Position numbers and translations under genes: made by a program. Positions 1 to 64,000 of a stretch of 64,000 bases of DNA are shown here, piece by piece. The notes under the pieces were generated by a model that worked only from the letters and a program-made list of their open reading frames with translations, ran no database searches and was not told the DNA's origin. Origin of the DNA: Pedobacter montanisoli (GTDB lineage Bacteria > Bacteroidota > Bacteroidia > Sphingobacteriales > Sphingobacteriaceae); assembly GCF_022809115.1 (NCBI RefSeq), contig NZ_JALGBH010000001.1:1240001-1304000 (forward strand), read 5' to 3'. Position 1 is the first letter of the stretch. The number at the start of each line of letters is the position of its first letter.

Positions 1-341
1 TACGTATTGTTAGGCTCTGCTTGATTTTCAGTACTAATTGGCAAGGCAGTTTCAACAGAATCGTATTTTACAACTTCAATTTCATTAAACTTCTTTAATG
101 ATCTGGGGTTGTTTATTAATCTGTGCAGAACTGTACCATTGTTATAGATAGCTGCTTTAGTTAGTGACTTTGCAGCTTCGGGTGTATTGCTTTCTGCCTT
201 GGCCAGCAAAAGATATAATTGCTGGTAATAAGGATATTTTTGAGTAAGTGTATGCAACATTTCAGCATGCTCAGATGTTACCAGCCAAGGTTGTGCCAGT
301 AATTTAGAAAGCTGCTGTTTATGTTGATAATCTAACTCCAT
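1..341 (-). CDS. Partial hypothetical protein, N-terminal 113 residues
   Basis: A minus-strand frame opens at an ATG at 339-341 and runs off the left edge without a stop, so only the N-terminus is visible. It begins MELDYQHKQQLSKLL and contains a helix-like stretch rich in Tyr, Gln and Leu (PYYQQLYLLLAKAE, about residues 39-52). There is no signal peptide or membrane segment, so a cytoplasmic location is likely. The spacing of helical residues and the phrase about tasks of 'AKAE' type recall tetratricopeptide-like repeats, but this is only an impression. It starts 32 nt after the lptE stop on the same strand and is probably the last visible gene of the miaB-regulator-lptE transcription unit. 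I do not recognise the family and assign no function. Confidence 0.7.
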   Translation of the reverse strand, partial: MELDYQHKQQLSKLLAQPWLVTSEHAEMLHTLTQKYPYYQQLYLLLAKAESNTPEAAKSLTKAAIYNNGTVLHRLINNPRSLKKFNEIEVVKYDSVETALPISTENQAEPNNT

Positions 342-373
342 GTTGCTAAGATAGTAATTGAAAGCTCAATTTT

Positions 374-886
374 TTACCATTGTGCAAAAGCATCATTAAA
401 AATGTTCTCTGTAAGTTTGGCATTTACTTTCTTAATCAGGCCTCTCTCAATACTTTGTAATGTCTGCCCACCCAAAGTAAAATCTTCATATTGGGTAAAG
501 CTTTTTTCAAAGCTGGTCTTAATTTTTCCTGTATCCAGGTTATTGATGTATTTAACAAAAACGGTAATGGTTAAACGGTTTGCGCCTGCCACAGGATTTT
601 TGTTATCGGTAAAAGCAATTGGTTTAATATCGTAACCTGTAATGCGTCCTTCAAAAGTAGCATCGGCTTCATTTTGGGTAACCACCAGCCTGCTCTGTGT
701 ACGTATTCTCTCTTTCAGATCTTCGGTAAACTGCTGACTTAGATCAGGAACTACCAAGGGAGCGTTATTTTCAAAAAAACGAACATTAACGGTTTTCATT
801 CCGGCTGGAATAGATGCTCCGTTAAATTTATAGCTGCATCCAAACAGAACAATAATAGCAGCCAGTACGGCCCATATTTTTTTCAT
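374..886 (-). CDS. lptE: LptE family LPS-assembly lipoprotein
   Basis: Predicted outer-membrane lipoprotein of 170 residues that would act with the LptD barrel to place lipopolysaccharide in the outer leaflet. The N-terminus is a lipoprotein signal with a lipobox ending LFGC (Cys17), followed directly by YKFNGASIP, the typical Bacteroidota LptE opening. The rest (FENNAPLVVPDLSQ, then FTEDLKERI and a conserved FEGRITGY strand) fits the LptE fold of two helices packed on a sheet. Length is normal for the family. The start lies one nucleotide after the stop of the sigma-54 activator gene, so the two are surely co-transcribed and may be translationally coupled. No lptD is visible here. Identification rests on the motif pattern and on the known neighbourhood of lptE with a sigma-54 activator in this phylum. 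Confidence 0.87.
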   Translation of the reverse strand: MKKIWAVLAAIIVLFGCSYKFNGASIPAGMKTVNVRFFENNAPLVVPDLSQQFTEDLKERIRTQSRLVVTQNEADATFEGRITGYDIKPIAFTDNKNPVAGANRLTITVFVKYINNLDTGKIKTSFEKSFTQYEDFTLGGQTLQSIERGLIKKVNAKLTENIFNDAFAQW

Positions 887-887
887 C

Positions 888-2120
888 TTAGCTCAGGTTT
901 AATTCTTTAATTTTCCTGTATAAAGTACGTTCAGAAATACCCAGTTCCTGAGCCGCAAATTTTCTTTTTCCTTTGTGCTTTTTAAGTGCTTTCTTAATCA
1001 GGTCAGATTCTTTATCTACCAATGATAATGATTCTTCAACTTCCTCAGCATCATGCGCATAATTGTAGTCTGTAGGCATGTTGTTTGAAGGATGCTTGAT
1101 AGTTAAAGTAGGTTCATTAGGACTACTTAATTCAATATCCTGATAAAGCTGGTTGATATATGGCGAATTATCGGCTACGATGTGAGAAGTATTTCCACCA
1201 TTCTGGATAATTTCTGCAACCAGTTTTTTAAGGTCCATCATATCCTTCTTCATATCAAACAATACTTTGTAAAGGATATCACGTTCTGAAAAATCTTCTT
1301 TACTACCCGTATTTAAAGCCATAGGTAGCTGGTTACCCTGCTCATTAGGGATATAATTTAGTAAAGCCTGTGCACTTACATTGCGGTCTTTTTCTAATAC
1401 ACAGATTTGCTCGGCAATATTTTTCAATTGACGTACGTTACCGGGCCAACTGTAATTACTTAAAACCTGTATGGCATCGGGTTCTAAAACAATACCGGGG
1501 CTGCGGTATTTATCACTAAAATCGGCCGCAAACTTTCTGAATAAAAGATAGATGTCTTCCTTACGCTCTTTTAATGAAGGGATGCGTAATGGAACCGTAT
1601 TTAAACGATAGTATAAATCTTCACGGAATTTCCCTGATTTAACCCTGTCGTAAACATCAACGTTTGTTGCAGCTACAATGCGCACATCTGTTTTCTGAAC
1701 TTTAGAAGAACCTACACGCAGGTATTCGCCACTTTCTAAAACACGTAATAAACGGGCTTGTGTGCCTAAAGGGAGTTCGGCTACTTCATCTAAAAAGATG
1801 GTGCCGCCATTGGCTACTTCAAAATAACCTTTTCGTGCTTCGTGTGCTCCGGTAAAAGAACCTTTTTCGTGTCCGAAAAGTTCAGAATCTATGGTGCCTT
1901 CCGGTATAGCGCCACAGTTCACGGCAATAAAGGTTCCGTGTTTACGAGCGCTTAATTGATGTATAATATGTGAAAAGACTTCTTTACCACTACCACTTTC
2001 GCCGGTAATTAAAACCGACATATCGGTAGGTGCAACCTGTCTTGCCGTATCTATTGCCCGGTTTAGTAAGGGCGAATTGCCAATGATACCAAACCTGTTT
2101 TTAATGTCTTGTATGTCCAT
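888..2120 (-). CDS. Sigma-54 interacting transcriptional activator, no receiver domain
   Basis: AAA+ ATPase of 410 residues that would remodel RNA polymerase bound to sigma-54. Walker A is GESGSGKE (residues 40-47), the sigma-54 contact loop reads GSFTGA (87-92) rather than the commoner GAFTGA, and Walker B is GTIFLDEV (106-113). A variable segment of about 100 residues follows the ATPase, and a Fis-type helix-turn-helix closes the protein (about 380-408, ending ERTLYRKIKELNLS). No receiver, GAF or PAS domain precedes the ATPase, which starts within the first 15 residues, so activity is not controlled by a fused sensor. It sits between miaB (66 nt upstream) and lptE (1 nt downstream). The link to envelope biogenesis is inferred from position only; the target promoters are unknown. 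Confidence 0.92.
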   Translation of the reverse strand: MDIQDIKNRFGIIGNSPLLNRAIDTARQVAPTDMSVLITGESGSGKEVFSHIIHQLSARKHGTFIAVNCGAIPEGTIDSELFGHEKGSFTGAHEARKGYFEVANGGTIFLDEVAELPLGTQARLLRVLESGEYLRVGSSKVQKTDVRIVAATNVDVYDRVKSGKFREDLYYRLNTVPLRIPSLKERKEDIYLLFRKFAADFSDKYRSPGIVLEPDAIQVLSNYSWPGNVRQLKNIAEQICVLEKDRNVSAQALLNYIPNEQGNQLPMALNTGSKEDFSERDILYKVLFDMKKDMMDLKKLVAEIIQNGGNTSHIVADNSPYINQLYQDIELSSPNEPTLTIKHPSNNMPTDYNYAHDAEEVEESLSLVDKESDLIKKALKKHKGKRKFAAQELGISERTLYRKIKELNLS

Positions 2121-2186
2121 TCGTGTTTTCCTGTTTAGGGTTCGGACTGCTTGTTTCTTAAAAAATCTGGTTTCCTGAAACGTTAA

Positions 2187-3728
2187 TTAGTCAACAACTT
2201 TTCCAATTAAGGTAGCTGATGTGCAGCTTTCTATTAAAACATTTGCATACGCTCCTGGTTTTACCGAATCTGTAATAGGGAAAACCACCATTACATTTTC
2301 ATCATTACGTCCTCTGTATTCTTTATCAGATTTTTTAGAGAAACCTTCGATGAGTACTTTTACGGTTTTACCTACAAAGTTTTTGATGTAGGCATGTGAG
2401 CCTTCCTGCTGTTTTTGGATAACTTCGTTTAAACGTCTCAATTTAACCTCTTCAGGTACATTATCCTCGTATTTGCGTGCGGCAAGTGTTCCCGGACGTT
2501 CAGAATAAGCAAACTGGTAAGCAAAACTGTAAGTTACATAATCCATCATGCTTAAAGTATCCTGATGTTCTTCTTCTGTTTCGGTACAGAAACCTGTGAT
2601 GATATCAGTAGATATTGCACAACCCGGAATAATACGTTTAATGGCATCTACACGGTCCATATACCATTCACGATCGTAAGTGCGGTTCATCAGCTTTAAT
2701 ATCCGACTGTTGCCACTTTGTACCGGTAAATGGATGTAATTACAAATATTATCGTATTTAGCTATGGTATGCAACACCTCATCAGTAATGTCTTTAGGGT
2801 GCGAGGTTGAGAAACGAACCCTTAATTCAGGACTAATTTCTGCTACCATTGCCATTAACTGTGCAAAATTTACACTGCCATCAACTTGTTCATCGGTATG
2901 ATGTCCACGTTTTTCAGGCAGGTCGGTTTTATTTACCAATGCCTCTAATAATGCATCGCCAGTTAGGGTGTTCATTTCATCCTGCAAATCATCGGCTTTG
3001 CTTTTTAATTCCTGACCATCTTTCCAATGGTAAGAATCTACGTTTTGACCTAATAAAGTAACCTCACGATAGCCTTGTTCAAATAACTGGATGGCTTCGT
3101 TTACAATAGACTTTGGATCTCTGCTGCGCTCACGGCCACGTGTAAAAGGTACCACACAGAAAGAACACATGTTATCGCAGCCACGGGTAATAGAAATAAA
3201 TGCACTAATACCATTACCGGTTAAACGAACAGGATTGATATCTGCATAAGTTTCTTCGCGAGAAAGGATTACGTTTACGGCTTTGTGACCATCTTCTACT
3301 TCATTGATCAGTTTGGGTAAATCACGGTAAGCATCAGGTCCAACTACTACGTCAACTAGTTTTTCTTCTTCTAAAAATTTAGATTTTAAACGTTCGGCCA
3401 TGCAGCCTAATACGCCAACTACCAATTTTGGATTTTTACGTTTTTCTACTCCAAATTGCGATAATCTGTTGCGAACACGTTGCTCAGCATTTTCGCGTAT
3501 AGAGCAGGTATTGATAAAGATCACATCAGCATTTTGATAATCGCCTGTAGTTTGATAGCCGGTTTCAGCAAGAATTGAGGCAACGATCTCGCTGTCTGCA
3601 AAATTCATCTGGCAACCATAGCTTTCAATATAAAGCTTTTTGCTATCGGCATTCTGATTATCTAATATTAAGGCTTCGCCCTGACGAGATTCGTCGTGAC
3701 TTTTGTCCTGAAGTTTAAAATCGATCAT
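2187..3728 (-). CDS. miaB: tRNA-2-methylthio-N6-dimethylallyladenosine synthase
   Basis: Radical-SAM methylthiotransferase that adds the 2-methylthio group to i6A37 of tRNAs reading UNN codons. The N-terminal UPF0004 domain supplies cluster cysteines Cys39 (YGCQMN), Cys75 (INTCSIREN) and Cys109 (LGCMAER). The radical-SAM triad is Cys184, Cys188 and Cys191 in [13 protein letters not shown]-terminal TRAM domain for RNA binding occupies roughly the last 65 residues. At 513 residues it is longer than most MiaB proteins; the extra length is a polar, acidic insertion of about 50 residues (about 236-285) between the [10 protein letters not shown] motif and the FAQLM helix. The start ATG at 3726-3728 follows an AT-rich region with a TATTTTTG box. 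It is the first gene of the minus-strand unit leading to lptE. Confidence 0.95.
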
Positions 3729-3750
3729 TAAATAAAAATTTTACGGGCTT

Positions 3751-3758
3751 CAAAAATA
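3751..3758 (-). promoter_or_regulatory. Candidate -7 promoter element for miaB
   Basis: On the minus strand this reads TATTTTTG, a match to the Bacteroidota -7 consensus TAnnTTTG, 22 nt before the miaB start codon. No clear TTG -33 element is seen at the right distance, so support is moderate. Confidence 0.4.
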
Positions 3759-3862
3759 CAAAAAATAAATAGAAAATGACAGAATGGCAGTTATTTTACG
3801 AATGAATTATATTACAATACCTACCTCAAAACAATTAAACAGCTTTTTTGTATTTTATTTTA

Positions 3863-5578
3863 ATGAGTAAGCATTTTTATACAAAAAAAAGGTTTTGGTA
3901 TTGGTTTGGAGGCATAGCGCTGAGTTTGCTAATTATTCTGGTTATGGGGATAACCATCATAGCAGTAAAATGGAAACCTGTATTAAGTAGTAAATTAAAA
4001 GAGGGTGTGAAAAAAGCTTCTGGCGAATTATATACATTGGATTTTAAAGATTTGCATCTCAACCCGCTTAGAGGAACAGTAACGCTGGATAATGTAGTTT
4101 TTTGGCCGGATAGCAATGTTTTTAATCAACTTAAACTGCAAAAGAAAGCTCCGGTACATCTATTTCGGGTAAAACTGGAACACTTAAAAATAACTCGGAT
4201 AGGGATTTTGGATGCTTATTTTAAAAAGGAGCTACATGCTAAGGCCATACTTTTGGATAACCCTTCCATAGATATGGTTTACCATAAAGGGATAAAAAGA
4301 ACTAATGATACAGCAAGCTCAGAAAATTTATACCAAATCTTAAAAAATATCTTAAACTCAATAGAGGTTAAACTGATTAAAGTTATTGATGCTGATTTCG
4401 ATTACTATAATGCAGATCGCAAACTCAGTGCAGTGAAACATGTAAATATTAGGATTGAAGATCTGCTGATTGATTCGTTAACATCATTGGACACAACCCG
4501 AGTGCTTTACAGTAAAAATATTGGCTTTGAATTGGGTGGGTATAAATCACTGACACAAGATAAGATGTACACGATTAAAATAGACAGTGTAAGAGGATCT
4601 TTAAATAAAAGCAGTCTGGAGGTTAAAGGATTTAAAGTTATTCCCATGTACCCTGAGTTGGAGTTCAGTAGACAATACAAGGTTCAAAAAGATAGGTACG
4701 ATTTAGATTTTAGTTCAATTACCCTGAATAAAGTTGATTTCACGGGTTTAAGTAATAATGGGAATTTACAGGTTAAAAAGATGACTATAGGTCCCGCAAA
4801 AGTTGCCGTTTTTATGAATAGGTCTTTGCCTCCTCCTGATATTGATAAAGGCAGAAATTTTCCGCATGTTGCTTTGCAACGATTACCCTTGCCAACGGTT
4901 ATTGAACAGGTAGTACTCAATAAGGTTGATGTTGCCTATACAGAGTTTAATCCTGAAACCAATAATAAAGGAACGGTAAAATTACAGGCGCTTAGCGGCA
5001 CGCTAAGTAATTTAACCAATGATAGTTTACGTCTTAACCAATATAATCATGCCTATGCAGATCTGAACACCATGATAATGGGAGCTGCAAAAATGAATGT
5101 AAAGATAGATTTTAACCTGGCTGCCAAAAATGGTGCTTTTAGTTATTATGGTACTGTTGGAAGTTTTGATATGAAAGTGTTGAATGCCATTTCAAAACCT
5201 TTAGGACAGATGGAAATTGAAAGCGGACATGCAAACAGTGCAACTTTTAATGTAAATGCAAATTTTAATCAGGCTAGTGGTAAGATTGTATTTCTTTATA
5301 ACGGATTAAAAATTAAGATGCTAGGAGAGGATGGAGATGGAAAAGAAAAGAAAAAGGGCTTGTTATCATTTTTGGCTAATACTCTTTTAATTAAAGATGA
5401 TAACCCAACAGGAAACAATCCGCAACGTATTGCCTATGTTGATCATAATAGGGTTAAACAGGCCTCTTTTTTTAACCTGATGTGGAAAACAGTACTTAAA
5501 GGAATCAGAGAAACAGCAAGTGTAGGAATGATACCGATGAAAAAAATGCCTCCGCCTAAAAAAGGTATAAAAAAGTAA
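3863..5578 (+). CDS. AsmA-like membrane-anchored protein, first of two paralogues
   Basis: Protein of 571 residues with one N-terminal membrane helix (about residues 12-36, WFGGIALSLLIILVMG) and a long beta-rich region that would lie in the periplasm. The segment after the membrane helix (LDFKDLHLNPLRGTVTLDNV) is the pattern seen at the start of AsmA-like and DUF748-like lipid-transport or assembly proteins of Bacteroidota. The C-terminus has a conserved block (LLSFLANTLLIKDDNP, then ASFFNLMWKTVLKGI) shared with the next gene. I chose the ATG at 3863; an in-frame TTG at 3848 would only add five hydrophobic residues and is less likely. It is divergent from miaB and 56 nt upstream of its paralogue. 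Function is not established; a role in envelope lipid handling is inferred from the fold family. Confidence 0.72.
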   Translation: MSKHFYTKKRFWYWFGGIALSLLIILVMGITIIAVKWKPVLSSKLKEGVKKASGELYTLDFKDLHLNPLRGTVTLDNVVFWPDSNVFNQLKLQKKAPVHLFRVKLEHLKITRIGILDAYFKKELHAKAILLDNPSIDMVYHKGIKRTNDTASSENLYQILKNILNSIEVKLIKVIDADFDYYNADRKLSAVKHVNIRIEDLLIDSLTSLDTTRVLYSKNIGFELGGYKSLTQDKMYTIKIDSVRGSLNKSSLEVKGFKVIPMYPELEFSRQYKVQKDRYDLDFSSITLNKVDFTGLSNNGNLQVKKMTIGPAKVAVFMNRSLPPPDIDKGRNFPHVALQRLPLPTVIEQVVLNKVDVAYTEFNPETNNKGTVKLQALSGTLSNLTNDSLRLNQYNHAYADLNTMIMGAAKMNVKIDFNLAAKNGAFSYYGTVGSFDMKVLNAISKPLGQMEIESGHANSATFNVNANFNQASGKIVFLYNGLKIKMLGEDGDGKEKKKGLLSFLANTLLIKDDNPTGNNPQRIAYVDHNRVKQASFFNLMWKTVLKGIRETASVGMIPMKKMPPPKKGIKK

Positions 5579-5634
5579 GCTCCGGCTAATTGATGTTCAT
5601 CAAATAAAAGCTATCTTGGTTTTAAAAGCAGGTT

Positions 5635-7419
5635 ATGCCACAGAAAGCAAAAATGAAATTACTTTATAAGGTACTTGCCCTTGTTGTGGGTTCTTTACTG
5701 TTGCTTTATGGTGTTTCTGTTCTTATTTTCATGAACATAAAACCCCGTGTTAGGGAGGAGCTTAAGCTACTGATCAAAGATGCCTCGGGCAAGCTTTATG
5801 ATATAGATTTTAAAGACATCAATGCTAATCTATTAACAGGTAATGCCACATTAAGAGATGTAACTCTAAATCCCGATACCAATACCTATAAACAGTTGGT
5901 AACAAATAAGAAAGCCCCAAATAATTTATACCAGATCAAGCTTAAAAAATTAACCATTAAACAATTTCATCCTTTCAGGCTTTTCTTTAAAAAAGAAATA
6001 GAAATAGGGCTTTTGCGTTTTGATTATGCCAGTATAAGCATGAACAATAAGGCATTTGAATTTAACGAGAATAAACCTTCGAGACCTGAGATTTCACCTT
6101 ACCATTATATCAAGTCTATTTGTAAGTCATTTCATGTAGATAAGATAGAATTCAGGAATGCTTTTTTTGAATATGTAGATAAAAATGGTTTAAAGCCCGA
6201 AACAGATACCATAGCTAATTTAAATATTACCCTTACAGATTGGCTTATAGATTCCTTATCTGCTAAAGATGAAAGCCGAACATTTTTATTAAAAGATATA
6301 CAGATTTATCTTAATAATTATAGCTATGCTACTCCAGACAGTTTGTACTACATTAAGCTCAGTCAACTGGATTTTTCTGTTACCTCAAAAAAGGTAAACA
6401 TTAAAAACTTTGAAGTTCAGCCTAGATATAGTGAAGCAGACTTTGCGCATAAAGTAGGAATGGCACAGGATCGTTATCTGCTTAATCTGAATAATATTAA
6501 CCTTACAGACATAGATATTCTGGCTTATATCAGAAGGAGAGAAATTATTGCTAAGCAAATGAATATTGCCGATGGAACACTTTCGGTTTTTAACGACAAT
6601 TTTTATCCCAAAAATACGGAGCCTAAAAGTGGCCGGTTTCCACACCAGCTACTGCAAAAGCTTAATATTCCTTTAAGTATCCATAAGATCAACGTCAATA
6701 ATCTGGATATTGATTATGCCGAATACGATAAGGTTACCAAACAGCGAGGTAGGGTAGAATTTAAAAATACTTCAGGAGAATTTAGTAATGTAACCAATCA
6801 GGAGAAGTTTAAAAAGCTAAATTCTTTTACAACAGCGAAACTAACCAGTTATTTAATGGGACAAGGAAAACTTCAGGTCGATTTTAAATTTAACATCATT
6901 TCGCCTGATGGGGATTTTAGTTATAAGGGAAATTTAGGCGTAATGGATGCAAGACAACTGAATTATGTGACTAAGCCTTTAGCTATGGTTCAGGTAAACA
7001 GATGCCAGATCAAGGAATTGGATTTTGATATTGATGTGAAAAAAGATATAGCCAAGGGTAAAATAGATTTCAGGTTCAACGACCTATCGTTAAAAATACT
7101 GAAAAAACAGGAAGAAGGAGAGGGGTTAACCGGAATGGGGATTTTATCGTTACTGGCTAATGCTATTGTAATCTCTCCTGATAATCCTTCAGAAAATGGG
7201 CGACATGTTATTGCGCCTATAAATTACCAAAGAAAGCCCAGTGCTTCATTTTTTAATTTTTTGTGGAAAACTATTTTTCAGGGTGTTAAATACAGCGTTG
7301 GGTTTACACCCCAAAAAGAAGCCGAGATCAAGCAACAGATTGCCAAATTTAAACAGATGAAAGAAGATAGAGATCTGCGACGATTTAAAAGAGAGCAAAG
7401 GAAAAGGTTAGAAAAGTAA
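5635..7419 (+). CDS. AsmA-like membrane-anchored protein, second paralogue
   Basis: Protein of 594 residues, a clear paralogue of the preceding gene: one N-terminal membrane helix (about 10-31), then DASGKLYDIDFKDINANLL aligned with the same block in the first copy, the FFKKE motif, the KSGRFPHQLLQKLNIPL segment, and the C-terminal LLSLLANAIVISPDNP and ASFFNFLWKTIFQGV blocks. It ends in a highly basic tail (about the last 45 residues, many Lys and Arg with a coiled-coil look) that the first copy lacks. The ATG at 5635 is used here; an internal ATG at 5653 would remove six residues and is equally possible. The pair probably forms one transcription unit. Sequence divergence between copies is substantial, so the duplication is old. 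Function is inferred only as envelope-associated. Confidence 0.72.
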   Translation: MPQKAKMKLLYKVLALVVGSLLLLYGVSVLIFMNIKPRVREELKLLIKDASGKLYDIDFKDINANLLTGNATLRDVTLNPDTNTYKQLVTNKKAPNNLYQIKLKKLTIKQFHPFRLFFKKEIEIGLLRFDYASISMNNKAFEFNENKPSRPEISPYHYIKSICKSFHVDKIEFRNAFFEYVDKNGLKPETDTIANLNITLTDWLIDSLSAKDESRTFLLKDIQIYLNNYSYATPDSLYYIKLSQLDFSVTSKKVNIKNFEVQPRYSEADFAHKVGMAQDRYLLNLNNINLTDIDILAYIRRREIIAKQMNIADGTLSVFNDNFYPKNTEPKSGRFPHQLLQKLNIPLSIHKINVNNLDIDYAEYDKVTKQRGRVEFKNTSGEFSNVTNQEKFKKLNSFTTAKLTSYLMGQGKLQVDFKFNIISPDGDFSYKGNLGVMDARQLNYVTKPLAMVQVNRCQIKELDFDIDVKKDIAKGKIDFRFNDLSLKILKKQEEGEGLTGMGILSLLANAIVISPDNPSENGRHVIAPINYQRKPSASFFNFLWKTIFQGVKYSVGFTPQKEAEIKQQIAKFKQMKEDRDLRRFKREQRKRLEK

Positions 7420-7513
7420 AAACAACTTGAGTTATGGGGGGATCTGCTCATTTCCTTAAAACTTTTTATAGTCCACCTCGCAATCTTGCCTACCCTCATG
7501 CCGGGCAATGGCA

Positions 7514-7538
7514 GGTACTTTTTTCCACAAAAAGTACC
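7514..7538. repeat. Perfect GGTACTTTTT inverted repeat
   Basis: Arms GGTACTTTTT (7514-7523) and AAAAAGTACC (7529-7538) are perfect complements around the 5-nt loop TCCAC. Similar GTACTTTTT palindromes occur between genes in many Bacteroidota genomes, to my knowledge as dispersed elements. It could also stop transcription from the AsmA-like genes. Confidence 0.65.
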
Positions 7539-7732
7539 CAAAACCGAGGCCTTGCCGAGCTCATGAACACCATAAGAACAATAAAAAACAGTGAATAAAC
7601 TCTCGGCTGCGCTTTTTGCTTTAAAGTAAGTGATAGGGCAATTGCATGACTACCGCAAATAGCGGAGGCCGATTTTTCGTGTATTAATGGTTTGTGCTAA
7701 GGCTTGACATCGTACCAAAGATTATAGCTAAA

Positions 7733-7764
7733 GTAAAAAAGCAGCCAATAGGCTGCTTTTTTAC
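7733..7764. terminator. Bidirectional terminator between AsmA-like genes and ilvE
   Basis: Perfect 14-bp stem (7733-7746 with 7751-7764) around the loop AATA. GC-rich core GCAGCC/GGCTGC is flanked by A and T runs on both sides, so it would work in both directions, mainly for ilvE, whose stop is 25 nt away. Confidence 0.85.
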
Positions 7765-7788
7765 TTTTATATCAATTGATCACCAGGA

Positions 7789-8853
7789 TTATACAATCCA
7801 GTTCCAGCCAAAATTATCTGTTGCTAAACCATATTTAATATCGTTCAACTGTTTGGCAATACCGTTAGATACTTTTCTGGTCTCAGGATCAGTTAACTGG
7901 TAATCTTTACCATTGTAATTGATTACACCGATGTGCGTTACCGTTGCAGCAGTTCCGGCAGCAAAAGCTTCAGTTAATCTTCCGTTTTCGATGCCTTCTA
8001 TGACTTCTTTAACAGATAATCTTCTCTCTTCTACCTCTATGCCATTGGCTTTTGCAAGCTGAATAATGGTATCTCTTGTAACACCATCTAAAACAGTGGT
8101 TCTAACAGAAGGCGTAACTAATTTACCATCAATTACGAACAATAAATTGGCTGTTCCGGCTTCTTCTATAAACTCATGTGTTTGTGCATCAGTCCATAAC
8201 AATTGGTCAAAACCTTCTTTTTTAGCTACTTCAAAAGGATATAAAGAGCGGGCATAGTTACCTGCTGTTTTGGCAAAACCTACACCACCGTCATCAGCTC
8301 TTGTAAATTCAGTTTCTACTTTTACCCTTAAAGACTTGGTATAATATTTACCTGTAGGTGTAGTTAATATAGCAAATGTATAAGTATCAGAAGCTTTTAC
8401 ACCTAAATAAGGCTCGGTAGCATACATTACAGGTCTGATGTACAAAGCGTAATCTTCCTGAGAAGGTACCCATTTTTCATCTACATTGATCAACTCGGCC
8501 ATACCTTGCATAAAAATTTCTTTATCAACCTCAGGCATCGCCATGCGCTTTGCTGATTTGTTGAAACGGTCAAAGTTCTTTTCCGGTCTAAAAATGCTGA
8601 TCTTGCCATCAGGCTGACGATAAGCTTTTATACCTTCAAAAATAGCTTGTCCGTAATGAAGGGCAGAAATAGCCGGACTCATCGGTATTGGACCATAAGG
8701 CACTATACGAGGATTTTTCCAGGCACCGTCTTCATAATCGCATAAGAACATGTGATCGGTAAAAACCTTACCGAATGGAAGCTGAGAAAAATCAGTAACA
8801 GTTAAACGGCTTTGTTCAACTTTGGTTACTTTTATGTCAATTGTATCGGTCAT
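7789..8853 (-). CDS. ilvE: Branched-chain amino acid aminotransferase
   Basis: PLP fold-type IV aminotransferase of 354 residues that moves the amino group between glutamate and the 2-oxo acids of leucine, isoleucine and valine in the cytoplasm. Visible family motifs are ALHYGQAIFEGIKAYR (about 64-79), YIRPVMYATEP, and GFAKTAGNYARSLYP, in which Lys195 is the expected PLP Schiff-base lysine. The EEAGTANLLFV segment and the TVLDGVTRDTII motif near the C-terminus match the two-domain BCAT type. I chose the ATG at 8853 (MTDTIDIKV); an ATG at 8910 would add 19 residues with no family support. A TAATTTTG element at 8931-8938 lies upstream. No other branched-chain biosynthesis gene is adjacent. Confidence 0.95.
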   Translation of the reverse strand: MTDTIDIKVTKVEQSRLTVTDFSQLPFGKVFTDHMFLCDYEDGAWKNPRIVPYGPIPMSPAISALHYGQAIFEGIKAYRQPDGKISIFRPEKNFDRFNKSAKRMAMPEVDKEIFMQGMAELINVDEKWVPSQEDYALYIRPVMYATEPYLGVKASDTYTFAILTTPTGKYYTKSLRVKVETEFTRADDGGVGFAKTAGNYARSLYPFEVAKKEGFDQLLWTDAQTHEFIEEAGTANLLFVIDGKLVTPSVRTTVLDGVTRDTIIQLAKANGIEVEERRLSVKEVIEGIENGRLTEAFAAGTAATVTHIGVINYNGKDYQLTDPETRKVSNGIAKQLNDIKYGLATDNFGWNWIV

Positions 8854-8930
8854 GATATAACAATTTTTTGCCTGTTTAAACGAATAGTTTATTGGTTTTA
8901 TTTCAGGCATTTAGTGAAAAAAATGTGCCG

Positions 8931-8938
8931 CAAAATTA
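8931..8938 (-). promoter_or_regulatory. Candidate -7 promoter element for ilvE
   Basis: Minus-strand TAATTTTG matches TAnnTTTG. It is 77 nt before the chosen ilvE start. No good -33 TTG is visible, so this is a moderate call. Confidence 0.4.
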
Positions 8939-8963
8939 GTAAAAAAAATGGGTGTAAGGTTAT

Positions 8964-9929
8964 TTATTTGTTATTTTTAAGTGAGCTTAACACATTTAAT
9001 ACCCAACCTTTGCCCCATTCGTCTATCTGTTCGTTGGTCCATAAGAATGGATAGAAAATCCGCTTCTGAAAACGTGGAGGTAGGTATTTCTGCCAATTTG
9101 TACCGCCTGTTGCCGCAATATCTTCAGGATCTTTTTCCAAATAACGTACCGCCGATTTATAATGAGAAAGTGGCCATTCTACATTCACATAAAGGTCAAG
9201 TTTTCTAAGCTCTTCGGCCAGCAGACTTACATCTTCGCCCTCTGCTTCTAATTTTAAGTAAAGTGCACTGAAATTGGTGTTTACACGATCTTTAGCCAGT
9301 TGCAGAAACTGTTGTGCGTATTTGCTGATAAACTGTTTAAGGGTTAAGGTTTGTTTACCTGTAGCCAGTTCGGTTGCGCCAAACTTCCAGTAAATATATT
9401 CAAATTGCTGTTCTATAGCTGCATTTTTAAGCTCTTCGCGCTTGCTTTTATCGATAAGCTGTATAAAATCAGTAGCACTGATTTCGATCATACGATACTG
9501 TCCGCTTTGAAAACCGCTTGCAGGTAAAAGTGACATCCTAAATTTTAAGAACTGTTCTTTTTCCATACCGTTAACCATTACCTCAAATGAGGTGGTTAAA
9601 GCATTAAAATAAGCATTGATGCGTTTAATCCTTGCAGTGAAAAAATCAGCGGTCAGATTTTCTCTTTCTGCAATCTGCTCGCACTCATGTAAAGCCAGTT
9701 TAAAGTACAATTCTGTAATCTGGTGGTACATGATAAAAATCTTCTCGTCAGGAAAAGGTGTTTTAGGATTTTGAAGACTTAATAAAGTGTCTAAATGTAT
9801 ATAATCCCAATAAGTGAGAAAATCAGCATATAAAAGGCCATCTAAATAAGATGCCATATCTTGTCCCATTGCTTCATATTTTTCCTGAAGCAGGGTTATT
9901 TTTTGTTTTATTTCAGGCGTAAGTTCCAT
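8964..9929 (-). CDS. kynA: Tryptophan 2,3-dioxygenase family protein
   Basis: Haem dioxygenase of 321 residues that would open the indole ring of L-tryptophan to N-formylkynurenine, the first step of the kynurenine pathway. The core motif FIMYHQITELYFKLALHE (about 65-82) holds His69, equivalent to the distal histidine of known enzymes. FRMSLLPASGFQS (130-142) holds the substrate-carboxylate arginine (Arg131). The C-terminal segment with His256 and ATGGTNWQKYL (about 273-283) matches the proximal haem histidine and the GTGG loop. The protein is longer than many bacterial enzymes, with extra residues at the C-terminus. No kynureninase or formamidase gene is adjacent, so the pathway must be completed elsewhere or the product used differently. 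The ilvE start is 110 nt downstream on the same strand. Confidence 0.9.
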   Translation of the reverse strand: MELTPEIKQKITLLQEKYEAMGQDMASYLDGLLYADFLTYWDYIHLDTLLSLQNPKTPFPDEKIFIMYHQITELYFKLALHECEQIAERENLTADFFTARIKRINAYFNALTTSFEVMVNGMEKEQFLKFRMSLLPASGFQSGQYRMIEISATDFIQLIDKSKREELKNAAIEQQFEYIYWKFGATELATGKQTLTLKQFISKYAQQFLQLAKDRVNTNFSALYLKLEAEGEDVSLLAEELRKLDLYVNVEWPLSHYKSAVRYLEKDPEDIAATGGTNWQKYLPPRFQKRIFYPFLWTNEQIDEWGKGWVLNVLSSLKNNK

Positions 9930-10229
9930 GTGTCTAAATAAAATGATAAGAATGTTTGTTTAATCAACGCCAATAAAGGCGCTACAAGTCATCAAATCCT
10001 ATTTAGCTTGGCCTGTCTATAATTAAGCACAATTCACATAAAGACATCCAGGTACATGGAAAAGGAATTGGATAAGAACGGGTAAATAAAGCTGCAGAAC
10101 TATAGCTGTTAATTGCCGCACTGTTTTTAGGGGCTATATGTAAAAGGTAACGCTCTATTGTCATATTTACAAAACGAAACTCAGTTCTTCTTTATCCTTT
10201 AAAAATGTTGTTGAAGTTACAATTAAAAT
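9930..10229. other. 300-nt spacer without a recognisable gene
   Basis: This lies between the serB-like gene (ending at 10230) and the kynA start, both on the minus strand, so it should carry the kynA promoter. I see a weak hairpin (GCGCCTTTATTGGCG on the minus strand, near 9970-9984) but no clear TAnnTTTG element, tRNA or open frame. Confidence 0.5.
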
Positions 10230-11528
10230 TTAATACAGAACTCTGAATTTTATGGTGTGCTCAATCTTTTTTAATGATTTGAACAGGGTTTTATCATATT
10301 GTGTATTGATATCGGTTATGGCATAGCCAATATTGTCTTTGGTCATTAAAAACTGTGCAACAATGTTAATGTCATGCTTAGCAAAGGCTGTATTGATCTG
10401 AGCCATTATACCAGGCACATTTTGGTGGATGTGAATGAGCCTGTGCGATCTCTCAAGAGCTGGTAACTGTATGCTTGGAAAATTGCTGCTTAAATAAGTT
10501 GTGCCCTTGTTCATGAAATCAATTACCCGTTTAGGAATAAAACTGGCATTTCTTGGGTTGGCTTTTGGATCATCAAAAACCACAATACCCATATTGTTGC
10601 ACGTTTCTATAGAGAATTTGTTGCGGGCATTGCCTAAATATCCAATGGTTTTGAGCTTGGCCGCTCGCTGCAATTTTTCTTGTTCTATCTTTTCTCCATC
10701 GGCTAAAATGAGCATGCCTACATCTTTAACATACTTTTCTTCAAATTCTGTTTTATGGCGTATAGAAAAACCATCTTTTTTGAGCAAAGCGATACTTTCC
10801 TGTGGTACATCGCCAATTACTAGACATAAAATTCTGTTTTTTGGATAAGAAATTGCACGTGGTAAGTTGTTTACATACAAAAACTCATCAAAACTTGGCG
10901 TTACATGGTCTGCTTTTGAGATGATACTTTCTCTGGCAATATTCTCAGTAAACGCAAAGAATTTTTTGATCAGTCCGCTTTCGCGTAACTGGAAATCTGA
11001 ATAACCATCGCCTATGCCATATAAACTGCCTTTTAAATTCAGGTTTTGCAAAAGTTTAACCTTGCCTCCCTCTTTGCTAAGCGGATTGGCATGATCGTAA
11101 TCTATGATTTTACCCTCACTGTTTGTAATGAATGTATTGGCGTAAATGTTTTCTTTTTTAATATGGTACTGACTTACTACAGGCGTAATAAATTCTTTAA
11201 ATCCGCCCGAAACGATTAACACTTCATCTGCATGTTTTTTAAAAAAAGCGGCATTTCTGGAAAACGATTTAGATACTTTCTTTTTCAGGTGCTTGATCAA
11301 CTTCTTCAGATCTTCTTCATTGGCTTCGAGCAATCTTACGCGTTGGGCAAGACTTTCAGAAAAGGATAACTTTCCCTCCATGGCAAGATTGGTATAATCT
11401 TCTATTTTTTGGTAGATCGCCTCACGGTCGGGATTATTTTTAAGAGAAATGCGGGCCAGTTCATCTAATGCTTCTACCTGTGTAAAGGTGCTGTCAAAAT
11501 CTATGATATAGAAATGCTGTTCGTCCAT
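10230..11528 (-). CDS. serB: Phosphoserine phosphatase fused to a SerA-like regulatory remnant
   Basis: Fusion of 432 residues. Residues 1-220 are a HAD-type phosphatase with motif I DFDST (Asp10 and Asp12), motif II SGG (107-109), a lysine near 156 and motif IV GIGDGYSD (171-178), as in SerB, which removes phosphate from O-phosphoserine in the last step of serine synthesis. Residues about 231-328 resemble the first part of the substrate-binding domain of 3-phosphoglycerate dehydrogenase (LKTIGYLGNARNKFSIETC, then GIVVFDDPKANPRNAS). The NAD-binding domain that should follow is missing: the sequence passes directly to the SerA-type ACT domain (about 362-432, HRLIHIHQNVPGIMAQIN to IKFRVLY). SerA catalysis is therefore impossible, and I infer that the remnant senses serine to control the phosphatase. 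The stop of the next gene lies 1 nt upstream, giving tight coupling. Confidence 0.85.
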   Translation of the reverse strand: MDEQHFYIIDFDSTFTQVEALDELARISLKNNPDREAIYQKIEDYTNLAMEGKLSFSESLAQRVRLLEANEEDLKKLIKHLKKKVSKSFSRNAAFFKKHADEVLIVSGGFKEFITPVVSQYHIKKENIYANTFITNSEGKIIDYDHANPLSKEGGKVKLLQNLNLKGSLYGIGDGYSDFQLRESGLIKKFFAFTENIARESIISKADHVTPSFDEFLYVNNLPRAISYPKNRILCLVIGDVPQESIALLKKDGFSIRHKTEFEEKYVKDVGMLILADGEKIEQEKLQRAAKLKTIGYLGNARNKFSIETCNNMGIVVFDDPKANPRNASFIPKRVIDFMNKGTTYLSSNFPSIQLPALERSHRLIHIHQNVPGIMAQINTAFAKHDINIVAQFLMTKDNIGYAITDINTQYDKTLFKSLKKIEHTIKFRVLY

Positions 11529-11529
11529 T

Positions 11530-12492
11530 TTATTTAAGTGCTTTGCAAACTTCGGTAATACTTTGTTCTATAGGTCTGAATTGAAAATTTAAAGCAGCAG
11601 ATACTTTTTGGTTGCTATAATAACTATGATTAAAACTACTACGGGCAGCATCTTTGGTAAGTGCAGGAGCTTTTCCGGTAAATAGCGAAGCTAATTTTGC
11701 TCCCCGCCATGCAAGACCTAACATCCAGGGTTTTGCTTCAATACTCGGGGCTTTAATACCAAAACCTTTTGCAATTTGGGCGAAGAAAGTTTTATAATCT
11801 AAATTCTGGGCAGATAATATGTATCGCTGCCCGGTAATTGAGCTTTGCATTAAGCTGATCATACATTTTGCAACATCTTCAATATCTACAAGTCCGGTTG
11901 CGCCATCTGTATAAAATTTTAATCCGTCTTTAACCAGTTTAAAAATAGCTCCACTGCCATCAAACCCTGCATTTTTGCCAATAATTACCGATGGATTTAC
12001 AATAACTGCATCCAACCCTTCGGCTACGCCACGCCATACTTCCATTTCGCCTTCGTATTTAGAAATGGCGTAAGCATGTACTTTTGGGTCGTACTCCCAA
12101 AAATGTTGTTCAGTGATCAACTCATCTTTCTTGGCATCACCAAGTGCTGCAACAGAACTTACATGTAATAAGCGGATCTGTTTTTCAAGACAGAGATCAA
12201 CTATGTTTCCGGTACCTTCTATATTTACTTTAAAAAGTTTTTTCTTGTCTTTTGGGTCAAATGAAACAAATGCCGCACAATGGTAAACGGCTGTAATCCC
12301 TTCAAAAGCATCGGCTAAATCTTCGGGTTCATTGATATCGGCATTATACCATTCTACTAAAGGATTGTTCTTAAGCAGTTCGGGTATTTTAGATGAGTTC
12401 CTTTTTAAGGCTCTTACTTTTAAATGTTGAGCTGTGAGCTGATTAACCAGTTCAGAACCTAAAAAGCCCGTGGCTCCGCTTACCAATATCAT
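11530..12492 (-). CDS. NAD(P)-dependent epimerase/dehydratase family protein
   Basis: Extended short-chain dehydrogenase of 320 residues. The N-terminal Rossmann motif is GATGFLGS, and the catalytic Tyr-Lys pair appears in the segment HAYAISKYEGEMEVWR (YAISKYE, consistent with YxxxK). HVSSVAALG supplies the upstream serine. The overall form resembles dihydroflavonol-4-reductase-like and 3-beta-HSD-like enzymes, but the substrate cannot be read from the sequence. I start it at the ATG at 12492 (MILVSGATG); an ATG at 12552 would add 20 residues before the Rossmann strand and would lie upstream of a good TATTTTTG promoter element (12526-12533). The gene ends 1 nt before the serB-like fusion, so the two form an operon. 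It is divergent from the arginase-fold gene. Confidence 0.87.
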   Translation of the reverse strand: MILVSGATGFLGSELVNQLTAQHLKVRALKRNSSKIPELLKNNPLVEWYNADINEPEDLADAFEGITAVYHCAAFVSFDPKDKKKLFKVNIEGTGNIVDLCLEKQIRLLHVSSVAALGDAKKDELITEQHFWEYDPKVHAYAISKYEGEMEVWRGVAEGLDAVIVNPSVIIGKNAGFDGSGAIFKLVKDGLKFYTDGATGLVDIEDVAKCMISLMQSSITGQRYILSAQNLDYKTFFAQIAKGFGIKAPSIEAKPWMLGLAWRGAKLASLFTGKAPALTKDAARSSFNHSYYSNQKVSAALNFQFRPIEQSITEVCKALK

Positions 12493-12525
12493 ATCTTTTT
12501 TTAAAACGATGTTAAAATATGCTTT

Positions 12526-12533
12526 CAAAAATA
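12526..12533 (-). promoter_or_regulatory. Candidate -7 promoter element for the epimerase-serB unit
   Basis: Minus-strand TATTTTTG matches TAnnTTTG, 33 nt before the ATG at 12492. It lies downstream of the alternative ATG at 12552 and so favours the shorter protein. Confidence 0.45.
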
Positions 12534-12563
12534 GATATTTGAGCTCAAACATTTAAATAGCAT

Positions 12564-13745
12564 ATGTCTTTGTCAGATTTTTTTTCGCCGCTTAGCGTAG
12601 AAAAGTTCACCCCCAAGAAAGGTTTTTATACAACGCAGATAGGAGCAAAAGCTCAGTTTCATACCGAATATTTTCCTGACCTGGAGAAAGGCAAATACGA
12701 TATTGCTATAATAGGGGTTAACGAAGATAGGGGAGCGGTTGAAAATTCGGGTTGTGGTTTAGCACCTGATTATTTCAGATCGCAGTTTTATACTTTGCAT
12801 GAAGGACCCTATACCAGTCGCATTATTGATCTGGGTAACATCATTGCAGGACAAAACATATCTGATACTTATTTTGCCTTAAAAACAACTGTTGAAGAGC
12901 TGGTTAAACTGAACATTGTTCCGGTAATTATTGGCGGGGGGCAGGATCTGACTTATGCGCAATATATGGCTTATGAAGCTTTGGAGCAAAAAGTAGATCT
13001 AGTAGTGGTAGATTCTAAATTTGACTTGGAAGAGGATGAACCAGACAGTAATATAACCACTTCTCAATCTTACCTGAGCAAAATATTTTTGCATCAACCT
13101 AATTATTTGTTCAATTTCAGCAATATTGGTTACCAGACTTATTTTGTGAGCCAGGAAAGTCTAAAGGTTATGGACAAGCTTTATTTTGATGCACATCGTT
13201 TGGGCGAGTTTATGAATGATCTGACCATTGCAGAGCCGATCGTAAGAAATGCCAATATGCTGAGTTTTGACGTAGGCTCTATTCGTTCGGCAGATCTATG
13301 TGCTAATTACAATGCTGTGCCAAATGGTTTTTTTGGTCAGGATGCGTGCAGGATTGCCCGTTATGCGGGGATGAGCGATAAATTAACTTCGATAGGTTTT
13401 TATGAGTTTAATCCGGCTTTTGATCAAAATGCGCAAAGTGCCATGCTACTGGCTCAGATGGTGTGGTATTTTGTAGATGGATTTTATAACCGTAAACAAG
13501 ATTTTCCGCTTACACCAAAATCACAATATCTGATTTACAGAGCAAGTTTAAAAGACGGTTCGGGCGAAATGAACTTTGTAAAAAGCAAAAAATCGGATCG
13601 CTGGTGGATGCAGGTTCCTTATCCTTCAAGCGGCTCAAAAAATGAAAGATATCACTTGGTGCCTTGCAGATATGAAGATTATCAGATGGCCATTAATGGC
13701 GAAATGCCTAATTTATGGTGGCGAACTTTTCAAAAATTATCCTAA
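12564..13745 (+). CDS. Arginase-fold (ureohydrolase superfamily) protein with degenerate metal site
   Basis: Protein of 393 residues with the arginase/agmatinase/formimidoylglutamase fold. The first half shows the usual order of metal motifs but altered: GGGQD (124-128) where active enzymes have a histidine, DSKFD (150-154) where the family has DAHxD, and SFDVG (234-238) in place of SxDxD. At least three of the six usual manganese ligands are therefore replaced. The later EFNPAFDQN segment retains the family ExNPxxD pattern. A long C-terminal extension ends with an aromatic-rich tail (PNLWWRTFQ). I infer a pseudoenzyme or one with a changed activity rather than a working ureohydrolase. Similar degenerate members are, to my knowledge, common in Bacteroidota. 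It is transcribed alone, divergent from the epimerase gene with a 71-nt spacer. Confidence 0.8.
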   Translation: MSLSDFFSPLSVEKFTPKKGFYTTQIGAKAQFHTEYFPDLEKGKYDIAIIGVNEDRGAVENSGCGLAPDYFRSQFYTLHEGPYTSRIIDLGNIIAGQNISDTYFALKTTVEELVKLNIVPVIIGGGQDLTYAQYMAYEALEQKVDLVVVDSKFDLEEDEPDSNITTSQSYLSKIFLHQPNYLFNFSNIGYQTYFVSQESLKVMDKLYFDAHRLGEFMNDLTIAEPIVRNANMLSFDVGSIRSADLCANYNAVPNGFFGQDACRIARYAGMSDKLTSIGFYEFNPAFDQNAQSAMLLAQMVWYFVDGFYNRKQDFPLTPKSQYLIYRASLKDGSGEMNFVKSKKSDRWWMQVPYPSSGSKNERYHLVPCRYEDYQMAINGEMPNLWWRTFQKLS

Positions 13746-13861
13746 ATAAATGTGAATATGTTTTTTTCAAAAGCTTATATTTGAAAAAACTAACTTATTA
13801 AAAAGCGCAATTTAGAGTAAAACTCTGCGTTATAAAAACTTAATCAACGCATAAACGAACC

Positions 13862-15013
13862 ATGAAAAGAACATTATTATCGGCAATGCTTGTGTTACCA
13901 CTGAGCATTTTTGCCCAAAACCAATTTACGGTAAAAGGGAAACTAGCAAAAGTTAAAGATGGCACCAAGCTTTATATAGCCTACCCATATAACAATCAGC
14001 GTGTAATTGATTCAGCTGTTGTTACAAACGGAAGCTTTGAGTTTAAAGGGGCCATTGAAAACCCAACTACTGCACAATTATTTAAAAATGTAAACCCTTT
14101 TGTTAAAGGAGCAAATACCAAGAACTTAGATTTTGCAGGTTTTTATATTGAACCTGGAACCGTTACAGTAACCAGTGTTGACAGTGTAAAATCTTTAGTT
14201 GCTGGTGGTACTGCCGCAAACATTGATAATACCAAACTAAAAGGAATGCTTACTGCCATTTCTGCAAAAGAGAAAGTGCTTAATGACGAGTATGCAAAAT
14301 TTACCAAAGAGCAGAAAGAAGATGAAGCTTTTATGGAAGCTTTCTATGAGAAATATGATAAGGTTGATAATGAAAAGAAACCAATTTATCTAGAATTCAT
14401 TAAGCAAAACCCTAAGTCATACATTAGCTTAGTTACCTTGAGTGGTATCTCGGGCGATGATAAGATTATAGATCAAACAGAAAAATTATATGCAGCTTTA
14501 GATCCGGCTTTAAAACAAAGCAAGATTGGCGCTTCTTTGCCTGCAAGATTCTCTTCAACCAGGAAAACCGCTATTGGAGTAAATGCAATTGAGTTTACCC
14601 AAAATGATGTAGATGGCAAGCCGGTTAAATTATCAGACTTTAAAGGTAAATATGTTCTGATTGATTTTTGGGCATCATGGTGTGGGCCATGCCGTGGAGA
14701 AAATCCGAATGTTGTTGCTGCTTTTAACAAGTACAAAGATAAAAACTTTACCATTTTGGGTGTTTCGTTAGATGGAGGTGATACCAGAACAACAAAAGAA
14801 GCATGGATGAAAGCAATCAAAGATGATGGCTTGAATTGGACTCAGGTATCTGACTTAAAAGGATGGAATAACGAAGTATCGAGAGAATGGGGAATCTTTT
14901 CTATTCCTGCTAACTTCTTGTTAGATCCTTCAGGCAAGATCATTGCTAAAGACTTGAGAGGTTCTAAACTTCACAAAAAATTAGAAGAAGTTTTAACGAA
15001 CAGAAGTAAATAA
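13862..15013 (+). CDS. TlpA-type thioredoxin with N-terminal DUF4369 domain
   Basis: Secreted thiol-disulfide oxidoreductase of 383 residues. A signal peptide (about 1-18, cleavage after IFAQ) is followed by a DUF4369 beta-sandwich (about 22-120), a helical linker, and a C-terminal AhpC/TSA-Redoxin thioredoxin domain (about 245-380). The active site is WASWCGPC with Cys274 and Cys277; a cis-proline loop is seen in FSIPANFLL. It would act in the periplasm, probably reducing disulfides or serving cytochrome maturation as relatives do, but the partner is unknown. It ends in a strong terminator shared with the convergent peptide gene at 15083. The nearby cysteine-rich peptide could in principle be a client, but this is only a positional idea. 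Confidence 0.9.
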   Translation: MKRTLLSAMLVLPLSIFAQNQFTVKGKLAKVKDGTKLYIAYPYNNQRVIDSAVVTNGSFEFKGAIENPTTAQLFKNVNPFVKGANTKNLDFAGFYIEPGTVTVTSVDSVKSLVAGGTAANIDNTKLKGMLTAISAKEKVLNDEYAKFTKEQKEDEAFMEAFYEKYDKVDNEKKPIYLEFIKQNPKSYISLVTLSGISGDDKIIDQTEKLYAALDPALKQSKIGASLPARFSSTRKTAIGVNAIEFTQNDVDGKPVKLSDFKGKYVLIDFWASWCGPCRGENPNVVAAFNKYKDKNFTILGVSLDGGDTRTTKEAWMKAIKDDGLNWTQVSDLKGWNNEVSREWGIFSIPANFLLDPSGKIIAKDLRGSKLHKKLEEVLTNRSK

Positions 15014-15028
15014 ATTTCTGCTATCATA

Positions 15029-15067
15029 TTAAAAAAGCCGCTTGAGAGACTCAAGCGGCTTTTTTAA
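15029..15067. terminator. Bidirectional terminator after the thioredoxin gene
   Basis: A perfect 17-bp stem (15029-15045 with 15051-15067) around GAGAC, with core GCCGCTTGA/TCAAGCGGC flanked by A6 and T6. It serves the thioredoxin gene on the plus strand and the peptide gene on the minus strand. Confidence 0.9.
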
Positions 15068-15082
15068 TACTAAATTGATAAG

Positions 15083-15331
15083 CTAATTCGCTCCGCTACA
15101 ATCGTTTCCGTGAGTGTTGCCAAAAGGACAGGCTGCTTCGGCTTCAAAACAAGCCATCTCACCCAAATGTATAGATTGATTTGGCATGTCACATGTCCAG
15201 TCACATACAAGTCCCCCTATTACTCCGCACAGATCAACATAATTCGCAGCCCCACCGCGTACTTCTTTTAACTGCGCCCTAGACAATGCTTCGCCGTTAA
15301 AAGTGAGATTGTTTAATTTCGTTGTTTTCAT
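15083..15331 (-). CDS. RiPP-like precursor peptide with GG-type leader and six cysteines
   Basis: Small protein of 82 residues. The leader (1-27) MKTTKLNNLTFNGEALS then RAQLKEVRGG is of the Bacteroidota natural-product class that ends in a double glycine, as recognised by peptidase-containing ABC exporters. The predicted core (28-82) has six cysteines (35, 43, 47, 61, 68, 78), two glycines before the second cysteine, and many acidic residues. No maturase (LanM, LanB, YcaO or radical SAM) and no PCAT exporter is encoded in the window, so it is an orphan here. The ATG at 15331 is preceded by an AT-rich region. It is convergent with the thioredoxin gene and shares its terminator. Whether the core is modified, disulfide-bonded or simply exported cannot be told from sequence. 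Confidence 0.75.
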   Translation of the reverse strand: MKTTKLNNLTFNGEALSRAQLKEVRGGAANYVDLCGVIGGLVCDWTCDMPNQSIHLGEMACFEAEAACPFGNTHGNDCSGAN

Positions 15332-15510
15332 TTTTTAAGGTTTAAATGATTGATTTACTGAAAGTAAGTATTTTTTTGTGTTATATCAATCATAATAAAA
15401 TATTAAAACTATTTTATTAGTTATTAAAAATCTTTCACTAACTTGTACTTGACTTTTAAATATTAGCGCTCATTATTGTCTTTCTAAAATCGATTTATAA
15501 CCAATTTGCA

Positions 15511-16344
15511 ATGAAAATTACGACCATCAATATTTCACTATTTCTTATTGGTCTGTTCGGAAGCATTCCCTTTATTGCTAAATCGCAAAAGCTGCCTCAA
15601 ATCCAGCAAACGGGTAAGCTTGCGCCCGCTGATATTAAAATTGACGGTAAGACAACGGAATGGAATGACGAATTTCAGGCCCATAATTTAAATAACCGTA
15701 TTTATTATACCATATCTAATGATGACAGCAATTTATATCTTACTGTACGCACCAGTGATGGATATGGTAATGAGAAGGCAATCTTTGGAATAAGCTTTAC
15801 TGTAAAATTGCCTAGTGAAAAGGGTGGCAAATCTAAAGAAAATGTAATGGTCACATTTCCACCATTAAGCGAGGTGCGAAAAACTACGCCTATTAGGCTT
15901 ACGATGACCACTATTAGACAACAAAAAGCTGATACAACAAATTCAGGTAAGAAAAAGATGGATTCATTAAGGCTTTTTGCTAATAAATACATCAATGAAA
16001 CCTTTAAAGAAATAAATGTAACTGGTATAAAAAATATTCCAGAACGTTCAATTTCCATTTACAATGCCGAAGGCATAAAGGTAGCAGCACAGCTTAATGA
16101 ACACTTTCAGTACACATATGAGCTAGCTATACCGTTGAAATATCTGGGGCCTTCTATCAACAATGGACAGAAATTCAGTTATAATATTAAAATGAACGGG
16201 CTGCCTGAAAAAGCACCTGATAGCCCTTATGCTCCTCCAACCATCTCGGGAAATGTTCTAACAACTGTAGGGGCAGATAATCTTTATGTAACATATGCTA
16301 CTGATTTTTCAGGAACGTACACGCTGGTTAAAAAAGGCGGTTAG
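15511..16344 (+). CDS. Secreted protein with CBM9-like domain
   Basis: Protein of 277 residues with a signal peptide (about 1-26, IPFIAKSQK) and a beta-sandwich region that resembles carbohydrate-binding family 9-like domains of Bacteroidota: IKIDGKTTEWNDEF (about 45-58), then IYYTISNDDSNLYLTVRTSD (two strands with the conserved NDD and NLYL) and a following FGISFTVKL strand. The middle (about 105-190) is rich in Lys, Thr and Ser. The C-terminus has a second strand-rich block that ends YVTYATDFSGTYTL. I expect a periplasmic or surface location. No catalytic motif is seen. The gene stands alone; its 3' side carries a REP-like hairpin and a terminator. A precise function is not recognisable. 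Confidence 0.7.
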   Translation: MKITTINISLFLIGLFGSIPFIAKSQKLPQIQQTGKLAPADIKIDGKTTEWNDEFQAHNLNNRIYYTISNDDSNLYLTVRTSDGYGNEKAIFGISFTVKLPSEKGGKSKENVMVTFPPLSEVRKTTPIRLTMTTIRQQKADTTNSGKKKMDSLRLFANKYINETFKEINVTGIKNIPERSISIYNAEGIKVAAQLNEHFQYTYELAIPLKYLGPSINNGQKFSYNIKMNGLPEKAPDSPYAPPTISGNVLTTVGADNLYVTYATDFSGTYTLVKKGG

Positions 16345-16475
16345 GGTTGAAGTTTAATCCATTAACAATAAACTAGTAGGAAAAATTACCCATGAATTTG
16401 CATATCGATGGTATTTTTATTGCCTTTATGTAAGTTACTTCAGGGAAAGGATTGTTCTTAAGAGATTTTAATAGA

Positions 16476-16501
16476 GATCCTGAAACAAGTTCAGGATGAC
16501 G
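16476..16501 (+). repeat. 26-nt REP-like hairpin, single unit
   Basis: It begins GA and ends GACG; between them an 8-nt arm ATCCTGAA (16477-16484) and its perfect complement TTCAGGAT (16490-16497) enclose the loop ACAAG. The same layout recurs at 29971-29996 and twice at 56476-56532. Confidence 0.75.
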
Positions 16502-16531
16502 AAATCCTTTTATGAAGTTTCTAATGTAACA

Positions 16532-16562
16532 AAAAAGCTTCACAAATTTTGCGAAGCTTTTT
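16532..16562. terminator. Terminator between the CBM9-like gene and purD
   Basis: A 10-bp stem AAAAAGCTTC (16532-16541) with GAAGCTTTTT (16553-16562) and an 11-nt loop. The A and T runs on both sides allow termination in both directions; purD ends 18 nt away. Confidence 0.75.
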
Positions 16563-16579
16563 GTTAGGTCTCTAAGGTT

Positions 16580-17851
16580 TTACACCAGATCAAACCCGAT
16601 ATCTTCTCTGAAATATTTTCCATCGAAATAAATACGTCCGGCATCTGCAGTGGCGCATTGTAAAGCTTCAAATTGCGTGTTTTGTAAGCTGGTAATGGCT
16701 AAAACGCGACCTCCGTTTGATTTTACCACGCCTCCGTCTTTAAGCGTTCCGGCATGGAATGCAATAGAATCTCTTAGGTTTTCTAAACCGCTTATGGCTT
16801 TTCCTTTATCGTAATCGCCAGGATAACCACCTGCAACAATTACTATAGTAGCTGCATTTTTAGGGTTTATCTTAATTTGGTAATCGCCAAGTTTTTTATG
16901 AGCAGTAGCTAAGAACAATTCAACAAGATCGTTTTCAATTCTTGGTAAAACACTCTCTGTTTCTGGATCGCCCATACGGCAATTGTATTCAATTACATAA
17001 GGTTCGTTACCAACTTTGATCAGCCCAAAGAAAATAAAACCCGTATAATCAATATTATCGGTTTTTAAACCTTTAATGGTTGGTTTAATGATCCGTTCCT
17101 CAATTTTAGACATAAAAGTCTGGTCTGCAAAAGGAACCGGAGAAACCGAACCCATACCGCCTGTGTTTAAGCCGGTATCGCCTTGGCCAATGCGTTTATA
17201 ATCTTTGGCTTCGGGTAAGGTTACATAATTCTCGCCATCTGTTAATACAAAAACAGAAAGCTCAATTCCGGTAAGAAACTCTTCAACTACTACAGTAGAA
17301 CCCGCATTGCCAAACTTGCCATCAAGCATTAGTTTCAGTTCGTCCTGTGCTTCTTGATGATTATCGATGATTAACACACCTTTACCAGCTGCCAATCCAT
17401 CGGCTTTTAAAACAACAGGTAAACTATGGCTGGCAAGGTAATCTAAGCCTGCCTGTAAATTTTCATTTGTAAATGATCTTGATTTTGCCGTAGGGATCTG
17501 ATGGCGCTCCATAAACTGCTTAGAAAAATCTTTACTGCCTTCTAAAACTGCACCTTCTTTTTTAGGACCTATTACCGGTATTTTCTGCAATTCTTCATCT
17601 TCTACAAAATAATCATGAATACCTGAAACCAGCGGCTCTTCCGGACCAACTACAACAAGCTCAATTTTTTCTTTCAGCACAACTTCTTTTATGGCTTCAA
17701 AGTTTTTAATATCGATGTTTACGTTCTTACCATAATTTAGTGTACCGGCATTACCGGGTGCAATAAAGAGGTTAGAACATTGTTCAGACTGGCTCATTTT
17801 CCAGGCAAAAGCACATTCTCTTCCACCTGAACCGATTAATAGGATATTCAT
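16580..17851 (-). CDS. purD: Phosphoribosylamine--glycine ligase
   Basis: ATP-grasp ligase of 423 residues that joins glycine to 5-phosphoribosylamine in the second step of de novo purine synthesis. The N-terminal GSGGRECAFAWK motif, VGPEEPLVSGI, the ATP-grasp segment VLKADGLAAGKGVLI and the metal/ATP motif EYNCRMGDPETE are all clear. Length matches the family. I chose the ATG at 17851 (MNILLIGSGG); an ATG at 17869 adds six residues (MQYLCL) that overlap a TATCTTTG promoter element. If that element is the real -7 box, the mRNA would start almost at the ATG. The gene is alone, with no other pur gene near. Confidence 0.96.
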   Translation of the reverse strand: MNILLIGSGGRECAFAWKMSQSEQCSNLFIAPGNAGTLNYGKNVNIDIKNFEAIKEVVLKEKIELVVVGPEEPLVSGIHDYFVEDEELQKIPVIGPKKEGAVLEGSKDFSKQFMERHQIPTAKSRSFTNENLQAGLDYLASHSLPVVLKADGLAAGKGVLIIDNHQEAQDELKLMLDGKFGNAGSTVVVEEFLTGIELSVFVLTDGENYVTLPEAKDYKRIGQGDTGLNTGGMGSVSPVPFADQTFMSKIEERIIKPTIKGLKTDNIDYTGFIFFGLIKVGNEPYVIEYNCRMGDPETESVLPRIENDLVELFLATAHKKLGDYQIKINPKNAATIVIVAGGYPGDYDKGKAISGLENLRDSIAFHAGTLKDGGVVKSNGGRVLAITSLQNTQFEALQCATADAGRIYFDGKYFREDIGFDLV

Positions 17852-17855
17852 AAGG

Positions 17856-17863
17856 CAAAGATA
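17856..17863 (-). promoter_or_regulatory. Candidate -7 element directly before the purD start
   Basis: Minus-strand TATCTTTG matches TAnnTTTG. Only four nucleotides (CCTT) separate it from the ATG, which predicts a leaderless or nearly leaderless mRNA. No clear -33 TTG is seen. Confidence 0.4.
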
Positions 17864-18016
17864 TTGCATTAAACTTAAATGCTATATAAAAACTGTGCTT
17901 TGTGAGGCATCTGTTCAGATTTTTTTTAATGTTTGGGTAATGTTTTTGCAAATAATCAGGCTTTTATGCAATCTTTTTTCGGTTTTTTAAAGATTAAAAT
18001 TAGATTTGCCCTCTTA

Positions 18017-18313
18017 ATGAAACACCTGTTTACCCTTTCGCTTGTTTTTTTTAGCTTAACACATTTGGCTCAGGCCCAGCGTGTGGAGAGCGTCGATCTT
18101 TCGAGTGAACGCGTATGTGCAAATCAGAATGCTACCATACAACTGGTAAAAGCTTACGAACAAACCGAACAGCTTAATTCAGGTTTTTTAACTTACAGCG
18201 ATCTTTCTTTAAGCGGTACTTTGTTTCAGATCAAGACCTGCTACCCTGATTTTACAGCAAGCAGACTTAATGAAAACGTTACCGGGCGCCATACCAAGAA
18301 TAACAGTCCTTAG
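18017..18313 (+). CDS. Small secreted protein upstream of secA
   Basis: Protein of 98 residues with a strong signal peptide (about 1-22, HLFTLSLVFFSLTHLAQAQ, cleavage after AQA or AQAQ). The mature part is short, has two cysteines (in RVCANQ and KTCYPDF), and ends with a polar tail GRHTKNNSP whose last residue is proline. I chose the ATG at 18017 because it starts the signal peptide; upstream in-frame starts from 17933 would place a second hydrophobic segment before it. It lies 237 nt upstream of secA on the same strand with no terminator-like hairpin between. No family is recognised. Its placement raises the possibility of a secretion-monitor role like that of SecM, but no known arrest motif is present. 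Confidence 0.55.
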   Translation: MKHLFTLSLVFFSLTHLAQAQRVESVDLSSERVCANQNATIQLVKAYEQTEQLNSGFLTYSDLSLSGTLFQIKTCYPDFTASRLNENVTGRHTKNNSP

Positions 18314-18550
18314 CTGTTTCCCCTTCAACTTCAATAGTTAATTTATAAAAGCATCTGTCAAGTTGGCCGTATTGTGCTGCTGGCCTGGTTGTTGTGTAAG
18401 ATGTCGGCAGGCTCATGTCTGAAGATTAGAAACACTTGAAAACAGAAGCAGTTGATTTATGAATAAGGTCATAAGCATAAACATGATGCTGACCAAGAAC
18501 TATTAACAACAAAACAATTCAGCAATAAAACAATATAAACAACCCATAAA

Positions 18551-21500
18551 ATGTTAGGATTTTTAGCCAAGATATTTGGAACCAAATCAGAAAGAGATAT
18601 TAAAGCATTACAGCCTATTGTAGCGCAGATAAACGAAGAATATAGCAAGCTCTCATCTTTAAGTAATGACGAGTTACGTGCAAAAACAACCGAATTTAAA
18701 GCAACCATAGCTTCAGGATTAGCTGATATTGATGCAAAGATTGCAGACCTGAAAGCTCAGGGAGAGAACAGCGAACTTTCTCTACAGGAGAAAACTGCTG
18801 TTTATGAAGAAGTTGATGCTTTAGGTAAAGAAAGAGACACAGAACTTGAAAAAATATTAAAAGAAATATTACCTGCTGCATTTGCTGTAGTAAAAGAAAC
18901 TTCACGCAGATTAACAGAAAATGAAGTTCTTGAAGTTACTGCAACTCAGTTTGACAGAGATCTGGCCACCCGTAAGAACAATGTTAAGATTGTAGGTGAT
19001 AAAGCGCTGTGGGCAAACCGTTGGGATGCTGCGGGTAGCGAAGTGGTTTGGAACATGGTACATTACGATGTGCAGTTAATAGGTGGTATGGTATTGCACA
19101 GCGGTAAAATTGCCGAGATGGCTACCGGTGAGGGTAAAACCTTGGTAAGTACTTTGCCTTCGTACTTAAACGCACTGGCCGGACAAGGTGTACACGTAGT
19201 TACGGTGAACGATTACCTGGCCCGTCGTGACTCTGAATGGAATGCGCCTCTTTTTGAGTTTCATGGTTTAAGTGTAGATTGTATTGATAAACACCAACCG
19301 AATTCAGAAGAACGTAGAAAAGCTTATCTGGCAGATATCACTTACGGAACCAATAACGAATTTGGTTTTGACTACCTGCGTGACAATATGGCGCAAGGAC
19401 CAGATCAACTGGTACAGCGCAAACTGCACTTTGCTATGGTAGATGAGGTCGATTCTGTGTTAATTGACGATGCCCGTACACCTTTGATCATTTCAGGTCC
19501 GGTACCTTTTGGTGATCAGCATGAATTCTATGAATTAAAACCACGTATTGAGCGTTTGGTAAACGCACAAAAAGCTTATGTTACCCAGGCATTAAATCAG
19601 GCAAAAAATCTTATTAACAGTGGTAATACAGGTACAGAAGAAGGAGAAGGTGGTTTAGCCTTATTACGTGCACACAGAGGTTTGCCAAAAAATAAAGCAT
19701 TGATCAAGTTTTTAAGTGAAGGTAACGTAAGACAAACCTTATTAAAAACAGAAAACCATTATATGGCAGATCAATCTAAGAATATGCCTAAGGTTGATGC
19801 TGAACTGTTTTTCTATATAGATGAAAAAAATAACCAGGTTGAACTTACCGAAAAAGGTATTGAATTGATCACTCAGCAAGGAGAAGATCCAAGCTTTTTC
19901 GTTTTACCCGATGTAGGTACAGAAATTGCAGAGATCGAGAAATCGAGCGCAAGCAACGAAGAAAAAATTGCAAGAAAAGATGCTTTAATGCGCGATTATG
20001 GTATTAAAGCAGAACGCATCCACTCTATCAACCAGCTTTTAAAAGCTTATACCTTATTTGAGAAAGATGTAGAATATATCATTGACGAAGATAAGATCAA
20101 GATCGTTGATGAGCAGACGGGGCGTATCATGGAAGGTCGTCGTTATTCTGATGGTTTACACCAGGCTATCGAGGCTAAGGAAAATGTAAAGGTTGAAGAT
20201 GCTTCGCAGACCTACGCTACCATTACCTTACAAAACTATTTCCGTATGTACCACAAACTTTGCGGTATGACGGGTACAGCAACTACAGAAGCTGGTGAGT
20301 TCTGGTCTATCTATAAATTAGATGTGGTAGAAATCCCAACAAACAGAGCTTTATTAAGAAAAGACCAGCAAGATTATGTGTATCGTACTGTACGTGAAAA
20401 ATACAATGCTGTTGCAGATGAGATTGTGAAATTGACAGAAGCAGGTCGTCCGGTATTGGTAGGTACCACATCGGTTGAGATATCGGAATTGTTAAGCCGT
20501 ATGTTAAAACTGAGAGGTATTAAGCACAATGTATTAAACGCGAAATTACACCAGAAAGAGGCTGATATCGTTGCAGAAGCAGGTCAGGCAGGTACGGTAA
20601 CCATTGCTACCAATATGGCTGGTCGTGGTACCGACATTAAGTTAGGCCCTGGTGTAAAAGAAGCTGGAGGTTTGGCTATTATTGGTACAGAGCGTCATGA
20701 GTCGCGTCGTGTAGACAGGCAGTTGCGTGGTCGTTCAGGTCGTCAGGGAGATCCGGGTACATCTCAATTCTTTGTGTCGTTAGAAGATAACTTAATGCGT
20801 TTATTTGGTTCAGAGCGTATCTCTAACATTATGGTTAAAATGGGTATCGAAGAAGGTGAAGTAATTCAGCATTCAATGATTACCAACTCTATTGAAAGAG
20901 CACAGAAAAAAGTAGAAGAGAACAACTTTGGTGTGCGTAAACGTTTGTTAGAGTACGATGATGTAATGAACTCACAACGTACGGTAATTTACGCTAAACG
21001 ACGTAACGCTTTATTTGGCGATCGTTTAGATGTAGATATGAACAACATGATCTTTGATGTGGTTGAAGATATCGTTACCGAATATAAAGAGAACACCAAT
21101 TATGAAGGATTTAAGCTTGAAGTGATCAAGAACTTCTCGGTTGATACAGCTATCAGCGAGCAGGATTTTAACTCAGGAAAAATACATGACCTTACCGATC
21201 GTTTGTTTGATGAAGTAATGCAGTTCTACATTCGTAAATCTGATGGCGTAATTAATCAGGCTATGCCAGTGCTGAGCCAGGTATTTGCCGAAAGAGGAGA
21301 GATGATAGAGCAGGTAATCGTGCCGTTTACAGATGGTATGCGTCATGTACAGGTTCCGGTTAACCTTAAAAAAGCAATTGAAAACAAAGGCAGGGAAGTA
21401 ACCAAATCTTTTGAGAAAACTATTATCCTTGCACTGATAGATGATAGCTGGAAAGAGCATTTACGTGAAATGGACGAGTTGAAGCAATCGGTACAAAATG

Positions 21501-21853
21501 CCGTTTATGAGCAGAAAGATCCATTGATCATTTACAAAATGGAAGCATTTAACTTGTTTAAAGGCATGTTGAGTACCGTAAACAAAGAAGTGGTAAGCTT
21601 TTTGTTTAAAGGCGGTATTCCTGTACAGGCTGAGCCAGAGAACTTAAGCGAGGCCAGAGCACCGCAACCACAGCCTAAATTAAATGCAACCAAGCAAGAA
21701 TACGGAGATAACTCAGGTTTGGATCTAGTGGGCGATACCCGCGAGCCACAACCTATGCAGCCTATCAGAAAAGAAGCAACCATTGGCCGTAACGAGCCAT
21801 GCCCTTGCGGTAGCGGTAAGAAATATAAAAACTGCCACGGTGCAAATGCATAA
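18551..21853 (+). CDS. secA: Preprotein translocase ATPase SecA
   Basis: Motor ATPase of 1100 residues that drives unfolded preproteins through SecYEG. Walker A is GEGKT (193-197) and Walker B follows in [14 protein letters not shown]. The preprotein cross-linking domain, the second nucleotide-binding domain ([39 protein letters not shown]), the scaffold helices and a C-terminal zinc motif [14 protein letters not shown] (SEC-C type) are present. It is about 200 residues longer than the E. coli protein; the extra length lies mostly near the N-terminus (about 50-100) and in the region around residues 330-420, as is usual in Bacteroidota. Two consecutive terminators follow. A small secreted protein gene precedes it. 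Confidence 0.97.
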
Positions 21854-21861
21854 AAATTCTC

Positions 21862-21900
21862 TAAAGGCTTGTGAAGTTTATTATACTTCACAAGCCTTTA
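21862..21900. terminator. Terminator after secA, first hairpin
   Basis: A perfect 16-bp stem (21862-21877 with 21885-21900), core GGCTTGTGAAGT, loop TTATTAT, just after the secA stop. There is no long T run right after it. Confidence 0.75.
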
Positions 21901-21907
21901 TTAACAT

Positions 21908-21940
21908 AAAAAGCCTCAATCAAAGCAATTGAGGCTTTTT
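21908..21940. terminator. Terminator after secA, second hairpin
   Basis: A 13-bp stem AAAAAGCCTCAAT (21908-21920) with ATTGAGGCTTTTT (21928-21940) followed by another T. This is the more canonical of two back-to-back terminators, bidirectional in form and able to serve the convergent collagen-like gene. Confidence 0.85.
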
Positions 21941-22078
21941 TGTGAATTTGCATTTCACATCAAGCTTTGTAAGCCGCAAATCATGGTTGCTGAGCTACAA
22001 GCTTAATTCGTATAAACAAAAAAGTCGGGAGATTTTCCTCCTCCGGCTATAAACCATGGCATAATTGCTAGCTATTTC

Positions 22079-23800
22079 TTAAAATGCGGGAGATATAAGA
22101 AACCAATCAGTGCCATTGTACAAGAATGTTATAGCATACCCTAGGTTACCAAAGTTTGCTTGAGCATTGCTTCTAATACCGCTGCTATAGAAATATTTTC
22201 CTCCGAAGTCAATTTTACGGTTTGCAGTAGAAGCATCAGAATACAAGTAAACTATTTGCCCTGTTGCAGGAGCAGTAGGCAAAGTAACCGTACAATCTGC
22301 ATTAATAAATACAAATTGAGTTTCATTAGTAAGTGTTGTACTGCTACTTACTGTTATCGTTTTTAAAGCGTTGCCACTAGGTGTAGCCCAGGTTCCATCA
22401 CCTCTTAAATAGGTCGTACTGCCGGCCGTTCCACTCGTAGTATTAATTTTTGCAATACCTACAGCTCCATTGGCAATCTTAGAGGAGGTAATAGCATTAT
22501 TAGCGATAGTTAAGGTTCCATTACTGGCTAAAGTAGCATCACCACTAACTGTAACCGGGCTAGTTGGAGCCCAAGGGCTAATACTAGCCGTGATATAAAT
22601 TTGGTTAGCAGCAGTTCCATTGGCAAAACCTTGTCCGGTGGCCCCTGTTGCGCCGGTAGCACCCGTTGCTCCTGTAGCCCCAGTATTTCCTTGAGGGCCT
22701 TGAATACCCTGAGCACCTTGCGGCCCTTTAATATTTCCTTGTGATGACCAAGATCCGCCCGACTTTTTATACACATCCCAGGTTGAAGTATTGATATAGG
22801 TATCATTGTCTACACCAGTGCTTGATGAAGGGTTGGTAGTCCCTTGCAATATGCTGTAACCGTTTATTCCTGCCGGACCTGTTGCGCCGGTAGCACCCGT
22901 TGCTCCTGTAGCTCCGGTATTTCCTTGAGGGCCTTGAATACCCTGAAAGCCTTGCGGCCCTTTAATATTTCCTTGTGATGACCAAGATCCGCCCGACTTT
23001 TTATACACATCCCAAGTTGAAGTATTGATATAGGTATCATTGTCTACACCAGTGCTTGATGAAGGGTTGGTAGTCCCTTGCAATATGCTGTAACCGTTTA
23101 TTCCTGCCGGACCTGTTGCACCTGTAGCCCCGGTATTTCCTTGAGGGCCTTGGATACCCTGAGCACCTTGCGGTCCTTTAATATTTCCTTGTGATGACCA
23201 AGATCCGCCCGACTTTTTATACACATCCCAGGTTGAAGTATTGATATAGGTATCATTGTCTACACCAGTGCTTGATGAAGGGTTAGTAGTCCCTTGCAAT
23301 ATGCTGTAACCGTTTATTCCTGCCGGACCTGTTGCTCCTGTAGCCCCTGTTATATTTGACGATAAAGTCCATGTGGATGTACCTGATTTATAATATAAAC
23401 TGCCATTAGCACTGTTAATATAAGAATCTCCTACATTACCAAGACCTCCGGCTGGAGCTCCTGATCCCTGTAAGACACTTGTACCTGCAGCACCCGTAGC
23501 TCCAGTATCACCTTTGGCACCAAGTAAAACCCAATTTACACTAGCTGGTGTGCCTTGGTTAAAATAAAATCCGCTTGTGCCATCGGTTTGGTAAACTAAC
23601 AGACCGGTTGCGGGAGATGCTATCATATTGCGTTGCGAGGCTGTCATTCGGGGTATCAGCATACCTTTGTCAGTACTTTTTACATCCAGCATTGCACTGG
23701 CATTGGCGGTAGAGCCATCGGTATTGATACCTACATTCTGTGCTTTCAACGAAAATGAAATGCAGGTTAAAACAGCTAATTGTAAAATTCTAAGCTTCAT
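22079..23800 (-). CDS. Secreted collagen-like repeat protein
   Basis: Protein of 573 residues with a signal peptide (about 1-20, SFSLKAQ) and an N-terminal domain typical of Bacteroidota surface proteins ([18 protein letters not shown], then KGMLIPRMT). A middle region has Gly-X-Y triplets ([26 protein letters not shown]) that can form collagen-like triple helices, alternating with a globular block of about 50 residues ([16 protein letters not shown] to WSSQGNIKG). This composite unit occurs three times almost without change, with a fourth divergent copy at the start. The C-terminal part (about 400-573) is Ser/Thr-rich and ends in a domain with a Cys in [15 protein letters not shown] infer an extracellular fibre or tip protein. 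It follows the T9SS-sorted gene by 6 nt, so the two are co-expressed. Confidence 0.85.
22684..23345 (-). repeat. Three near-identical 216-234 nt coding repeats
   Basis: Counting from the shared TATTTCC (plus strand) at 22684, 22918 and 23134, the units are 234 and 216 nt long. The difference is 18 nt, two extra Gly-X-Y triplets. The copies differ at only a few bases, which points to recent tandem duplication or gene conversion. Confidence 0.85.
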
Positions 23801-23806
23801 TCGAAC

Positions 23807-25153
23807 TTAATTTTTGATGAATTTTATTGATTTATTAAAGGTTATATTAGATATTTTTAAATAATAAACACCGGCCGGCAGTAATGAAACATCCAATGGT
23901 AGTTCGTTCAATCCTGATATGATCGGGAATACTTTACTAAACTCTGTTTTACCAGAATTGGAAATCACAGATAAAGTTACAGGTTGGTTATTGTAAGCAT
24001 AATAACTGGCCTTGATCAGTTTTGCTGTTGGATTTGGATAAATGGAAACGGTCTGATCTTTAGTTAAACTGAACGGAACAGCTAAAATACCAGAAGTTGT
24101 TTCATCTCCGTTTTTATCAATGCCTCTTATGCGATAATAGTTTGCGCCAAGAACAGGGCTCTTATCTTCAATTGAATAATCGTTATTTGCAGAAACATTG
24201 CTTTTAGAAGCCATACGTGCAATTTCTTTAAAACTGGATCTGTCTATGCTTTTCTCTATGATAAAATAATCTACATTGATCTCATTCAGCGTAGACCACT
24301 TAACAACAATCTTACTATTGTTGGAAATGCCACTTAAATTAATAGCAGATATAGGTAGCGTAGTAAAATCATTGGCGGCAGAAAACTGACCCATTGTATT
24401 TACATTTGAAACTTCTATATAACTTTGGGCTGTATTGATGGTGGCGCTGGTTAAATTATTCCAGGTTGTACCATTGTTATCTGAATATAAAAGCTTGAGC
24501 TGACTTTCCTGCAATCCATTAAGCTCCATATCTAGATAATTAAACCTGATAGTAGCATTAAGGTTGGTATTAAGCGTAGGCTCAATCTCAAAAAATCTTT
24601 TTATGGTTTGGTGGGTACCATCGCTCAGCGCATAATTGCCTCTTCTGATCGTAGTATTACCCCAGTTACTTGAGCTGGTAAGCACTACTCCTATATTACC
24701 TGGATTTACACTTTGTGGGGCATTTAAATTTGCAGTAGCAATAATATAGCCCGAATTTCCTGTTACGTATGAAGCCGCATTTTCGTTTAATAACTGTCCT
24801 GTAGTACCCAGATTTAAGTTATAGCCATTCAGATCTAAAATTCCGATGCTTAGATCAACCGAACCTGTTAGCGAAAGCTGATTGCCCAGCATCAGTTTTT
24901 TACCAAAACTTTTCGCCAAAGTAAATTTGTTCAATGCTGAAGATCCTGCAATGGTATTGTCAGAATTACCGGTAAAAATCAGGTTTCCGTTGTTTACCAG
25001 ATTACTACTGCCATAATTCAAAGACAGATCATTTAAGATAACATTAGCTCCGGTATTAATTACAAAATTTGTTCCGCTAGAAATGGTAACCTGTGCACTT
25101 GCGGTAGCTACAGACCAACAAAAGAGCAAGAGTGCGAGACGCTGAAAGTTCAT
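23807..25153 (-). CDS. Secreted protein with T9SS type A sorting domain
   Basis: Protein of 448 residues with a signal peptide (about 1-20, VATASAQ), a beta-rich N-terminal half with repeated Asn/Leu/Gly strands (VILNDLSLNYGSSNLVNNG, similar to beta-helix adhesins), a fibronectin-like stretch near 270-340 (VVKWSTLNEINVDYFIIEKS) and a C-terminal sorting domain. The last 80 residues (SIYPNPTAKLIKASYY, ELPLDVSLLPAGVYYLKI, SIKFIKN) carry the hallmarks of type A C-terminal signals of the type IX secretion system. It should be exported across the outer membrane and attached to the surface. It is the first gene of a two-gene unit with the collagen-like protein. No T9SS machinery gene is in the window. 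Confidence 0.87.
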   Translation of the reverse strand: MNFQRLALLLFCWSVATASAQVTISSGTNFVINTGANVILNDLSLNYGSSNLVNNGNLIFTGNSDNTIAGSSALNKFTLAKSFGKKLMLGNQLSLTGSVDLSIGILDLNGYNLNLGTTGQLLNENAASYVTGNSGYIIATANLNAPQSVNPGNIGVVLTSSSNWGNTTIRRGNYALSDGTHQTIKRFFEIEPTLNTNLNATIRFNYLDMELNGLQESQLKLLYSDNNGTTWNNLTSATINTAQSYIEVSNVNTMGQFSAANDFTTLPISAINLSGISNNSKIVVKWSTLNEINVDYFIIEKSIDRSSFKEIARMASKSNVSANNDYSIEDKSPVLGANYYRIRGIDKNGDETTSGILAVPFSLTKDQTVSIYPNPTAKLIKASYYAYNNQPVTLSVISNSGKTEFSKVFPIISGLNELPLDVSLLPAGVYYLKISNITFNKSIKFIKN

Positions 25154-25418
25154 TTTTAGATTTTGGTAAAATAAAGTTATAACTTTTGTATTTATTTAAA
25201 ACAAAAAAGCGATAATTATTTCTTGTAAATAAATGATTGTCTGAGATAACTAAACTAAAAGCTGTTCAGCAGTTTTAATTATTCAATTAAAAGGAATTAT
25301 ATGAAAGTCTCATTTTGTATGCTAAGAAAGAACATTAATTAATTTGTTTAGCCCGTCAATTATGCCGAATTTTGCGAAGAATATACATCTTCAAAGTAGA
25401 GTAATTCTTAAAGATCAA

Positions 25419-25856
25419 ATGAATAAGCTTTTAACTATACTTCTTCTTTTTGTGAGTTGTCAGGCTTTTGCCCAAAGCAAGGGAGAAGTTATTGTAGTGA
25501 AAGACCCTTTAATAGATAGCCTGATTGCTAAACGAATTGAACTGAACAAAGCCCGGCCAACAACTACTAATCCAACAAGCCCTACCATTGTTTCATCAAT
25601 GGGCTATAGGGTGCAGATTTTTTACGGGTCAGACCGGAAACAGGCTTTTGGAGAACAGGCAAAATTTAAAGCCGATTATCCTAAGCTGAATACCTATATT
25701 ACCTACAAAGAACCTAATTATTTTTTACGGGTGGGCGATTTCAGAACACGTCTTGAAGCCCAGCAGTTTCTTAACGAGTTCAAAAGCGTTTATCCAACCC
25801 TTTTTATTTTCAGGGAAAAAATAAACGCCCCTGCGTTAGATGGCAGCGATAATTAA
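25419..25856 (+). CDS. Secreted SPOR-domain protein
   Basis: Protein of 145 residues with a signal peptide (about 1-19, LLFVSCQAFAQ) and a C-terminal SPOR domain (about 60-135). The latter is recognised from GYRVQIFYGSDRKQAFGEQ, LNTYITYKEPNYFLRVGDFRTRLEAQQFLNEFK. SPOR domains bind denuded peptidoglycan glycan strands, so a periplasmic cell-wall location is expected. The ATG at 25419 starts the signal peptide; an upstream in-frame TTG at 25344 would place 25 unrelated residues before it and is rejected. The gene ends 3 nt before the M20 amidohydrolase, so the two are co-transcribed, although their roles have no obvious link. Confidence 0.82.
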   Translation: MNKLLTILLLFVSCQAFAQSKGEVIVVKDPLIDSLIAKRIELNKARPTTTNPTSPTIVSSMGYRVQIFYGSDRKQAFGEQAKFKADYPKLNTYITYKEPNYFLRVGDFRTRLEAQQFLNEFKSVYPTLFIFREKINAPALDGSDN

Positions 25857-25859
25857 ATT

Positions 25860-27041
25860 ATGAAAGAAAAAGTACAACACTTAGCCCATACCATTTTTGA
25901 AGAAGTGGTTGCTTACAGGCATCATTTACACGCAAATCCGGAACTTTCTTTTCAGGAATTTGAAACCGCTCGTTTTGTTAAGCAAAAACTTACAGATTGG
26001 GGTATTCCGTTTACAGAAATGGCTAAAACAGGAGTTGTAGGCTTGATCAAAGGTGCTAAACCTTCAGATCAGGTAATTGCTTTGCGTGCAGATATGGATG
26101 CGCTGCCTATTCATGAAACCAATGATAAACCTTATAAATCAAAAATAGAAGGTGTAATGCATGCCTGCGGGCATGATGTGCATACTTCTTCTTTATTGGG
26201 AACAGCTTATATCCTAAACCAGTTAAAAGAAGAGTTTGGAGGTACGGTTAAACTGATTTTTCAACCTGCTGAAGAATTGCTACCGGGCGGAGCCAGTATC
26301 ATGATCAAAGAAGGTGTGCTTGAAAACCCTAAACCGCAGGGCATAATGGGACAACATGTAATGCCTTTTATTGAAACTGGTAAAGTGGGTTTCAGATCGG
26401 GAATTTATATGGCTTCAACCGATGAATTGTATGTAACGGTTACCGGTAAAGGTGGACATGGTGCACAACCGCATTTAAATATCGATCCGGTTCTGATCAC
26501 TTCTCATATTATCGTAGCCTTGCAGCAAATTGTGAGCCGTCGTTCAGATCCGCGTTTGCCATCTGTATTATCATTCGGAAAAGTAACTGCCAATGGTGCT
26601 ACCAATATTATCCCTAACGAGGTAAAATTAGAAGGAACTTTCAGAACGCTGAATGAAGAATGGCGCAAAGAAGCCCACCAGATCATGAAAAAAATGGCCG
26701 AGGGTATTGCAGAAAGCATGGGTGCACATTGCGATTTCGATATCCACAAAGGTTACCCTTTTCTGATTAATGAAGAAAAACTGACCAATAATGCAAAAAT
26801 GTTTGCACAAGATTATTTGGGAAAAGACAACGTAATTGACCTGGATATCTGGATGGCGGCCGAAGATTTTGCTTTTTACTCGCAGGAAACCAATGCCTGC
26901 TTTTACAGGTTGGGAACAGGAAATAAAGAAAAGAATACGCTAAACTCGGTACATACGCCAAACTTTGATATTGATGAAGATGCCTTTAAAATATCAACCG
27001 GGCTAATGGCTTATATGGCATTAAAACAAATGGGTAATTAA
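25860..27041 (+). CDS. M20 family amidohydrolase
   Basis: Zinc peptidase-family enzyme of 393 residues, of the M20D type (N-acyl-amino-acid amidohydrolase, hippurate hydrolase and IAA-amino-acid hydrolase group). Visible motifs are RHHLHANPELSFQEFET (about 20-36), LRADMDALPIHE (metal-site region), MHACGHDVHTSSLLG (Cys and His metal ligands), the catalytic Glu pair in QPAEELLPGG, and the dimerisation domain with GGHGAQPH. There is no signal peptide, so it should be cytoplasmic. It would remove acyl groups from N-acylated amino acids; the exact substrate cannot be read. It follows the SPOR gene by 3 nt. No terminator is visible after it. Confidence 0.92.
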   Translation: MKEKVQHLAHTIFEEVVAYRHHLHANPELSFQEFETARFVKQKLTDWGIPFTEMAKTGVVGLIKGAKPSDQVIALRADMDALPIHETNDKPYKSKIEGVMHACGHDVHTSSLLGTAYILNQLKEEFGGTVKLIFQPAEELLPGGASIMIKEGVLENPKPQGIMGQHVMPFIETGKVGFRSGIYMASTDELYVTVTGKGGHGAQPHLNIDPVLITSHIIVALQQIVSRRSDPRLPSVLSFGKVTANGATNIIPNEVKLEGTFRTLNEEWRKEAHQIMKKMAEGIAESMGAHCDFDIHKGYPFLINEEKLTNNAKMFAQDYLGKDNVIDLDIWMAAEDFAFYSQETNACFYRLGTGNKEKNTLNSVHTPNFDIDEDAFKISTGLMAYMALKQMGN

Positions 27042-27246
27042 GTTGATTTACGAATTGTTAACCGCCAACTGAATATATTGTTAAATTGTTGGAGTGTTTT
27101 TTGTTGGAGTGTTAAATTATCGGGTTTCGACTACCTGTCTCGAGACTTTGAGTGCAGCCCGATATAAAATCATTAAAGTCTCAGAAGCCTTGGTATTCTT
27201 TTGTGCCTTTTGTGGTTCAAAAACTGCCAACTGAAATTGAATAATT

Positions 27247-28191
27247 ATGAAAAAACTTAGTTTTGTTATATTGCTGTTATTGTTTTTTGTTGAGGTAAAT
27301 GCCCAGCAGATACCCCGTTTTAATCCTGATACCATCAAAACCATTACACTTGATTCAGTTGTGAACATCAAAGCCAAACGTTTAAATATAGAAACGTTTA
27401 TAGATGCCATTATTAATGATACCAGTTTCTATCAGGCTTTTCGCAATATGAAAAAATATACTTTTATTGCCGAAAACAGGATTTATACCTACGATAAAAA
27501 GAACAAGGTAGATGGCCGCATTTACCGTAAAATCAGGCACAATAATGACGGGCCTTATAAAATGGAATATCTGGCTAAAGAAGACTGGGGAAACCTGTAT
27601 AAGAAAAATGGCAAATACCAGTTATATACAGTAGAAATGTTCGATTACATTTTTATGAATGCCTATAGCACCGATTTTGTACCCAATGCCCCAAAAAGCA
27701 ATGGTAAAGGTGGCAGCAATGAGGGTTATAAAGACAAACTGAAAACGCTGATCTTTAATCCGGGTCGTCCTATAAAGGGTGTTCCTTTTATAGGCAGCAA
27801 AACACAGATCTTTACAGCCAATATGCGGCAGTATTATGATTATACATTTTACAGCGGTACCTATTTAGATTCTATTCCTGTATATCGTTTTAAAGTAGCC
27901 GTTAAACCCGATCTGAGCAATTGGACCAAAGATGGTTTAATGATCAAAGAACTGGTTACCATTTTTGACAAGCGCAACTTTGAAATACTGGGCCGCTATG
28001 TAGATATGAAGTACAGCAATATGCTTTTTAACTTTGATGTGCAGATGAATATAGAAATGAGTTATTTCGGAGAAGAAAAACTGCCAACCAAAATAACTTA
28101 TCAAGGTAACTGGGACTATCCTTTCAAAAAAGAAGAACGGGCAAGTTTCCTGATTGTACATAAAGATTACAGATTGGCTAAATCTAAATAG
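27247..28191 (+). CDS. Conserved secreted protein of unknown function
   Basis: Protein of 314 residues with a signal peptide (about 1-20, LLFFVEVNAQQ). It has no lipobox and no internal membrane helix. The sequence is rich in aromatic residues and alternating strands (YQLYTVEMFDYIFMNAYS, QYYDYTFYSGTYLDSIPVYRFKVAV), which suggests a beta-rich periplasmic or outer-membrane-associated protein. A conserved feature seems to be the N-terminal KTITLDSVVNIKAKRLNIETFI segment. I do not recognise the family. It stands alone between the M20 gene and the serine hydrolase, both on the same strand, with spacers of 205 and 118 nt. Confidence 0.65.
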   Translation: MKKLSFVILLLLFFVEVNAQQIPRFNPDTIKTITLDSVVNIKAKRLNIETFIDAIINDTSFYQAFRNMKKYTFIAENRIYTYDKKNKVDGRIYRKIRHNNDGPYKMEYLAKEDWGNLYKKNGKYQLYTVEMFDYIFMNAYSTDFVPNAPKSNGKGGSNEGYKDKLKTLIFNPGRPIKGVPFIGSKTQIFTANMRQYYDYTFYSGTYLDSIPVYRFKVAVKPDLSNWTKDGLMIKELVTIFDKRNFEILGRYVDMKYSNMLFNFDVQMNIEMSYFGEEKLPTKITYQGNWDYPFKKEERASFLIVHKDYRLAKSK

Positions 28192-28309
28192 GCTTTTCCC
28201 ATTTCTTTTGTAATTTAGTTTTCAGATCTTAATTAAGAGCGTGTTGTTAGCAGGATAAACCTGAGAGAAAACGTCATGCCTTATCATTAATAAAAGATCG
28301 TATAAAACA

Positions 28310-29860
28310 ATGAAAACTATAAAATCATTTTTAGTAACCACATTGGGTCTGGCTTTTGCCTTTAATTCTTATGCTCAGGTATTGAGCAGTAAACAGATAG
28401 ACAGTGTGGTAGAAAAAACACTCACTACATTTGATGTCCCCGGCATTTCTGTAGCCGTAATTAAAGACGGTAAACTGATTCATGCCAAAGGTTATGGTGT
28501 ACGCTCAATCAAAACCAATCTAAAAACAGATGAAAATACCCTTTTCGGTGTAGCATCAAATACAAAAGCCATGACGGCGGCACTTTTAGGGATGCTGGTT
28601 GATGAAAAGAAAATTACCTGGGATACCAAAGTTACAGATGTCATACCTGAGTTTAAAATGCACGACCCATATGTAACCTCAGAGTTTACCATAAGAGATT
28701 TGCTTACACACAGAAGTGGTTTAGGATTAGGTGCAGGTGATTTAATGATCTGGCCAGATTCTTCAACCGTAACCAAAAGTCAGCTTATTCATAACTTACG
28801 TTACTTAAAACCCGTATCATCTTTCAGAACCAAATACGATTACGATAATTTATTGTACATCGTGGCGGGTGAGGTTATTGCCAGGGTATCGGGTATGAGT
28901 TATGATGAATTTCTTGAAAGCAGAATATTTAAACCTTTGAACATGAGCAAAACAGCTGCTTCATGGTACAGGTTAAAAGATAAATCTAATGTAATAGACG
29001 GACATGCACCTTATGAAGGAAAGCTGTTGCCTGTAGGTTTAAGCTTTGGACAGATTGCCAATGCTGCAGGCGGAGTTTACTCTAACGTGGTTGATATGAG
29101 CAAATGGGTAAACTGCATGATCAACGGCGGAAAATATGGAGACAACTTAGAAAAAACTTTATTCAGTCCGGCGGTTGCACGCGAATTATGGACGCCACAA
29201 ACCCTTATAGCCGGTGGTAATCCTACAGCTTTTAGCAGCTATGGTTTAGGTTGGTTCTTAAGTTCGTACAATGGGAAATTTCAGGCTACCCACACTGGTG
29301 GATTATCAGGTATCGTAACACAGGTAACAATCATTCCTGAGCTAAAATTAGGAATCATTGTACTGACCAACCAGCAATCTGGTGCAGCATTTAATGCCAT
29401 TACCAGTTCAATACGCGATGGTTATTTAGGCATTAAAGGGATGGACCGGATCAAAGCTTATAACGATAACCGTTTAAAAAACGAGAAAGAAGCTAAAGAA
29501 ATTACAGATAAAGTTTGGGCAGATATTGCAGCAACTCAGAAAAACGCAACTAAAATAGATTTTAGCGGTTATCTGGGAACTTATACAGATACCTGGTTTG
29601 GAGATGTGATGATCACCAACCTTAATGGCAAGATGCATTTTCAGGCCAAAAATTCACCTAAGTTAAGAGGAGATATGACTTATTATAAAGGCAATACTTT
29701 TATCGTTAAATGGTACGACAGAAGTTTGGACGCAGATGCTTACGTGAATTTTACGCTCAATAATGAAGGTAAGGCAAACGGCTTTAAAATAGCAGCTATC
29801 TCACCTCTAACCGATTTTAGCTTTGATTTCCAGGATCTGGATTTTCAATTAAGGAAATAA
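28310..29860 (+). CDS. Serine hydrolase, class C beta-lactamase family, with DUF3471
   Basis: Secreted or periplasmic penicillin-binding-like hydrolase of 516 residues. After a signal peptide (about 1-23, FNSYAQ), the beta-lactamase fold shows the SxxK motif as SNTK (Ser83, Lys86), the YxN motif as YDN (178-180) and a third motif HTGG (near residue 336) in place of KTG. This is the form of class C-like esterases and D-aminopeptidases rather than of clinical beta-lactamases. A C-terminal domain of about 100 residues (FSGYLGTYTDTWFGDVMI) is of the DUF3471 type. The substrate is unknown. I infer peptide or ester hydrolysis in the periplasm. It is followed by a REP-like hairpin, not by a clear terminator. 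Confidence 0.9.
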   Translation: MKTIKSFLVTTLGLAFAFNSYAQVLSSKQIDSVVEKTLTTFDVPGISVAVIKDGKLIHAKGYGVRSIKTNLKTDENTLFGVASNTKAMTAALLGMLVDEKKITWDTKVTDVIPEFKMHDPYVTSEFTIRDLLTHRSGLGLGAGDLMIWPDSSTVTKSQLIHNLRYLKPVSSFRTKYDYDNLLYIVAGEVIARVSGMSYDEFLESRIFKPLNMSKTAASWYRLKDKSNVIDGHAPYEGKLLPVGLSFGQIANAAGGVYSNVVDMSKWVNCMINGGKYGDNLEKTLFSPAVARELWTPQTLIAGGNPTAFSSYGLGWFLSSYNGKFQATHTGGLSGIVTQVTIIPELKLGIIVLTNQQSGAAFNAITSSIRDGYLGIKGMDRIKAYNDNRLKNEKEAKEITDKVWADIAATQKNATKIDFSGYLGTYTDTWFGDVMITNLNGKMHFQAKNSPKLRGDMTYYKGNTFIVKWYDRSLDADAYVNFTLNNEGKANGFKIAAISPLTDFSFDFQDLDFQLRK

Positions 29861-29970
29861 ATATGAAATAGAGGAGAAACTGCTTAAGATTCGAAGATAG
29901 ACTATGAAGTAGCTGCAAAGCAAACCTAAGTGAGTTCACCGAAGGTAATTTATTTCAGCATTCGTTAAAA

Positions 29971-29996
29971 GACCCTGAAACGAGTTCAGGGTGACG
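29971..29996 (+). repeat. 26-nt REP-like hairpin, single unit
   Basis: Same layout as 16476-16501: arm ACCCTGAA (29972-29979), loop ACGAG, perfect complement TTCAGGGT (29985-29992), ending GACG. Relative to the other copy, both arms changed so as to keep pairing. Confidence 0.75.
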
Positions 29997-30023
29997 CATA
30001 GAAAATAAGCAGTTTCTTCGCCT

Positions 30024-30503
30024 TTATTTGGTTATATAAGCACTCAGCTTATTTCCTGTATTGGTAAAAGTGAGCGCTTCTTGTTTAGAATCAACCTTGA
30101 AAACAGCAGGGTGAAACACATTATGCAGGGCAACGCTTAAGCCTACCACGGCTATAGTACCACCAACGCCTATTAATGCTGCTTTACCACCATCATCGGT
30201 TGTTTGCGCCAAAGCTACAGTACCTACAGCTAAAGCTCCGGTTATTAAGCCATAACCTAAATCGTTATGACGTTTTAATACTTTAATCTTAGTCAGATCT
30301 TTAAACAAAGCATGTTTAACCTGCCCTTGTCTGTCTGTAATAAAAATAGCAGTATCATTCACATTAGAAAGCTTGCCTTTTATGATTTCATGATTATTCA
30401 GATAAGCTTTAGTAATAAAGATAACTTTTTTCTGAGCTAGAACCGGTAATGAAAAAGATAAGACAAATACTAAAACAAAAAACGATTTAAATGGCAATTT
30501 CAT
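30024..30503 (-). CDS. Hypothetical secreted or membrane-associated protein
   Basis: Protein of 159 residues with a signal peptide (about 1-23, SFSLPVLAQKK). The middle holds two Gly/Ala-rich hydrophobic stretches (GLITGALAVGTVALAQ and AALIGVGGTIAVVGLSVAL, about 86-128) that could form a membrane hairpin. The N-terminal half has a small strand pattern, IKGKLSNVNDTAIFITDRQG, as in proteins that bind ligands with a short beta domain. I recognise no family. It is on the minus strand between two plus-strand genes and is transcribed alone, so its promoter should lie in the 99 nt shared with the GDSL gene. Confidence 0.6.
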   Translation of the reverse strand: MKLPFKSFFVLVFVLSFSLPVLAQKKVIFITKAYLNNHEIIKGKLSNVNDTAIFITDRQGQVKHALFKDLTKIKVLKRHNDLGYGLITGALAVGTVALAQTTDDGGKAALIGVGGTIAVVGLSVALHNVFHPAVFKVDSKQEALTFTNTGNKLSAYITK

Positions 30504-30602
30504 TGATGAAGTTTAAATTGTAGTTAAAGATAAAAATATTATTACCAATCTTAATAAAAAACTAAGTTCATTACCTTAGTTAAAGTTTTGATCGTTAACC
30601 CT

Positions 30603-31199
30603 ATGCGTATAATCTTTTTTGGCGATTCTATTACTCAACAGGCTATAAGTAAAACAGGCTACATTAACCTGCTTAAAAATAAACTGGATACCAATACGTT
30701 TGAACTTATTGGAGCAGGTATAAATGGCAATAAAGTTTATGACCTGTTTCTGCGTCTCGAAACAGATGTTATTGCCAAAAGGCCCGATCTGGTATTAATC
30801 TATATCGGTATTAATGATGTTTGGCATAAACAAAGTTCAGGCACAGGTACAGACTATTATAAGTTCATTAAATTTTATCAGGCCATTATTGATAAAATAC
30901 AACAGGCAGGAAGCAAAATAATTTTATGCACACCCTCACTTATCGGCGAAAATCTGAAAGAAGCACCAAAGGTAAATGAAGAACTGGATCAATATGCCGA
31001 TGCTATACGTGATCTTGCAAAACAAAATCAGCTTCGGTTGTGTGATTTAAGAAAAGTTTTTCTGGAATTTGAACAAGAATACAATCCCGAATTAAGAAAT
31101 GAAGGTCTGTTAACAGTAGATGGAGTACACCTTAATGCGCAAGGCAATGCTTTGGTAGCAGAAACGATCTTACCTTTTATGCTGGAAAAATCCTTATAA
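30603..31199 (+). CDS. SGNH/GDSL hydrolase family protein
   Basis: Protein of 198 residues with the block I motif GDSIT (Ser nucleophile in IIFFGDSITQQ, about 3-13), the block II glycine (GAGINGNKV), the block III GxND motif in YIGINDVWH and the block V DGVHLN near the C-terminus, which carries the catalytic Asp and His. It is an esterase or lipase of the SGNH superfamily. There is no signal peptide, so it is cytoplasmic unless the start is upstream. I start it at the ATG at 30603; an in-frame TTG at 30588 lies five codons before. The substrate is unknown. It is 56 nt upstream of dnaG, separated by a candidate promoter. Confidence 0.88.
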   Translation: MRIIFFGDSITQQAISKTGYINLLKNKLDTNTFELIGAGINGNKVYDLFLRLETDVIAKRPDLVLIYIGINDVWHKQSSGTGTDYYKFIKFYQAIIDKIQQAGSKIILCTPSLIGENLKEAPKVNEELDQYADAIRDLAKQNQLRLCDLRKVFLEFEQEYNPELRNEGLLTVDGVHLNAQGNALVAETILPFMLEKSL

Positions 31200-31239
31200 A
31201 AAGGAGTAGCATTACTGCCTGCTTCTTTTATTTTCTATA

Positions 31240-31247
31240 TATCTTTG
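31240..31247 (+). promoter_or_regulatory. Candidate -7 element before dnaG
   Basis: TATCTTTG matches TAnnTTTG. The G is 8 nt from the dnaG ATG, so the transcript would have almost no leader. A -33 TTG is not visible at the right distance. Confidence 0.4.
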
Positions 31248-31255
31248 TAATCCAA

Positions 31256-33187
31256 ATGATCAATCGCGAAACCATAGATAAGATAATGGAAACCGCCCGT
31301 ATAGAAGAGGTGGTTGGCGATTTTGTGCATTTAAAAAAACGAGGTACCAGTTTAATTGGTAATTGTCCGTTTCATGGCGAAAAAACACCTTCATTTCACG
31401 TTTCTGTAAGCAAGGGCATTTATAAATGTTTTGGCTGTGGTAAGGGAGGAGATTCAGTGCGTTTTATAATGGATCATGAAAAGTATTCATATCCTGAAGC
31501 CCTGAAATATTTGGCCAACAGATACAATATAGAAGTAGAAGAAACGGTTGAAACCAAAGAAAACATAGAGGCACAGAACGCCAGAGAAAGCCTTTATGTG
31601 GTATCACAGTTTGCGGCAAATTATTTCGAAAAGCAACTTTGGGAAAGCGAAGATGGAAGAGCCATTGGCTTAAGCTATTTTAAGGAAAGAGGTTTTAGAG
31701 AAGACATTATCCGCAAGTTCAACCTGGGCTATTCGCCCGATGTATGGGATGCACTTACATTGGAAGCCGTTAACCAGCAACATGTCGAAACATTTCTGGA
31801 AAAAACAGGATTATCCATAAGAAATGATAAAGGTAAATTATACGACAGATTTAGAGGTCGGGTCATGTTTCCTATCCATAATTTTACGGGCAGGATCATT
31901 GGCTTTGGCGGGCGTACGCTAAAAACCGATAAGAATGTTCCTAAATATGTAAACTCGCCCGAAAGTGATATTTACCATAAATCCAATGTGCTTTATGGTT
32001 TGTATCATGCAAAGAAAGCAACCAGAGATCTAGATAACTGTTACCTGGTAGAAGGTTACGCCGATGTGCTTTCGGTTCATCAGGCAGGTGTAGAAAACGT
32101 TGTGGCCTCATCCGGAACATCGCTTACCATAGAGCAAATAAAATTAATAAGCCGTTTTACGCAAAATATCACGATTCTTTATGATGGAGATGCTGCGGGA
32201 GTAAAAGCATCTTTGCGTGGTCTGGATATGATCCTGGAAGAAGGACTAAATGTAAAAGTGGTTTCTTTTCCCGATGGGCACGACCCCGATTCATACATGC
32301 ATCATGTGGGTGCTTCTGAGTTTAAGCACTATATAGAAAACAACCGTCAGGATTTTATTCTATACAAGGCTAATATCTTATTGGCCGAAGCAGGGAACGA
32401 CCCGATAAAACGTGCAGAAATTATCAGGGATATTGTAGAAAGTATCGCAAAAATACCCGATAACATCAAGGCTTCGGTTTTTATACGAGAGTGCAGTCAC
32501 TTATTGGCTATAGAAGAACGTATTTTATTGAGCGAACTCAATACCATTAAATCAGCTAAGCAAAAGAAAGCGTATACCCCTAAAGCTCCTGCACATCCTG
32601 ATTTGCCACCTGATGATTTGTTTGCAGATGATGAAATTAAAGAAACTGCACAGGTTGCATCAGATGTTATACAAGAACAGGAAATTGTACGTTTGTTACT
32701 GGCTTACGGGCATGAATTAGTAAGCTGGGACGGCATAGACAATATGTACGTGGGGTCTTTCATTATTCAGAACCTGAGCGATGTAAGTTTTGAAGATGCC
32801 ACTTGCAATAAAATCATTACGCATTATAAGACAGAGATAGAAGGCGGAAGTTTGCCTACTGCAAATCAATTCCTAAAAACCAACGACCGTGATATCGCTG
32901 ATCTGGCAATTACTTTATCTACTTCTCCTTATACTTTAAGCGATAATTGGTACAACCGGCATCAGATTTTGGTGCGTAGTGAAAGTGATCATTTAAAGAA
33001 TACGGTTTTGGGAGGTTTATACCACCTTAAGAAACGAAAAGTAGATAAAATGCTATTAGATCTGTTAAAAGAGATCAAAGAAGAAAAAGATCCGGCAAAC
33101 CAGGAAATCCTGATGACGAGGTATGCGTATATTAAAAATGTAGAACGAGACATTTCACGTTTTTTAGGCTCTGTAATCGTAAAATAG
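31256..33187 (+). CDS. dnaG: DNA primase
   Basis: Primase of 643 residues that makes RNA primers at the replication fork. The N-terminal zinc ribbon has CPFH (Cys37, His40) and CFGC (Cys58, Cys61), the CHC2 type. The catalytic core includes RFRGRVMFPIHNFTGRIIGFGGR and the TOPRIM region with the EGYADVL motif and a later DGDAAG motif. The C-terminal third is less conserved and would bind the DnaB helicase. The ATG at 31256 gives MINRETIDKI, the usual start. It is followed at once by a YraN-family gene (1-nt gap), so these are co-transcribed, with the glutaminyl cyclase gene overlapping after that. Confidence 0.96.
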   Translation: MINRETIDKIMETARIEEVVGDFVHLKKRGTSLIGNCPFHGEKTPSFHVSVSKGIYKCFGCGKGGDSVRFIMDHEKYSYPEALKYLANRYNIEVEETVETKENIEAQNARESLYVVSQFAANYFEKQLWESEDGRAIGLSYFKERGFREDIIRKFNLGYSPDVWDALTLEAVNQQHVETFLEKTGLSIRNDKGKLYDRFRGRVMFPIHNFTGRIIGFGGRTLKTDKNVPKYVNSPESDIYHKSNVLYGLYHAKKATRDLDNCYLVEGYADVLSVHQAGVENVVASSGTSLTIEQIKLISRFTQNITILYDGDAAGVKASLRGLDMILEEGLNVKVVSFPDGHDPDSYMHHVGASEFKHYIENNRQDFILYKANILLAEAGNDPIKRAEIIRDIVESIAKIPDNIKASVFIRECSHLLAIEERILLSELNTIKSAKQKKAYTPKAPAHPDLPPDDLFADDEIKETAQVASDVIQEQEIVRLLLAYGHELVSWDGIDNMYVGSFIIQNLSDVSFEDATCNKIITHYKTEIEGGSLPTANQFLKTNDRDIADLAITLSTSPYTLSDNWYNRHQILVRSESDHLKNTVLGGLYHLKKRKVDKMLLDLLKEIKEEKDPANQEILMTRYAYIKNVERDISRFLGSVIVK

Positions 33188-33188
33188 C

Positions 33189-33551
33189 ATGGCCGTTCAT
33201 AACCAAATAGGGAAAAAAGGAGAACAACTTGCCGCAGAATTCTTACTGCAAAAGGGTTATGAAATATTAGATACCAACTGGAACACAGAAAAAGCAGAAA
33301 TAGATATTATTGCCTATCTTAACAAGATTATTGTTTTTGTAGAAGTTAAAACCCGCACCAATCTTGATTTTGGCCTGCCTGAAGATTTTGTAACAAAAGC
33401 TAAAGAAAAGCTGTTAGAAAATGCGGCACAGGCTTATCTAGAAATCATGGAGCATAATGGTGAAATTCGGTTCGATATCATTTCAGTGGTATTTGATCAT
33501 TCGGGTAAAGCAACCCTAAATCATATTGAAGATGCATTTTGGCCGTATTAA
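33189..33551 (+). CDS. YraN family (UPF0102) endonuclease-like protein
   Basis: Small protein of 120 residues with the restriction-endonuclease-like fold. Key residues are in the N-terminal GKKGEQLAAEFLLQKGY helix and the catalytic-like motif AEIDIIAYLNKIIVFVEVKTR, where Asp and the ExK (EVK) motif match the PD-(D/E)XK pattern. Its precise role is not known. Family members are linked by position to DNA metabolism, and here the gene begins 1 nt after dnaG. The 3' end overlaps the next gene by 20 nt. Confidence 0.87.
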   Translation: MAVHNQIGKKGEQLAAEFLLQKGYEILDTNWNTEKAEIDIIAYLNKIIVFVEVKTRTNLDFGLPEDFVTKAKEKLLENAAQAYLEIMEHNGEIRFDIISVVFDHSGKATLNHIEDAFWPY

Positions 33552-34602
33552 TTTAATCAGTTCATGTTTTTTTCTGGGTTTATTCCTGGTTTGTGCTTGT
33601 AATGCAGGTACTTCAAGATATATAGGTTTTAGCTCACCTTATCAGGGACAGAACATTAAATCGGGAACAGATATCAAAGTAAAATTAGATCTGCCCAAAA
33701 ATTTAACTGCAGATACCATAAGCTATTTTGTGGATGGGAATTTATACCATGAAACCATATCGGGAGCTGATACGTTAACTATAAAAACACATCAGATGAA
33801 ATTAGGTTTCAGATTGATCAATGCTATCGTTAAATTGAAAAATATGCGAGATACCATTGCAACCAATGTGGTAATTACATCGGCAATAGAACCTAAAAAA
33901 CTGAGCTATAAAGTGCTAAATAAATTTCCGCACAATACAGATGATTATACGCAGGGGCTAAGTTTTGATAAAGGTTATTTGATAGAAAGCACGGGTAGAA
34001 AAGGTTCTTCCAAACTTAAATACGTAAACATACAAACAGGAAAAGCGATCAAAGAAACCAGTCTCGATGCCCAGTATTTTGGAGAAGGTTCTGTTAAAAT
34101 TGGCAATGAAATTATTGTGCTGACCTGGCAGGAAGATAGGGGATTGATCTATGATGCCGAAAGCTTAAAACAAAAAGGTTCATTTCTTTATGGAGCAAGC
34201 AAAGAAGGCTGGGGGCTTACCTTTGACGGTAAAAACTTGCTTAAAAGTGATGGCTCTAACAAAATATGGCGATTAAATGCACAGAATTATAAGGAAGAGG
34301 GCTATATAGAAGTTTATGACAATACAGGTCCTGTAAATGAACTTAATGAATTGGAATACATCAATGGTAAAATTTATGCCAATGTTTATACCAGTACTAA
34401 AATCATAATCATTGACCCCTTAACAGGAGTTGTAGAAGCATACTTGGACTTAAAAGATCTTGTGCCTAAAAACTACTTCAAAACAGAGGATGATCGAAAT
34501 AACAATGTACTTAACGGTATCGCTTATGATCCGGCTACCCAAACATTGTATGTAACCGGCAAAAAATGGCCTTGGCTGTATCAAATTAAAATAGCCAATT
34601 AA
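33532..34602 (+). CDS. Glutaminyl-peptide cyclotransferase family lipoprotein
   Basis: Protein of 356 residues. The N-terminal hydrophobic segment (about 8-22, ISSCFFLGLFLVCACNAG) ends in a plausible lipobox, so it is likely an exported lipoprotein. After a beta-sandwich-like region (about 25-120), the C-terminal part is a five-bladed beta-propeller of the glutamine cyclotransferase family: FPHNTDDYTQGLSFDKG, STGRKGSSKLKYV, LTWQEDRGLIYD, GWGLTFDGKNLLKSDGS, and LNGIAYDPATQTLYVTGKKW. The enzyme would convert N-terminal glutamine of peptides to pyroglutamate. I start it at ATG 33532; a TTG at 33526 is also possible. It overlaps the YraN gene by 20 nt. Confidence 0.88.
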   Translation: MHFGRINLISSCFFLGLFLVCACNAGTSRYIGFSSPYQGQNIKSGTDIKVKLDLPKNLTADTISYFVDGNLYHETISGADTLTIKTHQMKLGFRLINAIVKLKNMRDTIATNVVITSAIEPKKLSYKVLNKFPHNTDDYTQGLSFDKGYLIESTGRKGSSKLKYVNIQTGKAIKETSLDAQYFGEGSVKIGNEIIVLTWQEDRGLIYDAESLKQKGSFLYGASKEGWGLTFDGKNLLKSDGSNKIWRLNAQNYKEEGYIEVYDNTGPVNELNELEYINGKIYANVYTSTKIIIIDPLTGVVEAYLDLKDLVPKNYFKTEDDRNNNVLNGIAYDPATQTLYVTGKKWPWLYQIKIAN

Positions 34603-34606
34603 AAAC

Positions 34607-35140
34607 TTAATCTTTACCTGTGGTTTCTCTTATATAGCCGTTATAAGTTATGTTTTGTTTGTTATTACTGCTTAAAGATAAAGACGCATAACCAGTTTTG
34701 CCAATGTTTAAACTCATACGGTAATTCTCATTTACATCGTTAATGTTTATCTCAATATCCCATGAGCCTTTCTTGTTCTTTTTGCTTTTATATTTAAAGT
34801 CTTTTGATTTAAACTTTACGCCACCTTCATTTTGTCCTATTGGAGCGTTATAAGAACGTCCATAATAAGGCAGGTATGCAATTACACTATCGGGAGCAAT
34901 TTTAAGAGTGTAACCCTGTCCGTTCAGATTAATAGAACCAGTTGCCATTCCATTACCTATTTTGCTCATAATACGATTAAGCTCTGTTGAGTTAGAAGGG
35001 GTAGCATTGTCTGCTATAAAAATGAAATTTTTAGCTTCAACTATTTTGGCTATCATAGCCTCATCGGGTTTTTGAGCAAAAGTATGGGCAGTAATAAAAA
35101 TGCTTATCAGGCTAACAAATAAAAACTTGAGCGATTTCAT
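34607..35140 (-). CDS. Secreted DUF4251-type protein
   Basis: Protein of 177 residues with a signal peptide (about 1-22, ITAHTFAQKP). The mature part has the order seen in the Bacteroidota DUF4251 family: a helix AMIAKIVEAKNFIFIADNATP, then TGSINLNGQGYTLKIAPDSVIAYLPYYGRSYNAP, a KDFKYKSKKNKKGSW basic strand and a C-terminal pattern of paired strands. Function is not known. I start it at ATG 35140, which begins the signal peptide; the upstream ATG at 35170 adds ten residues without support. It is convergent with the glutaminyl cyclase gene (4 nt apart), and lies downstream of the Rieske operon on the same strand. Confidence 0.78.
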   Translation of the reverse strand: MKSLKFLFVSLISIFITAHTFAQKPDEAMIAKIVEAKNFIFIADNATPSNSTELNRIMSKIGNGMATGSINLNGQGYTLKIAPDSVIAYLPYYGRSYNAPIGQNEGGVKFKSKDFKYKSKKNKKGSWDIEININDVNENYRMSLNIGKTGYASLSLSSNNKQNITYNGYIRETTGKD

Positions 35141-35231
35141 GATAAAATCTTTTAAATATAATACGTTCAAACTATGGGTTTTGTTTCATTAAGATAATAT
35201 TTTAGTATAAAATCCATAAGCTTAAATAAAT

Positions 35232-35272
35232 AAAAGCTGGCCAGAGAACAAAATGTTTCTGGTCAACTTTTT
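35232..35272 (-). terminator. Probable terminator after the Rieske operon
   Basis: An imperfect stem of about 18 bp pairs AAAAGCTGGCCAGA (from 35232) with TCTGGTCAACTTTT (to about 35271). On the minus strand it is followed by a T-rich stretch. It lies 6 nt after the Rieske gene. Confidence 0.65.
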
Positions 35273-35277
35273 GAAAA

Positions 35278-35739
35278 CTATGAAATTGTTGCAGTTAATG
35301 TATTGCCCGAAATAGCTGTACTATATATCTTTAAAGCCTGGGTGGTACCGCCATCATTGGGCTGTGTAATTACGCTTCCAGAAGCACTGTATTGTGAACT
35401 GTGTAGGCTGCATTGAATTAAATTGTTTGCCTGTATCCAGTTTAATGCGCCACCTTGATGTGGGCAGGTTGCCTGTGTTGCAATAAATGATGACGTGGTA
35501 TTGCCTGTGGCTGTACGTACAAACAATACACCTCCAGACGATAGAAACGAGCCTACGGTTAACAATTGCGTGCTCAGATCAACATTTACTTTGGTGCCCG
35601 ATGTTCCTCCTCCACCCGGAGTTCCACCACCAGCAGGACTAGGGTCATTAGATTTACTTCCACAGCCCGATAGGCAACTTCCAGCGCATACTACGGCTAT
35701 ACCAAGCCCTAGCGATTTGATAAATTCATTACGTTCCAT
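35278..35739 (-). CDS. Rieske [2Fe-2S] lipoprotein
   Basis: Small periplasmic redox protein of 153 residues. A lipoprotein-type signal with lipobox LSGC (Cys26) is followed by a Gly-rich linker (about 37-50, GGGTPGGGGTSG). The Rieske domain supplies the cluster ligands in TCPHQGG (Cys92, His94) and CSLHSSQYSASG (Cys110, His113). The absence of a transmembrane helix and the flexible linker suggest a tethered electron carrier rather than a subunit of a bc1-type complex. It is the last gene of a five-gene minus-strand unit with an ECF sigma factor, an anti-sigma-like protein, a YceI protein and a DUF5777 barrel. Electron donor and acceptor are not encoded nearby. Confidence 0.9.
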   Translation of the reverse strand: MERNEFIKSLGLGIAVVCAGSCLSGCGSKSNDPSPAGGGTPGGGGTSGTKVNVDLSTQLLTVGSFLSSGGVLFVRTATGNTTSSFIATQATCPHQGGALNWIQANNLIQCSLHSSQYSASGSVITQPNDGGTTQALKIYSTAISGNTLTATIS

Positions 35740-35751
35740 AACTTTTTCTTT

Positions 35752-36687
35752 TTAGTAAATTGTAGATTTTATATCTGGATTTTTAGATTTGAAAAGACTA
35801 AAATTTCTTGAGATACTGAACCCAAACCTTACACCTCCATTCTTCCAGGATTTTTTGGTATCGGTTAAAAAATTATTCTCGTTAATATATTCGGCGTTTA
35901 TAAAATTTAAAGAGAACACGTGACCACCCGTTTCTATTTCGAGACCAACCCCCAGGGGATTGTATTGAGCTACGCTTAAGCGAGTTGGTCTCGAAAGACC
36001 ATTAATTAAAGTATAATCTACAATGAAAGATAAACGTTTGGTGATTTTAAAACGCCCAGCAAAGCCTATAGTAAATAAATTCTTGCTATCTAAAATATCA
36101 GTAGTCATATATCTTATTAAATAAGAGGGTATGGCCTGCAATGATAAACGCTCAGAAAATTTTCTAGAAATGATGGGCTGAATCAGGTAGCTGGTTCTGT
36201 GATTAAAACTTATAAACTCATTAGCAAATGGTGTTCTGGTAGCAACTGCACCTTGTAACAGTAGGGTTATATTTAGAGGTATGCCGTCATTAGTTTGCTG
36301 TAATATTTTGTGTTTGATAAACAAATTGTATAACTCATCATGCTTGCTACGGCCAATACCTACGGTTAGATTGTTGGTTATGCCATAATCAAAACCAATG
36401 TATAAATCTGTAGCTACATCTAATCCATATAAAGTATGTGAACTACCAAAGTTACCACCAATATCGCCAAAGCGATGAGTAATAACAAGATCCAAATCAT
36501 GCTTCTTTTGTGTTTCGGTAGATTGCGATAGCACTAATCTGGGAGATTTAAAAGTTGCCTCAACCTTATTAAACTTCATTGAACTGTTTAAAGTATTTAA
36601 TAAAGAATCGGTATTTTGGGCGGCAGCTCTTAAAGCTAATATCAGTGTCAGCAAAATTAAATAGACAATGAGTTTAGATTTTTTCAT
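35752..36687 (-). CDS. DUF5777-type outer-membrane beta-barrel protein
   Basis: Protein of 311 residues with a signal peptide (about 1-23, ALRAAAQNTD) and a C-terminal chain of alternating strands with aromatic residues. The patterns DLVITHRFGDIGGNFG, LYGLDVATDLYIGFDYGITNNLTVGIGRSKHDELYN and LSFIVDYTLINGL are those of the DUF5777 family, which I know as predicted outer-membrane barrels often found with YceI-like and Rieske-like proteins. It would sit in the outer membrane; its transported or sensed ligand is unknown. It is 12 nt upstream of the Rieske gene and 2 nt downstream of the YceI gene, so clearly in the operon. Confidence 0.82.
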   Translation of the reverse strand: MKKSKLIVYLILLTLILALRAAAQNTDSLLNTLNSSMKFNKVEATFKSPRLVLSQSTETQKKHDLDLVITHRFGDIGGNFGSSHTLYGLDVATDLYIGFDYGITNNLTVGIGRSKHDELYNLFIKHKILQQTNDGIPLNITLLLQGAVATRTPFANEFISFNHRTSYLIQPIISRKFSERLSLQAIPSYLIRYMTTDILDSKNLFTIGFAGRFKITKRLSFIVDYTLINGLSRPTRLSVAQYNPLGVGLEIETGGHVFSLNFINAEYINENNFLTDTKKSWKNGGVRFGFSISRNFSLFKSKNPDIKSTIY

Positions 36688-36689
36688 GA

Positions 36690-37250
36690 TTATTTTTTTA
36701 GAGGGCTTAATGTTCCCTGAAAGCTAACTTTTATGATTTCGGCTATTTTGGTAAATACCAGCTTGGGTATTTCAATATGGTGGACTGCGCAGGTAACATC
36801 AAAATTAGAACTGATTGAGATAACCCCGTTTTTAATGTTGATTTTTCCTGCAATGGTTCTGGCTACATCTACTCCATGTACAGATAAAATTCCCTTGGCA
36901 CTTACCGTATAATCGCCATCTTTTGTCCAATCTATTAAAGGTTCTATACTTCCCTTAAACTTGGCAATCGGGTATTTGTCACTTTCCATATAGTTTTCAT
37001 TGAAATGTTCCTGCATCAGCTTTTTTTCAAATTCAAAACTTTTTATGGGAATTTGGATGTTTAGTTCCTGTTTTGGTAAAAGCATAACAGCATTGGCTGC
37101 ATTGCTAGATGCCCTGATATCTTCAATAGGTGTTGATGAAAATAGGCTAACTTTTAAGCCTTTGCCTATATAGGTTTGTGCATACGACAAATAGCTAATG
37201 CCCAACATTAAGCCTAAAAGGGCTATTGTTTTAATTTTTACTAAAGTCAT
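36690..37250 (-). CDS. YceI family periplasmic protein
   Basis: Lipocalin-like protein of 186 residues with a signal peptide (about 1-25, GISYLSYAQ). The conserved YceI features are LKVSLFSSTPIEDIRASS, then FEKKLMQEHFNENYMESDKYPIAKFKGSI, and the C-terminal GILSVHGVDVARTIAGKINIKNG block. YceI proteins bind polyisoprenoids such as quinones in an internal cavity; this family knowledge, with the Rieske gene in the same unit, suggests quinone or redox work in the periplasm. The start at 37250 overlaps the end of the preceding gene by 20 nt, so translation may be coupled. Confidence 0.9.
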   Translation of the reverse strand: MTLVKIKTIALLGLMLGISYLSYAQTYIGKGLKVSLFSSTPIEDIRASSNAANAVMLLPKQELNIQIPIKSFEFEKKLMQEHFNENYMESDKYPIAKFKGSIEPLIDWTKDGDYTVSAKGILSVHGVDVARTIAGKINIKNGVISISSNFDVTCAVHHIEIPKLVFTKIAEIIKVSFQGTLSPLKK

Positions 37251-38421
37251 AATTCAATTTTAATGATATACCATTTGATTTAAGTGGAACACTGCCTTGT
37301 CCGATTCCCGTTAAAGGAATTTTAAAGTAAGGTTCAATGCCTACACTAAATCTTTTATTTTCTAGCTTAATATTGTAGGTAGCTGAAATATCCAGTACAT
37401 TTAATAAGTGTTGGTTGGCATTGTTTACAGAGCTTATCCTATCGGCTCTGTTAGATTCAGGGGTATATTTAAAAATATACTTTTCATTAAGCATTATATA
37501 ACTGGACAAACCTGCGTTTATGGTAATATTTCTTTTAGCATTATCTGTAACCGAGTAGGAAGCTCTTAGCGGAATCTCGAGCACTTTACAAGCAGCTTTA
37601 ATGTTTGATATGATGTTTTGTGTATTGGGATTGTTAAAGGTATAATCAAAGCTTCTGGCATCATAATTTTTAGAACCATAGACTAAACCCGTTTGAACAG
37701 CCAATTTTTTGGTTAACTGAACACCGATGCTTAAGCCTGCAAAAACCCCGGATTTCCCGCCAATCATCGTACTGGTCGAACTAAAATCTGGCCCTGCGGT
37801 AAAGGCCAAAGTAAGGGGTAGCTTTAACTGGTTTTTTATAGGTGTTTCTTCGTTTTGACTTGTTTTTTCTTGAGGCGCTGTGACTATACTTGCAGAATGT
37901 TGCGTGGTATCTAAAACTAAGCTGGTCGAGGACTGGGTTACATTAGGTATAATCTGATTGTTATTAACTATTATGTTCTGTATGGTATAATCTTCACCGA
38001 TTGCTGTGTTAGCGCTTGGTTTAGTTTGAGTAGGAATAGAATAGTTGATAATATTGTTTTCTAATTGGTTTGATTTTTTTGAAGTATAGAGCCTATTTGT
38101 ATGATCTGAATCTGATTTAGGTGGCAAAACAGGAGATTGACCAATACTATTAAGGTTAGTGTAATTGTTATGCTTAGAAGATTGGATTTTGTTTTTGGCA
38201 ATATCAGACATTTCCGGCGATTTGCTGTTTCGGTAATACACTGCAATTCCAAAAGAAATAAAAAGAAGGATGACACTGGCATATCGAAAGAAAATACCCC
38301 GATCTCTTTTGCGTAGCTTTCTCTCCATCTTCAGCCATGATTCTTCCTCAAAATCGGGAAACTGGTCATTTATTCTCGATCTGAAGATTCTATCAAAGTC
38401 TTTGTCATCCAGTTCTTTCAT
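37231..38421 (-). CDS. Anti-sigma-like membrane protein with beta-barrel-like C-terminus
   Basis: Protein of 396 residues. The N-terminal 40 residues (KELDDKDFDRIFRSRIND, then FEEESWLKMERKLRKRD) are charged and likely cytoplasmic, one membrane helix follows (about 45-62, YASVILLFISFGIAVYY), then a low-complexity linker rich in Asn, Ser and Thr (about 70-190), and a C-terminal domain of strands (about 200-396) with PorT-like or outer-membrane-barrel-like patterns (GVFAGLSIGVQLTKKLAVQTGLVYGS). Its position 3 nt after an ECF sigma gene suggests that the N-terminal part is an anti-sigma factor. The mixture of an inner-membrane helix with a barrel-like domain is odd but occurs in this phylum. Family assignment is uncertain. 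Confidence 0.72.
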   Translation of the reverse strand: MKELDDKDFDRIFRSRINDQFPDFEEESWLKMERKLRKRDRGIFFRYASVILLFISFGIAVYYRNSKSPEMSDIAKNKIQSSKHNNYTNLNSIGQSPVLPPKSDSDHTNRLYTSKKSNQLENNIINYSIPTQTKPSANTAIGEDYTIQNIIVNNNQIIPNVTQSSTSLVLDTTQHSASIVTAPQEKTSQNEETPIKNQLKLPLTLAFTAGPDFSSTSTMIGGKSGVFAGLSIGVQLTKKLAVQTGLVYGSKNYDARSFDYTFNNPNTQNIISNIKAACKVLEIPLRASYSVTDNAKRNITINAGLSSYIMLNEKYIFKYTPESNRADRISSVNNANQHLLNVLDISATYNIKLENKRFSVGIEPYFKIPLTGIGQGSVPLKSNGISLKLNYDFSKN

Positions 38422-38424
38422 TTT

Positions 38425-38973
38425 TTAGTTTATTTTTTGTTGTGCTGTGGGTAAAGTATCGGCTATCATTTTTTTGAGGTGCTCCCTGGCCTTAAATAAA
38501 TTGGATTTTGATGTGCCAACTGATATAGATAGCATAGATGAAATTTCTTCATGAGAATAGCCGTCAATGGCAAAAAGATTGAAGACCGTTCTGTAGGCAT
38601 ATGATAATTGTTGCACTAATTTTATGAGATCGGCATAGTTTAAGTGCGAAAGAATATTGTCTGTTTCCAACAAGTCATGGTTAGGGTTAAGCTCTTCCAT
38701 TCTTATTTTTTTTATTTGTTTTCTATAATGGTCTACAGATGTGTTTATCATTATTGTGCTAATCCAGGCATTAAAAGATTTGCCGGTATCGTAATGTTTA
38801 ATGTTGATGAAAACTTTCATAAAACCATCGTTAACCAACTCAATTGCTTCATCCTTGTTTTTTGCATACCGCAAACAAATGCGTATGGCATAACCATAAT
38901 AGAGCTTGTAGAGATCTTTTTGAGATCTTCTATTACCTCTTATACAGCCATTAATTATTTCGGGTGTAAGCAA
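38425..38973 (-). CDS. ECF-type RNA polymerase sigma factor
   Basis: Sigma-70 family protein of 182 residues with region 2 (LYKLYYGYAIRICLRYAKNKDEAIELVNDGFMKVF, about 20-54) and region 4 (LSYAYRTVFNLFAIDGYSHEEISSMLSISVGTSKSN, about 118-153), joined by a short linker, and no region 1.1 or 3. This is the ECF form usual in Bacteroidota, controlled by a membrane anti-sigma factor. The next gene, 3 nt downstream, is the likely anti-sigma. It heads the YceI/DUF5777/Rieske operon and probably regulates its own unit. No clear TAnnTTTG element is seen upstream, consistent with an alternative promoter. Confidence 0.93.
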   Translation of the reverse strand: MLTPEIINGCIRGNRRSQKDLYKLYYGYAIRICLRYAKNKDEAIELVNDGFMKVFINIKHYDTGKSFNAWISTIMINTSVDHYRKQIKKIRMEELNPNHDLLETDNILSHLNYADLIKLVQQLSYAYRTVFNLFAIDGYSHEEISSMLSISVGTSKSNLFKAREHLKKMIADTLPTAQQKIN

Positions 38974-39070
38974 AATTTTAAATTATTTTTTGATAACGAT
39001 TACGTTGTTTTTTCGATTAAGGTTGCCTGGTCTTGAAAAAAAATAAAATGAAAAATATGATATAAATAAA

Positions 39071-39109
39071 AATCGCCAATAGTTGGCTCTAAATCAACTA
39101 TTGGCGATT
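39071..39109 (-). terminator. Probable terminator downstream of pgi
   Basis: A perfect 15-bp stem (39071-39085 with 39095-39109) around GCTCTAAAT, core AATCGCCAATAGTTG. On the minus strand it is followed by a T-rich run, about 145 nt after the pgi stop. Confidence 0.75.
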
Positions 39110-39253
39110 AAAAATTAAGCGTGCTGGGGCAAGATATAGTTGTCACTCTTATTTTGTAAACAACATTTCTGCAGTAAGCAGGAGAAAACTGTTGGCTTTG
39201 CGTTTAGACTTGCAGATTTAGCTACAAACAACTTAACAATTCGGCTATTAAAA

Positions 39254-40909
<1,656 letters not shown>

Positions 40910-40925
40910 TTAGATTTGCTTTAAA

Positions 40926-40955
40926 CAAAAATACAATTTACCATCTTACAAACAA
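40926..40955 (-). promoter_or_regulatory. Candidate promoter of pgi
   Basis: On the minus strand TTG at 40955-40953 is followed after 19 nt by TATTTTTG at 40933-40926, matching the Bacteroidota -33/-7 pattern with the usual spacing. Confidence 0.55.
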
Positions 40956-41028
40956 TTATAAACCACTATTGGTTTATTGTTTGGTATAATTAAAATAAGG
41001 GTTTAATTTTTTAAAATTAATTAAAAGT

Positions 41029-41526
41029 ATGTTTGAAAATCTGGAACAATTGGTTAGAGATAATGCTCAGGAGCTGGTAGTTAACAATAATGCCGTACCT
41101 GATGAAAAAAATGAAGCCGTAATTAAAGCAGCTTCGGGCTCAATTATCGATAGTTTGCAAAGCCAGTTAAGCGGAGGTAATATTTCAGAAATGATACAAT
41201 CGCTTAGTCAGGGAGGGGCAAGTTCAGTAGTGCAAAATGCTACATCAAATTTTACGGATAAGTTAGGCGCTCTGGGTATCAATAGTGATACCGCAAAGAA
41301 TATAGGCGCTTCCTTAATTCCTATGATCGTATCTAAATTTTTTAGCGGTGCTGCCAGTTCAAATGGCGGAGGCTTTAATTTTCAGGATATATTAGGTAAA
41401 GTAGCAGGTGGGGCAGATGGAAAATTTGATATGAACGATGTACTGGGAATGTTTGGGAAGAAAGATGACAATTCTGGCGAACAGCAGGGTGGTGGCTTAA
41501 TGGACAAGCTGAAAGACATTTTTTAA
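41029..41526 (+). CDS. DUF937-like small protein
   Basis: Protein of 165 residues with no signal peptide. The N-terminal helix MFENLEQLVRDNAQELV is followed by a Ser/Gly/Gln-rich helical region with phrases such as LQSQLSGGNISEMIQSL and DTAKNIGASLIPMIVSKFFSG, then a Gly-rich tail with repeated ILGKVAGG and VLGMFGKK blocks. The pattern resembles the DUF937/YidB-like family, but with low confidence. The role is unknown. It is divergent from pgi (125-nt spacer) and is followed by a terminator shared with the convergent TonB receptor. Confidence 0.55.
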   Translation: MFENLEQLVRDNAQELVVNNNAVPDEKNEAVIKAASGSIIDSLQSQLSGGNISEMIQSLSQGGASSVVQNATSNFTDKLGALGINSDTAKNIGASLIPMIVSKFFSGAASSNGGGFNFQDILGKVAGGADGKFDMNDVLGMFGKKDDNSGEQQGGGLMDKLKDIF

Positions 41527-41533
41527 AAAAAGA

Positions 41534-41558
41534 AAGGCTGCCCGATCCGGGCAGCCTT
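41534..41558. terminator. Terminator between the DUF937-like gene and the TonB receptor
   Basis: A perfect 11-bp stem AAGGCTGCCCG (41534-41544) with CGGGCAGCCTT (41548-41558) and a 3-nt loop. It has A-rich flanks on the left and a short T stretch on the right, 8 nt after the upstream gene. Confidence 0.8.
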
Positions 41559-41575
41559 CTCCATTAACACATTAA

Positions 41576-44047
41576 CTAAAACCTATACGAAAGCGCTGCA
41601 GCATAGTTTCTTGGATCGATCTGATTGATGTACCCACCTCTGAAATAAGAATTAAGACCTACTTCATCGGTCAAATTGTTTAAGAACAGTTTAACATCAA
41701 AACGCTTCATTTTATAACCTAATTGAGCATTTAAAGTAGAATAAGCTGGCATATCAAAAGGTGCTGTACCTCCGTAATTACCATGCCCGTCTGGCGTTAA
41801 ACTAAATTCATTTACCGGGCGTTTGCCTACATAATAGAAACCAGCACTTAAGCTCAGATTTTTTAAATTCCCTTCATTGAATACATATTGGATCCATGCG
41901 TTTCCGGTATGTTTTGGTGCATTCATCGGTGCTGATCCATTTACATATGAGGGTGAATTTTTATAACGGGCATCTAAGTAAGCATAACCCAGCATCACTG
42001 TTAAATTTTCTAATACACGTCCGTTCAGCTCTGCTTCTATACCATCGCGTACAAGATCACCTGCTTTAAAATAATAACCTGTAGTTTGATTGGTTCCCGG
42101 TACATATTCGGTATTAGATAAGTTTGAGGTATAAATATGGAAATAAGTAAGGTTAAATCTTAAACGGTTATTGAGCCAGTCTGATTTAATCCCGCCTTCA
42201 AACTGTTGCGTAGCAGAAGGGCCAATTTTTTCGCCATTGCTCATTAAATTGGCTTCAGAACGTAAACTTGTAGAGTTAGTATAAGAAGCAAAAACATTAA
42301 AGTTTTCTTTAGGCGTTATAATTACACCTGCGCTTGGATTCCATGCCGAGCCTGTTTTCTGTCCGTTTGAGGTATAATCTGGCGTAATGATCTGCGAATA
42401 TCTTAAGCCTATAACTGCTTTAAGGTATTTGTTAAACTCTATTACATCCTGAAACATAGCACCAAAAGCATTGTAATTGGCAGCTACCGGGTTTTGCGCT
42501 ACAAAACCTATGCTTTTACCCGTTCTTATAAGGTCTGATTTATCTTTATATACCACAGATTTAAGATCATTAGTGTAATTTCCAAATACATTGATGGTAT
42601 CGATAACGCTTGTATTGGCTAGAGTTACGCCATTTGCAAGTGCTTTTAGGGTACCTGTATAACTGGTGGTATTGGCATCAGCTATACGGTAATCTATACC
42701 CGTTTGTATAGTGTGTTTGATCTGTCCGGTATATAACTGCTGCCCGATCAGGTCTAACTGTAAGGTGGTGTTCTTGTCTTTTCTGGCACTCCTAGACATG
42801 GATCTTGAGAACATGTCGTAATCGGTGTATTTGCTCAAAAGAGAAACAGAAGTAGAAAGATTATCTACCATATAGTTAGAAGTTGCGAAGGCAGCACGTA
42901 ACTTAAAGTTATTATCCAGCTGATGATCTACTCTTGCCATAAAACTATTCATTTTGGTATTGGTATTGTCAGAGCTGAAACCTAAGAACTTATCATTGGG
43001 TAATACATAGAGTGCGTTAACACCTTGCGATGGATTAAGATTAACAGCCGAAGTAACTGGTGTACGGTCTTCATTAAAATAATCGCCTTCAATAGTAATC
43101 AAGGTTTTTTCAGAAGCTCTCCAGGCCAATGAAGGGTTAAAATACACGCGATTGCTGCTTAAACCTTTGCGGTAACTGTCGGCACGCTCATAAGCGCCGT
43201 TTAAACGGATAGCTACGGTATTGTCGATATTCAGGTTAGATTGTATGTCAAAAGTAGGGCGAAATTGTCCCCAGCTTCCGGCACGTATGCCTACCTGACC
43301 AGCATTGATAAAGTCTGGTGTTTTGGTAGCTACATTGATCACACCACCAGCGTTACCAAGATCTGTAATTACACCCTGTGTAATGGCGGCAGAACCTTTG
43401 ATCATTTGTATAGATTCAACACCTTGCATATCTACCACGCCCGAAGCGGTTTGAAATTGCGAATCCATGCGTACCCCGTTCTTAAGTACTGGAACACCCC
43501 TAAAGCCACGAGTTGACATCGATTCTTTTACCCCACCGTAGCTGCCAAAAAGTGTAACGCCCGGAATATTTCTTACAGCATCTGTAAGTGTTAATGCCCC
43601 CTGCTCTTCAATTACCTTATTAGAAATCACAGAAATACTCTGTATCTGATCTGAGGGTTTTAAAGGTAAACGGGTAATTGATTCCAAACCTTTGGGCTGA
43701 GCATTTCTTTTGCCAAAAACCTCTACCGAGTTCAGGTCTGATTCTTTAGAACGAAGGTTTACAAACACCTTTCTGGTATTTGCGCTAACATTAACCACAA
43801 CCTGTTCGCTAATAAAGCCAATACTTGATACAATAAGGGTCTGGCGGCCATAATTTACTCCGCTTAAGCTAAACTCACCATTGGCGTTGGTTGAGGTGGC
43901 CATATTGTGATGCGCTAGGTTAACCGTTGCACCGGCCACAGGTTTTCCATCAAGATCTTTAACCAAACCTTCGATATTGGATTGCTGTTGCGCAGAAGCA
44001 GTTAAAGCGCACATCAAAGAAAATATAAACAGTAATTTTTTAAACAT
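41576..44047 (-). CDS. TonB-dependent siderophore receptor
   Basis: Outer-membrane receptor of 823 residues that takes up a ferric siderophore using TonB energy. A signal peptide (about 1-19, CALTASAQQ) is followed by a carboxypeptidase-like regulatory domain (about 25-105, IEGLVKDLDGKPVAGATVNL), a plug domain (about 128-240, with VRNIPGVTLFGSYGG and STRGFRG) and a 22-strand barrel ending with the terminal Phe (AALSYRF). The TBDR motif set, especially RMDSQF in the plug, matches the FhuA/FpvA-like siderophore class rather than SusC. It is divergent from an AraC regulator, and the neighbouring lipoprotein and PepSY protein are also iron-related. The specific siderophore is unknown. Confidence 0.93.
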   Translation of the reverse strand: MFKKLLFIFSLMCALTASAQQQSNIEGLVKDLDGKPVAGATVNLAHHNMATSTNANGEFSLSGVNYGRQTLIVSSIGFISEQVVVNVSANTRKVFVNLRSKESDLNSVEVFGKRNAQPKGLESITRLPLKPSDQIQSISVISNKVIEEQGALTLTDAVRNIPGVTLFGSYGGVKESMSTRGFRGVPVLKNGVRMDSQFQTASGVVDMQGVESIQMIKGSAAITQGVITDLGNAGGVINVATKTPDFINAGQVGIRAGSWGQFRPTFDIQSNLNIDNTVAIRLNGAYERADSYRKGLSSNRVYFNPSLAWRASEKTLITIEGDYFNEDRTPVTSAVNLNPSQGVNALYVLPNDKFLGFSSDNTNTKMNSFMARVDHQLDNNFKLRAAFATSNYMVDNLSTSVSLLSKYTDYDMFSRSMSRSARKDKNTTLQLDLIGQQLYTGQIKHTIQTGIDYRIADANTTSYTGTLKALANGVTLANTSVIDTINVFGNYTNDLKSVVYKDKSDLIRTGKSIGFVAQNPVAANYNAFGAMFQDVIEFNKYLKAVIGLRYSQIITPDYTSNGQKTGSAWNPSAGVIITPKENFNVFASYTNSTSLRSEANLMSNGEKIGPSATQQFEGGIKSDWLNNRLRFNLTYFHIYTSNLSNTEYVPGTNQTTGYYFKAGDLVRDGIEAELNGRVLENLTVMLGYAYLDARYKNSPSYVNGSAPMNAPKHTGNAWIQYVFNEGNLKNLSLSAGFYYVGKRPVNEFSLTPDGHGNYGGTAPFDMPAYSTLNAQLGYKMKRFDVKLFLNNLTDEVGLNSYFRGGYINQIDPRNYAAALSYRF

Positions 44048-44057
44048 GATGTTATTT

Positions 44058-44091
44058 TTGTTTAGATTAAATAAAAATAAGACTAGATTTG
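44058..44091 (+). promoter_or_regulatory. Candidate promoter of the AraC regulator
   Basis: TTG at 44058-44060 (within TTTTTG), a 23-nt spacer and TAGATTTG at 44084-44091 fit the Bacteroidota consensus. The start codon is 39 nt downstream. It is face-to-face with the receptor's -7 candidate at 44095-44102. Confidence 0.5.
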
Positions 44092-44094
44092 CGA

Positions 44095-44102
44095 CAAAAG
44101 TA
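44095..44102 (-). promoter_or_regulatory. Candidate -7 element of the siderophore receptor
   Basis: Minus-strand TACTTTTG matches TAnnTTTG, 47 nt before the receptor start. No -33 TTG is clear, which would suit an activator-dependent promoter. Confidence 0.4.
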
Positions 44103-44130
44103 TAACGTTTATATGTAGCATTGGTAACGC

Positions 44131-45045
44131 ATGCGGACGAAAAAATTACGAAATCGGTCTTTTTTGATAAATGGGATAAGAATGGATACAGATCTGGTTA
44201 AAAGCAAGACAAAACAAAAGAATACTTACAGTACAGGCCCATATCACTTATGGGTTAACTATGAAGTATTGCATGCAAATTACCGGATTGATGAGGTTAT
44301 TCAGGTAACTGAAAAAGAATGCTGTTTTATCATTAACCTAACTGTAAGTCGTATTTCCCTACTTTTTAATGATACCGAAAGAGAAGAAAGATTAGGTTTT
44401 CTGGAAGCCTATTGTGCAGGCAAACCTTCGGAGATACAAATTAAGGCACATCACGAAAATGTATCTGTGCTTGTGATTAAACTGAATAAGGAAATTTTCA
44501 AGATGAACCAAGACTTAACACATCAATTTTCTTTTAATGGTTTAATGAAACAGCTTTCAAAGCAGACTAAATTTATCCTGACAGATTTTATCAACTATTA
44601 CCAGAGCAATACCTGCTTTAAGGAAAAACTCCTTTATTTAAAAAGCGAAGAATTTATCTACCATCTTTTTAATGAAACACTGCTTAGGCTAAATAACCAG
44701 GAACCAAAGCAAAGTAGTATAGCAGAAAAAATGGAAGAAGTAAGATTATTATTAGAAAATAACCTGGCACATCCTTTTACCCTAAAAGAACTGGCGCAAT
44801 GTATAAACAGCAATCCAACTTATCTGAAAGTATATTTTAAACAGATCTATGGCACATCAGTAATCAGTTATTTTTTTAAACTGAGAATGAATAAGGCCAA
44901 AGAAATGTTGCACAACTCTGATTGTAGCTTAGCAGAAATAGCCGCTAAAGTAGGCTTTAAATATGCCACGCATTTCTCCACAGCGTATAAATCTTATTAT
45001 GGCATTAATCCGCATAAAGTGCGTAGAAGTTTAGTGGTATTCTAG
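44131..45045 (+). CDS. AraC family transcriptional regulator
   Basis: Cytoplasmic regulator of 304 residues with a C-terminal AraC-type DNA-binding domain (about 205-300): LENNLAHPFTLKELAQCINSNPTYLKVYFKQIYGTSVISYF and the second helix-turn-helix NSDCSLAEIAAKVGFKYATHFSTAYKSYYGINP. The N-terminal half is a ligand or partner-binding domain with no recognised family. Divergence from the TonB siderophore receptor with only 83 nt between them, and overlapping promoters, suggests that it controls iron uptake and possibly itself; in related systems such regulators respond to siderophore or iron. The start at 44131 is used; ATG 44179 is a possible alternative. Confidence 0.9.
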   Translation: MRTKKLRNRSFLINGIRMDTDLVKSKTKQKNTYSTGPYHLWVNYEVLHANYRIDEVIQVTEKECCFIINLTVSRISLLFNDTEREERLGFLEAYCAGKPSEIQIKAHHENVSVLVIKLNKEIFKMNQDLTHQFSFNGLMKQLSKQTKFILTDFINYYQSNTCFKEKLLYLKSEEFIYHLFNETLLRLNNQEPKQSSIAEKMEEVRLLLENNLAHPFTLKELAQCINSNPTYLKVYFKQIYGTSVISYFFKLRMNKAKEMLHNSDCSLAEIAAKVGFKYATHFSTAYKSYYGINPHKVRRSLVVF

Positions 45046-45060
45046 CTGATATTATTTTTA

Positions 45061-45094
45061 TTTAGAATAATTAAAAATAATAAATATATATTTG
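45061..45094 (+). promoter_or_regulatory. Candidate promoter of the lipoprotein-PepSY unit
   Basis: TTTAG at 45061-45065 and, after 21 nt, TATATTTG at 45087-45094 match the Bacteroidota pattern, with the -33 part weak. The start codon of the lipoprotein is 22 nt downstream. Confidence 0.45.
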
Positions 45095-45115
45095 CCCACA
45101 CTAAAAGATACAACC

Positions 45116-45736
45116 ATGAAGAAAATATTATTTGCATTATTGATCGGATCCGTGTTAATGGTTTCGTGTAAAGAAAAGAAACAAGGCAAAGGTCTTGATT
45201 ACAACCAGATCAAAAGTGAGCTCACTTTAACTGCCGAACAATCAAAACGATTTGATGAAGTTGCTGATAAGTATAAAAAGCTATCAGCTGAGGCCAGAAC
45301 TGCAAGCGGAGGAGAAGGCGCACAGTTTGACAGAATAGGTTTTTTAACTAAGCTAGAGGCATTGCGTAAGCAGCAAAGCGAAGAAATGTCGGCATTCTTA
45401 AGTGCCGAGGATCTGATCAAATTCAATACTTATGTAGATAAGAATTCACGAAAAAGACCTCGTTATACAGATGAACTGTTAGCACAGCTTAAAACAGAAT
45501 TGGCTTTAAACGATCAGCAGTACCAGGCTTTGGAAGCGGTAAACAATGCTTTTGAAAAATCTTTCTCAGATGCACACGATGTTTACCATGGCAACAATGG
45601 ACTGGCAAGAGAATACTGGTTTAAATACGATGATCAGCGTAAAGAAGCATTAAAAAAAGTACTTAGCGATGAACAGTTTGCCAAATACCAAGAAATTGTA
45701 AAAGCGGTAACACCACCGTTTGAGGATAAAAAATAA
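45116..45736 (+). CDS. Lipoprotein with two LTxxQ-like helical segments
   Basis: Predicted lipoprotein of 206 residues: a signal with lipobox LMVSC (Cys19), then two similar helical parts, LTLTAEQSKRFDEVADKYKKL and LALNDQQYQALEAVNNAFEKS, that recall the LTxxQ repeats of Spy/CpxP-like periplasmic proteins. Spy-like proteins are chaperones; here the resemblance is limited to the helix spacing, so I do not claim the function. It lies between the AraC regulator and a PepSY membrane protein, all on one strand, and is likely part of the iron-uptake locus. I chose the ATG at 45116 since it begins the signal; the upstream TTG at 45092 would run through a promoter. Confidence 0.65.
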   Translation: MKKILFALLIGSVLMVSCKEKKQGKGLDYNQIKSELTLTAEQSKRFDEVADKYKKLSAEARTASGGEGAQFDRIGFLTKLEALRKQQSEEMSAFLSAEDLIKFNTYVDKNSRKRPRYTDELLAQLKTELALNDQQYQALEAVNNAFEKSFSDAHDVYHGNNGLAREYWFKYDDQRKEALKKVLSDEQFAKYQEIVKAVTPPFEDKK

Positions 45737-45768
45737 AATTGATCATAGCCCATTGAGTAGAAATAGAA

Positions 45769-46971
45769 ATGAAGAAATTGTTCAGGTCGTTATTACGGCG
45801 TAAACGCAAAAACGAATCATTCTTTAAATACGCAATGGGCATTTTGCATTTATGGCTGGGCCTGCTATCGGGTATAGTTGTAATGCTGGTATGCTTTACC
45901 GGATGCATTTATGCTTTTAAAAATCAGTTTTTTGATCTGTACAATCGAGATAAAGTTTTTGTACATGCAGAGACTGGAACTCCCAAAATTTCTCTCGATC
46001 AAATAAATAATCGCCTCAAAACTGAAGAAAAAGTGTTGAGGTCTGTTATCATTCCTGAAAGCAGAAAGAGAAGCTACATTGTTGCTTACAGCAATGTCAA
46101 TAACAAACAACAAGTCCGTACAATTTATATCCATCCTTATAATGGTAAAGAACTTGGCACTGCAAGCCATAGTTTTAATACTTTTTTTGAAACCGTTCTG
46201 GAGTTGCACAGAAACCTATTACTTGGCGATGCAGGCAGGCAAATAGTAGGTGCTGCGGTATTGATGTTTGTCTTTTTACTGTTCTCAGGCTTGGTATTAT
46301 GGTGGCCAAAAAAATGGAAGCAGCTTAAGCAAGCATTGACCGTAAAATGGAAAGCCAGATTTTACCGGGTTAATTACGATTTGCACAATACATTAGGTTT
46401 TTACAGTACCATTTTTCTGTTATTTATAGCCTTAACGGGCTTGTATGTTACCTATCCCTGGGTAAAAAACAGTTTAATTGTAAGTTTAGGAGGTCAATCT
46501 ATTGGTAACGCGAATGGTGCTGCAAGCAAGGCAGATGAAACTGCTTTTAATGACATTCTAAAAGATATGCTGGATCGGCAAAATGAAATCCATACCTTAA
46601 AGGATGTAAGGCCGGTGTCTTTGGATCAAATTATAAATCTTACGCAAGAAAAGCTCCCACATGAAGGTACACTGTCATTACAATTGCCCGATGATAAAAA
46701 TCCGAGGTATGTGGTGCAGAAGAACAACAGCCAAAACTGGCTAGGAGCTTTATTGCCAGATGAAATATCTTTTGATAAAGAAGGCAACTTTAAAACCTTA
46801 CATCTTTTTACGCAAAAACCTTTGAACAAACAATTTACTGAACTGGCTAAACCCCTCCATACCGGCGAGATTTTTGGATTAAAAGGTATCATTTTCTATT
46901 TTATTGTATGCCTAATTGGTTGTTCGCTACCTCTTACGGGTTTCATTATCTGGTATAAAAAAGCCGTATAA
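45769..46971 (+). CDS. PepSY-domain membrane protein
   Basis: Inner-membrane protein of 400 residues with about four membrane helices: about 31-53 (LWLGLLSGIVVMLVCFTGCIY), about 160-180 (GAAVLMFVFLLFSGLVLWWP), about 210-230 (STIFLLFIALTGLYVTYPW) and about 372-394 (GIIFYFIVCLIGCSLPLTGF). Two periplasmic PepSY-like segments are between them. This PepSY-associated TM family is commonly linked to siderophore uptake and ferric reduction, and several relatives are encoded next to TonB receptors, as here. I infer a role in reducing or handling ferric siderophore. It follows the lipoprotein by 32 nt and is probably co-transcribed. Confidence 0.87.
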   Translation: MKKLFRSLLRRKRKNESFFKYAMGILHLWLGLLSGIVVMLVCFTGCIYAFKNQFFDLYNRDKVFVHAETGTPKISLDQINNRLKTEEKVLRSVIIPESRKRSYIVAYSNVNNKQQVRTIYIHPYNGKELGTASHSFNTFFETVLELHRNLLLGDAGRQIVGAAVLMFVFLLFSGLVLWWPKKWKQLKQALTVKWKARFYRVNYDLHNTLGFYSTIFLLFIALTGLYVTYPWVKNSLIVSLGGQSIGNANGAASKADETAFNDILKDMLDRQNEIHTLKDVRPVSLDQIINLTQEKLPHEGTLSLQLPDDKNPRYVVQKNNSQNWLGALLPDEISFDKEGNFKTLHLFTQKPLNKQFTELAKPLHTGEIFGLKGIIFYFIVCLIGCSLPLTGFIIWYKKAV

Positions 46972-47025
46972 TTGCCTTAATAGGCATCATTTCAACTAAA
47001 TACGCAACTAATTGCCATATTGACT

Positions 47026-47033
47026 TATATTTG
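47026..47033 (+). promoter_or_regulatory. Candidate -7 element directly before prfB
   Basis: TATATTTG matches TAnnTTTG. Only 5 nt (TAGCT) separate it from the ATG at 47039, so the mRNA would be leaderless or nearly so. A -33 TTG at the right distance is not clear. Confidence 0.45.
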
Positions 47034-47038
47034 TAGCT

Positions 47039-48113
47039 ATGACTAAAGAACAGTTACAAGATTTAAGAGATAGACTGGCTTCTCTGAGGAGGCATCTTTG
47101 ACGTTGATGAATTACTTTATCAGATCAGCGAAGAAGAAAAAATAACACTTGATCCCAATTTCTGGGATAATCCTAAACGTGCCGAGCAAATATTAGCAGA
47201 AATTGCCCTGAAGAAAAAATGGACTACCGGATATGCTGAAGCAAATAATGCTATAGAAGATACAGCCGTGTTGTATGATTTTATGCAAAGTGGCGATGCT
47301 TCTGAAGAAGAAGTAGAGGAACAATATAAAATTGCTTTAGCTGTTACTGAAGAGCTTGAGCTTAAAAATATGCTCAATAGCAAAGAAGATCAGCTCAATG
47401 CTGTTTTGCAGATTACGGCAGGCGCTGGCGGTACCGAAAGTTGCGATTGGGCAAGCATGCTTATGCGCATGTACATCATGTGGGCAGAAAAAAACGGATA
47501 TAAAGTTTCAGAGCAGGATTACCAGGAAGGAGATGTAGCCGGCGTAAAAACAGTTACTTTAGAAATTAGCGGCGAGTTTGCTTATGGTTATTTAAAGGGC
47601 GAAAATGGTGTGCATCGTTTGGTACGTATCTCGCCTTTTGATTCAAATGCCCGTCGTCATACCTCTTTTGCTTCGGTTTATGTTTATCCCTTGGTTGATG
47701 ATACGATAGAAATAGAAGTAAACCCTTCGGATATTGAATTTGAAACCTTCAGATCGGGTGGTGCAGGTGGTCAAAATGTAAACAAAGTAGAAACAGCAGT
47801 GCGTTTATACCATAAACCTTCGGGTATCATTATTAAAAACCAGGAATCGAGATCGCAATTACAAAATAAAGAAAATGCTATACGCTTGTTGAAATCTCAA
47901 TTATATGAAATAGAGATGCGTAAACGCATGGAAGCTACTGCGGCCATAGAAGGCAGCAAGAAAAAAATAGAATGGGGTTCGCAGATCAGAAGTTATGTGC
48001 TTGATGACAGAAGGGTAAAAGACCATAGAACCAATTACCAGACTTCTAATCCTGATGCCGTATTGAACGGCGAAATAAACGAATTTCTCAAAGCATACTT
48101 AATGGAATTTTAA
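47039..48113 (+). CDS. prfB: Peptide chain release factor 2, made by programmed +1 frameshift
   Basis: RF2 of about 357 residues that ends translation at UGA and UAA. The gene opens at ATG 47039 with [20 protein letters not shown] and meets an in-frame TGA at 47099-47101 after codon 20. It continues in the +1 frame from GAC at 47100 ([14 protein letters not shown]), which joins without loss to the rest. The coding path is thus 47039-47098 joined to 47100-48113. The RF2 SPF tripeptide for stop recognition ([12 protein letters not shown]) and the GGQ motif ([13 protein letters not shown]) are intact. The esterase gene follows by 12 nt. The self-regulating frameshift, described below, shows this is a working gene, not a pseudogene. 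Confidence 0.96.
47087..47101 (+). promoter_or_regulatory. RF2 programmed frameshift signal
   Basis: AGGAGG (47087-47092), a 3-nt spacer CAT, then CTT TGA C with the slip at CTT (47096-47098) and the stop TGA at 47099-47101. This is the known arrangement where an internal Shine-Dalgarno sequence drives a +1 shift when RF2 is scarce. It is notable that an SD-like element works here although most starts in this phylum lack SD sites. Confidence 0.93.
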
Positions 48114-48125
48114 CGGTAACAGGCC

Positions 48126-49031
48126 ATGAAAAAAATTGCACTATTGATTTTATTTTCAGTTATGATAGGCGTAAAAGCGCAACAAAGATTACCCTTGTAT
48201 GGCGCAGCGGTGCCTGGAGCAAGACCTGTTCCCGCCAATTATACGGAAGAAACGCTTACCGATAATAATGGAGTATTGAAATTAAGCAGGGTGAGTAAGC
48301 CTGAATTAGTGGTGTATCAGCCAGCTAAGGCTAATGGTACAGCCGTAATCATTTGCCCGGGTGGAGGTTATGGTTTTCTTTCCATAGAAAAAGAAGGTTA
48401 TGCCGTTGCAAAGAAATTGAATGAATTGGGTATAACAGCTTTTGTCTTAAAGTACCGTTTGCCTAATAGTGCCATTATGCAGGATAAAACCGCCGGGCCT
48501 TTGCAAGATGCTTTGCAGGCCATGTACCTGGTTAGAAAAAATGCAACAATTTGGGGTGTTAATCCTGAAAAAATAGGGGTTATAGGTTTTTCTGCCGGAG
48601 GTCATCTTGCAGCTAACCTGAGCGTTCATTACCGTGATGCTAAAATTGAAAACAGTGGAAACATTAGCTTAAGACCAGATTTTACCATACTGATCTATCC
48701 TTTGATCAGTTTTGTATTACCTACACATGCAGGGTCGCTGAATAATTTACTGGGTGAAGAACCGGCCTTAGAACAAAAGCGATATTTTTCTGCCGAATTG
48801 CAGGTTACAGAACAAACCCCACCTACATTTTTGGTGCATGCCAATAATGATGCTACGGTTCCGGTAAAAAACAGTATAGCTTACAATGAAGCGTTAACCA
48901 AAAAAGGTGTACCATCAGAAATGCATATTTACGCTACCGGAGGTCATGGATTTGGTTTAGGTAATAAAAATTTACCAGATAACTGGTTTGAGCGGCTTAC
49001 CAACTGGCTAAAAATAAACAAGCTGATTTAG
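48126..49031 (+). CDS. Secreted alpha/beta hydrolase, esterase-like
   Basis: Exported hydrolase of 301 residues. A signal peptide (about 1-19, IGVKAQQ) is followed by an alpha/beta-hydrolase domain with the oxyanion motif PGGGYGF (78-84), the nucleophile elbow GFSAGG (Ser156), a late Asp in HANNDATVPV (near 243), and the catalytic His in GGHGFGL. The overall pattern matches the BD-FAE, acetyl-xylan-esterase-like group of Bacteroidota. The substrate is unknown; acetyl esters of plant polysaccharide are a family-based guess. It follows prfB by 12 nt and may be co-transcribed with it. Confidence 0.87.
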   Translation: MKKIALLILFSVMIGVKAQQRLPLYGAAVPGARPVPANYTEETLTDNNGVLKLSRVSKPELVVYQPAKANGTAVIICPGGGYGFLSIEKEGYAVAKKLNELGITAFVLKYRLPNSAIMQDKTAGPLQDALQAMYLVRKNATIWGVNPEKIGVIGFSAGGHLAANLSVHYRDAKIENSGNISLRPDFTILIYPLISFVLPTHAGSLNNLLGEEPALEQKRYFSAELQVTEQTPPTFLVHANNDATVPVKNSIAYNEALTKKGVPSEMHIYATGGHGFGLGNKNLPDNWFERLTNWLKINKLI

Positions 49032-49170
49032 TACTGCTCATTCTAATTTACGGCTAAGCCCAATAATATGATTAACGTAATGTTAATGCTATGTAAAAAT
49101 GGTGCTGTAAATCCGGTTTTCGTGCTAATTTTTAGCAAATTGCAAGTTATTATTTCAATAGCTTAAGGAT

Positions 49171-50466
49171 ATGGGCAAAAGGATTTTGGTTTGGTTTAGA
49201 AACGACCTTCGTTTGCATGATAACGAAATGTTAACAGAAGCAATTGCGAAGTCGGATGAGATTTTACCGGTTTATTTTTTTGACCCACGCCACTTTGAAA
49301 AAACAGCTTATTTTACCAGCAAAACAGGTTTACTCAGAACCAGGTTTTTGGTAGAGAGTGTTACTTCTTTAAGAGATTCCTTTAAAAAACTAAATGGCAA
49401 TATTTTGGTGCTTACAGGTAAACCCGAAGAGTTGTTGCCTGAGCTAGCTTTGAGATATGACATTGCAGAAGTGTACCACCATCGCGAGGTTGCCAGCGAA
49501 GAAACCCTGCTGAGCTCTAAAGTAGAAGACCTTTTATGGAAGCAGAAACTTAACCTAAAGCATTTTATAGGCCACACGCTTTACAACAAAGAAGATCTTC
49601 CATTTCCGGTTAAAGATATTCCTGATGTATTTACGCAGTTCAAGAAAAAAACAGAACGAGATGCAGTTGTAAAACCTTGCTTTCTTACACCGCAAAGCAT
49701 TCAATTTGTAGAGGTGGCCGATTGGGGTCAAATTCCGGAGGCCGAAGAACTTTTACCATTAGCAGATTTTTCGCTACTTGCAAAAGGTAACGATTTTAAA
49801 GGCGGCGAGCAAGAGGGACTAACTCATCTTTACAATTATCTACATACCAGCGAAAATTTAGAATTGACTGCCGCTATGGCAAAAAAAGTAGATGTAATTT
49901 CTACGCTATCGCCCTGGCTTTCTTTAGGCTGTTTATCGCCAAGAGAAGTTTACTGGAAAATTAAAGAGGCAGAACGTATCCACGGATCAAAACCTTTTTA
50001 CAGTCAGATTGTATTAGGTTTACTGTGGAGAGATTATTATCGCTTTATGTTCAAAAAGTATGGAAATGCTTTTTTTAGAACCGGAGGTTTCGGTAAAGAA
50101 GAAGTTGATACGCCACCGGTACAGGTTAACGATAGTATAGCTCTACAGAACTGGAAAGAAGGCAAAACAGATCAGCCTTTGGTGAATGAATACATGCAAG
50201 AGCTTAAAAATACAGGTTTTATCAGCAACCAGGGCCGACAGCTTGTAGCCACTTATCTTATCCATGAACTTAACGTATTATGGATATTGGGCGCCTGGTA
50301 TTTTGAAGAGGTATTGGTTGATTATTGCCCGGCCAGCAATTGGGGCAATTGGGCCAGCATTGCCGGAGTAGGGAATGATGCAAAATTGAACGGGAACTTT
50401 GACTTCGAAAAACAGCTGAAAAATCTTGTGCCTAAACGCACTTTTTCTTTACTTGCAGACTCGTAA
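49171..50466 (+). CDS. Cryptochrome/photolyase, DASH-type
   Basis: FAD photoreceptor or photolyase of 431 residues. The N-terminal Rossmann-like domain (KRILVWFRNDLRLHDNEML) would bind the antenna, and the C-terminal helical domain holds the FAD. Characteristic parts are LSPWLSLGCLSPREVYWKI, GLLWRDYYRFMFKKYGNAFF, and the segment NLWILGAWYFEEVLVDYCPASNWGNW with the conserved tryptophans and NW motif of the family. The form fits the DASH subgroup, which repairs pyrimidine dimers in single-stranded DNA. It is transcribed alone. No carotenoid or other light-response gene is adjacent. Confidence 0.92.
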   Translation: MGKRILVWFRNDLRLHDNEMLTEAIAKSDEILPVYFFDPRHFEKTAYFTSKTGLLRTRFLVESVTSLRDSFKKLNGNILVLTGKPEELLPELALRYDIAEVYHHREVASEETLLSSKVEDLLWKQKLNLKHFIGHTLYNKEDLPFPVKDIPDVFTQFKKKTERDAVVKPCFLTPQSIQFVEVADWGQIPEAEELLPLADFSLLAKGNDFKGGEQEGLTHLYNYLHTSENLELTAAMAKKVDVISTLSPWLSLGCLSPREVYWKIKEAERIHGSKPFYSQIVLGLLWRDYYRFMFKKYGNAFFRTGGFGKEEVDTPPVQVNDSIALQNWKEGKTDQPLVNEYMQELKNTGFISNQGRQLVATYLIHELNVLWILGAWYFEEVLVDYCPASNWGNWASIAGVGNDAKLNGNFDFEKQLKNLVPKRTFSLLADS

Positions 50467-50518
50467 TTAGAGCATAAAAGTATAAGTTTTCTTACATATT
50501 GAATAAATGTTAAGTTTC

Positions 50519-50550
50519 TTGTCTTTTGTAAAGGTAAAATTCTAATTTTG
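50519..50550 (+). promoter_or_regulatory. Candidate promoter of sucA-sucB
   Basis: TTG at 50519-50521, a 21-nt spacer and TAATTTTG at 50543-50550 match the Bacteroidota -33/-7 pattern well. The start codon is 33 nt downstream. Confidence 0.6.
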
Positions 50551-50583
50551 CATTACTTGTAGTAACAGAATATAAAAAAATAA

Positions 50584-53379
50584 ATGGATAGTTTGTCTTA
50601 TCTCAATGGCACAAATGCCGAGTATGTAGAAGCATTATATCAAAGCTATCAGCAAGATCCTAATTCAGTAGATTTTGGCTGGCAAAAATTTTTTGAAGGC
50701 TTTGATTTTGGACGTGGTGCAGATGCTGGAAATATTGCCAGCGAAGCACCGGAGCACTTTTTAAAAGAAATTAACGTATTAAACTTAATTAACGGCTATC
50801 GTCAGAGAGGGCATTTATTCACAAAGACCAATCCAGTAAGAGAAAGACGTAAGCACTTACCAACTCTAGCTATAGAGAATTTTGGTTTGGCAGAAAATGA
50901 TCTGGAAACTGTTTTTAACTCAAGCGTAGAGTTAGGCATAGGTCCGGCCAAATTGAAAGATATTGTTGCCTTTTTAGAGCAAACCTACTGTGGCCCAATT
51001 GGTGTAGAGTACAAATATTTACGTACACCAGAAGTGTTGTCATGGCTTGAGCAAAAAATGGAAGCTGATCGCAACGCACCTAAATTATCTTTAGACGAAA
51101 AGAAAAGAGTTTTAAAGAAATTAAATGAGGCTGTTGTTTTTGAAAGCTTTTTAGGGACTAAATTCTTAGGACAAAAGCGTTTCTCTTTAGAAGGAGCAGA
51201 AGCTTTAATTCCAGCTTTAGATTCTGTTATTGAAAAAGGAGCCGATTTAGGTATCGAAGAATTTGTATTGGGTATGGCGCACAGAGGAAGATTAAATGTG
51301 TTGGCCAATATCATGCAAAAAAGCTATAAAGATATTTTTGCCGAGTTTGAGGGGAAAAGCTATAACCCTGAAACACCTTTTGGCGGCGACGTAAAATACC
51401 ACTTGGGATATTCTACAGATGTAACTACCGATAAAGGTAAAAATGTACATTTAAGTTTATGTCCAAATCCTTCTCACTTAGAAACTGTAAACGGTGTGGT
51501 AGAGGGGATGTCGCGTTCTAAAATAGATTTTAAATATGGAGGCGATAACAGTCGTCTTGCTCCTATATTGATTCATGGTGACGCATCTGTTGCCGGTCAA
51601 GGTATCGTATATGAAGTGATTCAAATGGCAGGCTTAGACGGGTATAAAACCGGAGGTACGATCCATTTGGTAATCAATAACCAGATTGGTTTTACCACCA
51701 ACTATAAAGATGCCCGTTCAAGTACTTACTGTACAGATATTGCCAAGGTTACACTTTCACCTGTTTTCCACGTAAACGGAGATGATGTTGAAGCTTTGGT
51801 GTATGCCATTAATTTAGCAATGGAATACCGTCAGAAATACAGGAATGATGTATTCATTGATATTTTATGCTACCGTCGTTATGGCCACAATGAGTCTGAT
51901 GAACCAAAATTCACGCAGCCCTTATTATACAAAGCCATAGAAAAACATCCAAACCCTTTAAAAATCTATGTAGAGCAATTGATCAAAGAAGGAAAATTAG
52001 ATGCAGATGGGGCCAAGAATTTAGAGAAAGAATTTAAAGCACACTTGCAAAAATGTTTGGATGAAGCTAAGGAATATTCAGCCAGTTTAAGCGACGTTAA
52101 ATTTGGTGGCGCCTGGGCAGATATGAGATTGGCTACAGCTAAAGATTTTGATCAATCGCCAGATACTTCAGTTAAGAAAACCACCTTACTTGAAATAGCT
52201 AAACGTATTGCTACACTTCCAAGTAACAAGAAGTTCTTTAGAAAAATTGAAAAGTTATTTGAAGAACGTCTTAAAATGGCTACTTCTACCCATGTTTTTG
52301 ATTGGGCAATGGGCGAGCAATTGGCATACGGCACCTTACTTTCAGAAGGTAAACGTGTACGCGTTAGCGGTCAGGATGTAAAACGTGGTACTTTCTCGCA
52401 CCGTCATGCGGTATTAACGTTAGAAGACTCAGAAGAAGAATACACACCGTTAAACCATATCTCAGATCAACAGGCACCTTTTGATATTTACAATTCGCAC
52501 TTGTCTGAGTATGGCGTATTAGGTTTTGAATATGGTTATGCTATGGCTAACCCTAATGCACTAACTATTTGGGAAGCACAGTTTGGCGATTTCTTTAACG
52601 GAGCACAGATTGTGGTAGATCAGTATGTAGCCAGCGCCGAAACCAAATGGCAAAGAGAAAACGGTTTGGTAATGTTGTTACCTCATGGTTATGAAGGACA
52701 GGGGCCTGAGCACTCATCAGCACGTATAGAGCGCTTTATGGAACTTTGTGCAGATTACAATATGCAGATTACCAACTGTACAACACCTGCAAACTTTTTC
52801 CATGCTTTACGCCGTCAGTTTAAACGCGATTTCCGTAAGCCTTTGGTGGTATTTAGTCCTAAGAGCTTATTGCGTCACCCACTTTGTGTAAGTCCGCTTG
52901 ATGAGTTTACCAGCGGCGGTTTTAGAGAAGTGATCGATGATGTAAATGTTAAAACGGCAAAAGTAAAACGCGTGGTTTTCTGTTCTGGTAAAATCTATTA
53001 TGACTTACTTGAAGCACAAAAAAATAACAAGAATGAAGAAGTGGCTTTAGTAAGAGTTGAACAGTTATATCCAACTCCGGTTGCACAAATGGAAGCTGTA
53101 TATAAAAAATACACCAATGCAGAAGATGTGGTTTGGGTGCAGGAAGAACCAGAGAACATGGGCGCATGGCCTTATTTGCTACGCAGATTAAGAAAAACAG
53201 CCCTGTCTGGTATCGATGTAATTTCAAGAAAAGAAAGCAGCAGTACGGCAACAGGTTATGCTAAACAGCATGCTACACAGCAGGCTTACATCATTTCAAC
53301 AACTTTTGAAATTCCTGTAAACAGCGACATTAAAAAAACAGTAGCAAAAGCAACTAAAAAAACAGTAAATATAGATTAG
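50584..53379 (+). CDS. sucA: 2-oxoglutarate dehydrogenase E1 component
   Basis: Thiamine-diphosphate dehydrogenase of 931 residues that decarboxylates 2-oxoglutarate in the TCA cycle. The N-terminal E1 tail (YLNGTNAEYVEALYQSYQQD) contacts the E2 core. Visible motifs are GMAHRGRLNVLAN, HGDASVAGQGIVYEV with the TPP/Mg pocket, CYRRYGHNESDEPKFTQP, and the transketolase-like C-terminal part GYEGQGPEHSSARIERF. Length matches the family. The ATG at 50584 is the first good start after a promoter. sucB follows 65 nt downstream and the two share one terminator. Confidence 0.97.
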   Translation: MDSLSYLNGTNAEYVEALYQSYQQDPNSVDFGWQKFFEGFDFGRGADAGNIASEAPEHFLKEINVLNLINGYRQRGHLFTKTNPVRERRKHLPTLAIENFGLAENDLETVFNSSVELGIGPAKLKDIVAFLEQTYCGPIGVEYKYLRTPEVLSWLEQKMEADRNAPKLSLDEKKRVLKKLNEAVVFESFLGTKFLGQKRFSLEGAEALIPALDSVIEKGADLGIEEFVLGMAHRGRLNVLANIMQKSYKDIFAEFEGKSYNPETPFGGDVKYHLGYSTDVTTDKGKNVHLSLCPNPSHLETVNGVVEGMSRSKIDFKYGGDNSRLAPILIHGDASVAGQGIVYEVIQMAGLDGYKTGGTIHLVINNQIGFTTNYKDARSSTYCTDIAKVTLSPVFHVNGDDVEALVYAINLAMEYRQKYRNDVFIDILCYRRYGHNESDEPKFTQPLLYKAIEKHPNPLKIYVEQLIKEGKLDADGAKNLEKEFKAHLQKCLDEAKEYSASLSDVKFGGAWADMRLATAKDFDQSPDTSVKKTTLLEIAKRIATLPSNKKFFRKIEKLFEERLKMATSTHVFDWAMGEQLAYGTLLSEGKRVRVSGQDVKRGTFSHRHAVLTLEDSEEEYTPLNHISDQQAPFDIYNSHLSEYGVLGFEYGYAMANPNALTIWEAQFGDFFNGAQIVVDQYVASAETKWQRENGLVMLLPHGYEGQGPEHSSARIERFMELCADYNMQITNCTTPANFFHALRRQFKRDFRKPLVVFSPKSLLRHPLCVSPLDEFTSGGFREVIDDVNVKTAKVKRVVFCSGKIYYDLLEAQKNNKNEEVALVRVEQLYPTPVAQMEAVYKKYTNAEDVVWVQEEPENMGAWPYLLRRLRKTALSGIDVISRKESSSTATGYAKQHATQQAYIISTTFEIPVNSDIKKTVAKATKKTVNID

Positions 53380-53444
53380 TATAATTAGTTAGGATTTGTT
53401 TCCGGGTTAATAGATTATACGCGAACAAAACATACTTTAAAATT

Positions 53445-54674
53445 ATGAGTTTAGAAATAAAAGTTCCGGCGGTAGGAGAATCAATTACCGAGGTAGTATT
53501 ATCAAGATGGGTTAAAAATGATGGCGATTTTGTTGAAATGGACGAAATCATTGCCGAATTAGAATCTGATAAGGCTACATTTGAATTAACTGCAGAAAAA
53601 GCAGGAACTTTAAAAATTGTTGCTCAGGAAGGTGATACATTAGAAATAGGTGCAGTAGTTTGTACTATAGAAGAAGGTGGAGCAGCTCCGGCAGCTAAAG
53701 AAACAGCAGCAGAAAAACCGGCAGAAGTTAAAGCTGAAGCTTCGGCTCAAGCTCCTGTTGCCGAAAAATCGGCAGAGAACTATGCTACAGGTACACCATC
53801 ACCGGCAGCAGCTAAAATATTGGCCGAAAAAGGAGTGGATACAGGTAGTGTAAAAGGTACTGGTGTTGATGGCCGTATTACTAAAGCTGATGCCATGAAA
53901 GCAGAAGCAGGTAAAGCTCCGGCTAAAGCAGAGGCGTCTAAGGCAGCACAATCGGTATCAGCAATGACGGGTTCTCGCGATGAGCGCAGAGAAAAAATGT
54001 CGCCTTTAAGAAAAACAGTTGCTAAACGTTTGGTTGCTGTTAAAGCCGAAACAGCAATGTTAACTACTTTTAATGAGGTTAACATGAAACCAATTATGGA
54101 TCTTCGTTCTAAGTACAAAGATCAGTTCAAAGAAAAATATGGTGTTGGTTTAGGCTTTATGAGTTTCTTTACCAAAGCTGTAACAGAAGCGTTAAAAGAT
54201 TTCCCTGCGGTTAATGCACGTATAGAAGGAGAAGAAATTGTTTACAACAATTTTGCAGATGTTTCTATTGCTGTATCTGCACCAAAAGGATTGGTGGTTC
54301 CGGTAATCAGAAATGCAGAAAGCAAATCTTTAGCTGAGTTGGAAAAATCAGTTTTAGAACTGGCTTTAAAAGCACGCGAAAATAAATTGACCATTGAAGA
54401 GATGACAGGCGGAACATTTACCATTACTAATGGTGGTGTATTTGGTTCAATGATGTCAACCCCGATCATTAACTCACCACAATCAGCTATTTTAGGTATG
54501 CATAATATTGTAGAGCGTCCGGTGGCAGAAAAAGGAGAGGTGGTAATCAGACCAATGATGTACATCGCTTTATCATATGATCACAGAATTATTGATGGAC
54601 GTGAGTCTGTTGGCTTCCTGGTTAGAGTTAAACAATTATTAGAAGATCCGGCCAGATTATTATTGGGCGTATAA
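53445..54674 (+). CDS. sucB: 2-oxoglutarate dehydrogenase E2, dihydrolipoyllysine succinyltransferase
   Basis: E2 core of the 2-oxoglutarate dehydrogenase complex, 409 residues. The lipoyl domain (about 1-75) has the modified lysine Lys43 in ESDKATFE. An Ala/Pro/Glu-rich linker and a peripheral-subunit-binding domain follow (about 115-152, [17 protein letters not shown], then [14 protein letters not shown]). The C-terminal acyltransferase domain has [13 protein letters not shown] and the catalytic HRIIDGRES near residue 377. It passes the succinyl group to CoA. The E3 lipoamide dehydrogenase is not in the window. It is 65 nt after sucA and followed by a clear terminator. Confidence 0.96.
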
Positions 54675-54701
54675 AATAATTTTATTTTTTCTTAAGGAAA
54701 G

Positions 54702-54743
54702 AAAGGTTGTCTTAGAAAATCCAATGGATTTAAGACAACCTTT
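54702..54743 (+). terminator. Terminator after sucB
   Basis: A 13-bp stem AAAGGTTGTCTTA (54702-54714) with TAAGACAACCTTT (54731-54743), followed by T residues. A small inner stem AATCC/GGATT lies in the loop. Confidence 0.88.
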
Positions 54744-54760
54744 TTCATAACCGGTTATTG

Positions 54761-55465
54761 ATGAAGAAACTTTTACTTTTCTTAATACTTTCTCTAGTTA
54801 CCCTATGTGGTTTTGCACAAACCGTTAACCAGCATGCAGGTTGGCTAATGTTTTTAAATAGTACTAAAATAAACGATAAATGGTCATTGCACTTTGATTT
54901 TCAGATGCAATCGGCCGATAACTGGGAATACGTGAGGCGTATTTTGGTAAGGCCAGGTATAACTTATTCTATCAATAAAAATCAAAGGGTAACGGCAGGA
55001 TATTTATATAATCCAACTTACAGCAGAGTAATAGGAGCATCTAATAGCACATTAACTGAAAATACCATTTGGGAACAATATCTCATTACCCACAAATTTC
55101 AAGCTGCGGCTGTTACACATAGATTCAGATTAGAACAGCGATTTATGGAGCGCTCTAATGCAGATGATTTTTTTATGCAGCGTTTCAGATACTTCTTTAG
55201 AGTACTGCAACCTTTAAGCAAAAACAAGGGTGCATTTAATCAAGGGATATATGCGGCCTTACAGGATGAAGTATTTTTTAACGTTCAGCATAAAGAGCAG
55301 GTAAACGGCCGGTTATTTGACCAGAACCGGGTTTTTCTGGCTTTAGGTTACCGTATTTCTCCTAAAGTAGATGTAGAGGCCGGTTATCTTAATCAGTATA
55401 TAAAAGGTAGTTCAAATGTGACGTATAATCACGTAGCGCAACTAAGTATAAATACCCGTTTTTAA
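54761..55465 (+). CDS. Outer-membrane DUF2490-type protein
   Basis: Protein of 234 residues with a signal peptide (about 1-19, LVTLCGFAQT). The mature chain is a set of alternating strands (HAGWLMFLNSTKINDKWSLHFDFQMQ, ILVRPGITYSINKNQRVTAGYLY, HKFQAAAVTHRFRLEQRFMER), the form of the DUF2490 family of predicted small barrels. It ends VAQLSINTRF with a terminal Phe, the outer-membrane insertion signal. The function is unknown. I start it at ATG 54761; an upstream TTG at 54758 is not needed. It follows the sucB terminator by 17 nt and has its own promoter region or reads through. Confidence 0.8.
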   Translation: MKKLLLFLILSLVTLCGFAQTVNQHAGWLMFLNSTKINDKWSLHFDFQMQSADNWEYVRRILVRPGITYSINKNQRVTAGYLYNPTYSRVIGASNSTLTENTIWEQYLITHKFQAAAVTHRFRLEQRFMERSNADDFFMQRFRYFFRVLQPLSKNKGAFNQGIYAALQDEVFFNVQHKEQVNGRLFDQNRVFLALGYRISPKVDVEAGYLNQYIKGSSNVTYNHVAQLSINTRF

Positions 55466-55547
55466 AACCCGGAAGTGTAAAAGTTTGCATAAAGTCATAA
55501 AAACTCATTTTTAGAAATAGGACGTCTCTATTTCGCAAATTTGCGCG

Positions 55548-56426
55548 ATGAAAAGAACGTTCATGTTGTTAATGGTGCTGATTTTTGGCAGAAAAATCTA
55601 TGCACAAGAAGCTCCTCAAAATAAAAAAATCGGTGAAAGCATTTTTAATAAAGAAAGCACAAGAGATTTTTCACGAAAAGGTAACTGGTACGTACATTGG
55701 GGATGGAATTTCTCATGGTATGATAAAAGTAACATCACCTTTAAAGGTCCGGGATATGATTTCACTTTAAAGAATGTAAGTGCTAAAGACAGGCCGTCTA
55801 AACTCGGTTTTGATTATATCAATCCCATGGAACTGACTACGCCGCAGTTTGATTTTAGGTTTGGTTATTTTATCAACGATACCTATAGCATTTCGTTAGG
55901 GTGGGATCATATGAAATATGTGATGAACATTCCCCAAAAAGTTGTGATAGATGGTTATATAAACCCTATGGTTTCTGATCCACAGATTGCTACCGGTAAA
56001 TATGCTGGTGTTTACCATAATCAGGAAATTACCGTACAACCAGAAATGCTAACTTTTGAACATACCGATGGATTGAATTATGTAAGTGCAGAGTTGGAAC
56101 GTTATGATGATATCTGGGTTGCCAGGAACAAAAAGCAGATGCTAACAATGGAAACAGGAGCCGGGTTGGGCTTTGTTATCCCTAGATCTGATGTGAAATT
56201 TTTTGATGTGGGCGAGAATAATTTCTGGAATTTTGCAGGCTATGGAATTTCAGTAAAGGCAGGGCTAAAATTTAATGTAACTAAAAAACTGTACTTCCAG
56301 AATGTAACCAAAGCAGGCTTTATAGATCTTGATAAGATTCATACTACAGGCCGTAACAGTATTGATGGAGCACAACAAACCATTCGTTTTCTGGAGAATT
56401 ATACCGCTATCGGTTTTCAGTTTTAA
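55548..56426 (+). CDS. Predicted outer-membrane protein of unknown function
   Basis: Protein of 292 residues with a signal peptide (about 1-19, LIFGRKIYAQ). The mature part is rich in aromatic residues and strands (NWYVHWGWNFSWYDKSNITF, FDFRFGYFINDTYSISLGWDHMKYV), and ends ENYTAIGFQF, with the C-terminal Phe typical of outer-membrane barrels. I expect a small beta-barrel. No family name is recognised and no ligand is evident. It lies 82 nt after the DUF2490 gene. The 5' flank is CGCAAATTTGCGCG, which is palindromic and ends 1 nt before the ATG. It may be an operator, or only a weak -7-like sequence. Confidence 0.68.
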   Translation: MKRTFMLLMVLIFGRKIYAQEAPQNKKIGESIFNKESTRDFSRKGNWYVHWGWNFSWYDKSNITFKGPGYDFTLKNVSAKDRPSKLGFDYINPMELTTPQFDFRFGYFINDTYSISLGWDHMKYVMNIPQKVVIDGYINPMVSDPQIATGKYAGVYHNQEITVQPEMLTFEHTDGLNYVSAELERYDDIWVARNKKQMLTMETGAGLGFVIPRSDVKFFDVGENNFWNFAGYGISVKAGLKFNVTKKLYFQNVTKAGFIDLDKIHTTGRNSIDGAQQTIRFLENYTAIGFQF

Positions 56427-56447
56427 GAAAGATTAAATCACAAAATA

Positions 56448-56556
56448 AAAAGAGGATGTCTAAAAAGTGAATCCCCGTCATCCTGAACTCGTTTCAGGAT
56501 CTTAAAGATTCCGTATCAAGTACGGAATGACGTGAAGTTTTTAGACACCCTCTTTT
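56448..56556. terminator. Long terminator stem with a REP-like doublet in its loop
   Basis: AAAAGAGGATGTCTAAAAA (56448-56466) pairs with TTTTTAGACACCCTCTTTT (56538-56556) with one mismatch, forming a 19-bp outer stem. Two 26-nt REP-like hairpins lie in the interval. It ends both the outer-membrane gene on the plus strand and the GIN-domain gene on the minus strand. Confidence 0.75.
56476..56532. repeat. REP-like doublet, two inverted 26-nt units
   Basis: Unit 1 (56476-56501, reversed) has arms ATCCTGAA/TTCAGGAT; unit 2 (56507-56532, direct) has arms ATTCCGTA (56508-56515) and TACGGAAT (56521-56528) with loop TCAAG. Both end outward in GACG. They are five nucleotides apart in head-to-head orientation, as in bacterial BIME-type pairs. 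Confidence 0.8.
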
Positions 56557-56631
56557 AAATTGTAAAACTTATTAAAATCTATCAGGTGTTTGGTATCAAT
56601 TATTGATATTAAACTTGTGTGTATTCAAAAA

Positions 56632-57378
56632 TTAAATTCTTTTTACTTTACCACTGCCAAATGTTTTTTGTGTAACACTGGCATTCCCTTTATAGTTTAC
56701 ACTGCCTGAACCGCTAATTAAAGCATCAATGTTGCCATTTGTGGTTACATTTACATTACCCGAACCGCTGATAACAGCAGACAAATCGCCTACCTCAAAG
56801 CCGGATTTAGGTAAAGAACCCGATCCACTTAAAGTAACAGAAGCATCATCAGCTTTTCCGGTTACATTTAAAGTACCCGAACCACTTACTACAGCATTCA
56901 GTTTATTTACATTTACTTTTACATTCATGTTTCCAGAACCGCTCAATGTAGCATTTAAAGCATCTTCGTTAATAGTTCCATTAACTGTTATGCTACCATC
57001 GCCACTCATCACTAAGTTTCTGATCTTTTTAGCAGTTATATAAGCAACGATTTTCTTGCCTTGGTATTTTCTTGCCCAACTGGTCCAGCTGATCTGAGGT
57101 CTGATGATCAGAGTAGAACCTTTAATTTCACTCACCAGGGTTGATATGGCTTCCTGATCGCCCTCAAATCTTAGGCTTTCAGTATTGCCTAAGGTAATCA
57201 CAACCTGTAAAGGTCCGCCAGAGGCAACGCCTTCAAAGTTTTTCACCTTTCTTTCATCACCCGAAGCATTCTGGGTAAATTTTGTATTGAAAGGCAATGC
57301 AGAAACAGAGTAGGAAGAAAAAGCCAGTCCTATAGCAATTGCCGATATCCATAGTGGTTTAAGAGACTTATGTATCAT
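56632..57378 (-). CDS. Exported protein with head GIN domain
   Basis: Protein of 248 residues with a signal peptide (about 1-27, SSYSVSALPF). The GIN domain (DUF2807 type, about 48-240) is a beta-solenoid with repeated SGSG motifs: MSGDGSITVNG, LSGSGNMNVKV, VSGSGTLNVTG, LSGSGSLPKSG, ISGSGNVNVTT, ISGSGSVNYKG. The KVKNFEGVASGGPLQVVI opening is the usual GIN start. The function of the family is unknown; a periplasmic or surface location is likely. It ends in a strongly basic QKTFGSGKVKRI. It is minus-strand, before the M1 peptidase gene (57437) that runs in the same direction. Confidence 0.88.
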   Translation of the reverse strand: MIHKSLKPLWISAIAIGLAFSSYSVSALPFNTKFTQNASGDERKVKNFEGVASGGPLQVVITLGNTESLRFEGDQEAISTLVSEIKGSTLIIRPQISWTSWARKYQGKKIVAYITAKKIRNLVMSGDGSITVNGTINEDALNATLSGSGNMNVKVNVNKLNAVVSGSGTLNVTGKADDASVTLSGSGSLPKSGFEVGDLSAVISGSGNVNVTTNGNIDALISGSGSVNYKGNASVTQKTFGSGKVKRI

Positions 57379-57436
57379 AATTCGGTTTTTTCTATAAGAC
57401 GGTTTTCTAATCTAAAAGTTGCATGAATAAAAAAAA

Positions 57437-59101
57437 TTATTCAGCCTTTTTAATATTAATGTAGAAATTCTGTTCGGCTTTAAAATTATCATTGTTAACA
57501 GACGGATCAACAGCAATAGATTTCCATTCGTTGGTTGGATATATTAAACTGTAGGTATCAGCTTTCAATGAAACCTTAACGGGCATATCAAAATCCTTCA
57601 CATCGGTTACCCAGCGATAAGCTAATTTACCATCACTGATCTTGTATTCCAACGTAGGGATTTTGCTGTAACGCAAGTACTGATCAAATACTTTATCCAG
57701 TTTTAAACCACTTTTTTGGGCAATATAATCTTCAATCTGTTTGGTGGTTACAGTCTGGTGATAAAAAGTCGAACCTAATCCTCTTAGGATCTGTCTGAAT
57801 TTTTCATCGTTATCAACAAGTTGTCTGATGGTATGAATAATATTAGATCCTTTGTTGTACATATCCTGAGAACCTTCCTGATTCACATTATAAGGACCGA
57901 TAATAGGGGAACGGTTACCAATACCTCTTCTTAAGCCTATTACATATTCGTTTCCAGCTTTTTTACCCTGTGTATAATCTACAAATAGGGTTTCAGAATA
58001 ATCGGTAAACCCTTCATGTACCCACATATCGGCAATGTCTTTAGAGGTAATATTATTGCCAAACCATTCGTGGCCAGATTCATGTACAATGATATAATCC
58101 CAGCTTAAGCCATGGCCGGTTCTGCTAAGGTCTCCACCTCTATAGCCTTTTTTGAACTCATTGCCATAAGCAACGGCACTTTGGTGCTCCATCCCTAAAT
58201 GTGGTGCCTGTACCAGCTTATAGCCATCTTTATACCATGGATACGGGCCAAACCAGTACTCAAATGCTTTCAGCATGGTTTTTACATCAGCATCCCAATG
58301 CGGGCGTGCTTTTGCGCTATCTTCTTTAAGCGACCAGAAATCAAGGCTTAATTTCCCTTTCTCGCCATCATAAGTGTCTGTCCAATGTGCATATTTACCA
58401 ATGTAAAAAGCAACGTTGTAATTGTTAATTGGGTTAGATACAAACCAGTTGGCTTGTTTATAGCCATCTTTTTGTGGTTTTATAGAACGTAAACGACCGT
58501 TGGCTATAATGTCAAGATCTTTAGGTGCACTAACGCTGATCAACATGCTGTCAACCTCATCACTTTGATGGTCTTTGTTAGGCCACCATACGCTTGCGCC
58601 TAAACCCTGGCAGGCAACAGATACAAAAGGATTGCCTGATTTGTCTTTTTCGAAAATAAAACCTCCATCCCATGGCGGATTTTTGGCCACTCGGGGTTTG
58701 CCGCTATAAAAAACCGTAAAATTGTCTTTGCTTCCTTTTTTTAGCGTAGAAGGGAAGGTTACAAAAACAGCATTGGCTTCGCGGGTAAAAGGAACGGATT
58801 TACCTTTATATTCTACTCTTTCTACTTTAAGGTTTTCAAAAAGATCGAATTGTAATTTATTAAAATCCTGTGTGGCTGTAAATGCAAATAGGTTAGAGCC
58901 GCTTACAGATTGGTTGTCTATATCGATTTTAACATCTAAGTGATAATAATTGATATCATAGCAGGTACGCAACGGAGTTAGCATGCCCCTTAAAGTATCT
59001 GCTTTTGTAAATTGCCTATTGCCCCTCAAAAGCTGGGCATTGGCCTGGAACGAAAGCATTAAGATGAAAGCTAATGCTATGGTTAAACAGGTTTTCTTCA
59101 T
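57437..59101 (-). CDS. M1 family metallopeptidase
   Basis: Exported zinc aminopeptidase-like protein of 554 residues. The signal peptide (about 1-22, LSFQANAQ) is followed by an N-terminal beta domain and a thermolysin-like catalytic domain with the zinc motif HESGH (His340, Glu341, His344) and the third ligand Glu363 in VHEGFTDY, 18 residues after. The GMEHQ (303-307) segment replaces GxMEN at the substrate N-terminus site. The C-terminal domain of large M1 enzymes is short or absent, so this is a compact form. It would cut peptides in the periplasm or outside. It starts 9 nt after the CocE hydrolase stop, so the two are an operon and may act together on peptides. Confidence 0.92.
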   Translation of the reverse strand: MKKTCLTIALAFILMLSFQANAQLLRGNRQFTKADTLRGMLTPLRTCYDINYYHLDVKIDIDNQSVSGSNLFAFTATQDFNKLQFDLFENLKVERVEYKGKSVPFTREANAVFVTFPSTLKKGSKDNFTVFYSGKPRVAKNPPWDGGFIFEKDKSGNPFVSVACQGLGASVWWPNKDHQSDEVDSMLISVSAPKDLDIIANGRLRSIKPQKDGYKQANWFVSNPINNYNVAFYIGKYAHWTDTYDGEKGKLSLDFWSLKEDSAKARPHWDADVKTMLKAFEYWFGPYPWYKDGYKLVQAPHLGMEHQSAVAYGNEFKKGYRGGDLSRTGHGLSWDYIIVHESGHEWFGNNITSKDIADMWVHEGFTDYSETLFVDYTQGKKAGNEYVIGLRRGIGNRSPIIGPYNVNQEGSQDMYNKGSNIIHTIRQLVDNDEKFRQILRGLGSTFYHQTVTTKQIEDYIAQKSGLKLDKVFDQYLRYSKIPTLEYKISDGKLAYRWVTDVKDFDMPVKVSLKADTYSLIYPTNEWKSIAVDPSVNNDNFKAEQNFYINIKKAE

Positions 59102-59110
59102 TGTGTGTTA

Positions 59111-60982
59111 TTAGTGTTTTAGGATTGGTAATACAATATATGAGGCGTTCTGATCGTCGTGATAGATTTTATGCGTCGCTTTTTGGAAATCAGATGGCTG
59201 TGCTTCATAGATATTCATGAATTTTTGCGGATTTCTGTCGGCCAGTGGGAACCATGAGTTTTGAATCTGGATCATTATTCTGTGTCCTTTTTTAAAGGTG
59301 TGGCCCACATCAGGTAAAGCATAGTTCACTTTGGTTGGCATATTAGGGGTAAAAGGTTCAGGATTTTCAAAACTGTTGCGATACTTGCCTCTTAAAATTT
59401 CGCCTCTTACCAGCATCTGGTAACCACCCATAATTAAATTCTTAGGATTTGGTTTAGGATTAGGTGAATTTTCAGGAAGAACATCAATCAGTTTTACAAC
59501 ATAATCCGCATCAGTACCCGTAGTTGCTACAATCAGATTGGCAATAACTGGCCCGGTAAGTGTAATATCTTCCTGTAAAACATCTGTTTGATACACCATT
59601 ACATCAGGGCGTTGAGCTGCAAAACGTTGATCATCTATCATATACTCTCTTGAACGGTTTTCATAAATCCCTGCCTGGAAAGGAACCGGTTTTGCCGGAT
59701 CGCTTACATATTCGTCAAAGCTGTTTTTGGCCGAAGGCTTTTCAAAAGAAAGTTTTCCGTTAGGCCATAAATAAAGGTTTCTGTTTTCTGCTTCTTTAGG
59801 TGGCCAGGTGTCAAATTTTTTCCATTGGTTACTGCCTGAAATAAATATATTGGCCTCTGCTGCATTGAAACTGCCTTCACCCTTTAAGTAAAATTTAAAG
59901 AAAGGTAGCTCTAAATTTTCCTGATAATACAAACTGGTTGGTGTGCCAAAATTAATGTCGCCAAAGCTGCTGCCTTCACCTCTTACCCAGCCACCATGAA
60001 ACCATGGGCCAGCCACAAGGATATTGTTTGCACCAGGACTTTGTTTCTCAATGGTTTTATAAGTAGTAAAAGCGCCGTATGCATCTTCTGCATCAAAAAA
60101 GCCACCTACAGTCATTACAGCAGGTTTAACATTGGTTAAATGCCTGGTAATTTGTCTGGCTCGCCAGAAAGTATCCAGATTAGGATGTTTAAATAAATTG
60201 TTCCAAAATTTGATACTGTCTGCAAAGTATTTGTCTTTTAAGTTTTTTACCGAACCTGCCTGTAAATAAAACTGATAGCTATCTTTTACCGGGAACTTAA
60301 ACGGTTTAGGTCCCTGGTCTGGTGTAATAGGTTTTGGTCTTGGAACGCCAAAAGAGCTCATAAATTTAAAGGCATCCATTAAAAATAATGCGCCGCCATG
60401 ATGAAAATCATCACCAATGAACCAATCGGTAACCGGAGCCTGTGGTGATACGGCTTTTAAAGCAGGATGTGCATTAGGTAAAGAGGTGGTCGAATAAAAA
60501 CCCGGATATGAAATTCCGTATATACCCGCTTTTCCGTTATTGTTTTTAATATTCTTTACCAACCAATCAATGGTATCGTACGTATCGGTACTTTCGTCTA
60601 TTGCTTTTTTGCCTTTTTCGGTGGTTTGAGGTCTGATATCTTCAAAATTACCTTCGCTCATCCAGCGTCCTCTTACATCCTGATAAACAAAAATAAAGCC
60701 CTCACGCATCATAGCCGGAAAATTGCCCAATGATTTTTTATACTCGTTTTCACCATAAGGGGCAACGGTATAGGGTGTGCGATTAATCAAGAAAGGATAT
60801 TTCTTGCCCTGATCTTTAGGGATATAGATAGAGGTAAAGAGTTTTACCCCATCACGCATGGGAATTAAACGTTCTATTTTGGTGTAATTATCTCTTACAT
60901 AGGCAGAATCTGTTTGTTGTGCAAATGCAGAAATGGATAAAACAATAAAGGAAATAAAAAGAAGAGACTTGAATAGTTTCAT
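59111..60982 (-). CDS. CocE/NonD family hydrolase
   Basis: Exported serine hydrolase of 623 residues. After a signal peptide (about 1-21, LSISAFAQQ), the alpha/beta-hydrolase domain (about 40-360) has the oxyanion region VRGRWMSEG and the nucleophile elbow GISYPGF (Ser158). The C-terminal part (about 400-620) is the jelly-roll domain of X-Pro dipeptidyl-peptidase S15 and cocaine-esterase-like enzymes (TGPVIANLIVATTGTDADYVVKLIDV, FKKGHRIMIQIQNS). The substrate may be acyl-peptides or N-acyl amino acids; it cannot be fixed from sequence. It is followed 9 nt later by the M1 peptidase, so a joint role in peptide breakdown is inferred. Confidence 0.92.
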   Translation of the reverse strand: MKLFKSLLFISFIVLSISAFAQQTDSAYVRDNYTKIERLIPMRDGVKLFTSIYIPKDQGKKYPFLINRTPYTVAPYGENEYKKSLGNFPAMMREGFIFVYQDVRGRWMSEGNFEDIRPQTTEKGKKAIDESTDTYDTIDWLVKNIKNNNGKAGIYGISYPGFYSTTSLPNAHPALKAVSPQAPVTDWFIGDDFHHGGALFLMDAFKFMSSFGVPRPKPITPDQGPKPFKFPVKDSYQFYLQAGSVKNLKDKYFADSIKFWNNLFKHPNLDTFWRARQITRHLTNVKPAVMTVGGFFDAEDAYGAFTTYKTIEKQSPGANNILVAGPWFHGGWVRGEGSSFGDINFGTPTSLYYQENLELPFFKFYLKGEGSFNAAEANIFISGSNQWKKFDTWPPKEAENRNLYLWPNGKLSFEKPSAKNSFDEYVSDPAKPVPFQAGIYENRSREYMIDDQRFAAQRPDVMVYQTDVLQEDITLTGPVIANLIVATTGTDADYVVKLIDVLPENSPNPKPNPKNLIMGGYQMLVRGEILRGKYRNSFENPEPFTPNMPTKVNYALPDVGHTFKKGHRIMIQIQNSWFPLADRNPQKFMNIYEAQPSDFQKATHKIYHDDQNASYIVLPILKH

Positions 60983-61102
60983 GATCAGTTATAATTGTTT
61001 TTTAAATATAGGCAATATCAATAAAGTTAAAAGTAAAAGCTTTGTTAAAGAGGGTTAGGTCAAAACAACTAGAGCTTGGCAATAGATGAAGATTTTGAGA
61101 GA

Positions 61103-64000
61103 TTAATTTCTTTGAAATAGAAGTTCGGGTAAAATAATTTTTATTTCTACTTCTGTTTCTTCTTTTTTCCAGTAAACGATGAAATTTACTTTTGCGCTTT
61201 TCAACTTATAGTTTTTAGCTTTCATTTTTTCAATTTGTTCAACAAACTGTTTAGAGAATTTCAAGATAGATTTTCTGTTTTTATCTAAGCATTCATCTCC
61301 ATTTAAAATAAGTTCGTCTCCGCTTGTGATTTGGACAATTAAATGTTGCTTATTTATGAAATAGTCTAGCCAAACATCTTTTAAAGATAAGTGCATTACT
61401 AATTCATTAGGTTGTAAATGAATTTCTTCGTTTTCTATACGTTCTAAGTTCTCTGCTACAAGGTTGTCAAGAAAATTTGAGTTAAAGTGAATTGTCATGT
61501 TTCTTTTTGCTCTTGTCATTGCAACATATAAAAGTCGTTTGTCTTCGTCTGTCGTTGGGTTGAAGTTTTCAAGCATTAAAAAAACATTGTCAAACTCTCT
61601 TCCTTTAGCTTTATGCATTGTTGAAACAAAAATAGTTTCACCATTTTCGTTGTAGAAATCTTCAAGTTTCGATTCCCTTATGAAAACTTCTAAATCTGAC
61701 TTGTATTTTCTTGTTGGGTTTGATGCTTCAAATTCTTTGATAATGTTTCCAAGGATTTCCAATTTGGTACTATGTCGATATTTGCTTACTACTTCTAGTT
61801 TTGCAGTTTGCCAAGTTTCATCATTAATAACATAAACATCGTTAGCCAAATTTAAGTGACTTAAAAAATATCGGACTTCGTTAAGATTATATAAGTTGAA
61901 ACCATCATTTGACTGAATTAATTTTGCCTGTGTATTATTTTTTAAAAGCAATCCAGCAATTTGTAATGCATCTTCATTTATTTTTGTTAGTACACAAGTT
62001 GTACCTGAAAGTTCTGTTTTAAGAATATCTTGTACAAGTGGATTGATGAGGTGTTCGCTGTGATGACGTACTATTTTTATTTGTCCATTATCGTTTTGTT
62101 TCGCAATAATTGGGATTTGTTTGAGCCGGTGAGAAATTCGTTTGACAAATTGGTTTGTAAGATCGACAAGATTACTTTTACTTCTGTAGTTTTCTATTAA
62201 TTCATGTTTAGCTGCGTTATTTGAATTAATAAATTGTTCAAGATGCTTTGAGCTTGCGCCTCTAAATTCATAAATATTTTGGTCATCATCGCCTACTGCA
62301 ATCACTCTCATTTCTTCATTTTGTTCCATTAAAGCGCTTATCAATCCAAACTCGTCCTCATCCATATCTTGTGCTTCGTCAATTACCAAAACAGTTTTTG
62401 TTATCCGACTTGCTTCAACTTCATTGTTTTTTATTTTTTGAATAGTCTTTTTTACTATTTCACTAGATTTTTCCAAACTGCCAACTTTACCCAACAAATC
62501 AAAACAATAAGAGTGGAAGGTTTTTATTTCGATGTAATTCGCAGCATTTCCAATTAATTTAAGCAGCCGCTTTTTAAATTCGGTTGCTGCTGCCCTTGAA
62601 AACGTAATCATTAGCAATTGCTCGTGTTTTACGTCTTCCATTAAAAGCAAAGAAGCCAGTTTGTGAACCAAAACTCGTGTTTTTCCACTTCCAGGGCCAG
62701 CAGCAATAGCAATGTGCTTGGTCTCATTGTCATTGATGATTTTTAATTGTGTTGGAGAGAGTTCTCCAAAAAGTTGTTTGAATTTTGAAGGTGTGATATT
62801 CCGCTTGATTTCGTTTTGTCTACTTCCTTTAAAATACTTGTTGAGGAATGAAGAGTAATTTAATTGAAAATAATCTTCTACAAATTGTAAAGCATTTTTG
62901 TAGTCGTCAATCATTTTGGTGGCATACTCGCCCACAATGTGAATTTGCTGGATTTTGCTTTCGTAAAACTGATGAAGTTTTTGATAATCTTCTTTTGTGT
63001 ACTGTTTTTTATTGTTTTGCTCTGTTCGTTCAATGGTTAAACGATTATATACCACTAAGAAGCCGCCTTCAATTTTTATAGCTTCAATTCTTGATAAATA
63101 AAATAAAGTGTCTTCGACATCATCAAGATTGATATCTACTTTAAATAGATTAGAACTTGTATCGTAGGTTTTTTTTAATTCATGAACAGAAAATTCAACC
63201 AATACTTCGTCTCTACTCAAATCGTCTTTCGACGCATTTACATTACTTTTTTCGTAGAGAAATTCAACAATGAATTTTGCTAACGCATGTCGTTTCTGTA
63301 ATTTATCAATTAAGAATTCTTTTGAGTGTAGAGAAGCAGCAGCAATGTGGTTTTTTGATTCTAGGTTTTTTCGTTTAATCCAATTTTTAATCGCCCAAAA
63401 ATTGATAATGGTTTTAATTTTGTTAGTACTGATATCGACCAGTCCTTTTTCTTCTGCTTGTCCATTCAATTCTTTAATATGAAGTACTTTTTCTTGTTCT
63501 TCAAAAATAGGGAGCAAAAAGTTTTCAATTTTACTGAATGCTTCGAGAATATTGAAGGAGCGATTTTTGTTTTCTCCTTTTTTTATGAAAGCAGTTAAAT
63601 CCTTTGCATCTGCTAAAATTTTTTCTTCACGTAAAAGGTTTATAATGTTTATTACTTCTTCTTTAACAATTCCTAAATGGTCGCTAATGTAATCAATTCT
63701 TGATTCTGCACTTTCATCATTTAAATGTTTTCTACTCTTGCTAGAAAAAAGCTTTTTGATAATTCTAATGGCCTTTGCTTTTTTGTTATCGGCAAATTTT
63801 TCCGAAACATTGATCTTATCAATCGCTTCTTGGGCATTTTTTGAAAGAATACTATTGGCAAAAACTCTTGGCATATTCTGCCCCCGCTTCAAATATCCTG
63901 CATCTTCTAGCGCAGCAATGGCTGTTGTTACCCTTGTTTCAATCTCGGCAACATTATCATCCCAACCAGCTATTCTTGCAATTTCCAAAGCAGAATTTGA
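61103..64000 (-). CDS. Partial large SF1 (UvrD-like) helicase, probable RecQ-UvrD fusion, N-terminus outside
   Basis: A minus-strand frame enters from the right edge without a start, giving at least 965 residues. The C-terminal half is a UvrD/Rep-like SF1 helicase: Walker A AAGPGSGKTR, motif II VLVIDEAQDMDEDEF, motif III AVGDDDQNIYEFRGASS, motif V FVSTMHKAKGREFDNV and motif VI RLLYVAMTRAKRNM. The preceding 400 visible residues are mostly helical and include a winged-helix-like part near the edge (IARIAGWDDNVAEIETRVTTAI) that resembles the C-terminal region of RecQ helicases. I know of large Bacteroidota proteins that join RecQ-type and UvrD-type helicases, and this fits, but the N-terminal half cannot be seen. 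It is more A+T-rich by eye than the neighbouring genes. It is 120 nt upstream of the CocE gene. Confidence 0.85.
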   Translation of the reverse strand, partial: SNSALEIARIAGWDDNVAEIETRVTTAIAALEDAGYLKRGQNMPRVFANSILSKNAQEAIDKINVSEKFADNKKAKAIRIIKKLFSSKSRKHLNDESAESRIDYISDHLGIVKEEVINIINLLREEKILADAKDLTAFIKKGENKNRSFNILEAFSKIENFLLPIFEEQEKVLHIKELNGQAEEKGLVDISTNKIKTIINFWAIKNWIKRKNLESKNHIAAASLHSKEFLIDKLQKRHALAKFIVEFLYEKSNVNASKDDLSRDEVLVEFSVHELKKTYDTSSNLFKVDINLDDVEDTLFYLSRIEAIKIEGGFLVVYNRLTIERTEQNNKKQYTKEDYQKLHQFYESKIQQIHIVGEYATKMIDDYKNALQFVEDYFQLNYSSFLNKYFKGSRQNEIKRNITPSKFKQLFGELSPTQLKIINDNETKHIAIAAGPGSGKTRVLVHKLASLLLMEDVKHEQLLMITFSRAAATEFKKRLLKLIGNAANYIEIKTFHSYCFDLLGKVGSLEKSSEIVKKTIQKIKNNEVEASRITKTVLVIDEAQDMDEDEFGLISALMEQNEEMRVIAVGDDDQNIYEFRGASSKHLEQFINSNNAAKHELIENYRSKSNLVDLTNQFVKRISHRLKQIPIIAKQNDNGQIKIVRHHSEHLINPLVQDILKTELSGTTCVLTKINEDALQIAGLLLKNNTQAKLIQSNDGFNLYNLNEVRYFLSHLNLANDVYVINDETWQTAKLEVVSKYRHSTKLEILGNIIKEFEASNPTRKYKSDLEVFIRESKLEDFYNENGETIFVSTMHKAKGREFDNVFLMLENFNPTTDEDKRLLYVAMTRAKRNMTIHFNSNFLDNLVAENLERIENEEIHLQPNELVMHLSLKDVWLDYFINKQHLIVQITSGDELILNGDECLDKNRKSILKFSKQFVEQIEKMKAKNYKLKSAKVNFIVYWKKEETEVEIKIILPELLFQRN

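Follow-up and report, generated by a model that had tools for sequence, protein, structure and literature searches.

A Pedobacter montanisoli operon joining a predicted Dma-like anti-sigma factor to YceI, DUF5777 and Rieske genes: a possible outer-membrane-stress switch with its effector module

We analysed a 64-kb stretch of the Pedobacter montanisoli genome (the window). All five minus-strand open reading frames reported by the initial annotation were confirmed at their positions between 35278 and 38973, and these positions together with the Pfam families agree with the tightly spaced gene group it had described. The features are as follows:

38425..38973, minus strand: ECF sigma factor, 182 aa, TTG start (Pfam Sigma70_r2 and r4)
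37231..38421, minus strand: predicted Dma-like anti-sigma factor, 396 aa (structure model, fold comparison with OmpA/NspA, hydropathy)
36690..37250, minus strand: YceI-family periplasmic lipocalin, 186 aa, signal peptide-like start (Pfam PF04264 and profile against solved YceI proteins)
35752..36687, minus strand: DUF5777 outer-membrane barrel, 311 aa, 12 strands in the model (Pfam PF19089 and model)
35278..35739, minus strand: Rieske [2Fe-2S] lipoprotein, 153 aa, lipobox cysteine 26, ligands C92, H94, C110 and H113 (Pfam PF00355)
39001..39027, minus strand: promoter-like element GGCAACC-N16-CGTA, proposed site of the operon's own sigma factor, the only exact match in the window
35238..35265, strand not assigned: hairpin of 10 pairs past the Rieske gene, possible terminator (consensus scan)

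From the sigma gene to the Rieske gene, the junctions are a 3-nt gap, a 20-nt overlap, a 2-nt gap and a 12-nt gap. The sigma gene matched Sigma70_r4_2 (E 2.1e-14) and Sigma70_r2 (E 5.1e-14), and its TTG start is matched by the start position in the closest relatives at the same site. The consensus scan found 7 terminator-like sites against 3.4 expected, so the terminator call after the Rieske gene is weak.

For the second gene, Pfam gave OMP_b-brl_2 (4.2e-8) as the sole family above the cut-off and no anti-sigma family, so the label "anti-sigma" comes from the architecture and from the place behind the sigma gene. The structure model has helices at residues 6-18 and 26-66 and an eight-strand barrel at 203-392, which is OmpA-like in fold comparison (OmpA Z 18.4, NspA Z 18.1). 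A single N-terminal membrane helix at about 43-61 (hydropathy 2.16) lies within the predicted helix 26-66, and it is followed by a tether of about 120 residues predicted to be disordered, with pLDDT below 50 over most of 70-189. The N-terminus has two predicted helices, and D10 and W29 are invariant in 38 sequences. The reading as an ordinary anti-sigma factor was dropped in view of the structure model.

In PMC13088901, the Dma plan is a sigma gene and then an anti-sigma with an N-terminal domain, membrane helix, disordered tether and C-terminal barrel, and the second gene as modelled matches this plan. The Dma/Das pairs of Bacteroides thetaiotaomicron described there share the gene order, the protein plan and the presence of downstream genes in the same operon. 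Genes of the Dma class are neighboured by a sigma factor of group ECF21; here the adjoining gene is a sigma gene called ECF from Pfam. The targets differ, being nigD1, DUF4858/DUF4943 genes and PULs in that text (PMC13088901), and YceI, DUF5777 and electron-carrying lipoproteins here.

YceI and a strong Dma match were found in the identical 43 of 60 genomes of the genus. At family level (81 genomes, strong Dma matches), 46 carry both Dma and DUF5777, 2 Dma only, 7 DUF5777 only and 26 neither. The order sigma-Dma-YceI-DUF5777-Rieske is complete in six other genomes among the 60. Among named genomes it is complete at 10 of the best 80 DUF5777 loci, and across the phylum at 2 of 40; the five-gene form recurs in Mucilaginibacter and Arcticibacter. 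This order recurs more often than by chance. The sigma-Dma and target parts are apart on the chromosome in 22 of the 43 genus genomes, and no sigma-Dma pair is nearby at 35 of 39 phylum DUF5777 loci outside the family. The initial annotation had treated the five genes as one unit. Co-occurrence of Dma and YceI is upheld by the shared 43 of 60 genomes, but most of these lack the contiguous form: it is complete in 7 of the 43, and a contig end interrupts it in one more. Taken narrowly, the set is not conserved as a unit; nevertheless, the promoter-like element stands before the target operon where the regulator is elsewhere.

In the window, GCAACC-N16-CGTA ends 28 nt upstream of the sigma gene. 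Among relatives it precedes sigma-Dma in 36 of 37 units, Lipoprotein_15 in 28 of 30 (22 exact, 6 with one mismatch), cytochrome c in 19 of 20 (16 exact, 3 with one mismatch) and all four yceI-first units. Before the other units of these relatives there were no exact matches in 281 and one with one mismatch. Markov controls gave 0-4 matches against 89 for the real element. Three independent cases were found: the unlinked Lipoprotein_15 of G037, with an exact element in a scan made after the pattern was fixed; the unlinked Lipoprotein_15 of G059, with one mismatch, in a locus survey of 30 loci less L286 and L294; and yceI of L148, from a genome outside the element-discovery set. From this comparison, regulation of sigma-Dma and the target units by the element is well supported, and we consider this step very likely.

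Among the exceptions, L077 has a spacer of 15 instead of 16, L071 and L082 have the element just inside a start codon called too far upstream, and L056 has no element before its cytochrome gene. One subgroup carries it about 170-310 nt ahead of the cytochrome gene. Of the two matches classed as far, one belongs to the Lipoprotein_15 of L071; in the sigma class, two of 43 matches lie 408 nt away and are probably chance. Four sigma units without an adjacent Dma were counted separately from the 37 sigma-Dma units; the element is present in L093, where Dma is cut by the contig, and absent in the other three. L236 and L137 have sigma-Dma and no CGTA/CGTG match.

Counted over whole genomes, the element gave 269 matches against 194 in the reversed control in the 43 module genomes, and 64 against 108 in the 17 genomes lacking the module. 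This excess is weak, so the case rests on the position of the element. Of 20 extra matches taken among those listed in 5 genomes, 16 were inside open reading frames; of the four outside, three precede an unlinked Lipoprotein_15, the glutathione peroxidase (GPx) gene of G027 and a serine-hydrolase-like gene, the last taken as chance, and the fourth has no gene found behind it. The source genome has 9 matches with spacers of 15-17 against 10 in the reversed control; with spacer 16 there are two, and the one not at the operon is inside a 472-codon frame. L170-L172, with spacers of 17, 15 and 15, are among the nine and lie in no frame longer than 120 codons. Protein search found no Lipoprotein_15 in the source genome (G000), where the PF03640 profile matched nowhere, controls included.

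Of 30 GPx loci fetched, 29 were readable (G005 was not located). Among the 24 with the module, 7 had an exact element, 6 one mismatch and 11 two or more; the five without it had 2, 2, 2, 3 and 4 mismatches. In G022 an exact element stands 28 nt ahead of the GPx match. The GPx upstream stretch is also conserved in genomes without the module, and it resembles the housekeeping-type promoter TTTG/TAnnTTTG as given in PMC7366714. Whether GPx is a further regulon member is undecided, and it was left out of the counts.

The core, made up of YceI, the DUF5777 barrel and a Rieske or one-haem lipoprotein, occurs widely across the phylum. YceI matched PF04264 (E 1.6e-7) and, by profile, solved YceI proteins (best 5ixg, E 1.1e-9); DUF5777 matched PF19089 (E 2e-82), and its model is a 12-strand barrel with mean pLDDT 89.8. 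The Rieske protein (PF00355, E 1.7e-7) has the two Cys and two His ligands of Rieske [2Fe-2S] proteins, and all 14 aligned relatives keep these and the lipobox cysteine unchanged. Next to YceI stands either a Rieske or a one-haem carrier, one replacing the other; such a carrier adjoins YceI-DUF5777 at 65 of the best 80 DUF5777 loci in named genomes and, across the phylum, at 35 of 39. In open-licence PubMed Central we found no description of the core module, no paper on DUF5777 and nothing on YceI, Rieske and sigma together in Bacteroidetes; YceI with an ECF operon and oxidative stress gave Bacillus only. An envelope redox module is the likely reading of these genes. The YceI ligand and the DUF5777 role named below are guesses.

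We propose the following mechanism. At rest, by analogy with the Dma class, the N-terminal part of the Dma-like protein would hold the cognate ECF sigma factor at the inner membrane, while the long disordered tether would lead to the C-terminal barrel, predicted to lie in the outer membrane. The second gene being Dma-like, the outer-membrane sensor is probably this protein. Damage or remodelling of the outer membrane would alter barrel or tether and free the sigma factor, as EcfO-Reo and Dma/Das suggest. The freed sigma factor would read GCAACC-N16-CGTA before its own operon and, in relatives, also before Lipoprotein_15 and the [cytochrome c]-yceI-DUF5777-[Rieske] operon. YceI may carry an isoprenoid, probably menaquinone, the lipid-anchored Rieske or one-haem protein may exchange electrons with it, and DUF5777 may be the outer-membrane partner of the redox system.

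We infer the physiological role from two known systems. EcfO-Reo of Bacteroides fragilis and Phocaeicola vulgatus is reported to be induced by prolonged oxygen and envelope-attacking toxins (PMC13114119, PMC9308784); it likewise has a sigma factor and an anti-sigma spanning to the outer membrane, whereas its regulon includes nigD genes and an LPS glycosyltransferase. In PMC9113575, BcnA/LcoA of Burkholderia acts in peroxyl-radical detoxification, BcnA is tied to lipid peroxidation, and a YceI lipocalin is genetically tied to an electron-transfer protein, with proposed reduction of lipocalin-bound quinone. The partner there is cytochrome b561, while our locus has a Rieske or one-haem lipoprotein, an outer-membrane barrel and Dma-type control; Pfam found no cytochrome b561 among the five operon proteins and four scanned neighbours. 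As proposed for BcnA/LcoA, the most likely purpose would be to supply the outer membrane with reducing power that quenches lipid radicals or oxidised lipids, though we hold such a protective purpose as plausible at somewhat less than even odds. For the whole reading, an outer-membrane-stress switch with its effector module, we estimate a probability of roughly 0.55.

The initial annotation therefore stands in part. Control by the unit's own sigma factor is supported by the common element at linked and unlinked copies, the outer-membrane link by the 12-strand DUF5777 model and the redox character by the carrier beside YceI. Its anti-sigma is corrected: the second gene is predicted from the model to be Dma-like and not of ordinary type. 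Quinone sensing is not supported: nothing found points to the identity of the signal.

The best surviving alternative, though an improbable one, is transport: DUF5777 would be the channel through which a hydrophobic compound (quinone, isoprenoid, fatty acid or antibiotic) passes, YceI would be its periplasmic carrier, the iron protein would modify the cargo and the switch would respond to it. The barrel model is near channels in fold (KdgM Z 18.3, FapF 17.9, NanC 17.3, COG4313 channel 16.9, FadL about 13), the best matches being sugar, amyloid and COG4313 channels, and YceI relatives bind polyisoprenoids. However, a common barrel fold does not reveal a function, no convincing sequence relative of DUF5777 turned up among solved structures, and the exchangeable carrier is always an electron carrier, never an enzyme family.

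Envelope remodelling or vesiculation as by Dma1/Dma2, with products changing outer-membrane composition or OMV release and redox secondary, is less probable still. The characterised pairs control vesiculation and surface lipoproteins (PMC13088901), and three of the target kinds here are lipoproteins or barrels; yet the carriers keep their metal-binding residues, and a redox protein swaps for a redox protein, which points to electron transfer.

We regard as slightly weaker again a respiratory or extracellular route, in which lipoproteins and YceI would offer quinol electrons an alternative path to the cell surface. An outer-membrane barrel together with lipoprotein carriers at the surface or in the periplasm (Rieske, one-haem c) would suit it, but MtrCAB-like porin-cytochrome conduits have multihaem cytochromes, whereas the five window proteins have no CXXCH and the neighbouring ORFs of relatives at most one to three. 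As a haem conduit, a barrel of 12 strands would be small, given the strand number of MtrB, and envelope-stress-type sigma control would be unusual for respiration. That sigma-Dma and the YceI operon lie side by side by accident, as the minority contiguity in the genus might suggest, is very improbable given the common element at unlinked copies and the matching presence and absence.

Returning to the outer-membrane-stress switch, its fullest form is tentative and rather unlikely as a whole: a Dma-type switch reading the state of the outer membrane would command a phylum-wide, unnamed electron-delivery machine (quinone-loaded YceI, interchangeable carrier, DUF5777) that answers oxidative outer-membrane damage. 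The regulon comprises about 1-3 transcription units that share one sharp promoter-like element, so the signal and the roles of DUF5777, Lipoprotein_15 and YceI with its lipoprotein carrier become testable. The finding bears on what Dma-type anti-sigma factors control outside gut Bacteroides and on how Bacteroidota keep the outer membrane free of oxidative damage. If true, the fullest form would be a Bacteroidota answer to such damage, with regulator and machine free to separate on the chromosome, since each target would keep its promoter element.

The five-gene cluster on the minus strand recognized by the initial annotation was confirmed. The open reading frames run from 38973 to 35278; in gene order, the first two are 3 nt apart, the second and third overlap by 20 nt, and the last two junctions are gaps of 2 and 12 nt. 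Pfam clearly assigned the sigma, YceI, DUF5777 and Rieske proteins. For the second protein (396 aa), the only Pfam family above the cut-off was a beta-barrel family. Pfam named the upstream neighbour as a phosphoglucose isomerase gene, and a 10-pair hairpin lies 3' of the Rieske gene.

39087-39075, hairpin with T-rich tail, between the phosphoglucose isomerase gene and the operon
39027-39001, minus strand, promoter-like element, 28 nt before the sigma start
38425-38973, minus strand, ECF sigma factor gene
37231-38421, minus strand, gene of the second, Dma-like protein
36690-37250, minus strand, yceI
35752-36687, minus strand, DUF5777 gene
35278-35739, minus strand, Rieske lipoprotein gene
34607-35140, minus strand, DUF4251 gene
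33526-34602, plus strand, glutamine cyclotransferase gene

The last two genes were excluded from the unit because a hairpin stands between; as neighbours they are retained in about 10 of the genus loci read. At many loci of this group, including the one at 38973, the sigma gene has TTG or GTG as its start codon, which may keep translation low.

The AlphaFold model of the second protein, built on 38 relatives, has helices at residues 6-18 and 26-66, low confidence across most of 70-189, and eight strands of high confidence at 203-392. Among known folds, this barrel matched OmpA (Z 18.4) and NspA (Z 18.1), and the top hydropathy window is residues 43-61. The predicted architecture is the four-part plan that PMC13088901 describes for dual membrane-spanning anti-sigma (Dma) proteins, while holding of the sigma factor is putative here. 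The regulator seems to add a new member to this published class. Short proteins of about 250-280 aa, in the own genome (G000:C2:216494-216907) and in many genomes of the family, match the Dma alignment in the N-terminal part only, and by sequence would form a second anti-sigma-like family without barrel.

YceI was matched in 43 of 60 genus genomes, and strong matches to the Dma-like protein were found in exactly the same 43; two further genomes with hits to the N-terminal part only (E 6e-4 and 9e-4) were left uncounted. Across 81 genomes of the family, taking Dma matches up to E 5e-68, 46 had Dma and DUF5777, two only Dma, seven only DUF5777 and 26 neither. Fisher tests of co-occurrence gave p of 2.6e-15 and 1.1e-12, values that do not account for shared ancestry. 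The complete operon is contiguous in 7/43 genus genomes, window included, and cut by a contig end in one. The sigma-Dma genes adjoin the yceI operon in different order or orientation in 13/43, and the two parts lie at least 70 kb apart or on separate contigs in 22/43. Among the best 80 of at least 578 DUF5777 loci of named genomes, 10 had the contiguous operon, with hosts including Pedobacter polaris, P. steynii, Arcticibacter eurypsychrophilus, Mucilaginibacter pankratovii and M. rivuli.

One chromosomal site, bounded by phosphoglucose isomerase and, at its far end, by DUF4251 with glutamine cyclotransferase, is occupied by sigma-Dma-yceI-DUF5777-Rieske in some genomes. Others (L034, L036, L038) carry yceI-DUF5777-Rieske there, with the promoter-like element before yceI, and have sigma-Dma elsewhere, adjoining Lipoprotein_15. 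From these two states, the gene order indicates that the window operon is one state of a regulator-target pair able to separate.

The element, GCAACC, 16 bases and CGTA, was seen in upstream regions. Scanning 64 genus loci (L031-L094, 867 kb, spacer 15-17) gave 89 matches, against 0-4 in ten order-1 Markov controls. Of the 89, 43 lay upstream of sigma genes, 23 of Lipoprotein_15, 17 of the one-haem lipoprotein and four of yceI, with two classed elsewhere. Counted per transcription unit within 400 bases, it precedes 36/37 sigma-Dma units, 22/30 Lipoprotein_15 units (six more with one mismatch), 16/20 cytochrome units (three more with one mismatch) and all four yceI-first units; the remaining 281 units had no exact match and one with one mismatch. 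The pattern was derived from those very loci, so independent cases carry the weight. They are an unlinked Lipoprotein_15 gene (G037) found by whole-genome scan after the pattern was fixed, another (G059) with one mismatch, and yceI in a genus genome outside the discovery set (L148). Further such cases come from other genera, where before sigma-Dma units the element reads CGTG (L144, L147, L163) or CGAG (L137), or has a 15-base spacer (L129). Within the best 80 of at least 578 named loci, the CGTA or CGTG form occurs somewhere in 16/17 with sigma and Dma near DUF5777, L236 being the exception, and in 16/62 without Dma.

Genome-wide, the 43 genomes with the module had 269 matches against 194 for the reversed control, and the 17 without it 64 against 108, so by number alone the excess is weak. 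The only further match with a 16-base spacer in the own genome lies inside a 472-codon frame; therefore the regulon there may be the window operon alone. Lipoprotein_15 (PF03640, three repeats) occurs in 33 of the 43 module-bearing genus genomes and in 34/60 overall; its gene is divergent from sigma-Dma in L040, L042 and L071-L092, usually behind the element. A glutathione peroxidase-like gene (L256, L304-L316) has the exact element, overlapping a housekeeping-like promoter, in 7/29 loci read.

DUF5777 was found in 115/296 sampled phylum genomes. Of 40 loci fetched, 39 were readable; 33 had YceI nearby and 35 a candidate carrier (cytochrome c, Rieske or CXXCH), and the corresponding numbers among the best 80 of at least 578 named loci were 71 and 65. 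The genus locus has the one-haem lipoprotein in 31/43 genomes and the Rieske lipoprotein alone in the other 12, window included; all 14 aligned Rieske relatives share the metal ligands and the lipobox cysteine. The DUF5777 protein was modelled as a 12-strand barrel, with KdgM, FapF, NanC and COG4313 channels as fold neighbours and no convincing sequence relatives among solved structures. Among solved YceI relatives are polyisoprenoid-binding proteins. In Cytophaga aurantiaca (L200:2187-5443), a sigma gene, an RskA-type-like anti-sigma and a CHRD-like repeat protein, labelled by reading of the sequence itself, precede cytochrome c-yceI-DUF5777, perhaps as another regulator for this core.

The Dma-like architecture, the shared element and the co-occurrence are supported by computation. 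The first interpretation, a redox or quinone-sensing unit under its own sigma factor, is supported in part and sharpened. The open-licence PubMed Central literature searched contained no description of the YceI/DUF5777/carrier target set. By analogy with the EcfO-Reo sigma/anti-sigma pair of Bacteroides fragilis and Phocaeicola vulgatus, the barrel of the Dma-like protein would sense outer-membrane trouble and release the sigma factor. The EcfO-Reo anti-sigma reaches from cytoplasm to surface, with outer-membrane stress as proposed signal and reported induction after prolonged oxygen (PMC13114119) or by envelope-attacking toxins (PMC9308784). Loss of the Burkholderia lipocalin and cytochrome b561 system BcnA/LcoA increases membrane lipid peroxidation, and its authors propose that the lipocalin-bound quinone gets reduced (PMC9113575). 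Pfam found no cytochrome b561 in the five operon genes or the four neighbours scanned, so we liken the operon to BcnA/LcoA in proposed working and not in membership. By this analogy, quinone-loaded YceI, the electron-carrying lipoprotein and the outer-membrane barrel may together quench oxidised lipids.
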